Origin: Candidatus Woesearchaeota archaeon
GTDB lineage: Archaea > Nanobdellota > Nanobdellia > Woesearchaeales > SKIA01
DNA length: 37,199 bases
Direction: 5' to 3'
NCBI GenBank assembly: GCA_007117065.1
Contig: SKHI01000020.1
Span: 1-37,199, forward strand
In this document: piece by piece, positions 1 to 37,199 of the stretch
Layout of the letters: each line of letters starts with the position of its first letter
How positions within the stretch are numbered: the stretch's first letter is position 1
Notes under the pieces: generated by a model
Databases searched by the model: none
Told to the model about the DNA's origin: nothing
What the model saw: only the letters and a program-made list of their open reading frames with translations
Program-made: the position numbers and the translations under genes

Positions 1-1
1 A

Positions 2-625
2 AAAAAAATAACGTATAACAAAGTACGAAGCACCTTTGGATTTACAGATGAGCAAAATATTGGCGCAATATTTTATACTGCGATGCAATCGGTACCCGCG
101 GTACTCCCAAGTGTATTACAACAAAAAAACATTCCCTGTCTTATACCGCATGCAATAGATCAAGACCCGCATTTCAGAGTTACACGAGAAGCATTACATA
201 AACTGGGTTTTTACAAACCAGCCAGCATACAATGCAGATTCATGCCTGGATTAGGAGGCATACGAGATGATGGGAAAATGAGTAGCAGCAAAGAACAAAC
301 AGCTATCTATACCACAGACAGTCCTGAGCAAGCAAAGAAAAAAATACAAAAATACGCATTTAGTGGCGGATCGCCAACAAAAGAAGAGCATGAACTCTAC
401 GGAGGAAATCCTGATATAGATACAGCGTACCAATGGTTAACCTTTCTTGAAGAAGATGACTCTGTATTAGAACAGTTAAGAAATGGCTATCTTCAAGGAA
501 CAATACTCAGTGGTCAGATGAAACAAGAGTGTATTGCGCGCGTTCAAGATTTTTTACATATACATGCATTGAGAAGGGAGCACGCACAAGAAAACGCTAC
601 GAGATACATTTTTAATCACTCATAA
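2..625 (+). CDS. trpS: Tryptophanyl-tRNA synthetase, C-terminal part (5' end outside window)
   Basis: Class I aminoacyl-tRNA synthetase that charges tRNA-Trp in the cytoplasm. The frame is open from base 2, so the N-terminal part with the HIGH-like motif lies outside the window and the first ATG at 83 is internal. The visible part begins with the FGFTDEQNIG and AMQSVPAVLPS stretch typical of archaeal/eukaryotic-type TrpRS. It continues with CLIPHAIDQDPHFRVTR and the ATP-binding KMSSS loop, encoded at 275-289. The rest is the helical anticodon-binding part with the GGNPDIDTAYQWL stretch, ending after about 207 visible residues. No damage is seen. Confidence in the family is high, from motif order. 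Confidence 0.95.
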   Translation, partial: KKITYNKVRSTFGFTDEQNIGAIFYTAMQSVPAVLPSVLQQKNIPCLIPHAIDQDPHFRVTREALHKLGFYKPASIQCRFMPGLGGIRDDGKMSSSKEQTAIYTTDSPEQAKKKIQKYAFSGGSPTKEEHELYGGNPDIDTAYQWLTFLEEDDSVLEQLRNGYLQGTILSGQMKQECIARVQDFLHIHALRREHAQENATRYIFNHS

Positions 626-637
626 AGAACACACAAG

Positions 638-646
638 ATATAAAAA
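638..646 (+). promoter_or_regulatory. TATA box for the SpoIIM-like gene
   Basis: ATATAAAAA centred 26 nt before the GTG at 668. This is the archaeal TATA-to-start spacing and supports a leaderless transcript starting at the GTG, since no Shine-Dalgarno precedes it. Confidence 0.55.
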
Positions 647-667
647 CTGTTTTACCTCTCTCTTTAC

Positions 668-1693
668 GTGGTATTAGAAAAACTTTTTCCCGCATCTTGG
701 ATGGAGCACTATTTTCGCTCGGCTTTCATTCTCGCGAGCGGATACAGCTTGATTAGTATGGTGCTTGCGACACTCATATTTGGTTCGTCAGCAGGAATAG
801 TAAGCGTTGTTTTTCTTAGTCTTCTGCTTCTTCCCAGTATGAGAAAGCTTCTTGAGCAAGAAGAACTCCTGGAGGAAAAAGAAAAAAAGTTTTTTTTTAG
901 CCATTTATTTACAGATAACTGGCCTCTTGTAAAAACGTATCTAGGAATATTTACAGGAGTATTCTTTACATATCTTCTAGCAGCGATAATTCTTCCACAA
1001 ATAGGTCTAAACACCACTCAAATATTGCGCGAACAATTGTTTCTTGATCCTGTTATTAGTGGTCGTGCAACCTTTGATCTCGCAACGTTTTCAGGCATAC
1101 TTCTTAATAACTGGCTTGTTCTTTTGGTAACCTTTTTGCTTGCAGTGCTTGTAGGCGACGGCGCAATATTCTTTGTCGCATGGAATGCAAGTGCTTGGGG
1201 AGCAATTTTTGGTACGCGAGCACTTCTTGCAAGCACGATTATGGAACCGACAGCACTGGTTTTAGCTGCCACATTACTCGTATTTGTTATTTGGCATTCA
1301 TTTATCGAAGGGCTTGCGTACATCGTGGCAGCAATAAGCGGGGCCATCATTAGCCAAGACGCGGTTCGAAAAGAACCACAGAGTAAAGAGCTTCCGGTGT
1401 TTCTTACCTATTTATTCGGCGCAACTATTTTATACGTACTCCTTTCATCAGTGAGTAGCGGATTTCCTTCGTTTATTCGATTTATCTTCCTCGTAGGTGT
1501 GGTGATTGCATTATTATATGGGTTATCATACGCGTTCCATATCGCTACACACAGACGCGTTTTCATGTATAACTACTGGTTATTCATTGTAGCAATAGCA
1601 ATATTTATTCTTGGTGTATTGGTTGAAACAATAGTTCTTTCATCAAGTACGACAGTGAGCCAAATATACTTATCTGCACAAATGGCATCGTAA
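668..1693 (+). CDS. SpoIIM (DUF95)-like integral membrane protein
   Basis: 341-residue polytopic membrane protein with about seven hydrophobic segments. A first pair of helices (residues 15-60) is followed by an acidic/basic stretch (about 60-80). Then come the segments typical of the stage II sporulation protein M family: LGIFTGVFFTYLLAAI, a central loop with FDLATFSGILLNNW, and GAIFGTRALL followed by an HSFIEGLAYI helix. Archaeal members of this family have no sporulation role; their function is unknown, with proposed roles in membrane remodelling. Translation starts at a GTG, supported by a TATA box at 638-646. The gene follows trpS by 42 nt under its own promoter. The family call rests on the GAxxG and HxxxE helix pattern. 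Confidence 0.7.
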   Translation: MVLEKLFPASWMEHYFRSAFILASGYSLISMVLATLIFGSSAGIVSVVFLSLLLLPSMRKLLEQEELLEEKEKKFFFSHLFTDNWPLVKTYLGIFTGVFFTYLLAAIILPQIGLNTTQILREQLFLDPVISGRATFDLATFSGILLNNWLVLLVTFLLAVLVGDGAIFFVAWNASAWGAIFGTRALLASTIMEPTALVLAATLLVFVIWHSFIEGLAYIVAAISGAIISQDAVRKEPQSKELPVFLTYLFGATILYVLLSSVSSGFPSFIRFIFLVGVVIALLYGLSYAFHIATHRRVFMYNYWLFIVAIAIFILGVLVETIVLSSSTTVSQIYLSAQMAS

Positions 1694-1724
1694 CATTCAT
1701 AAAGAGTTTCTCGTTTACACAACC

Positions 1725-1928
1725 ATGCTAGAATATTATCTTCAACCACCGTTTATGTTTATCTGGCTTCTCCCCTTGCTTATCTGGTCATTGTTGTGGA
1801 AAGCTATGGCGCTTTGGAAAGCGGGACGAAATAATCAAATAGGGTGGTTTATCGTATTATTTTTTGTACAAACAATAGGTGTTTTAGACCTTATCTACCT
1901 GCTATTCTTTCAAGCTGATCATGAATAG
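1725..1928 (+). CDS. Small two-helix membrane protein, DUF5652-like
   Basis: 67 residues. Two hydrophobic helices (about 9-30 and 41-62) flank a basic loop ALWKAGRNNQIGWF, and the second helix ends in GVLDLIYLLFF. This arrangement matches the DUF5652 family of small membrane proteins common in DPANN archaea and CPR bacteria; no function is known. A TATA-like TTCATAAAGA at 1696-1705 lies 25 nt before the ATG, so the transcript is probably leaderless. The 3' end overlaps the convergent gene at 1891-2478 by 38 nt. Confidence 0.7.
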   Translation: MLEYYLQPPFMFIWLLPLLIWSLLWKAMALWKAGRNNQIGWFIVLFFVQTIGVLDLIYLLFFQADHE

Positions 1929-2478
1929 GGCGTGTGTCGATAGCGTCTCGAAAGGGTATGTGTTGCTTGAGTGTATAACCGAAGTTCCTGCCTTTTTTAC
2001 TGACATAGTCCGTAAAACGTGTCAGTTTATTTGCTTGCATTGCTCCATATGTTCCAGAAAATCCAATAACTCCATCAATTCCGTAGGTGGCGGCCACTCG
2101 TTCTAGTTTTTCATGGGTTGTTTCCTGTTCTTGCATTAACTGTTGCGTTTGTTGTGCTGTTTGCGCCCAGAAAGAAGGGTATTCTTCAATTTGTTGACTG
2201 TGGCCATGAATATGGTCTTCTAAACCAAATACTGTTCGTACTTTATCTCCAAGATAGGTTACGGCCTCACTAAAATGTGCTATTCCTGGAATGTTTATTT
2301 CGCTATTAGGGTCTGGTGAAATTCCTAAAAGACTGGCTGCTGCGGATACATATATTGCGAGATGATATTTACAGCCAATACAGGCGATAGTTGCCCCTCC
2401 TATCCCTTTTAAGAACGTTTTAATTGTTTTTTTAGTTTCTTTTGGTTGGACGATGGTGAAGTAATCGCTTTCTTGCAT
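1891..2478 (-). CDS. Hypothetical protein with hydrophobic N-terminal segment
   Basis: 195 residues, family not recognised. A short polar N-terminus is followed by a mildly hydrophobic stretch with two cysteines (IACIGCKYHLAIYVSAAASLLG, about residues 32-53). Then comes a Gln/Glu-rich probable coiled coil (about 95-125, with QTAQQTQQLMQEQETTHEKLE) and a charged C-terminus. It may be a single-pass or peripheral membrane protein. An in-frame TTG one codon upstream (2481) is rejected in favour of the ATG at 2478, because a TATA box at 2500-2508 is centred 26 nt before that ATG. The gene is convergent with, and overlaps, the DUF5652-like gene, and lies downstream of the tRNA pair on the same strand. 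Confidence 0.7.
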   Translation of the reverse strand: MQESDYFTIVQPKETKKTIKTFLKGIGGATIACIGCKYHLAIYVSAAASLLGISPDPNSEINIPGIAHFSEAVTYLGDKVRTVFGLEDHIHGHSQQIEEYPSFWAQTAQQTQQLMQEQETTHEKLERVAATYGIDGVIGFSGTYGAMQANKLTRFTDYVSKKGRNFGYTLKQHIPFRDAIDTRPIHDQLERIAGR

Positions 2479-2540
2479 CAAAAACGAGAGAAGTTAATAA
2501 TTTATAAGCATATTGTTATTAACTTTTTTGTTTCTATAAA

Positions 2541-2611
2541 AGCGCCCACCCGGATTCGAACCGGGGATAGTCGCTCTGCAGGCGACGGCCTTACCGCTTG
2601 GCGATGGACGC
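2541..2611 (-). tRNA. tRNA-Cys (GCA)
   Basis: 71-nt cloverleaf on the minus strand. The acceptor stem GCGTCCA/TGGGCGC has one G-U pair. The D stem is GCC/GGC and the anticodon stem is GTCGC/GCGAC. The loop CTGCAGA gives anticodon GCA. The T arm is CCGGG with loop TTCGAAT. The discriminator base is U, as expected for tRNA-Cys. CCA is not encoded and there is no intron. It lies 4 nt downstream of tRNA-Arg and is probably processed from the same transcript. Confidence 0.95.
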
Positions 2612-2615
2612 GAAA

Positions 2616-2690
2616 TGATCCTGGAGGGATTTGAACCCTCGGCTTCTGGCTTAGAAGGCCAGCACTCTATCCAGGCTGAGTTACAGGACC
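2616..2690 (-). tRNA. tRNA-Arg (TCT)
   Basis: 75-nt cloverleaf on the minus strand. The acceptor stem GGTCCTG/CAGGATC has one G-U pair. The D stem is ACTC/GAGT and the anticodon stem is CTGGC/GCCAG. The loop CTTCTAA gives anticodon TCT, which reads AGA and AGG. The T arm is GAGGG/CCCTC with loop TTCAAAT, and the discriminator is A. CCA is not encoded. AGA is common in the surrounding genes, which fits the need for this tRNA. Confidence 0.95.
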
Positions 2691-2713
2691 ATATAGATAG
2701 GGGGTGATTATTT

Positions 2714-2723
2714 GTTTATAAAA
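2714..2723 (-). promoter_or_regulatory. TATA box for the tRNA-Arg/tRNA-Cys transcript
   Basis: TTTTATAAAC on the minus strand, centred about 28 nt upstream of the tRNA-Arg 5' end. No comparable box precedes tRNA-Cys, so the pair appears to share this promoter. Confidence 0.6.
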
Positions 2724-2749
2724 CGCTCGTTCTCTTTTTTTCCATAGTC

Positions 2750-2758
2750 ATTTAAATA
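2750..2758 (+). promoter_or_regulatory. TATA box for the AbrB/surface-protein operon with a long leader
   Basis: ATTTAAATA on the plus strand predicts a start near 2780, about 110 nt before the AbrB ATG at 2889. A weaker TATA-like ACTATATTC (2866-2874) sits only 20 nt before the ATG. If the upstream box is used, the mRNA carries a leader with several inverted repeats, which is unusual among the mostly leaderless genes here. Confidence 0.45.
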
Positions 2759-2831
2759 GTTGCGACGCTCTCATTAATCTGAAATTCAGAAATAGTAACG
2801 TATATGCAGATTAATCATCTGATTTTCATAC

Positions 2832-2858
2832 TCCTTGGCGGGATTGACTCGCCAAGGA
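2832..2858 (+). other. GC-rich stem-loop in the AbrB leader
   Basis: A perfect 9-bp inverted repeat (TCCTTGGCG/CGCCAAGGA) with a 9-nt loop. It is strikingly GC-rich for this region and ends 30 nt before the AbrB start codon. Just upstream are a palindrome TCTGAA-A-TTCAGA (2778-2790) and a distant inverted repeat ATTAATCTG (2773-2781)/CAGATTAAT (2807-2815). It could be an operator, an RNA regulatory element or part of a small RNA; the sequence alone does not decide. Confidence 0.5.
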
Positions 2859-2888
2859 AACCCCCACTATATTCTGATACGCGTATGC

Positions 2889-3173
2889 ATGAAAAAATAT
2901 CCTAAACTCGTACAAACAGATAAAAGAGGACAAATAGTTATCCCAAAAGAAGCACGGACAGAGTTAGGAATAGACGAACACACAGGTTTTTACATATATA
3001 TCATCCCAGGAGAAGGGCTCTTGCTTAAACAAATAGAACCAGAGCCTCTAGAGAAAACCACGATAATACAAGAAATAAAACAACATCAACACAAAATAGG
3101 CTTGTCTGAACAAAATATTACCCGCGCTGAAAAAGAATATAAAGTACAAAAAGGAGGATTAGAGGATCTATGA
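2889..3173 (+). CDS. AbrB/SpoVT-type swapped-hairpin DNA-binding regulator
   Basis: 94 residues. Residues 4-45 form the swapped-hairpin AbrB-type DNA-binding domain, with the signature TDKRGQIVIPKEARTELGI followed by GFYIYIIPGEGLLLKQIE. The remainder is a charged helical tail, probably for oligomerisation. Such proteins act as transcription factors or antitoxin-type repressors; no toxin gene is adjacent. I use the ATG at 2889 because the 18 upstream in-frame codons run through the leader hairpin. The stop overlaps the start of the surface-protein gene (ATGA, 3170-3173), so the two are translationally coupled and the regulator may control its own operon. Confidence 0.85.
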   Translation: MKKYPKLVQTDKRGQIVIPKEARTELGIDEHTGFYIYIIPGEGLLLKQIEPEPLEKTTIIQEIKQHQHKIGLSEQNITRAEKEYKVQKGGLEDL

Positions 3174-5251
3174 AAAAATACTCTGTCCTCTTACTACTCA
3201 TTTTTTGTGCGGCAACAATAGTAGATCAAACGAATCAAGATTTTCAACAAGGCCATCTCATAAATGTACACGTGACAAATAATACGGTATTGCTAGCACA
3301 AAATATTAATGGATTCGTGACGCAAGGAACCTACACGAGTAGAGTGCGCGACCTAGGAAGTAACCCCTCAGCAAATATCAGTTGGGATGCACATATACCT
3401 CCAAACACGGCATTCATTATTACCACAAGAACGGGACCTACCAGTGCTGTATCTAGTCAATGGACGAGTTTTCAAGCACCTCATACGAATGCAGAGGGTT
3501 CAGTAATACAAAATCCACAACGATACGTGCAGTACAGGATACAACTAAGCACAACAGTAACCTCAGTAAGTCCAATATTGCATTCGGTAACAATACGATT
3601 GGAGGAGGCAGGAACACAAATAGGACCTGTACATCAACAAAACGTACCGCTTACTTCTTTATCTACTGGCGAATACAGGTTTTATCTGTACATAAATGAT
3701 ACGGTCCTCATTGAATCAGCAGACGTGCGATACAGATTCGGAAATCAACCATTCACAGTGTTTCAGCCCTTAATACAGAATCAAAATATTTATCATGCTG
3801 TTGTGCCGGAACCACAAGAAGGATGGAGAAACGTTTCAAATCAGAATCTTGAACTAGAGATACGTGTTCTTAACGCACAAGGAGTGCAAATAGAAGAAAC
3901 CTACATTGTGCCAATAGAATATATTAATAGGCCTCCCATACTGCAGCCGATACCGCAACAAGCCATCTTAGAGGGAGAAGAACTACGTCTTCTTATTTTT
4001 GCAGAAGATGAAGACGGAGATGAACTAACGTTTAGTACATCTCATGGAACAATAACTCAACTTTCTAATACCATAGCAGAATTAGTATGGACTCCACAGA
4101 GTCAACACGTAGGTCAAACAGCAGTAACCATAACAGTTACCGATGGTACAACACAAGCATTAACCTCCTTTCCTGTAACTGTTCAACGCGTTAACAAACC
4201 GCCCAGGATACGTCCTATTGGAAATAAAACAGGATATGTGGGAGAACGGCTAGTGTTTGACATCATCGTTGATGATGATGACATTGGAGATGTGCACACC
4301 TACACAGTATTACCTTCATGGTTTAGGCCAGTCATCCTCACAACACAAGCAGAGCCAACAGTATACCGTGCAAGAGTAAACTTTACGTTGTTTGATACAC
4401 ACAGAGGAACAAATGATATACGCATTATTGTGCAAGACCAAGAAGGATTGCAAGACACCACGCAATTCAGCCTTACAGTTGGGTACTGTGGAGATCGAAT
4501 TTGTCAAGAACAGGAAACAAGAGAGAGCTGTCCACAAGATTGCGCAGGTGAGCTACCGAAACCATATCTGGCAATAGAATTTGAGAGACGAATATGTGTA
4601 GGAGAAGAAACAACAATAACTGTATACAACGCAAGTAGCAGATACATCTGTTTTGCAGACGGACGTGTAGTGCAAGATGCAGCAATCTGTCAACAAGCAG
4701 CAGGAGCAGAAGTAGTGATTAGAGAAATGGATGGAGTAGCCATGCAAGAAGTTCTTCGAAGAACAACTGACGACAGAGGAGCAGTATATTTCACTCCACA
4801 GAGAGAGGGAAGATACCAAGCAATAGCGACCTATCAAAACGCGCATGAAGCAAGAGAGATTTTTACCGCAAGAGAATGTATAGACCCCATACTGGAAGAA
4901 CGTGTTATCATTGCTCCTAGACCAGAACTTACTGTAACTCCGCGCCCACAAGGTGCTCCAAGAACAGAGCGTCCACAATTACTTCCCGAAGAAAATAACG
5001 CACTAGTAGGTATATTACTTTTCTACGTGCTTGCCCCACTTCTTCTTGCAGGAACGGTTTATCTCTACGCGACGAACAAACAAGAAAGCATCTTCTTTCT
5101 CAAAATACAAATACGTTATCTTGAATTAAGAAAACAAACAGACCGCTACTGGTTGCCCTACGTTAAAAAAATATATGCTCCCATACAACCAGTGATGCAA
5201 CGACTACACGAAATACTCATCAAACCGATACAAGGGTTATTCAAAAAATAA
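3170..5251 (+). CDS. Large cell-surface protein with Ig/cadherin-like repeats and C-terminal anchor
   Basis: 693 residues. An N-terminal signal peptide (residues 1-19, KKYSVLLLLIFCAATIV) is followed by a long beta-rich extracellular part. Two Ig/cadherin-like modules begin with NRPPILQPIPQQAILEGE and NKPPRIRPIGNKTGYVGE. They carry Asp-rich turns such as EDEDGDEL and DDDDIGD that may bind calcium. A small Cys motif CGDRICQEQETRESCPQDC starts at residue 440; this type recurs in DPANN surface proteins. Four further Cys lie at about 480-580. A Pro-rich stretch leads to a transmembrane helix (about 612-635) and a basic cytoplasmic tail. It is probably an S-layer-associated or adhesion protein, coupled to the upstream AbrB gene by ATGA. 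Its partner is unknown. Confidence 0.8.
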   Translation: MKKYSVLLLLIFCAATIVDQTNQDFQQGHLINVHVTNNTVLLAQNINGFVTQGTYTSRVRDLGSNPSANISWDAHIPPNTAFIITTRTGPTSAVSSQWTSFQAPHTNAEGSVIQNPQRYVQYRIQLSTTVTSVSPILHSVTIRLEEAGTQIGPVHQQNVPLTSLSTGEYRFYLYINDTVLIESADVRYRFGNQPFTVFQPLIQNQNIYHAVVPEPQEGWRNVSNQNLELEIRVLNAQGVQIEETYIVPIEYINRPPILQPIPQQAILEGEELRLLIFAEDEDGDELTFSTSHGTITQLSNTIAELVWTPQSQHVGQTAVTITVTDGTTQALTSFPVTVQRVNKPPRIRPIGNKTGYVGERLVFDIIVDDDDIGDVHTYTVLPSWFRPVILTTQAEPTVYRARVNFTLFDTHRGTNDIRIIVQDQEGLQDTTQFSLTVGYCGDRICQEQETRESCPQDCAGELPKPYLAIEFERRICVGEETTITVYNASSRYICFADGRVVQDAAICQQAAGAEVVIREMDGVAMQEVLRRTTDDRGAVYFTPQREGRYQAIATYQNAHEAREIFTARECIDPILEERVIIAPRPELTVTPRPQGAPRTERPQLLPEENNALVGILLFYVLAPLLLAGTVYLYATNKQESIFFLKIQIRYLELRKQTDRYWLPYVKKIYAPIQPVMQRLHEILIKPIQGLFKK

Positions 5252-5260
5252 TTTCTACAA

Positions 5261-5271
5261 ATATATATAAA
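5261..5271 (+). promoter_or_regulatory. TATA box for the ZIP transporter gene
   Basis: ATATATATAAA centred 28 nt before the ATG at 5294, consistent with a leaderless or near-leaderless mRNA. Confidence 0.5.
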
Positions 5272-5293
5272 CATCTTTTCTTAACAAGCAGAA

Positions 5294-6025
5294 ATGGACT
5301 CAACACTCATTCTCATAGTGGCATTGTCTATTCTCAGTCCAGTAATTGGAAGCGCCATAGGGGTGTTCAAAAAACCTTCACAACAAGCGATATACAACCT
5401 CCTCGCGTTCGCAGGTTCAATTATGCTTTCTATAAGTTTCTTAGAACTATTGCCTGAAGCAATTGAATTAGGATCAATAGGTCTTGCAGCAATCGGACTG
5501 AGCGTCGGAGCAGCACTTATGTATTTCTTTGATAAGCTGATACCGCATATACACCCAGGAGCGCTACAACAAGAACAAGGAGCATCGCTAAAAAAAAGCG
5601 CTCATTTTATTTTCTGGGGGATATTTCTGCACAATTTTCCCGAAGGAATAGCAATGGCGGCAGGAGCGGTAACTGATGTTAGCCTCAGCCTTACTATAGC
5701 ACTCGGATTAGCAATACATAATATTCCTGAAGGAATACTTACAGCAGCGCCGTACTATAAAATAACGGGAAGCAGAATGAAAGCATTTCTTATTAGTTCA
5801 ACAACAGCGATTCCTATACTTATCGGTTTTATCATAAGCTACTTCGTGTTTCAGACAATAAGTGAGAGTGTACTGAGCTTTTTAATAGCTGCAACTGCAG
5901 GAATAATGATATATATTACGGTAGACGAACTCATTCCCGCAAGTAGTTTTAAACTTGTTAATCACAGCACAATATTTAGTTTTATGCTTGGAATAGTGCT
6001 CGTATTGTTTCTTGGATACCTCTAA
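5294..6025 (+). CDS. ZIP family metal (zinc) transporter
   Basis: 243-residue membrane protein with eight predicted helices. The two metal-site helices carry the family signatures HNFPEG (residues 113-118) and HNIPEG (142-147). The loop after helix III, PHIHPGALQQEQG, has the histidines usual for the variable metal-binding loop. The protein should import divalent metal, most likely zinc, across the cytoplasmic membrane. Its length is normal for prokaryotic ZIP proteins. It stands under its own promoter, with the tRNA methyltransferase 38 nt downstream. Substrate selectivity (Zn versus Fe or Mn) cannot be read from the motifs. Confidence 0.9.
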   Translation: MDSTLILIVALSILSPVIGSAIGVFKKPSQQAIYNLLAFAGSIMLSISFLELLPEAIELGSIGLAAIGLSVGAALMYFFDKLIPHIHPGALQQEQGASLKKSAHFIFWGIFLHNFPEGIAMAAGAVTDVSLSLTIALGLAIHNIPEGILTAAPYYKITGSRMKAFLISSTTAIPILIGFIISYFVFQTISESVLSFLIAATAGIMIYITVDELIPASSFKLVNHSTIFSFMLGIVLVLFLGYL

Positions 6026-6063
6026 ATACAAATACATAAAAACAATTCTCCGATACTACTTGT

Positions 6064-6885
6064 ATGCGCGTACATAAAATGCTTATGAATGGAACTGGAA
6101 GAACATTCATACAAGAAACACCAGAGTCAGACGTACACACACAATACGGTCGTATTAGGGCAAGCGAGATTAACGGAAAACAAGACGGAACAATAGTCCA
6201 TACGGACAAAGGAGAAGCATTACTTATATACACTCCACAATGGATTGATACATACAAACGAATACGCAGAGACGCACAAATAATTACGTTTAAAGACGCA
6301 GGAATTATTCTTGCGACAGCAGGACTCGGACCCCATACTACAATAGTAGAGGCAGGAGCTGGGAGTGGAGCAATGACCTGTTTTCTTGCACAGCACTGTA
6401 AACACGTACATACATACGACATTAGTTCACACAATCTTGCAGTCGCAAAAGAAAACGCAGAACTCCTCGGGTTATCAAATATTAGTTATACACAGCACGA
6501 TATAACGATAGGTTTGCTGCACGAAGCAGACGCGATACTCTTAGACATGCCAACACCTTGGGAAGTATTTGATAAACTTCAGCACATACGTATAGGAGGA
6601 TATGTCATTACCTATACTCCAAGCGCGGTGCAACTACAAAAAACACGAAACGAAGCAGAAAAACAAGGACTGTTACACATACGAAGCATAGAAGTAACTG
6701 AAAGACACTGGATGGTGCGTGAAGAGGCTGTGCGTCCAACAAGCCAAAACACTGCGTTTACTGCATTCATCTGCTTTTTTAGGTACATGGGAGAAGAGTG
6801 GAAGAGTATACGACCACGACCCAATCCAAAAGGAACAAAACCCAGTTTACCAAGTGAAGAACTTATGGAAGAAATGTTTGCTTAG
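6064..6885 (+). CDS. trmI: tRNA (adenine-N1)-methyltransferase, TrmI/Gcd14 family
   Basis: 273 residues. SAM-dependent enzyme that methylates A57/A58 in the T loop of tRNA as a homotetramer in archaea. The N-terminal beta-rich domain (about 1-65) has the family pattern with the GEALLIYTPQWIDTYKR segment. The Rossmann methyltransferase domain has SAM motif I EAGAGSGAMT (residues 96-105), the acidic end of beta2 (YDIS) and the catalytic-face LLDMPTPWEV. The start could instead be the ATG at 6079, but 6064 keeps the full N-terminal domain. The charged, Pro-rich C-terminal tail is typical. The neighbour 56 nt downstream is another tRNA-modification gene, Sua5. Confidence 0.88.
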   Translation: MRVHKMLMNGTGRTFIQETPESDVHTQYGRIRASEINGKQDGTIVHTDKGEALLIYTPQWIDTYKRIRRDAQIITFKDAGIILATAGLGPHTTIVEAGAGSGAMTCFLAQHCKHVHTYDISSHNLAVAKENAELLGLSNISYTQHDITIGLLHEADAILLDMPTPWEVFDKLQHIRIGGYVITYTPSAVQLQKTRNEAEKQGLLHIRSIEVTERHWMVREEAVRPTSQNTAFTAFICFFRYMGEEWKSIRPRPNPKGTKPSLPSEELMEEMFA

Positions 6886-6941
6886 AATGCTACTGTCGGC
6901 TCGTTCATCACTTTTTTAAATACTTTTATTGTCTTGACTAT

Positions 6942-7499
6942 ATGACAAAGGTGTTTACGAAAGAAGAAGTATTTGCGAAGAAAGAATTTTTTATCCAACA
7001 AATACAACAAGGAAAAACATTCTTTTATCCAACAGACACAGTATACGGTCTTGGATGCTCTGTTACACATACTGCAAGTATCAAAAAAATATTTTCTCTT
7101 AAACAAAGAGGAAAGAATGCTGTAAGTATAATCGTTCCAAACAAAGAATGGATTACAACGCATTGTAGGTGTGAAGAGAAATACCTTGCTTTACTGCCTG
7201 GCCCGTACACGCTTCTTGTAGAGCCAAAAGGCAGTCTTGACTTAGTACTCGTGCAACAAGAATCTCCTTTACTTGGAGTGCGCATACCAAAAAACTGGTT
7301 TTGTGATCTTGTACGAGAAGCAGGATGTCTTTTTGTAACGACAAGTGCGAATCTTTCGGGAAAACCTACCGTTGCTTACTATGAACAATTAGATAAGAGT
7401 ATCTATGACGGAGTAGATTTCATTATCGATGATGGCGTGAAAGACTCAAAGGCAAGTACCGTAATACATGGAATAACAGGAGAAATAATTCGCTCATAA
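6942..7499 (+). CDS. Threonylcarbamoyl-AMP synthase (Sua5/YrdC family)
   Basis: 185 residues, a single YrdC domain without the extra Sua5 C-terminal domain. The enzyme makes threonylcarbamoyl-AMP from threonine, bicarbonate and ATP, the first step of the t6A modification of ANN-decoding tRNAs. The conserved YPTDTVYGLG (residues 29-38), SLKQRG (52-57) with the substrate-binding KxR, LPGPYTLLV and TTSANLSG (133-140) are all present. A TATA-like TTTTTAAATA lies about 28 nt before the ATG. A later enzyme component of the pathway, Bud32, is encoded about 30 kb away at 36582-37160. A T6 run at 7509-7514 just after the stop may end this transcript. Confidence 0.92.
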   Translation: MTKVFTKEEVFAKKEFFIQQIQQGKTFFYPTDTVYGLGCSVTHTASIKKIFSLKQRGKNAVSIIVPNKEWITTHCRCEEKYLALLPGPYTLLVEPKGSLDLVLVQQESPLLGVRIPKNWFCDLVREAGCLFVTTSANLSGKPTVAYYEQLDKSIYDGVDFIIDDGVKDSKASTVIHGITGEIIRS

Positions 7500-7578
7500 G
7501 TGAAGCACTTTTTTGTATCAATTACTCTCCTCATCAGTGATACATAACTATTATAAATCTGGTTACAGAAATTACACC

Positions 7579-7929
7579 ATGAGAAAATATGAGAAACCAG
7601 CGTTTTATACAACAGTTGCAGGTTCCGTAGCGCTACTATTAGAATCGATAGCAGACTATGCTCTTGCACCAGTCTATGCTGCAAATACTGAGCAGTTAGC
7701 AGGAATAGTAGTTGATCCTACAATTATACAGATATTTGCTGTTAGCGCTTTTGTACTTGGAGTTGCATTTCTCGTATTTCTTCGTATTGAAAAAGATGCT
7801 TTACGAAAATGGCATTTTGGACTCATATGTGGTTTATCAATCACGGGATTGATATTTACTCCAGCACTCTACTCCTTCTTCATATTACTTGTAGGAACAA
7901 TATTGGGACTATTTGCAGTAAAGAAATGA
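7579..7929 (+). CDS. Small integral membrane protein, unknown
   Basis: 116 residues with three clear hydrophobic helices (about residues 10-33, 48-68 and 80-112) and basic ends (MRKYEKP, AVKK). The family is not recognised; it resembles generic four-helix DUF4064-type proteins in length only. The ATG at 7579 is chosen over an in-frame TTG at 7513, because a TATA box TATTATAAA (7550-7558) lies 25 nt before the ATG and the extra 22 codons would include the promoter itself. It converges with the DUF1461 gene. Confidence 0.65.
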   Translation: MRKYEKPAFYTTVAGSVALLLESIADYALAPVYAANTEQLAGIVVDPTIIQIFAVSAFVLGVAFLVFLRIEKDALRKWHFGLICGLSITGLIFTPALYSFFILLVGTILGLFAVKK

Positions 7930-7958
7930 TTGCATACCAATTCGTCATACATTTCGTT

Positions 7959-8501
7959 TCATAATACGTATGTGTTTTTCCTGGTACTGTGTTTCTTTCT
8001 CGCTCCATACACTATTCCTGCACCGACAAGAATGATAACTGAAGCCCAGATTGCTGCAAATAACATAAAAAAACGTTCTGGATAGGTCTGAATAAGAAAG
8101 CTTGTTGCAGGAAACTGCCAATTCCCCTGAGGAAACAAGAGGAGATGCATCCCTGTAAACACGTTATCCCAGGGAAGAATAGTTAGTATTCCTGGAATGA
8201 CTACGCACATCCAACCAATAAAAAACAATTCAGAGCGCGTGAGAGAAGGAATTATGTGAAGAGTATACAGTAGGGCTATGGCGCCAAGAATACGGAGTAC
8301 AGAAAGAATGATAAACACATCATACATATGCTCATTTTCATACGTACCAAAGGGCAGCTGGCCCTGCCCAGAGTGTAAGAAATCAGCAACTTCAACCTGT
8401 ACCTCTGAGCGTGGGTGAAATGAGAAAAGCAGAAAGAATGAAATGAGAACGATGCACACAAAAACAGTTGTCGTGCGCAGAATCAAAAAAAAGTGTTTCA
8501 T
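7959..8501 (-). CDS. DUF1461 family integral membrane protein
   Basis: 180 residues. A long N-terminal hydrophobic helix (about 5-28) is followed by an extracellular segment containing NEHMYDVFIIL. Two helices follow, then the family hallmark LLLFPQGNWQFPATSFLIQTYPERFF (about residues 125-150), which matches the GNWxF...FPE pattern of the DUF1461/TIGR01906 family. A last helix and a basic tail finish the protein. Function is unknown; members occur in bacteria and archaea. The start codon lies 2 nt after the ABCE1 stop, so the two are co-transcribed, although no functional link is evident. Confidence 0.8.
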   Translation of the reverse strand: MKHFFLILRTTTVFVCIVLISFFLLFSFHPRSEVQVEVADFLHSGQGQLPFGTYENEHMYDVFIILSVLRILGAIALLYTLHIIPSLTRSELFFIGWMCVVIPGILTILPWDNVFTGMHLLLFPQGNWQFPATSFLIQTYPERFFMLFAAIWASVIILVGAGIVYGARKKHSTRKNTYVL

Positions 8502-8503
8502 AA

Positions 8504-10246
8504 TTATTTCGTATAATATAAGGAACCACTGGCCTTCTGCTCCTTATCTTTCACGCTGCCCAACTTGTTAATTCTTGGTCTGCCGGAATCTTCATCTCGT
8601 CTAAAGGTGACTGCTAAATCGTGTAAGAATATGTTCATTCCGTCTCGCATGGTAAACGGTCCCTTAGCATGACCGGAAATAGCCGGTTTTCCATCAAAAA
8701 CAATGAGGCGCTCTGATAAATAATCGATAAACAAGAGATCGTGATCAACAACAAGGCATGCTTTACCCTTAGCATCCATCATTTCACGAATGATTTTTGA
8801 CATTCGCAATCGTTGCTCAACGTCAAGATAAGCAGAAGGTTCATCAAGTAAAAACAAATCTGCGTCTTCTGCAAGTTTTTTTGCAATAACCACGCGCTGT
8901 AATTGTCCGCCAGAAAGCTCTGAGAGCATGCGCTCAAACAAAGGCTCAAGTTCTAAAGGTTTAATGAGTTGTTGTTGATAGCGCATTGCTTCAGAGAGAT
9001 ACGTCATGACTAATTGATCATCAGGAGTGAGGTATTGCGGTTTATGACTTATTTGTAACTCTCCCCGTTTAGTTTCTGCTTCAATTTTTGCAAGCTCAGA
9101 TACGTAAGTCGTCTTTCCAATACCGTTCTCTCCTAAAATACCAATAATATCATGCGTGTGGATAAGTCCCTTATCAGCTTGTAATGAAAAAGAACCTTTT
9201 GTAACACCAAACGAGTCCCACGCACAAAGCTCGCTATCGCGCTCAAGGTGGTCGGGAGCAACCTGATCAAAAGTGATTGCAGAATCGCGAAAACGCATGT
9301 TTTCATCGGGTAAGAATCCAGAAAGATACATATTAATGCCGTTTTTAGTGCTTTTAGGCTTACTAATAATTCCGTACGCGTTCTCTTTACCATACACAAT
9401 ATGCACCAAATCAGTAAGATAATCAAGAACAATTAAATCGTGCTCTATAACGAGAACAGATACTCCTTCTTGAGCTAAAGAGCGTAAAAAATGACTTATT
9501 TTAATTCGCTGCTTAATATCGAGGTAACTCGTGGGTTCATCAAAAATATAGAGTGAAGCATCACGAGAAGCAGCAGCGACAAGAGCAACCCGTTGTAACT
9601 CTCCTCCACTAATAGAAGAAATATCGCGGTCTAAGATGGCTTCTAATTCGAATAATTCTATTAACGAAGAAAGAACTTTTCTCTCATCGACGCGTTCTAG
9701 TAATGCTCGAACGGAACCGGAGAACTGCTTAGGAATCAGTTCTACTTGCTGAGGCTTAAAAGATACCTTAATTTTTCCATCCCGCAATAACTCAAAATGT
9801 CGCTGCATTTCAGAACCACGAAAATGATTGATTAAGTCTTCATAAGACGCTGCAGAGGAGGACTTTAGATTTGGTTTTAATAATCCAGAAAGAATTTTTA
9901 CAGCAGTACTTTTTCCAATACCGTTACGCCCTAACAAACCTACAACCTTGCCAGGAATAGGCGTAGGCAGGTTAAATAGTTGAAACCCTGATTCTCCGTA
10001 TTTATGAATGGGTGTTTCGTTAAAGGCCTCAGGAAGGTTCACAATTGTAATGGCGTTTGTAGGGCATTTTTTAGGACAAATACCGCATCCAATACACATG
10101 CTCTCAATAATCTTTGCTTTTCCGTCTTCGCCCTCATAAACGCATTCTTCGCCTGCTTTATTGATGGGACAGACTTTAGCACAGTATAATCCGCCACAAC
10201 GCGTCTGATTACATTTATCAGCTTCAACTACGGCAATACGAGACAT
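8504..10246 (-). CDS. ABCE1/Rli1 ribosome-recycling ATPase
   Basis: 580 residues. Soluble twin-ATPase that splits ribosomes after termination and aids re-initiation. The N-terminal ferredoxin-like domain carries two 4Fe-4S ligand sets, CNQTRCGGLYCAKVCP and CIGCGICPKKCP. NBD1 has Walker A GRNGIGKST, signature SGGELQR and Walker B FDEPTS. NBD2 has GENGIGKTT, SGGQLQR and LLDEPSA. The hinge regions and typical length are intact. The ATG at 10246 is chosen over the upstream in-frame GTG (10267), because a TATA box (minus-strand TTTTTAAAC, 10268-10276) is centred 26 nt before it. The DUF1461 gene follows 2 nt after the stop. The gene is divergent from the unknown gene at 10323. Confidence 0.95.
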   Translation of the reverse strand: MSRIAVVEADKCNQTRCGGLYCAKVCPINKAGEECVYEGEDGKAKIIESMCIGCGICPKKCPTNAITIVNLPEAFNETPIHKYGESGFQLFNLPTPIPGKVVGLLGRNGIGKSTAVKILSGLLKPNLKSSSAASYEDLINHFRGSEMQRHFELLRDGKIKVSFKPQQVELIPKQFSGSVRALLERVDERKVLSSLIELFELEAILDRDISSISGGELQRVALVAAASRDASLYIFDEPTSYLDIKQRIKISHFLRSLAQEGVSVLVIEHDLIVLDYLTDLVHIVYGKENAYGIISKPKSTKNGINMYLSGFLPDENMRFRDSAITFDQVAPDHLERDSELCAWDSFGVTKGSFSLQADKGLIHTHDIIGILGENGIGKTTYVSELAKIEAETKRGELQISHKPQYLTPDDQLVMTYLSEAMRYQQQLIKPLELEPLFERMLSELSGGQLQRVVIAKKLAEDADLFLLDEPSAYLDVEQRLRMSKIIREMMDAKGKACLVVDHDLLFIDYLSERLIVFDGKPAISGHAKGPFTMRDGMNIFLHDLAVTFRRDEDSGRPRINKLGSVKDKEQKASGSLYYTK

Positions 10247-10267
10247 AACAGACAGAGAGTGAAGCAC

Positions 10268-10302
10268 GTTTAAAAAGATGTGTCTTCAATACAGATATAA
10301 AG
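10268..10302. promoter_or_regulatory. Divergent promoters of ABCE1 (minus) and the unknown gene at 10323 (plus)
   Basis: The minus-strand TATA TTTTTAAAC (10268-10276) is 26 nt from the ABCE1 ATG. The plus-strand TATA GATATAAAG (10294-10302) is 25 nt from the ATG at 10323. The boxes lie back to back within 35 nt, so the two transcription units may compete or be co-regulated. Confidence 0.5.
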
Positions 10303-10322
10303 AAGTTCTTTTTTACTCTTGC

Positions 10323-11069
10323 ATGGTTGTACACAAACCACTCTTATTTATTCCTGCATACGGTGGGGAATTGGCTGGCGAACGTCTGGAGCAAATCACT
10401 CTTTTTACGGATGATGTAAAAGATTTTAATTCGTTTTTTAACCTGGTGAGAAAGTATAGAATGTCTTTGTCACAGCAGCCAATATACTCAGTACCAGTAT
10501 ATGACGAAAAGACGCTAGCAAGGTTAGGTAACCCAAGCGGTTTTTTACCAACACCTCGTTTTTATCATATCTCGCGTCCAGTAAGTGATATATCTTTCAT
10601 CGCGGAAGCATACGGCCAGGACCTTCAGTACAAGCTCACTTCAGCTCCCTTCTCTGCAGTCAGAGACGAATATGCTCGCTCAAACATCGCAGCAAGAGCG
10701 TTTCAATCAGAAAAACCCGAAGAGCAGTATTTCGCGTTCGTATTAACAATTGCCGAACCAATCATACGCTATTTGGAATACCGTGAAGAAACAAAAGATA
10801 TTTATTACTCGAGACATGAAAAGAAAATACAAGCAAAGGTACGAGATCAACTTTTTTCGCGATTGCATAACTGGTCGGACGTGGTAAGTAAGTCGACATA
10901 TACTGATCCAGCGCTGGAGTTGATACAACAATTACTAGATGATACTGCATCGCTAGAGTCTAAGGTAGTATCTATTTTAGAATTTCCGTTTACGTACATC
11001 CCTCGGCAAATTGCTTCAGTTAACTATTTTGCCCAGCAAAAAAATGTATTGGAAGATAAACATAAATAA
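10323..11069 (+). CDS. Hypothetical protein, 248 aa, upstream of PolB
   Basis: Family not recognised. A soluble, mixed alpha/beta-looking protein with no signal peptide or membrane helix. The first half contains PLLFIPAYGGELAGERLEQ and FLPTPRFYHISRP. The second half is mainly charged helices (about 120-215), with a dibasic stretch SRHEKKIQAKVRDQL. The ATG at 10323 is supported by the TATA box at 10294-10302; an in-frame ATG at 10278 would precede that promoter. The stop falls 22 nt before the GTG I use for the polymerase, and the same strand suggests, but does not show, a shared role in DNA metabolism. Confidence 0.65.
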   Translation: MVVHKPLLFIPAYGGELAGERLEQITLFTDDVKDFNSFFNLVRKYRMSLSQQPIYSVPVYDEKTLARLGNPSGFLPTPRFYHISRPVSDISFIAEAYGQDLQYKLTSAPFSAVRDEYARSNIAARAFQSEKPEEQYFAFVLTIAEPIIRYLEYREETKDIYYSRHEKKIQAKVRDQLFSRLHNWSDVVSKSTYTDPALELIQQLLDDTASLESKVVSILEFPFTYIPRQIASVNYFAQQKNVLEDKHK

Positions 11070-11091
11070 ACGAGAACATATTACTTTTTTT

Positions 11092-13410
11092 GTGGAAGAA
11101 GGATTTATCCTATGGATGGGAACTGAAGAGCAAGAGGGGAGGGTTCCTGTAGCGCGTTATATTGCAAAACTCTCAGATGAAACAACAGCAGAAATACGTA
11201 TAGAACAAAAACCGTATTTTTACGTAGAAGAAGAGCACGCAAAAGAACTAACAACAAACGAGTTATCGATAGAAAAAGAAATAACATCATTACAAACACT
11301 CACAAGAAAACCAGTAACAAAACTAATCTGTCAAAACGAAACACACAGAAATGAGATACGAAAAATACTTGGAGAAAGAAACATACCCTCTCACGAAGCA
11401 GATATACGTCTACCATACAGAGTGCTCATACAACAAGAAACAGGAGTAGCAGTAAAGATATCAGGAGCGCGAACACCAGGAACGTATACGGAATGGGTGT
11501 ATACAAACCCTGTTCTTTTAGCAAGCACACAAGACACAACAAAATTATCAATACTCTCCATAGACATAGAAACGAATAAAGACGCAACAGAAATATGGAG
11601 TGTGGCATTGTCTACAAAAACAACAACACACGCGATAATACTGAACAGAACGACCACGAAAGCAACAACGGTAACAACTGAAAAAGAACTTCTTACGCAA
11701 TTAAACGAACGCATACAACAAATAAATCCAGATATCATAACAGGATGGAATGTTATTGACTTCGATTTGGCAGTTTTACAAAAAAAATATCGTGCATACG
11801 ACATACCAATGAATTGGGGGCGAGACGAGACGCCAGTAAAACTGCGTCTAGAAAGTGACTATCTCAAAGAAAGCACAGCAGAAATAACGGGTCGCGCAGT
11901 ACTTGATGGAATACACTTATTACGAACAAATTTTGTAGATCTTGATAACTTTCAACTAGAAACTGCTGCGCAACACTACCTAGGAAAAGGAAAACTGTTT
12001 ACCGGAGAAAACCGTTTTGAACATATAGAAGAAAACTATAATCAGAATCCTGAAGAACTCATACGCTACAACATACAAGACGCCCAACTTGTTCTGGACA
12101 TATTAGAGAAAAGCAACACTTTAGCACTCACGAAAAAAAGAAGCTTTCTTACTGGAATGCCCCTGCAACGCGTGCAAGCAAGCATCGCAAGTTTGGACAT
12201 GGTATACTTGCCAAAACTGCATAAAAAAGGATTTGTAGCACCAAGTACGGGATGGATGAATAAGAGCGAGCCAATAACAGGAGGATTTGTGATGGAAAGT
12301 AAACCAGGAATATACGATAACATCATCGTATGCGATTTCAAAAGTCTCTATCCAAGCATCATACGAACACTAAACATAGATCCTCTGAGTTATGATGCAT
12401 CACAAGAACTCAAAGAGAGTACAGAGAACTATGTGCGAGCAGAAAACGGTGCATGTTTTAGGCAAGAACAAGGAATACTTCCAGAAATACTTGCTGTACT
12501 CTGGGACGAACGAGCGAATGCAACAAAGAATGGAGATCAACTCGCACGCTTTGCAATAAAAATACTTATGAATAGCTTTTTTGGAGTTCTTGCAAGTCCA
12601 AACTGCCGATTCTTTAGTATGGCAGTAGCAAACGCAATAACAACAACAGGACAACACCTCATACAAACAGCAGCAGAACACATACGCGCTCTTGGATATG
12701 AGGTGATTTATTCTGACACTGACTCAGTATTCATGAACCCCTGCATTCTTGATTCAGGACGCGCACAAGAAATAGGTGAAGAAATTCAACAAGAAATAAA
12801 CACGTTTTTTACAGAATACGCTCGTAAGCGATACGCCTCAGAGAGTAAACTAGAACTAGAATTCGAAAAATTATATGTGCGCTTTCTCATGCCACACACA
12901 CGAGGAGGTGCAGGAAGTAAAAAGCGATACGCAGGACTTCTTGTACGCGGAGAAGAAAAAAAAATAGATGTTACAGGATTAGAAATCGTGCGCAGAGACT
13001 GGACTGCACTTGCAAAAGAATTTCAACAACGAATGCTAGAAATTATCTTTGATAACCAACAACCACACGAATTCATAAAAACATATGTACAAGAGGTGCG
13101 TGCAGGAAAAAAAGACGACCTTCTCATATACATAAAAGCGCTTCGAAAAAATGTAGACTCATATACAAAAACAACACCTCCTCACGTAAAAGCAGCACGC
13201 TTATTAGATAAAATAACAGACAATCTTATTTCATACGTCATGACAGTAAATGGCCCAGAGCCGATACAAAAAACCACGCATAGCATAGATTACGAGCACT
13301 ATATAGAAAAACAACTCAAGCCAATAGCAGACGGAATATTGGTGTTTTATGATACAACTTTTTCTGACGTGCTTAAAGGAACCTCCCAGAAAGGACTTTT
13401 TGATTTCTAA
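11092..13410 (+). CDS. polB: Family B DNA polymerase of the bacterial Pol II type
   Basis: 772 residues. DNA polymerase with 3'-5' proofreading. Exo I is DIET (D158, E160), exo II WNVIDFD (D225) and exo III YNIQD (Y326, D330). Pol motif A is DFKSLYPSII (D415), motif B KILMNSFFGVL and motif C YSDTDS (D542, D544). From the opening GFIL to LDYEHY-like SIDYEHYIEKQLKPIADGIL near the end, it follows E. coli Pol II rather than standard archaeal PolB1. This includes GSKKRYAGL, GLEIVRRDWT and TPPHVKAARL. The last seven residues QKGLFDF fit a PCNA-interacting (PIP) box. The GTG at 11092 places the GFIL start as in Pol II and has a TATA-like TAAATAAAC about 27 nt upstream. An ATG at 11044 would overlap the preceding gene. 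No intein is present. Confidence 0.92.
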   Translation: MEEGFILWMGTEEQEGRVPVARYIAKLSDETTAEIRIEQKPYFYVEEEHAKELTTNELSIEKEITSLQTLTRKPVTKLICQNETHRNEIRKILGERNIPSHEADIRLPYRVLIQQETGVAVKISGARTPGTYTEWVYTNPVLLASTQDTTKLSILSIDIETNKDATEIWSVALSTKTTTHAIILNRTTTKATTVTTEKELLTQLNERIQQINPDIITGWNVIDFDLAVLQKKYRAYDIPMNWGRDETPVKLRLESDYLKESTAEITGRAVLDGIHLLRTNFVDLDNFQLETAAQHYLGKGKLFTGENRFEHIEENYNQNPEELIRYNIQDAQLVLDILEKSNTLALTKKRSFLTGMPLQRVQASIASLDMVYLPKLHKKGFVAPSTGWMNKSEPITGGFVMESKPGIYDNIIVCDFKSLYPSIIRTLNIDPLSYDASQELKESTENYVRAENGACFRQEQGILPEILAVLWDERANATKNGDQLARFAIKILMNSFFGVLASPNCRFFSMAVANAITTTGQHLIQTAAEHIRALGYEVIYSDTDSVFMNPCILDSGRAQEIGEEIQQEINTFFTEYARKRYASESKLELEFEKLYVRFLMPHTRGGAGSKKRYAGLLVRGEEKKIDVTGLEIVRRDWTALAKEFQQRMLEIIFDNQQPHEFIKTYVQEVRAGKKDDLLIYIKALRKNVDSYTKTTPPHVKAARLLDKITDNLISYVMTVNGPEPIQKTTHSIDYEHYIEKQLKPIADGILVFYDTTFSDVLKGTSQKGLFDF

Positions 13411-13676
13411 ATGAATTGCACATAGCCAGCACTTTTTTTGATCAGATTATCTTTAACCAGATCAGCAATGAGGTCGGCTGCCTGACGCTCATCAATACCA
13501 ACCATTTCACACTCTAAAAAAATAGCTTCTATCTGAACAGGCTTAGCAGACTTTCCTGCGAGCTCATGGATGATATTAAGAACAGAAATTTTATCATCAA
13601 CGCGCTGTTCTTGAACGATGCGTTTACTCATCATTTGTTGAACACGCATAATCTCATCAAAACTTTTTTCGTCCAT
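13407..13676 (-). CDS. Short winged-helix protein resembling the MCM C-terminal domain
   Basis: 89 residues. The N-terminal helix (DEKSFDEIMRVQQMMSKR) is followed by a winged helix-turn-helix: ISVLNIIHELAGKSAKPVQIE, IDERQAADLIADLVKDN, then LIKKSAGYVQFI. Its layout resembles the wHTH at the C-terminus of archaeal MCM helicases, but no ATPase part is present. Role unknown: DNA-binding regulator or replication accessory are possible. The ATG at 13676 is chosen over a TTG at 13700 because a weak TATA is centred about 26 nt upstream of it. It converges with PolB, with stop codons overlapping by 4 nt. Confidence 0.65.
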   Translation of the reverse strand: MDEKSFDEIMRVQQMMSKRIVQEQRVDDKISVLNIIHELAGKSAKPVQIEAIFLECEMVGIDERQAADLIADLVKDNLIKKSAGYVQFI

Positions 13677-13778
13677 ATGTGTAGAGCTATTATGTAGCAA
13701 TTATGCTGGTAATATGCTTTTTCCCCAAAAGAGTATAGTATAATGTATATTTAATAGCTTCGAAAAAAGAGCTTTAAT

Positions 13779-13898
13779 ATGGAAAAGAAACATTTTGGAA
13801 CATTTACGCGGTATATGTACTGCTTCTTACTGATTATGAGATCTTGTATGTCGTTGAAAAAAACTCAGTGTACTATGCACAGCAAGCTTTTTGAATGA
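13779..13898 (+). pseudogene. Possible small or frameshifted ORF with promoter
   Basis: A TATA-like TATATTTAATA (about 13746-13757) lies roughly 28 nt before an ATG at 13779, which opens a 39-codon frame beginning MEKKHFGTFTRYM. The frame one base back is open from 13778 to a stop at 13892 without its own start, and it reads more like a natural protein (VYVLLLTDYEILYVVEKNS). A -1 shift near codon 11 would join them into about 38 residues. It may be a decayed small gene, a genuine short peptide or chance; no family is recognised. Confidence 0.2.
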
Positions 13899-13919
13899 AA
13901 ACATACTCAATCTCATATC

Positions 13920-14681
13920 ATGTTACGAAACACCTTCTGTCATCTGCCCCGAATGGGACAAAAATCAGAGGAGAACTTATGGAAAGCAGGAGTGCACACA
14001 TGGACTGATTTTATTCAACGAGAATTAGTTCCTGGAATAAATCCTGCCAGAAAACCACTTTTTGACATACAATTACGAGAAGCAGAAAAACAGCTCTTTG
14101 CAGGAAACAGCGAATATTTTACTGTGCTGCCAAGTAACGAGCAATGGAGAGCTTGGGAGGAGTTCGGAGAAGAAGCTGCATATATAGACATAGAAACAAA
14201 CCATCAAAACAATATAACTGTGCTTGGAATAAGCGACGGAGTGCGTACATGGCAATTCGTGCGTCATCATAATATGAATCAAGAAGATATTCGTGAAGTA
14301 CTTAAACAGTTCAAGCTACTGGTAACGTTTAATGGAGCCTGCTTTGACTTACCTATTATTCGCAGATACTTCACACATGTCCTTCCTGATGTACCGCACA
14401 TAGACCTTCGTTTTGTAGGACAAAAAATAGGTTTGCGAGGAGGACTAAAGCACATAGAAAAATCAATAGGCATTTCAAGAGGAGAAAACGTCGAGGATGT
14501 TCGTGGAAGTGACGCGCTTATATTATGGAGTCAGTACCGGCGAACGGGCAACACCCAGTTCAGAGATATTCTTCTTGAATACAACGCAGAAGATATACTA
14601 AACCTCAAACCATTAGCAGAGTATATGTATGCAAAAATTAAAGCAGAAAAAACAAAGTACATAAAAACAAGTACTGTTTAG
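13920..14681 (+). CDS. YprB-like RNase H-fold exonuclease (RNase_H_2)
   Basis: 253 residues. The N-terminal region (MLRNTFCHLPRMGQKSEENLW, then the WTDFI helix) is the usual lead-in of YprB-type proteins. The 3'-5' exonuclease-like RNase H fold follows, with acidic residues in YIDIET (D90, E92), TFNGACFDLP (D143), HIDLRF (D162) and YNAEDILNL near the C-terminus. Family members are predicted nucleases; the substrate is not established. It lies on the same strand as the Pol II-like gene and is followed after 7 nt by two small membrane-protein genes. The length is complete for the short form, without an attached helicase or TPR domain. Confidence 0.82.
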   Translation: MLRNTFCHLPRMGQKSEENLWKAGVHTWTDFIQRELVPGINPARKPLFDIQLREAEKQLFAGNSEYFTVLPSNEQWRAWEEFGEEAAYIDIETNHQNNITVLGISDGVRTWQFVRHHNMNQEDIREVLKQFKLLVTFNGACFDLPIIRRYFTHVLPDVPHIDLRFVGQKIGLRGGLKHIEKSIGISRGENVEDVRGSDALILWSQYRRTGNTQFRDILLEYNAEDILNLKPLAEYMYAKIKAEKTKYIKTSTV

Positions 14682-14688
14682 GATAGAT

Positions 14689-14967
14689 ATGAGCTGGAAA
14701 GATATCTTTACAACAATAACAAAATATTTCACAGGCGAAATATTACTTGAAGCAAAGCACATGATACAAGACACCATTGATACAACAACAAGAAAAGTAA
14801 TAAAAGCAAGCATACTTTATTTACTCTTTGCATTGGGAGTGCTCTTTATGCTTATAGGAACGGCGCAATTCATAACAGAGTACTATGTATTCATAGCAGG
14901 AACAGGATATCTTCTTGTAGGTTTTGTACTCGTATTCCTCGGTCTTCTTATTAAGGCGTTACGATAG
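14689..14967 (+). CDS. Small two-helix membrane protein
   Basis: 92 residues. An amphipathic N-terminal region (residues 1-38, with ITKYFTGEILLEAKHMIQDTID) is followed by two hydrophobic helices (about 43-62 and 66-90). The layout is holin or Phage_holin_3-like, but no signature lets me assign a family. The start lies 7 nt after the exonuclease stop, and the stop touches the next ATG at 14968 with no gap, so this is the middle gene of a tight operon. Confidence 0.6.
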   Translation: MSWKDIFTTITKYFTGEILLEAKHMIQDTIDTTTRKVIKASILYLLFALGVLFMLIGTAQFITEYYVFIAGTGYLLVGFVLVFLGLLIKALR

Positions 14968-15408
14968 ATGATAAGCATTAACCCTCGAAAAAGAATTATA
15001 CACCACCTTGATTATCTAAAAGAACAAGTAACAATAACAAACGAAAAAGACAACGCAATATTTGAACAAGAGTATGAGGTGTTTACACTCATTAGCAAAC
15101 GACTCCTTATCTATCAATGGATCTACTTACTGAGTGGTTTACTTCTCTATATGGGATTAGTTACGACAGTTGCTCAAACAATAAGTCCTCTTTTCACCTT
15201 AGTACTCTCGCCCTTTATAGCGATAAGTGGTCTACTCGGATTTACTGTGCTCACAGGACTCTTTTTATTTATGGGTCAACTCGTATACGCGGTAACAATA
15301 GATCTTCTTACCGAACACGCGCGCCTCGTATCAATACTCACAAAATATACTGATAAAGAACTTCCCCCTCCTAAGAGATTCCTTGGGGTACTACGAACAT
15401 ATAAATAA
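14968..15408 (+). CDS. Hypothetical membrane protein, 146 aa
   Basis: Charged, probably cytoplasmic N-terminal helix (residues 1-45, PRKRIIHHLDYLKEQ), two long hydrophobic helices (about 48-70 and 80-108) and a cytoplasmic C-terminal part. The family is not recognised. It begins directly after the stop of the 92-residue membrane protein, and the pair may form a membrane complex. The stop codon overlaps the TATA box of the next gene. Confidence 0.6.
   Translation: MISINPRKRIIHHLDYLKEQVTITNEKDNAIFEQEYEVFTLISKRLLIYQWIYLLSGLLLYMGLVTTVAQTISPLFTLVLSPFIAISGLLGFTVLTGLFLFMGQLVYAVTIDLLTEHARLVSILTKYTDKELPPPKRFLGVLRTYK
15399..15407 (+). promoter_or_regulatory. TATA box for the gene at 15429
   Basis: ATATAAATA centred 26 nt before the ATG at 15429 and overlapping the end of the upstream gene. 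It marks a new, leaderless transcription unit. Confidence 0.5.
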
Positions 15409-15428
15409 GCTCTTCATCCCTGCCACAT

Positions 15429-16052
15429 ATGTTTGAACGAGAAGAAGGCGGGGTTTTGTCTAAAGATGAAGCTCAACCAATGCTGTTACCAAGAATGTAT
15501 AGCTGGACACAAGGAACGCAGCAATATACTCTGGGTGCGAATACGTATGGAGACGAGTTATCGCTGAGAGTCCATTCGTTATTGAATGGTACGCAATCAA
15601 GATATGTGTTTCGAGAAGAAAAAGAATTTTTCATGTGGGCATTACTGAGGTGGGAGAAAAAACTCGAAGAAACAGGGGGTGGGCGGTACACGCGTATAGC
15701 AGATGTGTTAGAAAACGCTGTTCTTTTACAGCCAACAATGGCGCGCTACACAACAACCACTCACTTAAGAATATTCGCTGATGAGAGCCAGATAGTGCGC
15801 GCTACAATGACTCGACTCCCCCTCTATCCCGTACTTGCTGATGCTTCTTTGCTGTTTTATGCTCGCAAAGATGGGAAAACAGAACAAATAGTTGCGTTGA
15901 GGCCTGAAGAATACGCTCATATAGCAAAGGCAACGGAATGTATCTGCAAATACACTCGATTTGCTCCAGACAGCACCTTTTTACAGGATAGGCAAATCCA
16001 CACCAATATACAACCTTCAACAAAAACAAGCAACACCCTTATAAACAAATAA
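15429..16052 (+). CDS. Hypothetical soluble protein, 207 aa
   Basis: Not recognised. No signal peptide or membrane helix. Probably beta-rich in its first half (YTLGANTYGDELSLRVHSLL, SRYVFREEKEFFMWALLRWEKK) and alpha/beta later, ending in a polar low-complexity tail (NIQPSTKTSNTLINK). Two cysteines lie close together at ATECICKY. The codon choice is less A-rich than the PolB cluster upstream. It has its own promoter (15399-15407) and is followed by a 120-nt gap with a hairpin. Confidence 0.6.
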   Translation: MFEREEGGVLSKDEAQPMLLPRMYSWTQGTQQYTLGANTYGDELSLRVHSLLNGTQSRYVFREEKEFFMWALLRWEKKLEETGGGRYTRIADVLENAVLLQPTMARYTTTTHLRIFADESQIVRATMTRLPLYPVLADASLLFYARKDGKTEQIVALRPEEYAHIAKATECICKYTRFAPDSTFLQDRQIHTNIQPSTKTSNTLINK

Positions 16053-16073
16053 AAAAAGAATGTATATAGGGGA

Positions 16074-16121
16074 ATGATATGGTAAGCGACCAGGATTCCA
16101 CAGGAATCCACCTTATATCAT
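16074..16121. other. Imperfect hairpin in the intergenic gap
   Basis: Inner perfect repeat GGATTCC (16093-16099), loop ACA, GGAATCC (16103-16109), enclosed by an outer pair ATGATAT (16074-16080)/ATATCAT (16115-16121). The 5' side carries extra unpaired bases. It lies 22 nt after the stop of the 207-aa gene, so it may be a processing or termination structure. It is not followed by a T-run. Confidence 0.4.
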
Positions 16122-16175
16122 GTACAATATTTTTGTTTGCAAAAACTTAAAAATTAGCTCTTTATCTGTGTGTAT

Positions 16176-16772
16176 ATGAAATTCAGCCGACAAGAAATAC
16201 AGGATCTCATGATAGCATGGGTTCTTATTAGTGTGGCAGTGGCTATAGCGTTACATCAACCACAACTATCATTTTTTAGTCTTGTCCTGATCAGTGCAAT
16301 AACTGTAGGGGTGGCATTCATTATACACGAGCTAGCACACAAATATGTTGCGACACTGTACGGAAAATTTGCAGAGTTCAGAGCGAACATTGCTCTTCTC
16401 GTACTCAGTTTAGCAATTGCTTTTAGCGGAGTGCTGTTCGCAGCCCCTGGAGCAGTTCATATTAGTGGATTCGTAAATAGTAGAGAAAACGCTCTTATAG
16501 CAGCAGCAGGGCCTGTAGCAAACATTGTTCTTGCACTCATTCTTCTCCCTCTCTTCTATCTTCTTCCCGCATCAGAACTCTTCCTTATTATTATCGGATT
16601 CTCAATTATTATTAACAGTTGGTTGGCATTGTTTAATCTGATACCCTTTTGGGAGTTTGACGGAGCAAAAATAATTATGTGGAACAAACCGTTTTACGCA
16701 ATGCTCGTACTATTAAGCGTAGTACTCGTATTTATTAGCACAACAGGAATACTTGCGAATACAGGATTATAG
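16176..16772 (+). CDS. Site-2 protease-like M50 metallopeptidase
   Basis: 198-residue polytopic membrane protein. The zinc-binding HELAH (H51, E52, H55) sits at the end of a hydrophobic helix. The third-ligand region NLIPFWEFDGAKI lies near residue 160, with AAAGPVANIVLAL between, as in short M50 proteases of the FtsH/S2P-like group. It is expected to cleave membrane-embedded substrates. No PDZ or CBS domain is present. A TATA-like CTTAAAAATT centred 26 nt upstream favours the ATG at 16176 over the in-frame GTG at 16170. All catalytic residues appear intact; the substrate is unknown. Confidence 0.88.
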   Translation: MKFSRQEIQDLMIAWVLISVAVAIALHQPQLSFFSLVLISAITVGVAFIIHELAHKYVATLYGKFAEFRANIALLVLSLAIAFSGVLFAAPGAVHISGFVNSRENALIAAAGPVANIVLALILLPLFYLLPASELFLIIIGFSIIINSWLALFNLIPFWEFDGAKIIMWNKPFYAMLVLLSVVLVFISTTGILANTGL

Positions 16773-16814
16773 CGCAAGAAGAACACTTAAATACTACTGT
16801 GTTAAAAACAATTT

Positions 16815-17375
16815 ATGGTATTGTATAGTATCCTTGTTTTTGCACACGTAGCAGCAAACATCATCGGTGTAGGTGGCGCAACAATGAGCGATGCACTTTT
16901 TTTTAGAAGCATAAAGGATAAAAAAATCTCCGAGGACGAATACGCGCTACTCAAACAAGCAGGAATGGTAATATGGGCTGCTCTTGGCGTTCTTGTACTG
17001 TCAGGAATTCTCCTCGTACTCCGAGAGCACTTTATTTTGGGTGGCTCAGAACGCCTCTCAAAAGGATTTTTTCACATGAAAATGTTTCTGGTACTCGCTA
17101 TCGCAATTAATGGTGTAGTTTTTCATAAGAAAGTTCTTCCCTTCATGAAAGCAAATACAGGAGTTGATATGAGAAAAAAACTCTTTGTAAAACACTACTG
17201 GCTGTTCACATCAACAGGAACAATAAGTATACTGAGTTGGTGGAGCATTGTGTTACTCGTTTTCACACAACCACAAATGGATTTTCTTAGCTTACTCATC
17301 GCATACACAGTCGTACTTCTTATTGGTGTTTTGGTAGCGTACGCGCTCTTCACACACGCACTTAAACAAAAATAG
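16815..17375 (+). CDS. Integral membrane protein, unknown (four to five helices)
   Basis: 186 residues. It opens with a hydrophobic helix containing a histidine and a glycine-rich turn (FAHVAANIIGVGGATMSD), a pattern seen in DUF2269-like and related membrane proteins. A cytoplasmic loop DKKISEDEYALLKQAG follows, then helices with conserved-looking His (FFHMKMFL, VFHKKVLPF, VKHYW). Membrane histidines might bind heme or metal, but this is speculative. A TATA CTTAAATAC (16786-16794) is 25 nt before the ATG. The next gene starts 4 nt after the stop, so the pair is an operon. Confidence 0.65.
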   Translation: MVLYSILVFAHVAANIIGVGGATMSDALFFRSIKDKKISEDEYALLKQAGMVIWAALGVLVLSGILLVLREHFILGGSERLSKGFFHMKMFLVLAIAINGVVFHKKVLPFMKANTGVDMRKKLFVKHYWLFTSTGTISILSWWSIVLLVFTQPQMDFLSLLIAYTVVLLIGVLVAYALFTHALKQK

Positions 17376-17379
17376 TACC

Positions 17380-18072
17380 ATGAACAAATATGCTAAATTC
17401 TTCATAGGCATCATACTGCTCGCATTATTATTCTTTATTGTACACATATTTAGCCAACCCTTTGACCAAATATTTCTTGACACAGGGCCTGCAGCACAGT
17501 TCATTTACGTGCTTCTCATTATAACAGAGGTAATTATTGCGCCAATACCTGGAGGGGTTATTACGCTGTTAGGGGCTGCTCACTTTGGATTTCTACGCGC
17601 ATGGGCTCTTACCTACATAGGAAACATTATTGGTCTAAACGCAGCATTTTATCTGACGCGAAAAATCGGTCGCCCATTTGTCGAGCGCATGGTTCCCGAG
17701 CAACAAAGAAAACCCTATGAAGCACTCATACAAAAATATCCAAAAACTGTGTGGTTAGCATACGCGCTACCCATACTGCCAGTAGACATTATCACTATAC
17801 TTTTGGGTCTTACAAACGTTTCGCACAAACGATTCTTTATCATAACGAGCACAGGAATGATAACGTACGTTGGTCTCTGGGCGTTTCTTGGATCCCAACT
17901 CGCACAATACGTGCCCTATCTAGAATACATTAGTACAATAGTGCTTTTGGGAATAATAGGAATTATTGCCTGGTGGTTTTACAAGGAGTTTAATGTGCAT
18001 AAAAAAATTGGTGCATACGTAAAAAAACAACTCAGTAAACAAAAAAGAAAACGCACAAGGAATGTAAAATAA
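17380..18072 (+). CDS. VTT domain (DedA/TVP38-like) membrane protein
   Basis: 230 residues. The VTT (SNARE-associated) region includes EVIIAPIPGGVITLLGAAHFGF, with the paired prolines of the re-entrant loop. It continues through GNIIGLNAAFYLTRKIGRPFVERM, then a second re-entrant part ALPILPVDIITILLGLT. A final helix leads to a strongly basic tail (KKQLSKQKRKRTRN). Members of the superfamily are thought to act in phospholipid flipping or small-molecule transport. It is co-transcribed with the 186-aa membrane protein upstream and probably ends at the hairpin at 18131-18153. Confidence 0.82.
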   Translation: MNKYAKFFIGIILLALLFFIVHIFSQPFDQIFLDTGPAAQFIYVLLIITEVIIAPIPGGVITLLGAAHFGFLRAWALTYIGNIIGLNAAFYLTRKIGRPFVERMVPEQQRKPYEALIQKYPKTVWLAYALPILPVDIITILLGLTNVSHKRFFIITSTGMITYVGLWAFLGSQLAQYVPYLEYISTIVLLGIIGIIAWWFYKEFNVHKKIGAYVKKQLSKQKRKRTRNVK

Positions 18073-18130
18073 ACCCTGTTATATCTTATTTTTATTGTGT
18101 AATCTGGCGCTATTGTGTTTACTTGTGATT

Positions 18131-18153
18131 ACGTTCTTGAGAATTTAGAACGT
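18131..18153. terminator. Stem-loop between convergent genes
   Basis: ACGTTCT (18131-18137) and AGAACGT (18147-18153) form a 7-bp stem with a 9-nt loop, followed on the plus strand by TGTTTTATTG. It lies between the stops of the VTT gene and the minus-strand ORF ending at 18158 and could serve both. Intrinsic hairpin terminators are not the main archaeal mechanism, so confidence is limited. Confidence 0.3.
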
Positions 18154-18157
18154 TGTT

Positions 18158-18467
18158 TTATTGACTTTGGGTGTTAATCACTTGATAATATATTGTCCCA
18201 TGTGTTTTATCTTGAGAGGACGCTAGTTGTCCTTTGATAGGGAGGTTTCTTCGGAGATACTCACCAAACTGTTCGCGTGTCAGAGGTATCTGTTTCCTTG
18301 TTGTTGGACGCGTCGAACCTTGGTTTCGCGCATGCCAATCATGATGCGCTCCCTGTGCCACTCCCAAAAATGTATCTAGGTTTCGGTCAGTAAATGTAAA
18401 TGCTGTGTAGGTGTTTCCTCTAATTGTAAGGCGTTTCTTTTAAATTAGGCTCCTTTTGTTCACTCAT
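18158..18467 (-). pseudogene. Small protein gene split by an apparent +1 frameshift
   Basis: On the minus strand a TATA (AGTTAAATAC, near 18486-18496) lies about 24 nt before an ATG at 18467. That frame reads MSEQKEPNLKETPYN and stops at 18420. The frame one base on continues for over 85 codons to 18158 with natural-looking protein (RLTIRGNTYTAFTFTDRNLD, later TREQFGEYLRRNLP, GTIYYQVINTQSQ). Losing one base in the AAAA run near 18439 would join them into about 102 residues. It could be a recent disruption, a sequencing error or, less likely, programmed frameshifting. A TTG at 18367 could restart the downstream part. Family unknown; probably soluble and rich in His and polar residues. Confidence 0.5.
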
Positions 18468-18586
18468 CCTGACGGGGAAGAGCACAGTATTTAACTACTT
18501 TTTGGTAGTTTACTTTTTCTCTTTGCGCGAAAAAATCTCCACATTTACATATGATTTGTCCAAAAACAGTAGTGGAGAATGGATTC

Positions 18587-18786
18587 ATGAATCAACTAAC
18601 GCTAGCTTTTCTGTTTATTGTATTCCTTTTTACGCCACAAGCCATGGCATTTGAGGCTGGGTTCGAAAGGTGGGAAACTCATATTACGTGCTTTTTTGAT
18701 GGTTCTTATTAGTAATGGTCTTTGCTGTAGGTATTACATATCGGAAGAGAAAGCATAAGTGGCTACTAGATAATGGTAAACTTTAA
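18587..18786 (+). pseudogene. Remnant of a small secreted or membrane protein, frame broken
   Basis: The ATG at 18587 (or 18551) opens a frame with a convincing signal peptide (NQLTLAFLFIVFLFTPQAMA) that stops at 18712 after 41 codons. In the frame one base back, bases 18703-18786 encode a membrane helix and basic tail (FLLVMVFAVGITYRKRKHK, ending LLDNGKL). Joined, they would make a signal peptide, short ectodomain, membrane anchor protein of about 66 residues. The second frame also has a TGA at 18697, so more than one lesion is possible. Probably a decayed gene, or two sequence errors. Confidence 0.35.
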
Positions 18787-18790
18787 ATAG
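18782..18790 (+). promoter_or_regulatory. TATA box for the 88-aa membrane protein
   Basis: TTTAAATAG centred 26 nt before the ATG at 18812, supporting a leaderless mRNA and that start. Confidence 0.5.
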
Positions 18791-18811
18791 TTCTTCTTTA
18801 TCGCTATTGGT

Positions 18812-19078
18812 ATGGCTATTGATGCGAATATTTGTTTTGATGAAGCGCGTAAAGAACGTACGCCTACGGAGAACAGCTTCCGAAGATATGTTTATGGAAC
18901 GTTGGTCAGTTTATCTTTCTCAGTTGGTTCAGCAGTGGTTGCCGCGGAACATCCTGTTGCATGGAGTTTCTCTGCTGTTGCAGCATTTACTGTCGCATAT
19001 TGTGTCAAGAAAGCAAACGAAACGTATACGCGCTTGGGTGCCATAGATAAAACATTAGATGCTTTTTATAAGGGCTAG
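18812..19078 (+). CDS. Small two-helix membrane protein, 88 aa
   Basis: A polar N-terminus (MAIDANICFDEARKERTPTE) is followed by two moderately hydrophobic helices (about 26-46 and 49-67) joined by a short AEHPVAW turn. A polar C-terminus (KKANETYTRLGAIDKTLDAF) ends the protein. Family not recognised. The start is supported by the TATA box at 18782-18790. It ends 26 nt before the tRNA-Ser gene on the other strand. It is small and isolated, but its promoter and composition look real. Confidence 0.6.
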   Translation: MAIDANICFDEARKERTPTENSFRRYVYGTLVSLSFSVGSAVVAAEHPVAWSFSAVAAFTVAYCVKKANETYTRLGAIDKTLDAFYKG

Positions 19079-19104
19079 CGACGCGTATTAATGTATTATC
19101 GAGA

Positions 19105-19187
19105 CGCCGCGACCCGGATTTGAACCGGGAACTCCTTACGGAACCGGTTTTCGAGACCGGCGCAATACCGGATTATGCGATCGCGGC
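19105..19187 (-). tRNA. tRNA-Ser (CGA)
   Basis: 83-nt class II tRNA on the minus strand. The acceptor stem is GCCGCGA/TCGCGGC and the anticodon stem CCGGT/ACCGG. The loop CTCGAAA gives anticodon CGA. A long variable arm (14 nt, TTCCGTAAGGAGTT) is present, the T stem is CCCGG/CCGGG, and the discriminator is G as in serine tRNAs. CCA is not encoded and no intron is visible. Confidence 0.95.
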
Positions 19188-19214
19188 AAACTGTTACTTG
19201 AGTAAAACAATTTT

Positions 19215-19226
19215 CTTATTTAAACT
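19215..19226 (-). promoter_or_regulatory. TATA box for tRNA-Ser
   Basis: Minus-strand AGTTTAAATAAG, centred about 33 nt upstream of the mature tRNA 5' end, leaving a short 5' leader for RNase P. It lies back to back with the promoter of the YtxJ-like gene. Confidence 0.5.
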
Positions 19227-19235
19227 TGCCTAAAC

Positions 19236-19245
19236 GTATAAAAAG
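19236..19245 (+). promoter_or_regulatory. TATA box for the YtxJ-like gene
   Basis: GTATAAAAAG centred 26 nt before the ATG at 19266. This spacing decides against the in-frame upstream start at 19251. Confidence 0.5.
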
Positions 19246-19265
19246 GTGTTTTGCTTCTACACTGT

Positions 19266-19586
19266 ATGCAGAATATTCATACTACTGAAGAATTATTAGA
19301 TGTGCTCCAGCAGAAACAAGCAATTATTTTTAAACATAGTACGCGTTGCTCACTCAGTGCTCAAGCATATCAACAAATGAGCGCTTTTGCCCAACAACAG
19401 TTGGATGTTCCTCTTTATGTGGTGCATGTGATAGAGGATCGGCCTTTAAGCAATGCAATCGCAGAAAAACTGGGTGTGCAACATCAAAGTCCGCAAGTTA
19501 TATTGCTGCGCAGCGGAAAGGTGACTTGGAGTGTGAGTCATACAGGCGTTACACAAAACGATCTTCTCAAAGCAGTACAACAATGA
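19266..19586 (+). CDS. ytxJ: Bacilliredoxin-like thioredoxin-fold protein (YtxJ/BrxC family)
   Basis: 106 residues. The sequence follows the YtxJ family closely: IIFKHSTRCSLS with the single redox Cys (C28), LYVVHVIEDRPLSNAIAEKL, then HQSPQVILLRSGKVTW and SHTGVT. In Firmicutes these proteins remove bacillithiol from oxidised protein cysteines. An archaeon would need bacillithiol or another low-molecular-weight thiol for the same reaction, and no thiol-synthesis gene is in view. The start at 19266 is set by the TATA box at 19236-19245. The stop overlaps the next gene (ATGA, 19583-19586), so the two are coupled. Transfer from bacteria is plausible but untested. Confidence 0.82.
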   Translation: MQNIHTTEELLDVLQQKQAIIFKHSTRCSLSAQAYQQMSAFAQQQLDVPLYVVHVIEDRPLSNAIAEKLGVQHQSPQVILLRSGKVTWSVSHTGVTQNDLLKAVQQ

Positions 19587-19876
19587 AACTTTCACAAGCA
19601 TTAATTGATGAGGCCATAAAAAAATACAATCAACTAACCGAAGCACACAAAAAAGCACCGGTAGAAAAATTCATTCATAAACAATTATTGAACGGGGAGA
19701 CAGTGGAGTTGCGCAGTGGAACAATACGTTGGAGTAGTGCAATACAATTTGCAGGAACGCCAGAATGTGTGGAGCTGCGTTTCTTGATTAATCCAGCTTT
19801 GCCGTCGATATTTCAAAAACAATTACAACAAAAGAAAGAAGCATTTGAGAATTACTTTACTACAGAGCGTTCATAA
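19583..19876 (+). CDS. Hypothetical small protein coupled to the YtxJ-like gene
   Basis: 97 residues, not recognised. A helical N-terminus (LSQALIDEAIKKYNQLTEAH) is followed by a beta-rich middle (GETVELRSGTIRWSSAIQFAG, CVELRFLINPA) and a charged helical end (FQKQLQQKKEAFENYF). One cysteine (PECVEL) is present. The ATG overlaps the TGA of the YtxJ-like gene, which strongly suggests co-translation and perhaps a shared role. Its 3' end overlaps the truncated Dph2 gene on the other strand by 25 nt. Confidence 0.65.
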   Translation: MKLSQALIDEAIKKYNQLTEAHKKAPVEKFIHKQLLNGETVELRSGTIRWSSAIQFAGTPECVELRFLINPALPSIFQKQLQQKKEAFENYFTTERS

Positions 19877-20136
19877 TTCCATGGGCTGTGGCCAAAATGA
19901 ATGATGAGGTCTACACCAACAGAGCGTGACTCGAGAGGAAGATCGCAAGCACCATAATTGCTCCCGGCCCATACCATTACTTCCTCTACATCGGTTTCTG
20001 AACGCACCCTTTGCACAATTTCTTTTGCATGCATTTTAATTCCGTCAGGAAACTGCAAGAGAACTTTTTTCGCGTCATGTTTTTGTATTGCTGCGATAAC
20101 ACTATCTTCGTCAAAATCCCAAATATCTTCTTGCAT
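19852..20136 (-). CDS. dph2: Truncated Dph2 (diphthamide synthesis), first domain only
   Basis: 94 residues matching only the start of the Dph1/Dph2 family: KKVLLQFPDGIK, then the first Fe-S ligand in NYGACDLP (C64), then VDLIIHFGHSP. After HFGHSP it continues NYERSVVK and stops. Complete archaeal Dph2 proteins are about 330 residues with three domains, each giving one Cys to the 4Fe-4S cluster that cleaves SAM to modify EF2. Two of the three Cys are therefore missing and this product cannot be a normal enzyme alone. It may be a pseudogene whose 3' part was lost, or one piece of a split gene. It lies 32 nt after the acidic-protein gene. Confidence 0.7.
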   Translation of the reverse strand: MQEDIWDFDEDSVIAAIQKHDAKKVLLQFPDGIKMHAKEIVQRVRSETDVEEVMVWAGSNYGACDLPLESRSVGVDLIIHFGHSPWNYERSVVK

Positions 20137-20168
20137 GTTTTTGATAAATGCGCTCTCTTTCTTAAAGA

Positions 20169-20447
20169 TTACTCAAGAAATATCTCGTCCATTTCTTGTT
20201 TGCTTAATTGGGTTTGATTGAGAACGGATAAGCGGTTTTTTTTCGCTTTTCTTCCTGTTACAGGATCTCGCTCAAACAATTCGATATCTTCTTCAAAGTT
20301 TTCTGATTCTTCTTCAAATAACTGCTCGTATTGTTTCTCGAAAGAATCTTGCTCTTCTTCATCTTCGAGATAGCCTGCATGTTCCATTTCAAACTCGTCT
20401 TCGTATTCTTCTTCGTATGACATAAGCACACCCCCTGGCGCAACCAT
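20169..20447 (-). CDS. Highly acidic small protein
   Basis: 92 residues, more than a third Asp or Glu. The acidic part (EEEYEDEFEMEHAGYLEDEE, then FEEESENFEEDIELFERD) runs from about residue 10 to 60. A basic patch GRKAKKNR and a C-terminal helix LSKQEMDEIFLE follow. Family not recognised; such acidic proteins can bind basic partners or chaperone ribosomal or DNA-binding proteins. A TATA (TTTAAATA, about 20469-20478 on the minus strand) is 27 nt before the ATG at 20447. A GGGGGTG five bases before the ATG at 20423 could instead drive initiation there. Confidence 0.6.
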   Translation of the reverse strand: MVAPGGVLMSYEEEYEDEFEMEHAGYLEDEEEQDSFEKQYEQLFEEESENFEEDIELFERDPVTGRKAKKNRLSVLNQTQLSKQEMDEIFLE

Positions 20448-20466
20448 TGAACAGGAATAACACTAT

Positions 20467-20511
20467 GTATATTTAAATCTTTCTTACGTTTTTTTCGTAT
20501 GTTTTATAAAA
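20467..20511. promoter_or_regulatory. Divergent promoters of the acidic protein and the pilus locus
   Basis: Minus-strand AGATTTAAATATAC (20467-20480) serves the acidic-protein gene. Plus-strand TTTATAAAA (20503-20511) is centred 26 nt before the ATG at 20533. The region is 85 nt long in total and otherwise T-rich. Confidence 0.5.
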
Positions 20512-20532
20512 CCATTCAACAATATATTTCGT

Positions 20533-21045
20533 ATGCGAGGGAGAGTAGCTCAATTTTACATTTTTGACGCGCTGTTTGCAGCGTTTATTTTTTTCATAGG
20601 AATAACGATCTTGGCCTCTGCAGGAACGTCTAGTGTGGATAAAATACAGATACACACGTACTCGATAGACGCTCTTACTGTACTTACAGCTCAGCAAGTT
20701 CAGGACATCGTTCCGCTGCGAGATCGAAGTAGGTATGTATACTTGCGACAAGACAATACTCCTGCACAACAAATACAGAGATGGGCGCATGTTTCGGACT
20801 GTGATGGGTGTGCTGATAACGCGACTGTACTCATTCAACGCGTTATATCAGCAATTCCTCAGGAGTTTAGTGTAAACATTACTTTACTTAATGCGACAAA
20901 CGATCCTCTATTTACATACGGGCGCGCATCGCTTCTTGAAGGTGATCACTCAATTCGCGTTGTTTCAAGAAGAATGGTAGTGAGTCTTAACGAGACAGGC
21001 GGTATTCTTGGACCAGATACGATAGAGGTGACTGTTTCATCATGA
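20533..21045 (+). CDS. Pilin-like secreted or membrane-anchored protein, first gene of the pilus locus
   Basis: 170 residues. A short basic start (MRGR) precedes VAQFYIFDALFAAFIFFIGI, a long hydrophobic helix with an early acidic residue, as in type IV pilin-like proteins. The ectodomain is beta-rich and holds a Cys pair, DCDGC, at about residue 90. It lacks the exact G|Q..E class III pattern of the later pilins, so it may be a minor pilin, pseudopilin or simple N-anchored protein. The next ORF starts within its stop (ATGA, 21042-21045). Position upstream of the secretion ATPase supports a role in that machine. Confidence 0.65.
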   Translation: MRGRVAQFYIFDALFAAFIFFIGITILASAGTSSVDKIQIHTYSIDALTVLTAQQVQDIVPLRDRSRYVYLRQDNTPAQQIQRWAHVSDCDGCADNATVLIQRVISAIPQEFSVNITLLNATNDPLFTYGRASLLEGDHSIRVVSRRMVVSLNETGGILGPDTIEVTVSS

Positions 21046-21995
21046 ACCGAAAAGCAATATTTATTAGCATGATTTCGCTGGTCACTGTTAGTCTTCTTTT
21101 CGTACTGTTTACGGCGCCAGACCTTCGAGCTGGGGCGATAGAATCTGAGCACTTGTTTATACAAACGTTTATTGAAGAGATGGAGTTACTTGAGAAAACA
21201 ATTATTCCTTTAGGAATACAAACCTATGTGAGAAAAATACTCGATGAAATCGCTCTTGAGCAATACAAACGTTCCATTAGTGTTGATAGTCCGACATTTA
21301 CTATCGATCAAATACTCATTGAGTTAGGTGATTGTATGCGCACGGTTGAAGAGGATGGTTCATGCAGTTTTGAAAACGCTGCTTTTTCAGAGTTTATTAC
21401 TGATCTAGAAACGCATTATAGAGAGTTACATAACACAGATCTCTCTCTTCTTGTCCATAATGTTTCCCTTCAACAAATCTCAACGTGGGAATTGCTCGTA
21501 CAAGTTAACACTACTTTGCGCCTCGACGCACCAGGGTCAATTGCTCGATTTGATATCGAAGAACGAATTATTTCTACGCGTGTATCCATAGAAGGTCTTA
21601 TCGATCCTTTGTCAAGTGCTGAGCGTCTTGGAGATGAACCTCACAGAGTTGTTCGCGCTATAAACTATGATTGGAATAATATTACGCATTTTCGCGCACA
21701 TGCGTGGGCTGGTACGTACAGAGCATATAATGCGTCTCCTTCATATCTGAATAGGTTGGCTTTTAATACGGCTGCTTCACCCACGCAAGGAATACTCAGC
21801 CTCATACGAACATACGATAGTACTTCTAATATTACTGCGGCAGATTTTGATAGAAGTGAACGTCCTCGCGAGTGTTTGCGGGCAATTAATTTTGATGCCG
21901 CACCAGTGCCCTTTGTTTTACTCGATGATGTCTTACTCGATGCATACTCTCGATTTAATGTTTATGATCCTGAATACGATCCCCTCCAATGTTAG
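21042..21995 (+). CDS. N-anchored extracellular protein of the pilus locus
   Basis: 317 residues. A single N-terminal membrane helix (KAIFISMISLVTVSLLFVLF, residues 4-23) is followed by a large extracellular domain with several potential N-glycosylation sites (NVS, NTT, NIT, NAS). Cysteines lie in GDCMRTVEEDGSCSFEN, near the C-terminus, and at the last residue. Family not recognised, but proteins of this type often precede secretion ATPase genes in DPANN archaea. It overlaps the preceding pilin-like gene by ATGA, so the two products probably work together at the cell surface. Confidence 0.65.
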   Translation: MNRKAIFISMISLVTVSLLFVLFTAPDLRAGAIESEHLFIQTFIEEMELLEKTIIPLGIQTYVRKILDEIALEQYKRSISVDSPTFTIDQILIELGDCMRTVEEDGSCSFENAAFSEFITDLETHYRELHNTDLSLLVHNVSLQQISTWELLVQVNTTLRLDAPGSIARFDIEERIISTRVSIEGLIDPLSSAERLGDEPHRVVRAINYDWNNITHFRAHAWAGTYRAYNASPSYLNRLAFNTAASPTQGILSLIRTYDSTSNITAADFDRSERPRECLRAINFDAAPVPFVLLDDVLLDAYSRFNVYDPEYDPLQC

Positions 21996-22055
21996 CATTT
22001 TCTAGTGAGTAACAATGTTTATATATGTTAATGCGGCTTATCTGCATGAAGAGGT

Positions 22056-22493
22056 ATGGAGCAAGTACAAACAGGAGTGGATGAGTTCATGCAACTCGTG
22101 AGAGAGAAGAAAAAAATAACTCTCCAAGACGCAGCAAAACAACTTAACCTCCCAGAAAAAACAATACAGGCATGGACTGATTTTCTCGTAGAAGAAAAGG
22201 TACTTGGTATTGAATACAAATTTACCACGCCCTATGTGTATGTTCACGATCATAAAAAATTAGAAGTTACGCAAGAACAAGAAAGCTATACATTAGACAA
22301 TTTTAAGAAAGGATTTTACCATAAAGCAGAACAAAACGAGATTCCTCAAGAAAAAATACCTGGAATGTGGCAAAAACATCTTGCATACATCGTAGAGATA
22401 AAAAAAGAATATTTTATTCAAGAAGCACAGAAAAGAGGTATTGAAAATCCACAGGAACTGTATGATGATTATTGTAGGGAGTTGAAACTATGA
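22056..22493 (+). CDS. Winged-helix protein of the pilus locus
   Basis: 145 residues. Residues about 5-70 form a winged helix-turn-helix (KKITLQDAAKQLNLPEKTIQ, then WTDFLVEEKVLGIEYKF with a YVYV wing). The C-terminal half is charged and helical. It may regulate the locus or act as a cytoplasmic adaptor. A TATA GTTTATATATG (22017-22027) precedes it, so it seems to start a second transcription unit. The gene overlaps the next by 4 nt (22490-22493). Confidence 0.7.
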   Translation: MEQVQTGVDEFMQLVREKKKITLQDAAKQLNLPEKTIQAWTDFLVEEKVLGIEYKFTTPYVYVHDHKKLEVTQEQESYTLDNFKKGFYHKAEQNEIPQEKIPGMWQKHLAYIVEIKKEYFIQEAQKRGIENPQELYDDYCRELKL

Positions 22494-23554
22494 ACCTTGA
22501 AGAATGGATTCAAAACGATATGGTTCAGTTTATAAAAAAAAATGAGCCAAAAAAAATACAGAAAACGTCTATACGTCATGAAGACCTTGCAATATTTGAA
22601 AAAGTAGATTTTGAAAAACGAATTGCGCGTGCATTAGAACAACAACGATACACGGAAGCAAAAGCGACCTTTACCGAACTAAAAAATGCATTCTTGAGCA
22701 TACCAAAAGACCACTATCAAGAACGCGTGCACTTATACAGAGTAATGCAACGCTGTTATAGAAAAATATACGACTACGTAGCAGATCAATACAAAACACA
22801 AAGACTCTTGTACCGAATGGACCAAAAAGAAGATGTTTTTGACGAACAAGTAGCTCCTAAAGATCTTAAGCATAACACTTCGGGAGCGCCCGCACCAAAT
22901 ATTGAAGAACTCATGTTTAAAAAAAATACTGAGCAAATACACATGCCTTCACACGAAGAAGGAGTTATTCAAAAAGAAACAGAGCTATTCCCCCTTCCTG
23001 AACAAGTAGCAAATCCCGATTTTGAGCCACAAAAAGAAATACATATCATCGAACACGTGCCGCAGAAGACAATACAATCAAATAGAGAACTCTTACACAA
23101 AGCAAATGCCTCGATTTCTGAGCATGCGCCGGAATGGAGTCCTGAAATACGGGTACACATAACCGCTCCACAAGAATCTTCTGAACATGAAGAGCCAAAA
23201 CAAGAACATTCCATTTCGCAGCAACAAAACGAAACTGCGGTACAACCTCCTGTACAAGAAAACAAACCTCCTGTTGAAGAACAGGAACCTGTGCAAAGAT
23301 TACAACATATCGTAGACAAATTACAGCGCCCAGTAGAAGAACATATAAAGCGCACAAATAATTTTAAACACAAACACGTAAAAAAGAGGTCAATGAGTGA
23401 ATTATATATGAAAGGGTACCATGCACTAAAACAAAAAAACTACTCTCAAGCACTGAGGTATTTTGAATTAAACTTACAGGAAAACTCTGTTGACAGAGCA
23501 ACACTATTACGTATAAAACAATGTAAGGAGGCAATATATGGTAAGACAGCTTGA
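22490..23554 (+). CDS. Linker-rich protein with C-terminal TPR-like hairpin
   Basis: 354 residues. The N-terminal helical part (about 1-115; FEKRIARALEQQRYTEAKAT, YRVMQRCYRKIYDYV) resembles a short helical repeat. A long Glu/Gln/Pro-rich disordered linker follows (about 125-285; many PEQ, EEP and QQ). It ends with a TPR-like hairpin (MKGYHALKQKNYSQALRYFE). It is cytoplasmic with no membrane helix. Lying between the wHTH and ATPase genes and overlapping the ATPase gene by 17 nt, it is a candidate scaffold for the secretion ATPase or its membrane platform. Function is inferred from context only. Confidence 0.65.
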   Translation: MNLEEWIQNDMVQFIKKNEPKKIQKTSIRHEDLAIFEKVDFEKRIARALEQQRYTEAKATFTELKNAFLSIPKDHYQERVHLYRVMQRCYRKIYDYVADQYKTQRLLYRMDQKEDVFDEQVAPKDLKHNTSGAPAPNIEELMFKKNTEQIHMPSHEEGVIQKETELFPLPEQVANPDFEPQKEIHIIEHVPQKTIQSNRELLHKANASISEHAPEWSPEIRVHITAPQESSEHEEPKQEHSISQQQNETAVQPPVQENKPPVEEQEPVQRLQHIVDKLQRPVEEHIKRTNNFKHKHVKKRSMSELYMKGYHALKQKNYSQALRYFELNLQENSVDRATLLRIKQCKEAIYGKTA

Positions 23555-24998
23555 CGGATATTCAGTAACTAGTAACAACGTTCTTGTTGACATAATAATA
23601 CAAGAAGACTTAGACGAACCAGTACCGCTCTACGTAATGAGTATAGCAAATATAAGTGATACAACAAAAATTATCCTTGAGAAAATACGTCAAGAATTTA
23701 TCGCGCACATGGATACCCAAAGTATACAGGACGCCGAAGAAAAACACGGGGTTGATCAGATAAAAAATCAATTCGATAAAGAGATACGTCGCCTTCTGAA
23801 AAAGTACTTCCCTGACGCAAACCAAGAAACAGAAGATATGTTGACAAATTATCTCATAGAAGAAAATCTTGGTCTAGGAAAAATAGAGATACTTCTGAGC
23901 GATCCAAATCTTGAAGAAATAGTAGTAAACAGTAGCCAAGAACCAGTGTGGGTCTATCATAAAAAGCACGCCTGGCTGAAAACAAACGTCAAAATACTCA
24001 ATGAGGCAAGAATACGACACTACTCTATGAGTATCGGACGTGAGGTAGGAAAAGAAATTACCACATTAACGCCATTAATGGATGCGCATCTTAAAACAGG
24101 AGATCGTGTAAACGCAACACTTATACCAATAAGTAGCAGAGGGAACACCATAACCATACGTAAGTTCGCAGAAGACCCTTGGACAATAACAAAATTCATC
24201 AAAGAAGGAACAATAAGCTTGGCAGCAGCAGCACTTATTTGGCTAGCAATCGAAAACGAACTCTCCATACTCATAGCAGGAGGAACAGGAAGTGGAAAAA
24301 CAAGTATGTTAAATGTTGTAGCAAACTTTTTTCCCCCAAATCAAAGAATTATCAGCATAGAGGATACCAGAGAACTTGTCTTGCCAAATACCTTACACTG
24401 GGTACCAATGGAGACGCGATTAGCAAACCCTGAAGGAAAAGGAGAAGTTTCAATGCTTGACCTTCTCATGAATAGTCTGCGTATGAGACCAGATAAAATA
24501 CTGGTAGGAGAAATAAGACGACAGAAAGAAGCAGAAGTACTTCTAGAAGCAATTCACACCGGACACAGCGTATACGGTACAATACACGCAAATGATGCAG
24601 AAGAGGTCGTTACAAGACTAACAAACCCTCCCATTGAAATTCCTAAACCGATGATTAGCAGTTTAGGACTTATTGTTGTACAAAATAGAAACAGACGAAC
24701 AGGAAAAAGACGAACCTTACAAGTAGCAGAAATTCTTCCCACAGGAGATGCAAACGTGCTGCTACAGTTAGATGCGTACAATGATCAACTCGTAAAAATA
24801 CGTGATAGTGAAAGTATCATGGAGAAACTACACCTCTATACAGGAATGACTCCTGACCAACTCTCAGATAATCTAAAACAAAAAATTCGTCTTCTCAAAT
24901 GGATGACGCTTCAGAAAAAAGAAGAAGTAAACGAGATAGGACTCATTATTAGTAAATACTATCGCGGGCTATTAACAGAGGAACTAGAAGAGGAATGA
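23538..24998 (+). CDS. Type IV pilus/type II secretion ATPase (GspE/TadA/ArlI superfamily)
   Basis: 486 residues. Hexameric ATPase that powers assembly of pilin-like filaments. The N-terminal domain (about 1-110) has the LTNYLIEENLGLGKIE lead-in. The N2 region includes EEIVVNSS and TLTPLMDAHLKTGDRVNATL. The RecA-like domain has Walker A GGTGSGKTS (residues 248-256), the Asp box SIEDTRE, Walker B ILVGEIRRQKEAEVL and the His box TIHANDAEE. The 60-residue tail (KKEEVNEIGLIISKYYRGLL) is common in archaeal forms. The stop overlaps the next gene (ATGA, 24995-24998). Which substrate it moves is inferred from the three pilins downstream. Confidence 0.93.
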   Translation: MVRQLDGYSVTSNNVLVDIIIQEDLDEPVPLYVMSIANISDTTKIILEKIRQEFIAHMDTQSIQDAEEKHGVDQIKNQFDKEIRRLLKKYFPDANQETEDMLTNYLIEENLGLGKIEILLSDPNLEEIVVNSSQEPVWVYHKKHAWLKTNVKILNEARIRHYSMSIGREVGKEITTLTPLMDAHLKTGDRVNATLIPISSRGNTITIRKFAEDPWTITKFIKEGTISLAAAALIWLAIENELSILIAGGTGSGKTSMLNVVANFFPPNQRIISIEDTRELVLPNTLHWVPMETRLANPEGKGEVSMLDLLMNSLRMRPDKILVGEIRRQKEAEVLLEAIHTGHSVYGTIHANDAEEVVTRLTNPPIEIPKPMISSLGLIVVQNRNRRTGKRRTLQVAEILPTGDANVLLQLDAYNDQLVKIRDSESIMEKLHLYTGMTPDQLSDNLKQKIRLLKWMTLQKKEEVNEIGLIISKYYRGLLTEELEEE

Positions 24999-25804
24999 TT
25001 TACGATTACATCGCAAAAAACTATTTACCGCAACTTCAATATCAATTACGTGTAGCGCGGATAAGCGCAACACCAGAAGAATATGTTGCCCGTGTCTTAA
25101 AAAAGACGATGATGGGCACAATACTCTTAGGGATGCTTCTCTTCATGCTCATGGATCAGCAAGGCCAGCCCATCTGGTATACTCTTGTGGGAATAGTGGG
25201 AATATTCTTCGTTGGAGCATGGTTTGGCTTTCAACAACCAAAGATACGCGGATACTCACGGGCAAAAGACATTGATAGAGAAGTAGTGTTTGCAGGAAGA
25301 TACTTGCTTGTAAAATTACACAGCGGAAGACCGCTGGTAAACGCACTCTTTGACGCAGCAAATAGTTACGGGGTAGCAAGTAAATACTTTCAAGAGATAG
25401 TACGCGATATAGAATTAGGAACGCCAGTTGAGCAAGCAGTAGAACATGCGATGACCTACAGTGCATCAGCGAATTTTAGACGCATACTCTTTCAGATACA
25501 CGTAGCACTCCGTCTTGGAATGAACGTAACAAAAAGTCTTGAAGCAGTACTTGAAGACATACAAAAAGAACAACTTGTCATGGTACAATCATACGGAAAA
25601 AAACTGAGTTCAGTAACATTAGTATACATGCTTGTAGCAGTAGTATTTCCTTCGCTAGGAATGACTATACTTACTGTACTTCTTTCCTTTACACAAATAC
25701 AATTAAACCTCTTCACATACGGAGCAGTAATTGTACTTCTTGTTATACTCAACTTCATATTCATTAGCATCTTTAGAGGAATACGACCACAGGTGAACAT
25801 ATAA
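24995..25804 (+). CDS. Type II secretion F/TadC-type membrane platform protein, first copy
   Basis: 269 residues. Basic N-terminus, two adjacent helices (about 37-52, 56-73), then the cytoplasmic GspF domain. That domain has the LVKLHSGRPLVNALFDAANS and LGTPVEQAVEHAM helical pairs and FRRILFQIHVALRLGMNVTKSLEAVL. Two C-terminal helices follow. It is the membrane platform on which the ATPase acts. It overlaps the ATPase stop and lies 1 nt before a second, longer F-domain gene, so the platform is probably a heteromer. Confidence 0.88.
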   Translation: MIYDYIAKNYLPQLQYQLRVARISATPEEYVARVLKKTMMGTILLGMLLFMLMDQQGQPIWYTLVGIVGIFFVGAWFGFQQPKIRGYSRAKDIDREVVFAGRYLLVKLHSGRPLVNALFDAANSYGVASKYFQEIVRDIELGTPVEQAVEHAMTYSASANFRRILFQIHVALRLGMNVTKSLEAVLEDIQKEQLVMVQSYGKKLSSVTLVYMLVAVVFPSLGMTILTVLLSFTQIQLNLFTYGAVIVLLVILNFIFISIFRGIRPQVNI

Positions 25805-25805
25805 T

Positions 25806-26852
25806 ATGGCAAACTTTTTAGAGAAATTTGGAAGAGCATTCGTACCAGAAAAATTCAGAGAACCGCTCTGGCAATATCTATTCAAAGCAGGGTACTCAAA
25901 AACGCCGTACACGCTCTTTGGTGTGATATTCATTCTCTCCCTTATCACAACATACATTATCTTTTTTACAACACTACTTCCAGTCCTCGTTGATCAAAAT
26001 CAACTCATTGTATTCCTTGGCACACTTGGATTCTGGATAGTGGTGGTGGGTGCACAAGTAACACTTGCAATGTTCTTTATCTGGGTATACTTGAACCTAA
26101 AAATATATTCTCGCACACAAGAAATTGAAGACAAACTACCAGATTACCTAGAACTTGTTATCACAAACTTGCGCAGTGGAATGAGTCTTGACAGAAGTCT
26201 GTTTACTGCGATACGACCAGAATTTGGTGTCTTAGGAGCAGAAATAGGAATCGTTAGTAAAAAAGTAATGACTGGAAACGACACTGTACGTGCACTACAA
26301 GAATTTGGACATCGCTACGACAGCCCAATCGTACGAAGAAGCATAGACTTAATCGTAAGCGAAGTAGAAAGCGGTGGACAGATAGCAGACGTTATCGAAC
26401 GCGTAACAGAAAACATACGAAAAACACGACAACTCAAAAACGAGATGAGAGCATCAGTCGTAAGCTATATGATATTTATTAGTATGATAACAGTAGTTAT
26501 CGCACCCGTACTCTTCGCACTTGCACAAACCATACTATCCGTCATTATCAGTTTTGCAGAACAAATAGCAAGCGGACCAGATACGTCACAACTCGGAGGA
26601 GGAGCGACACTGTTTGAAACACTCGGTCGCCTTGCCGAAAACAAAGAAGAAATACTTGGTAATTTCTACGTATTCGGGTTCTTTGCAGTGGGAACAATTA
26701 GTTTATTTGCAGGAGTGTTGGTGAGTATTTTAGAAAAAGGCGATATCAGAGGAGGACTCAAATACATCCCGGTATTCGTATCCATTTCACTTATCATATA
26801 CCTCATAGCAACCGCTGTAATAGGCGCTACCTTTGGAGGAATGGTAAGCTAA
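25806..26852 (+). CDS. Type II secretion F/TadC-type membrane platform protein, second copy
   Basis: 348 residues. Two N-terminal helices (about 37-58, 65-98), then the F domain with EDKLPDYLELVITNLRSGMS, VRALQEFGHRYDSPIVRRS and GGQIADVIERVTENIRKTRQ. Three more C-terminal helices are separated by a Gly-rich extracellular loop (about 250-280). It is more complete than the first copy and similar to ArlJ-like platform proteins. It directly follows the first copy, closing the ATPase-platform operon; a TATA-like TTTAAATAA soon after the stop begins the pilin unit. Confidence 0.88.
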   Translation: MANFLEKFGRAFVPEKFREPLWQYLFKAGYSKTPYTLFGVIFILSLITTYIIFFTTLLPVLVDQNQLIVFLGTLGFWIVVVGAQVTLAMFFIWVYLNLKIYSRTQEIEDKLPDYLELVITNLRSGMSLDRSLFTAIRPEFGVLGAEIGIVSKKVMTGNDTVRALQEFGHRYDSPIVRRSIDLIVSEVESGGQIADVIERVTENIRKTRQLKNEMRASVVSYMIFISMITVVIAPVLFALAQTILSVIISFAEQIASGPDTSQLGGGATLFETLGRLAENKEEILGNFYVFGFFAVGTISLFAGVLVSILEKGDIRGGLKYIPVFVSISLIIYLIATAVIGATFGGMVS

Positions 26853-26864
26853 AAAGGAAATCTT

Positions 26865-26897
26865 TAAATAATATGTTTTGAAAAAATAAATAGGTGA
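26865..26897 (+). promoter_or_regulatory. Promoter and possible Shine-Dalgarno for pilin 1
   Basis: TTTAAATAA near 26865-26873 followed by AGGTGA ending about 10 nt before the ATG at 26908. A leader with a ribosome-binding site is uncommon in this window and would fit strong expression of a pilin. A second AT-rich box AAATAAATAG (near 26885-26894) leaves a leaderless start possible. Confidence 0.4.
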
Positions 26898-26907
26898 ATA
26901 AATTACC

Positions 26908-27366
26908 ATGAAAAAACTAGGACAAGCAGCATTAGAGTTTCTCTCAACGTATGGCTTCGCATTTCTTATTATATTAGTTATGATAGGAGCCCTCTCTTAC
27001 TTCGGAGTATTAAATCCGCAGAATCTACTGCCGGAAACGTGTACAACAAGCCCAGAGCTACACTGTGCAGATTATCGACTGACAAATAATAATATATCTT
27101 TGCAATTAGAGAATCGACTTGCAAGCGGTATAATGTTAGTCGGAATGACTGATTTAAGCGGTAATTCTCTTGACTGTGTTGCTACTCCTCCTTCACATAT
27201 ATCTCGTGGTGAACGAGGACAGATTGTATGTCAGATTCCCGAGGGTAATGCTTTAAGAGGAACGACCGGCGACAAAGACAGAGTCTCTTTCAATCTAAAT
27301 TACCGAATTGAAGGTGGAGCTTTCGATAGAGCAATGTCTGTCGAATTATTCGCTGTACGGCAATAA
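26908..27366 (+). CDS. Class III prepilin 1
   Basis: 152 residues. Leader MKKLG, then QAALEFLSTYGFAFLIILVM: cleavage between G5 and Q6 leaves Q+1 and E+5, the class III signal typical of archaeal prepilin peptidase substrates. The helix is followed by a beta-rich head with four cysteines in two close pairs (CTTSPELHC, and a second pair 17 residues apart). No prepilin peptidase gene is in the window. A U-rich tract after the stop (27383-27400) probably separates its transcript from pilin 2. Confidence 0.88.
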   Translation: MKKLGQAALEFLSTYGFAFLIILVMIGALSYFGVLNPQNLLPETCTTSPELHCADYRLTNNNISLQLENRLASGIMLVGMTDLSGNSLDCVATPPSHISRGERGQIVCQIPEGNALRGTTGDKDRVSFNLNYRIEGGAFDRAMSVELFAVRQ

Positions 27367-27382
27367 ACGCATCTATAAAATA

Positions 27383-27400
27383 TTTTTTTCTTTTTTTATT
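27383..27400 (+). terminator. U-rich terminator after pilin 1
   Basis: T7-C-T7 tract starting 17 nt after the pilin 1 stop. Such U-tracts are the sites where archaeal RNA polymerase pauses and FttA/aCPSF1 cuts. The TATA-like TCTATAAAAT just before it (27371-27380) is about 45 nt from the pilin 2 ATG, so pilin 2 would carry this T-rich leader. Confidence 0.5.
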
Positions 27401-27420
27401 CATTACATTCCTTTACTCCC

Positions 27421-27879
27421 ATGAACAACAAAAACAAACAAGGACAAGCAACAGTCGAGTACATGAGTACCTATGGATTCGCATTCCTCGCAATGCTCAT
27501 CGGCTTTGGAGCAATGGTGTACCTTGGGCTATTCAATACGGATGCTCTGCGAGCACAAGAATGTACGTTTACACCAGGGATTACTTGCACTGATTTCGTA
27601 CTAGAAGGGAATAGTCTTTCTGTTGTTATTCGCAATGATTTTGGAGTACCAATTAATTTTACTGATTCCCCGTTGGTTTTTGAATACCAGAGCGCGTTCT
27701 ATGCTTGTTCATTGTCGAATACAGCTCTTCCAAGTGATGCGTCTGTACAAATCAGCTGTTCTTTTGATCAAGCACAAAGAGGAGACAGATATGACGGCGT
27801 CATCCGCCTCTCATTCACTCGCGAAGGACATACTTACGAACACCCTCTTGTAGGATGGGTATCGGTTCTTGCACAATGA
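27421..27879 (+). CDS. Class III prepilin 2
   Basis: 152 residues. The leader MNNKNKQG is cleaved before QATVEYMSTYGFAFLAML (Q+1, E+5). The head again has four cysteines: a CX7C pair (CTFTPGITC) right after the helix, and a second pair 16 residues apart. Similarity to pilins 1 and 3 is strongest in the helix and the first Cys pair, with divergent heads. The stop overlaps the start of pilin 3 (27876-27879), so pilins 2 and 3 are coupled and may be made in a set ratio. Confidence 0.88.
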   Translation: MNNKNKQGQATVEYMSTYGFAFLAMLIGFGAMVYLGLFNTDALRAQECTFTPGITCTDFVLEGNSLSVVIRNDFGVPINFTDSPLVFEYQSAFYACSLSNTALPSDASVQISCSFDQAQRGDRYDGVIRLSFTREGHTYEHPLVGWVSVLAQ

Positions 27880-28328
27880 TGAAAAAAGGACAAGCAGTAA
27901 CGGAGTACTTGAGTACATACGGATTTATGTTCCTTGCAGTACTTATAGGTCTAGGGGTCTTAAGCTACGCTGGCTTACTTGACGTAGACCGCCTTCGTCC
28001 ACAAGCGTGCGAACTTTCCTTTGATGTGACTTGCCTCGACTTTGTCCTTGTCGACAATTCACTTAACCTCAGTATCCGAAATGACTTTCCTGTACCAATC
28101 ATAACGGTTTCAGATATTCAAGTATTTGTTCAAGGAGAATCAGTTACTCCAATATGTAATTCTCTCAATCTGGCCCCGGCACAAACAGGAATACTCTCCT
28201 GTGCATTAAATATGCCTCAATACCGGACAAATCAGCGCTACCGGCTAGAAGTAGGTATTCCATTTACGCAACAAAATAGTCCTAATCAGCACGTTATTAC
28301 TGGTCACATACATCTTTTATCACAATAA
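27876..28328 (+). CDS. Class III prepilin 3
   Basis: 150 residues. The leader MMKKG precedes QAVTEYLSTYGFMFLAVL, with the same G|Q and E+5 pattern. The four cysteines are CELSFDVTC plus a pair 14 residues apart. The ATG at 27876 overlaps the pilin 2 stop; the next codon is also ATG (27879), so the exact start is uncertain by one residue. An upstream start at 27855 would add residues before the leader that do not fit a class III signal. Confidence 0.87.
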   Translation: MMKKGQAVTEYLSTYGFMFLAVLIGLGVLSYAGLLDVDRLRPQACELSFDVTCLDFVLVDNSLNLSIRNDFPVPIITVSDIQVFVQGESVTPICNSLNLAPAQTGILSCALNMPQYRTNQRYRLEVGIPFTQQNSPNQHVITGHIHLLSQ

Positions 28329-28381
28329 CATTTATAAAAAGAGCTGGATTACATAGTATATCTTTTCAAAGTATTTCTTTT

Positions 28382-29032
28382 GTGGAGCACCTAATGGAAC
28401 AAACACAACACATCCTAAAAACAGGAACAACAACAGCAGGAATTGTATGCACTGACGGTATAGTGCTTGTCGCAGACAAGCGAGCAACAGTAGGACACAC
28501 CGTAGCAGCAGAAATAAAAAAAATAATTCCTATCGGAAAACGATTCGCAGTAACAATTGCAGGAACTGCAAGTGATGCAGTAATGCTTAGTCGCCACATA
28601 AAAAGTGAAATAAAGCTCAAAGAGTTACGAAGTGGCAACGAAGTAACTGTAAAAGAAGCAGCAAATCTCTTGGCACAATACGTCTATGGAAATATCAGGC
28701 AGCCAAGCATGATACAGGGAATAACACATTTCATCCTCGCAGGGTATGACAAGACAGGAGCATATCTTTATGATATCTTTCCTGATGGAAGCATAACGCT
28801 CATACAAGACTACTATTGTAGCGGAAGCGGATCGGTATATGCGTACGGATATGTTGATGCAGCATATAAGAGCTCCTTGACCGTTGAAGAAGGAATTACT
28901 CTGGCAAAAGGTGCGATAAAAGCAGCAATTAAACGAGACACTGCTTCAGGAAACGGATATGCTATTACCACAATAACTCCGCAAGGCATACAGGAAGTTG
29001 AAGACGTGACTTTTCAAAGTCCAATGCAGTAA
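28382..29032 (+). CDS. psmB: Proteasome beta subunit
   Basis: 216 residues. Catalytic subunit of the 20S proteasome, an N-terminal threonine hydrolase. The propeptide ends KTG before TTTAGIVC, so autocleavage exposes T16. The catalytic Asp in VADKRA (mature position 17) is present. The lysine usually at mature 33 appears as IKKI one position earlier, consistent with a one-residue deletion in the preceding loop. GSGSVYAYGYVD and GYAITTITPQG complete the fold. The GTG at 28382 has a TATA-like AGTATATC about 26 nt upstream; the ATG at 28394 is the alternative. It lies just before the FttA gene, an arrangement I recall from other archaea. No alpha subunit is in view. Confidence 0.93.
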   Translation: MEHLMEQTQHILKTGTTTAGIVCTDGIVLVADKRATVGHTVAAEIKKIIPIGKRFAVTIAGTASDAVMLSRHIKSEIKLKELRSGNEVTVKEAANLLAQYVYGNIRQPSMIQGITHFILAGYDKTGAYLYDIFPDGSITLIQDYYCSGSGSVYAYGYVDAAYKSSLTVEEGITLAKGAIKAAIKRDTASGNGYAITTITPQGIQEVEDVTFQSPMQ

Positions 29033-29065
29033 CGAGTAATAAAAATATTTTTTAGTGAGATACAC

Positions 29066-30964
29066 ATGACAGATCTTTTAGAAGAAGTATTACAATTTAT
29101 GCCTGCAGACGCGGTAAGCGAAGCAGCATTTGAAGGCGCGAACATCGTTTTATACACGAAGAGCAAACGGTTTCTAAAAAACTATGCTGATGCTGTACGA
29201 AAAGCAGTACATGCAGTCAAGAAACGAATAGAAGTGCGTCCAGATCCGAGCATCCAACTTTCTAAAGCAGAAGCGCAACAAACAATTATGAAACTCCTTC
29301 CGGAAGAAACAGGTGTTGCACAGATACTGTTTGAGGAAAAAAGAAGCGTAGTTATTATAGAGGCCGATAAACCTGGATTAGTCATAGGAAAAAACGGCGA
29401 ACTACTCGATAGAATAAAACAAGAGGCGCTCTGGTCGCCCGTAGTAAAAAGAAACCCTCCACTGAGAAGTGAGTTGATAGAAAAAATTCGTAGCGTTCTT
29501 TATGAGAATAGTGACGAACGAAGAAAATTCCTTAACGAAACAGGACAACGCGTGTATAGCGGGTATAAACGAAAAAAAGATCATGAATGGGTTCGTATCA
29601 CCTACCTGGGAAGTGGCCGACAAGTAGGACGAAGTAGTATTTTGCTTCAGACGCCAGAAAGCAGAATCCTTTTTGATTGTGGCCTGGATGTAAGTAGGTC
29701 AGATGAAGAAGCATATCCTTATCTTGACGCGCCAGAGTTTCGCCTTGAAGAACTTGACGCAATAGTAGTGAGTCACGCACACCTAGACCACACAGGTTTT
29801 CTGCCATACCTCTATAAATTTGGATATCGCGGACCGGTGTATTGCACCCTTCCAACAAGAGATATCATGACTCTTTTGCAATTAGACACGATAAAAATTA
29901 TGCGTGCAGAAGGAAAAGAACCGTTATACACAAGCGACGATATAAAACAACAACTTTTGCGTTGCATAACACTCGATTATGAAGAAGTAACAGACATCAC
30001 TCCTGATGTGCGTATAACGTTTCAAAATAGCGGTCACATGATAGGGGCTGCCATGGTTCATGTGCATATCGGAAATGGGCTACATAACATCTTGTATACT
30101 GCTGATATAAAATATACTGATACCTATTTGTTAAGTAAAGCAAAAACGAAATTTCCTCGTGCAGAGACGGTGCTTCTGGAAGGAACGTACGGTGGAGCTG
30201 ATAACGCTATGCCGCCTATGAAGGAACAAAACAAAGCATTTGCGGAGATAATTACAAAAACTATTTCTCGCGGTGGAAAACTTCTTGTTCCGGTATTAGG
30301 AAGTGGTCGCGGGCAGGAAATTCTTGCTCACATCCACGAAATGGTACTTGAAGGTCTTATCCCTGAGAATATTCCTGTGTACGTAGATGGAATGGTGTGG
30401 GATATTACTGCGATACATACTGCGTATCCGGAATTCTTTAATGCTCGTATGCGCAAGAAAATATTTCAAGAAGGACAAAATCCTTTCTTACAAGACTATA
30501 TCATAAATGTGGGTAGTCACAAAGAACGTCAAGAAATAATTGACAGTAACAAACCGTGTATTATTCTTGCAACAAGCGGAATGCTTGTAGGGGGCGCGTC
30601 TGTGGAGTATTTAAAGGGTCTAGCAGAACAAAAGAAGAACAGCCTTGCCTTTAGCAGTTATTTAGGCCCAGGAAGCTACGGACGGAGAATTCGAGATGGC
30701 GAGCGAGAAATAATGTTTCAAAAACAAGGTGGCGGACAAGAACCACTATATATTAATCTAGAGGTTCATACAATTGAAATCACTGGTCACGCAGATAGAA
30801 CTGAACTCATGAATTTCATAAAGAACTTACAGCCAAGACCAAGAAAAATTCTCATTAATCACGGAGAGGTAAGTCGCTGTTTAGACTTGGCGTCGTCATT
30901 ATACAAGAAGTATCGCATAGAGACACTTGCACCAAGAAACTTGGAAGCACTCAGACTCCGATAA
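29066..30964 (+). CDS. FttA/aCPSF1: KH-beta-CASP ribonuclease, transcription termination factor
   Basis: 632 residues. Archaeal homologue of CPSF73 that cleaves nascent RNA at U-rich sites and triggers transcription termination. The N-terminal KH domains have LVIGKNGELLDRI. The metallo-beta-lactamase core has HAHLDH (H237, H239, D241, H242) and NSGHMIGAAM. The beta-CASP domain holds VLLEGTYGG, VPVLGSGRGQEIL and ATSGMLVGG. The closing motif is TGHADRTEL and INHGEVSRC. Metal ligands look intact and the length is typical. It follows psmB by 33 nt and probably shares or neighbours its promoter. The many T-runs after genes in this window are its expected targets. Confidence 0.95.
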   Translation: MTDLLEEVLQFMPADAVSEAAFEGANIVLYTKSKRFLKNYADAVRKAVHAVKKRIEVRPDPSIQLSKAEAQQTIMKLLPEETGVAQILFEEKRSVVIIEADKPGLVIGKNGELLDRIKQEALWSPVVKRNPPLRSELIEKIRSVLYENSDERRKFLNETGQRVYSGYKRKKDHEWVRITYLGSGRQVGRSSILLQTPESRILFDCGLDVSRSDEEAYPYLDAPEFRLEELDAIVVSHAHLDHTGFLPYLYKFGYRGPVYCTLPTRDIMTLLQLDTIKIMRAEGKEPLYTSDDIKQQLLRCITLDYEEVTDITPDVRITFQNSGHMIGAAMVHVHIGNGLHNILYTADIKYTDTYLLSKAKTKFPRAETVLLEGTYGGADNAMPPMKEQNKAFAEIITKTISRGGKLLVPVLGSGRGQEILAHIHEMVLEGLIPENIPVYVDGMVWDITAIHTAYPEFFNARMRKKIFQEGQNPFLQDYIINVGSHKERQEIIDSNKPCIILATSGMLVGGASVEYLKGLAEQKKNSLAFSSYLGPGSYGRRIRDGEREIMFQKQGGGQEPLYINLEVHTIEITGHADRTELMNFIKNLQPRPRKILINHGEVSRCLDLASSLYKKYRIETLAPRNLEALRLR

Positions 30965-30997
30965 ATAACTACTATTAAGTAATTAATAGACGAAACC

Positions 30998-31006
30998 TTT
31001 AAATAG
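30998..31006 (+). promoter_or_regulatory. TATA box flanked by direct repeats, signal-peptidase gene
   Basis: TTTAAATAG centred 25 nt before the ATG at 31027. Copies of a 16-nt repeat, ACTATTAAGTAATTAA (30971-30986) and ACTACTTAGTAATTAC (31011-31026), match at 13 positions, are spaced 40 nt apart and flank the box. They look like a pair of operator half-sites. Confidence 0.4.
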
Positions 31007-31026
31007 TATTACTACTTAGTAATTAC

Positions 31027-31491
31027 ATGAGGGTTTTCTTGTTTCTCCTAGCGCTGAGTTTTATAACAGGCTTTCTTACAGCAAGCATAGGCGATCAACT
31101 ACAATACCCGACAGGTGCTGTAAGCGCACAAAAAGCAAGCCCACAAAATTGGATAGCCCAAGAACAGATACGCGTATACCCAGACCACGTACGCATAGAA
31201 ATAGAAGGAGCGAGATGGGCGCGATTTGCACCAACGGGAAGTATGGATCCTGTACTAGACCAAGGAGCACACGGAATACAAATAGTCCCGCAATATCCTG
31301 AACAAATAGCAATAGGAGACATTATTACGTACAGACATCAGGGAAGGAGCATCATCCATCGAGTAGTGGATATACAATACGATGTTCACGGACTCTACTA
31401 CACACTCAAAGGAGATAACAACCCAGAACCTGATCCTGTGCGCGTACGATTTGAAGACGTAGAACGAATACTCGTAGCCATAATCTATTAA
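31027..31491 (+). CDS. Signal peptidase I-like protease (S26, Sec11 type)
   Basis: 154 residues. An N-terminal signal-anchor (residues 2-20) precedes the extracellular catalytic domain. The Ser box is PTGSMDPVLDQG (S72), with IGDIITYRHQGRSIIHRVVDI (H111) and LKGDNNPEPDPVRV (D130). Ser, His and Asp match the archaeal/ER Sec11 triad rather than the bacterial Ser-Lys dyad. It should remove signal peptides from secreted proteins; it is too divergent in the Ser box surroundings to exclude a specialised substrate. The promoter is marked by a TATA box with flanking repeats. Confidence 0.82.
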   Translation: MRVFLFLLALSFITGFLTASIGDQLQYPTGAVSAQKASPQNWIAQEQIRVYPDHVRIEIEGARWARFAPTGSMDPVLDQGAHGIQIVPQYPEQIAIGDIITYRHQGRSIIHRVVDIQYDVHGLYYTLKGDNNPEPDPVRVRFEDVERILVAIIY

Positions 31492-31528
31492 ACAAAACAC
31501 CTAAAAAGAAACGAGTATTTGTACCTGT

Positions 31529-32422
31529 ATGGATGCAGAAATACAAAAAGACTATTTGCTTGCAGGAAAACTCGTAGCAGAGGGACTGGAGCTAGGAAGA
31601 AAAATAATACAACCAGGAATAAACATACGAGAAACACTAGAACGCATAGAAGAACACTTACAGTCACAAGCAGAGATTGCATTTCCAGCACAAATAAGCA
31701 TAAACGAAATAGCGGCGCACTGGTGCCCAGAACCAAATGATGAAACAGTATACAAGGAAGGAGACCTGGTAAAACTAGATATAGGCTGTCACGTAAACGG
31801 AAGAATAGCAGACGCGGCAATCACCATAGATTTAAGCAAAGAACAAACGCACGCCAGACTTATCCGTGCCGCAGAGAAAGCAAGAGACGCGGCAGTAGAA
31901 CTTGCAACACCAGGAAGAACATTAGGGGAGATGGGTAAGAAAATAGCAGAAATTATTGCACAAGAAGGGTACGTAGCAGTCAGAAATCTTGGAGGCCATG
32001 GTCTTGGAGAGTATAATGTGCACACAACCCCCAGCATTCCTAACGCAGATACAGGAGACAAAACAATACTTGAAGAAGGAATGACAATAGCAATAGAACC
32101 ATTTGCAAGTACAGGAATAGGAATTGTACATGAACAAGAATATGCAAACATATACAGAATAACAAAAAAACCGCGAGTACGAAGCGTATACGCCAGAAAA
32201 GCAGTACAAAGTATTGGCTTATACGGACTCCCATTCAGCTTGCACAGACTCGCAAAAGCACTAGGTGAAGGACCCGCAAGACTTGCAATAAAAGAATTAT
32301 ACGCTGCAGGAGCATTACAGACATATCCGCCCCTAGTCGAACAAAAAGGAGTGTACATCGCGCAAGCAGAACATTCGGTAATCGTAGCAAAAAAACCAAT
32401 CGTGTATACGCGCATAGAATAA
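31529..32422 (+). CDS. map: Methionine aminopeptidase, type II
   Basis: 297 residues. Removes initiator methionine from nascent proteins. The substrate His is in IAAHW (H64). The five metal ligands are D84 (KLDIG), D95 (RIADAA), H157 (GGHGLG), E190 (IAIEPF) and E281 (AQAEHS). The insertion between residues about 205 and 265 (winged-helix-like) is the hallmark of type II enzymes of archaea and eukaryotes. Length is normal. The gene follows the signal peptidase by 37 nt, placing two co-translational processing enzymes side by side. Confidence 0.95.
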   Translation: MDAEIQKDYLLAGKLVAEGLELGRKIIQPGINIRETLERIEEHLQSQAEIAFPAQISINEIAAHWCPEPNDETVYKEGDLVKLDIGCHVNGRIADAAITIDLSKEQTHARLIRAAEKARDAAVELATPGRTLGEMGKKIAEIIAQEGYVAVRNLGGHGLGEYNVHTTPSIPNADTGDKTILEEGMTIAIEPFASTGIGIVHEQEYANIYRITKKPRVRSVYARKAVQSIGLYGLPFSLHRLAKALGEGPARLAIKELYAAGALQTYPPLVEQKGVYIAQAEHSVIVAKKPIVYTRIE

Positions 32423-32452
32423 CAATACCTTTTTTTAAGCTAGGAGCAAACT

Positions 32453-34186
32453 ATGAAACCAATACTTCAATCAATATTCAAACACAAAAAATATCTTGTA
32501 TTGGCACTGCTTCTTGCACTCACATACCAGATACTCACCCTTATAGACCCACAAATACTTCGACTCATCATAGACAATTATATCACTCCTTTCGATCAAC
32601 TAGAACGAGAAGAATTCCTCAGAGGAGTAACGCAACTCGTACTCCTTGCACTCGTTGTCGCGATACTTGCAAGAACAGCAAAATCATTTCAAGACTACTA
32701 CGTAAACCTGATCACCTACAAAAGTGGCGCAGACCTCTATGAAAACGCAGTAAAACACACTCTTAACCTCCCTTTTGCAGTGTTTGAAGATAGACAAAGT
32801 GGAGAAATACTAGAGAAACTACAAAAAGCAAGAACAGATATGCAAGGGCTCATAGAAGGATTTGTAGGAATAGTGCTTTTTTCCATAATAGGAATGTTGT
32901 TTGTAGTCATATACGCATTCACAGTACACTGGATTATAGGAACCTTATATATCGCAATTATACCCCTAATCATACTAACCGCGCTCCTGATCTCACGAGC
33001 AATAAAAAAAGCGCAAACTCAGATAGTAAAACAAGCAGGCGCGCTATCAGGAAGCACCACAGAAACAATACGAAACGTAGAACTCGTAAAAAGCCTGGGA
33101 TTAGAAGAACAAGAAATAGACCGACTCAACAAAGCAAACAACACATTATTAGGATATCAAATACAAAAAATAAAAGCAATAAAAAAACTCAACTACATAC
33201 AAGGAATACTTGTAATATTGATGAGTTCAGGAATGCTTTACGTACTCTTTCTGCTCATATTTTACGATCAAGTAACAGTAGGAGAATTTTTTACCCTTCT
33301 TATCTATAGCTTCTTCGTATTTGCTCCACTAGGACAAATAGGCTCATTTGCAACAAAATATCAAGAAGCAAAAGCATCAGGGGAGGCATTGGAAGAAATA
33401 CTCTCTATGAAACCAGAGCATATCCCAAGAAACGCAAAAAAAATACGTCACATAGAAGATATAACGTTCAAAGACGTCACATTTAGGTATGCTGAGACAA
33501 ATGCTTTACAAAATATTCGTCTAAACATAAAAAAAGGACAAACCATCGCTCTTGTAGGGACAACAGGAAGTGGGAAAAGCACCATCATAAAACTGCTTGT
33601 AGGACTCTATAAACCAACCGAAGGAACAATAACAATAAACGGAGTTCCACACACAGAAATACAATACGACCACCTCAGAAAAAAAATTGGTTTTGTGGCG
33701 CAAGAAATGCAACTCTTTGCAGGAACCATACAAGAAAATCTTGCATTCACTCATAACACAGTAACAGAAAAAGACTGCTTGCAAGCACTCGAACTAGCAG
33801 GTGTATCACATATCATTACAAGAAACCCTCTGGGGCTGGAAGCAAAGATAGGGGAGGGGGGAATAAAACTAAGCAGAGGAGAAAAACAACGACTAGCAAT
33901 CGCGCGCGCACTCATACGAAAACCCGATGTACTTATCCTTGACGAAGCAACATCGGCACTAGATACCAAAACAGAGCAACGGATTGGAGAAACAATACAA
34001 TACATAAGAAAAGAGCGACCAGAACTCATCATTATACATGTTGCACACAGACTCTCAACAATAACACATGCAGATAGAATATTCGTGCTTGAAAAAGGTT
34101 CAATACAAGAAAAAGGTTCACACGATTATCTTGTACATAAAAAAGGATTATACTACGCGTTCTGGAGACAACAACAAGCAGAATAA
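32453..34186 (+). CDS. ABC exporter half-transporter (permease-ATPase fusion)
   Basis: 577 residues. Six-helix permease domain (about 1-315; helices near 15-38, 60-80, 140-180, 250-300). The ATPase has Walker A GTTGSGKST, Q-loop VAQEMQLF, signature LSRGEKQR, Walker B VLILDEATSALD and H-loop HVAHRLS. It works as a homodimer or heterodimer. Such MsbA-like exporters move lipids, peptides or drugs; the substrate cannot be predicted. A Shine-Dalgarno-like AGGAG lies 6 nt before the ATG, one of few in this window. The signature reads LSRGE rather than LSGGQ, a common variant. Its stop lies 1 nt from the convergent TauE gene. Confidence 0.92.
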   Translation: MKPILQSIFKHKKYLVLALLLALTYQILTLIDPQILRLIIDNYITPFDQLEREEFLRGVTQLVLLALVVAILARTAKSFQDYYVNLITYKSGADLYENAVKHTLNLPFAVFEDRQSGEILEKLQKARTDMQGLIEGFVGIVLFSIIGMLFVVIYAFTVHWIIGTLYIAIIPLIILTALLISRAIKKAQTQIVKQAGALSGSTTETIRNVELVKSLGLEEQEIDRLNKANNTLLGYQIQKIKAIKKLNYIQGILVILMSSGMLYVLFLLIFYDQVTVGEFFTLLIYSFFVFAPLGQIGSFATKYQEAKASGEALEEILSMKPEHIPRNAKKIRHIEDITFKDVTFRYAETNALQNIRLNIKKGQTIALVGTTGSGKSTIIKLLVGLYKPTEGTITINGVPHTEIQYDHLRKKIGFVAQEMQLFAGTIQENLAFTHNTVTEKDCLQALELAGVSHIITRNPLGLEAKIGEGGIKLSRGEKQRLAIARALIRKPDVLILDEATSALDTKTEQRIGETIQYIRKERPELIIIHVAHRLSTITHADRIFVLEKGSIQEKGSHDYLVHKKGLYYAFWRQQQAE

Positions 34187-34187
34187 T

Positions 34188-34946
34188 TCACAATAGAAGA
34201 AGAGAAATAGCTGATAAAAGAACGCCGATAAAAATGATTATCCGAACCCATTGTTCGCCTTCCATTAATCCAAAGAGAGTCCCGAAATACGAACCTAATC
34301 CCAAGCCTAAAGACAACGCGATGAATAACCAGAAGTCAACAAGACCAGAAAAAAGGAATACGATGCTAGAACCAACAAGACCGATATATGCGGCAGAACG
34401 CCATAATGCAGAAGAAGAAATATAGGTTTTACCAAATAACCAGATATATAACAGATTATAGAGTGCCCCAACACCGCCAGTAAATGTTCCAATAGCAGAA
34501 ATAACAGCTGTACTGAACAGAGCAACAGGCTTTTTCCAGAACGCAGGAGACGTTTTTTTCTTATGCATACCAAAGGAGGGCGTGAAGAAAATAAATACTG
34601 CAACAGCTAGGAGAACCCAACCAAGAATGCTTTCGACAACTTCTTCAGAAGAAAAAAACACAATAAAAACGCTTGCAAGAACAGTTCCCTTGACAACAGG
34701 AAGGGCGAGAATAAATGATTCACGAAAACGAAAAAACTTTTTTTTATACAAAACGTACAGTCCGGGAAGCTCACCGATTAAACCGGCAACAGGAGCAGAA
34801 GCGATAACAGTCACAGCAGGAAAACCAAGAAAAATAAGAACTGGGCGAAGAATAAGGCCGACACCGCCACTAATAGCTCCTAAAAACATGATAATAAAGG
34901 AGAGAACAAATGCGCCAAAATATGATATATCGAACATATATTGCAT
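34188..34946 (-). CDS. TauE/SafE family permease
   Basis: 252-residue membrane protein with about eight helices in two inverted halves. The family-typical glycine-rich starts are AISGGVGLILRPVLIFLGFP and ISAIGTFTGGVGALYNLL. Members export sulfite, sulfoacetate or other organic anions, and substrates are poorly known. An ATG at 34937 is an alternative start. A TATA-like TTTTTATAG on the minus strand lies about 22 nt before 34946. It stands alone between the ABC exporter (convergent, 1-nt gap) and a small plus-strand gene. Confidence 0.8.
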   Translation of the reverse strand: MQYMFDISYFGAFVLSFIIMFLGAISGGVGLILRPVLIFLGFPAVTVIASAPVAGLIGELPGLYVLYKKKFFRFRESFILALPVVKGTVLASVFIVFFSSEEVVESILGWVLLAVAVFIFFTPSFGMHKKKTSPAFWKKPVALFSTAVISAIGTFTGGVGALYNLLYIWLFGKTYISSSALWRSAAYIGLVGSSIVFLFSGLVDFWLFIALSLGLGLGSYFGTLFGLMEGEQWVRIIIFIGVLLSAISLLLL

Positions 34947-35023
34947 TTGGGATAAAAACTATAAAAAATGATAGGAAAAGATTTTTAGAAAACAATATTA
35001 ATGATAAAGTACTCGTAAAACAA

Positions 35024-35311
35024 ATGACGGTAGAGCTAGAACTGCGCTTAGATCAAGCAGAGCAGCGGGCACAAATCTTAGTACAAGAACAATTAAGTAG
35101 AGTAGGAGCAGGAGTGCATATTGAGGGTATTAAATACCAAGCATTAAAGACTGAATATGAACGCGTGTTTATGCAAGTTGGAATTGGTTCTACAGACGAA
35201 TTTATTGAATCGTTCCGTTGGTGGGATCTTACTAGACATTTTAATCCAAGGTATCTAGCCGCAATATCTGCATCTAAAGAATTTTATTCAAATAAAGAAA
35301 GATCTAACTGA
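35024..35311 (+). CDS. Hypothetical small protein, 95 aa
   Basis: Family not recognised. A charged helical start (MTVELELRLDQAEQRAQILV) is followed by VGAGVHIEGIKYQALKTEYE and an aromatic segment FRWWDLTRHFNPRYLAAI. It is soluble and probably alpha-helical. The longer frame from 34910 crosses the TauE promoter region, so the ATG at 35024 is preferred; a weak AT-rich box ACAATATTAATG precedes it by about 27 nt. Its last 28 nt overlap the 3' end of HisRS on the other strand. Confidence 0.55.
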   Translation: MTVELELRLDQAEQRAQILVQEQLSRVGAGVHIEGIKYQALKTEYERVFMQVGIGSTDEFIESFRWWDLTRHFNPRYLAAISASKEFYSNKERSN

Positions 35312-36549
35312 TCTAATTCAGAAAGCTTTACACGAGACTCCTCACCGGAACGCATATTCTTTAGAGTAACCTCGCCAGCATCCAGATCCTGTGGCCCGAG
35401 AATAAGAACAAAAGGAATGCCCATTTTGTCAGCAAAGTCAAGATTCTTAGACAAACTACGCTCCATAACATCAATATCAACATTAATACCAGAAGCGCGC
35501 AGACGAGAAGCGATAGCTAAACCTTCACGAGGCGCCTTTATCCACGCAACAAAGATGTCAGCGTAGGTTGAATCAAAACGTTTTTTCTCAGCAAGCAACG
35601 CATCAGTAAGTGGATCGATACCAAAAGAAAGCCCAACAGCAGGGATGTCGCCTTCACCACGCATCTGACCAATAATAGAATCATATCGGCCACCAGCAGC
35701 GACACTGGAAGTAATCTCGGAGTCGAGTAAGAATACCTCATACACTGTTCCTGTATAATAATTAAGCCCGCGAGCAAGTGTTGGATCAAACTCAACAGAA
35801 GCAACATCATCAATAAATGAGAACACTTCACACAACTCATCAACTCCTCGCGAAGAACCTAAAGCAGAGCGTAATAGCTCCAAACGACCATCATTTGTAC
35901 CCTGAGTAAATAACAACGAAAACAAATCAGAAACTTGCTGTTCAGAACAAAACTCGCATAATTGTTGTCGTAAAGAATCTTTTCCAATCTTGTGTAATTT
36001 ATCAAGAAGAATAATTGCTTTATGCGAGTCAGAAATACCAACAAAATCACATACTTCAGTAAGTAATAACCGATTATTTACCTTAATAACGTACTTGAAC
36101 GGTAGTGTACTAAAAACGTCATCTAACACTCGAATGCACTCAGCATCAGCTAGTGGTGAAGATGAACCCACAATATCTGCATCACATTGCCAGAATTCTC
36201 GATAACGACCTTTTTTCAAAGGTCCATCGCGATATACCCTTCCAATTTCATAGCGCTTAAACGGAAATTTTATGTCCTTATTCATAGCAACAAAGCGACA
36301 TAAAGGAACTGTCAAGTCAAAGCGCAAACCCAAATCTCGTCCACCCTGGTCAGAAAGAAGAAATAACTCATGCATAACATCCTCATCACCAGCAAACTTA
36401 AACAATAAGGTTTCTTTACGCTCAATACCAGGCGTTGCAAAAGGACGAAACCCATGCAGTTGAAACGAACGACGAATACGGGAAAAAAGATCCTCGCGAA
36501 TAATTTGAATCTTAGGAGGAAAATCTCTTACACCACGGGCTAATTCCAT
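35284..36549 (-). CDS. hisS: Histidyl-tRNA synthetase
   Basis: 421 residues. Class II synthetase that charges tRNA-His. Motif 1 lies in the region after RGVRDFPP, motif 2 is GRVYRDGPLKKGRYREFWQ (residues 103-121), and the His-binding loop is LARGLNYYTGTVYEV (258-272). Motif 3 is AVGLSFGIDP. The C-terminal anticodon-binding domain holds ADIFVAWIKAPRE and the VLILGPQDL strand. Length is typical. The gene lies 32 nt downstream of Bud32 on the same strand and probably shares its transcript. Confidence 0.95.
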   Translation of the reverse strand: MELARGVRDFPPKIQIIREDLFSRIRRSFQLHGFRPFATPGIERKETLLFKFAGDEDVMHELFLLSDQGGRDLGLRFDLTVPLCRFVAMNKDIKFPFKRYEIGRVYRDGPLKKGRYREFWQCDADIVGSSSPLADAECIRVLDDVFSTLPFKYVIKVNNRLLLTEVCDFVGISDSHKAIILLDKLHKIGKDSLRQQLCEFCSEQQVSDLFSLLFTQGTNDGRLELLRSALGSSRGVDELCEVFSFIDDVASVEFDPTLARGLNYYTGTVYEVFLLDSEITSSVAAGGRYDSIIGQMRGEGDIPAVGLSFGIDPLTDALLAEKKRFDSTYADIFVAWIKAPREGLAIASRLRASGINVDIDVMERSLSKNLDFADKMGIPFVLILGPQDLDAGEVTLKNMRSGEESRVKLSELDQLDLSLFE

Positions 36550-36581
36550 ACAAGAGGATAAGAAAAAGATGTATATAAACG

Positions 36582-37160
36582 TTAGTACTGTTTCTTATAT
36601 TTTCCACGAGAACGAACTACAGAAAAACGTTGTAAAAGCTCAGAGGAAGGAGCGTATTCGCGAATGAAAACATCCCACGCACCGGTATCAGGGTGGCGGC
36701 CAGAAAGTGATTGATAGATTACTTGCAGATCTACAGCAATGTCTTCTAGAGAAGAAGAAAACTGCGCTAATCCAAAATCGATGAGCACAATTTCTTGACC
36801 GCGAACAAGCATATTACTCGTAGTTAAATCCCCATGAATAATGCCCTCATCATGTAACTGTCGCACAGAACGCGCTACAAGAGGCATATATACAGATACG
36901 CAGGAAGCGTCAAGAACATCAACTAACGCAGGACCGTCAATAAACTCCATAACTAATGAACAACTCTCTTCATCAAACGAGAGTACTTTTGGAACAAGAA
37001 CATTGGTTTTCGATAACACCTTATATTCTCTTCGTGCACGCTCGAGACGTAAGCGAGAATCAAGATCAGGATGCCTATACTCTTTAACCAAACGCTGCTT
37101 AATTACAGTAGAACCTTCTATACTAATAGATGCTTCAGCACCAGAGCGAAATAGTTTCAT
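36582..37160 (-). CDS. bud32: Bud32 kinase/ATPase of the KEOPS complex
   Basis: 192 residues. Small atypical kinase that, with Kae1, forms the KEOPS core for t6A37 tRNA modification. The N-lobe lysine (VIKQRL, K21) is followed by YRHPDLDSRLR. The catalytic loop is IIHGDLTTSN (D111, N116) and the metal site is DFGLA (D128). The C-terminus is basic (RSRGKYKKQY), as usual. It is encoded separately, not fused to Kae1, although Kae1 could lie just upstream outside the window. It works in the same pathway as Sua5 at 6942. HisRS follows by 32 nt. Confidence 0.93.
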   Translation of the reverse strand: MKLFRSGAEASISIEGSTVIKQRLVKEYRHPDLDSRLRLERARREYKVLSKTNVLVPKVLSFDEESCSLVMEFIDGPALVDVLDASCVSVYMPLVARSVRQLHDEGIIHGDLTTSNMLVRGQEIVLIDFGLAQFSSSLEDIAVDLQVIYQSLSGRHPDTGAWDVFIREYAPSSELLQRFSVVRSRGKYKKQY

Positions 37161-37161
37161 A

Positions 37162-37197
37162 ATAAAAAAAAATATTAGGTTGAAGAATTATTCTTCA
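37162..37197 (-). terminator. Hairpin and U-run upstream of Bud32
   Basis: On the minus strand a 7-bp hairpin (TGAAGAA/TTCTTCA around TAA, 37181-37197) is followed by ATATT and a T9 run (37163-37173), then the Bud32 ATG. It may end the transcript of a gene lying beyond the window, or be a weak attenuator. The window edge limits the judgement. Confidence 0.3.
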
Positions 37198-37199
37198 TC

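Follow-up and report, generated by a model that had tools for sequence, protein, structure and literature searches.

Genes and features of the polymerase locus

The window, the whole 37,199-nucleotide stretch of DNA analysed here, is one contig (C34) of a 907-kb genome that is 97% complete. Its named relatives are Woesearchaeota, Pacearchaeota, and Nanoarchaeota; these relatives and the gene for RLI/ABCE1 beside the polymerase region identify the organism as a DPANN archaeon. The region contains the following features:

8504..10267, minus strand: RLI/ABCE1 ribosome-recycling ATPase, divergent from the next two genes
10278..11069, plus strand: ORF of 263 aa with no Pfam or NCBIfam match, same strand as the polymerase
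11092..13410, plus strand: Pol II-type (B7) family B DNA polymerase, 772 aa, GTG start at 11092, stop at 13410
11557..11574, plus strand: Exo I motif SIDIET of the 3'-5' proofreading exonuclease
11743..11766, plus strand: Exo II motif GWNVIDFD, containing the GWN signature of the PolII-like clade
12067..12090, plus strand: Exo III motif YNIQDAQL
12334..12363, plus strand: polymerase motif A, DFKSLYPSII
12559..12585, plus strand: polymerase motif B, KILMNSFFG
12709..12726, plus strand: polymerase motif C, YSDTDS, an intein site in several relatives
13387..13407, plus strand: C-terminal PIP-type tail QKGLFDF
13407..13700, minus strand: small winged-helix-like ORF of 97 aa with sub-threshold MCM_C similarity, convergent with the polymerase

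The 263-aa ORF is possibly co-transcribed with the polymerase. RLI/ABCE1 lies divergently upstream of the polymerase in 15 of the 96 archaeal relatives that have at least 700 nt of upstream sequence, and relatives of the 97-aa ORF are found downstream, in the same orientation, at 17 other loci. Just 3' of the polymerase region (13920-14681), the window encodes an RNase H-fold exonuclease-like protein (PF13482), with homologues close to the polymerase at four or more related loci (L021, L123, L124, and L138).

The polymerase frame is uninterrupted from the GTG to the stop, and the coordinates of the original prediction are correct. The start region V(M)-E-E-G-F-I-L aligns with the N-terminus of homologues (MKGFI..). 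An in-frame ATG at 11044 was judged less likely, as starting there would lengthen the protein by 16 residues and run 26 nt into the upstream gene; given this overlap and the homologue alignment, the GTG at 11092 is the better candidate and probably the true start.

Identity and fold of the polymerase

The NCBIfam model NF004421 (DNA polymerase II) matches residues 2-770 with 760.2 bits, above its cut-off of 570 bits, which places the protein in the Pol II family over its full length. The best sequence match in the PDB is E. coli Pol II (448 bits), the best archaeal PolB scoring 170 bits. The AlphaFold model (mean pLDDT 89) likewise has its best fold match in E. coli Pol II (TM 0.92; about 0.81 for KOD-type PolBs). 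In the trees the protein falls with bacterial Pol II and the Pol II-type enzymes of other DPANN archaea and away from archaeal PolB, and neither the trees nor the sequence and fold matches join it to archaeal PolB1 or PolB3. The proposal that it follows E. coli Pol II along its whole length, rather than archaeal PolB1, is thereby borne out. The exonuclease and polymerase residues had also been described as all present, and indeed the full set of Exo I-III and Pol A-C motifs is intact. GWN in Exo II is a signature of the PolII-like PolB clade (PMC7544198), within which Kazlauskas et al. 2020 (PMC7544198) named the archaeal group B7. This group and its presence in these archaea are already known, and the window protein is a member. 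We have good confidence in the overall reading of the ORF as an archaeal B7 enzyme, a B-family polymerase with full catalytic and proofreading capacity, a PIP-type tail, and a PolB-like role.

Inteins interrupt the gene at motif C (YGD/S...HN/TDS) in the relatives L175, L096, and L111, and apparently also in L171, a genome of the same genus as the window organism, where the gene lies at a contig end. Inspection of motif C found no intein in the window copy.

The C-terminal tail

The polymerase ends in TSQKGLFDF, and residues 765-772 are predicted to be disordered (pLDDT below 50). The consensus peptides are QL[S/D]LF for the bacterial beta clamp and Qxx[I/L/M]xxF[F/Y] for PCNA (PMC3716654). 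QKGLFDF has Q at +1, a residue of the I/L/M class at +4, and an aromatic residue at +7, and stands at the protein terminus; it differs from the beta-clamp motif by K at +2 and two extra residues. The original prediction of a PIP box is thus upheld, with the qualification that the textbook second aromatic (+8) is missing, as the protein stops at +7. The same is true of 76 of 107 archaeal B7 proteins.

Among archaeal homologues with readable ends, 96 of 107 carry Q..[LIMV]..[FYW] within the last 14 residues; shuffled tails match the pattern at about 2-3%, so the PIP-type tail is conserved beyond chance. The motif therefore survives the comparison with close relatives, in which its absence had been named as the observation that would count against it. 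None of 51 bacterial Pol IIs has a true PIP-type tail. The sole bacterial match to the regular expression (L085) is a coincidence of register, its tail really being ..QPQLGLF. A Fisher test of the archaeal against the bacterial tails, uncorrected for kinship, gives p 4e-29. Over the 171 rows of the tree the +7 state changes only three times (as we read it, with the bacteria, in a Pacearchaeota-like clade, and in L168, once each), so the association of tail and host domain is a clade-level one and does not represent 158 independent events.

The position profiles show what the two kinds of tail share and where they part. Both have Q at +1 and L at +4, and many also have F at +5 (71/106 archaeal and 28/41 bacterial tails); the F at +5 is not part of the PIP consensus, and its presence in both makes it probable that the tails are homologous. 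Position +2 is mostly polar (K/T/S) in archaeal tails and I/L/Y/M/F in bacterial ones; +7 is F/Y/W in 96 of 106 archaeal tails, and 38 of 41 alignable bacterial tails end after +5. Eight of the 10 archaeal tails without the +7 aromatic belong to the one Pacearchaeota-like clade (L049-L054, L150, and L158), and seven of these eight end in KQ(T/A)KLF or RQTKLF. The tails of this clade also lack the bulky +2 residue of the bacterial motifs. PIP tails are found, too, at the end of 19 of 20 sampled DPANN archaeal PolBs (L176-L195). The PIP-type tail is thus present in about 90% of archaeal B7 enzymes and in none of the bacterial Pol IIs, which we believe to be new; our search of the open-access literature, subscription papers lying outside its coverage, found no description of a group-wide PIP-type tail in B7.

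One PCNA was detected in the genome, on contig 29, close in sequence to Pyrococcus-type PCNAs, and no DnaN (beta clamp) was found in the 97% complete assembly. The FEN1 of the genome (TIGR03674, 417 bits) ends in SSQKGLAEFF, near-identical in form to the polymerase tail. A genome-wide search with the PIP pattern at the DNA level did no better than its control (3 versus 4 sites), and its use was limited to locating FEN1. We infer that the disordered C-terminus of the polymerase is a PCNA-interacting peptide.

Other DNA polymerases in the genome and the phylum

B7 is present in 95 of 279 genomes of the phylum, spread over 36 families; another PolB is present in 172 (167 of them without B7), and 17 genomes have neither. 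The 172 were called by score, and 20 of them were read. B7 and another PolB occur together in five genomes, compared with 58.6 expected if the two were independent; an individual genome may hold a PolB that the NF004421 screen missed, and members of one family do not count as independent. PolD DP2 was found in 270 of the 279 genomes. From the near-exclusion of B7 and PolB and the near universality of DP2, B7 usually replaces PolB and not PolD, and it seems to have taken the place of the usual archaeal PolB. Two of the five genomes with B7 and a full PolB belong to one family (f11), in which three other genomes have B7 alone; genomes with both look like intermediate states.

The original prediction called for a search of the genome for other polymerases. 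PolD is present, and no B-family polymerase other than the one in the window was found intact. The large subunit of PolD is encoded on contig C40, at the contig edge and split by an insertion (TIGR00354). Its apparent absence in a PF03833 search was an effect of the contig edge, as TIGR00354 matches DP2 there. About 1.4 kb, in one open frame, separates the two matched parts (L114 and L115), and the insertion is probably an intein. The further B-family enzyme of the genome, on contig C37 (L002:562-2580, 672 aa), is degenerate: EIDFSSMFPWI and KGVLVSSYGY stand in place of motifs A and B, motif C is GIVDS with the first catalytic Asp replaced, and the exonuclease motif is not recognisable. It ends in NTLTQYFS, which is PIP-like without the Q. 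This enzyme could share or regulate the role of B7. Low-scoring degenerate PolBs occur in several other B7 genomes as well.

DP2 is missing from seven B7 genomes, and six of these lack DP1 also. At 13 of the 14 loci examined (L211-L224), DP1 and DP2 sit together with an Orc1-like gene as a conserved block; where neither PolD subunit was detected, one non-B7 genome included, that Orc1 is missing too. As the three genes form one block in relatives and the six genomes also lack Orc1, the absence of the two subunits is explained by one missing stretch. We do not claim PolD-free genomes with B7 as the sole replicase.

Function

Taken as a whole, the best explanation, which we regard as probable, is that the window protein is a B7 member with a predicted PCNA-binding tail and serves as a stand-in for PolB beside PolD. 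The disordered C-terminal peptide would dock in the hydrophobic pocket of PCNA and tether the polymerase to the ring, analogous to the attachment of E. coli Pol II to the beta clamp through QLGLF. So tethered, B7 would most likely do the work of archaeal PolB (gap filling and lagging-strand and repair synthesis), taking the place of the usual PolB beside PolD across the phylum and not acting merely as an SOS-type translesion enzyme. That the tail is instead an inherited clamp-like remnant, with no selected partner and no functional PIP, is very improbable; such a remnant would fit the single aromatic of the tail, which is missing in some relatives, but roughly 90% of the enzymes, at only 40-50% identity to the window protein, keep Q, L, and the aromatic in a tail that is otherwise disordered. 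The main functional rival is a purely translesion role, in which B7, like E. coli Pol II, would chiefly be induced for translesion and repair synthesis and would not stand in for PolB. The closest characterised relative, E. coli Pol II, is indeed a translesion enzyme (PMC7544198, PMC12926913). However, the near-exclusion of other PolBs in the 279 genomes is what replacement predicts and not what an accessory enzyme predicts, and we consider this rival unlikely. In most genomes with B7 it stands beside PolD in the place of the ordinary PolB, so the label of repair polymerase, which the original prediction had used, is unproven.

Origin and direction of the clamp change

The bacteria in the trees came from five phyla only (Gemmatimonadota, Spirochaetota, Bdellovibrionota, Ignavibacteriota, and Beta- and Gammaproteobacteria). 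In three trees they form one clade (100/98) with B7 outside it, and the base of B7 is left open; monophyly and paraphyly of B7 are indistinguishable (AU p 0.49-0.50). Nesting of B7 with Spirochaetota/Bdellovibrionota/Ignavibacteriota or with Pseudomonadota was rejected (p-AU 0.001 and 0.0008); branching after Gemmatimonadota was not (AU p 0.29). We take B7 to be the archaeal sister group of bacterial Pol II, or something close to it. A Nanoarchaeales MAG (L102) encodes a very divergent Pol II-type enzyme with 36% identity and the tail QTSLSAFF, and the placement of this long branch bears on the direction of transfer. Among phages, the relatives are T4-like enzymes (about 24% identity) and three records resembling Pol II (30-38% identity) that look host-derived.

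The published tree nests archaeal B7 inside bacterial G1, which implies transfer from bacteria (PMC7544198). An ancestral DPANN archaeon would then have acquired a bacterial Pol II, and QLxLF would have become a PIP box by losing the bulky +2 residue and gaining two residues, the last of them aromatic. The shared F at +5, by which the tails are probably homologous, is consistent with such a history, as is the non-rejection of a position after Gemmatimonadota in the AU test. Against it, the published nesting was not recovered in our trees with their five bacterial phyla, the two deeper nestings were rejected, and PIP tails already occur in the two B5 outgroups (L201 and L209; Methanomethylovorans RQKSLFEY and halovirus HF1 SQTGLAAFC) as well as in the archaeal PolBs; we find this history quite possible without calling it probable. 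Because the two outgroups have PIP tails, the reverse polarity is at least as economical. A PCNA-type archaeal or viral ancestor would have given rise to bacterial Pol II by loss of the last two residues and gain of a bulky +2, the B7 tail being the older. The B5 tail RQKSLFEY is almost a B7 tail, the +7 state needs only 2-3 changes, the Pacearchaeota-like clade is an example of loss of the +7 residue, and B7 lies outside the bacterial clade in every tree here. This polarity is contradicted by the published tree, and the bacterial sampling behind it covers five phyla; the basal branching of B7 is open and L102 is a long branch, and if B7 is a plain sister clade, which is equally likely, the topology is silent on direction. 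We hold it as a tentative possibility in which the bacterial beta-clamp motif may be the derived state. The fuller scenario, in which bacterial Pol II came from a PCNA-dependent archaeal or viral polymerase near B7, its beta-clamp motif is a shortened PIP, and B7 displaced PolB in about a third of the phylum and works on PCNA beside PolD, seems to us rather doubtful as a whole.

The original prediction of a bacterial-type polymerase adapted to PCNA stands as regards the Pol II type, the PIP tail, and the presence of PCNA without a beta clamp; the direction of the change is unsettled, with the sampled bacteria forming one clade without B7. Similarly, the phylogeny it proposed sets the protein apart from archaeal PolB and with bacterial Pol II, but not inside the sampled bacterial clade.

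Clamp tails thus separate cleanly along the archaeal-bacterial divide within a single polymerase family, a small natural experiment in clamp change that comes down to position +2 and two terminal residues. Peptide binding allows a direct comparison of these two tails with the KQTKLF form of the one archaeal clade. With PolD constant, the rarity of genomes that have both B7 and PolB suggests that a Pol II-type enzyme can fill the archaeal PolB role, and the replacement bears on what PolB does in archaea that replicate with PolD.

Comparison with known systems

The window protein shares with the B7 group as described (PMC7544198) the PolII-like clade, with GWN in Exo II, and DPANN hosts of the Woesearchaeota/Pacearchaeota type; the main text of that paper contains no mention of PCNA or a PIP box, and its nesting in G1 is not reproduced here. 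With E. coli Pol II (PolB, group G1), homology extends over the full length (about 34% identity by BLAST, TM 0.92), with the same exonuclease and polymerase motifs and a C-terminal clamp peptide in both. The E. coli tail is QLGLF, for which mutation has demonstrated binding to the beta-clamp groove (PMC5731819), whereas QKGLFDF has a polar +2 and an aromatic +7. Archaeal PolB3-type enzymes (KOD, Pfu, and the sampled DPANN ones) are likewise proofreading B-family polymerases, and nearly all the sampled DPANN ones have the PIP tail noted above, but they form a separate branch in all trees, have 24-29% identity to the window protein, and occur mostly in genomes without B7; the DPANN ones are labelled B3 by presumption, and could be B1. 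The B5 PolBs of methanogens and haloviruses also belong to the PolII-like clade and have PIP-type tails, as B7 does, but stand on long separate branches, the two sampled being plasmid- and virus-encoded.
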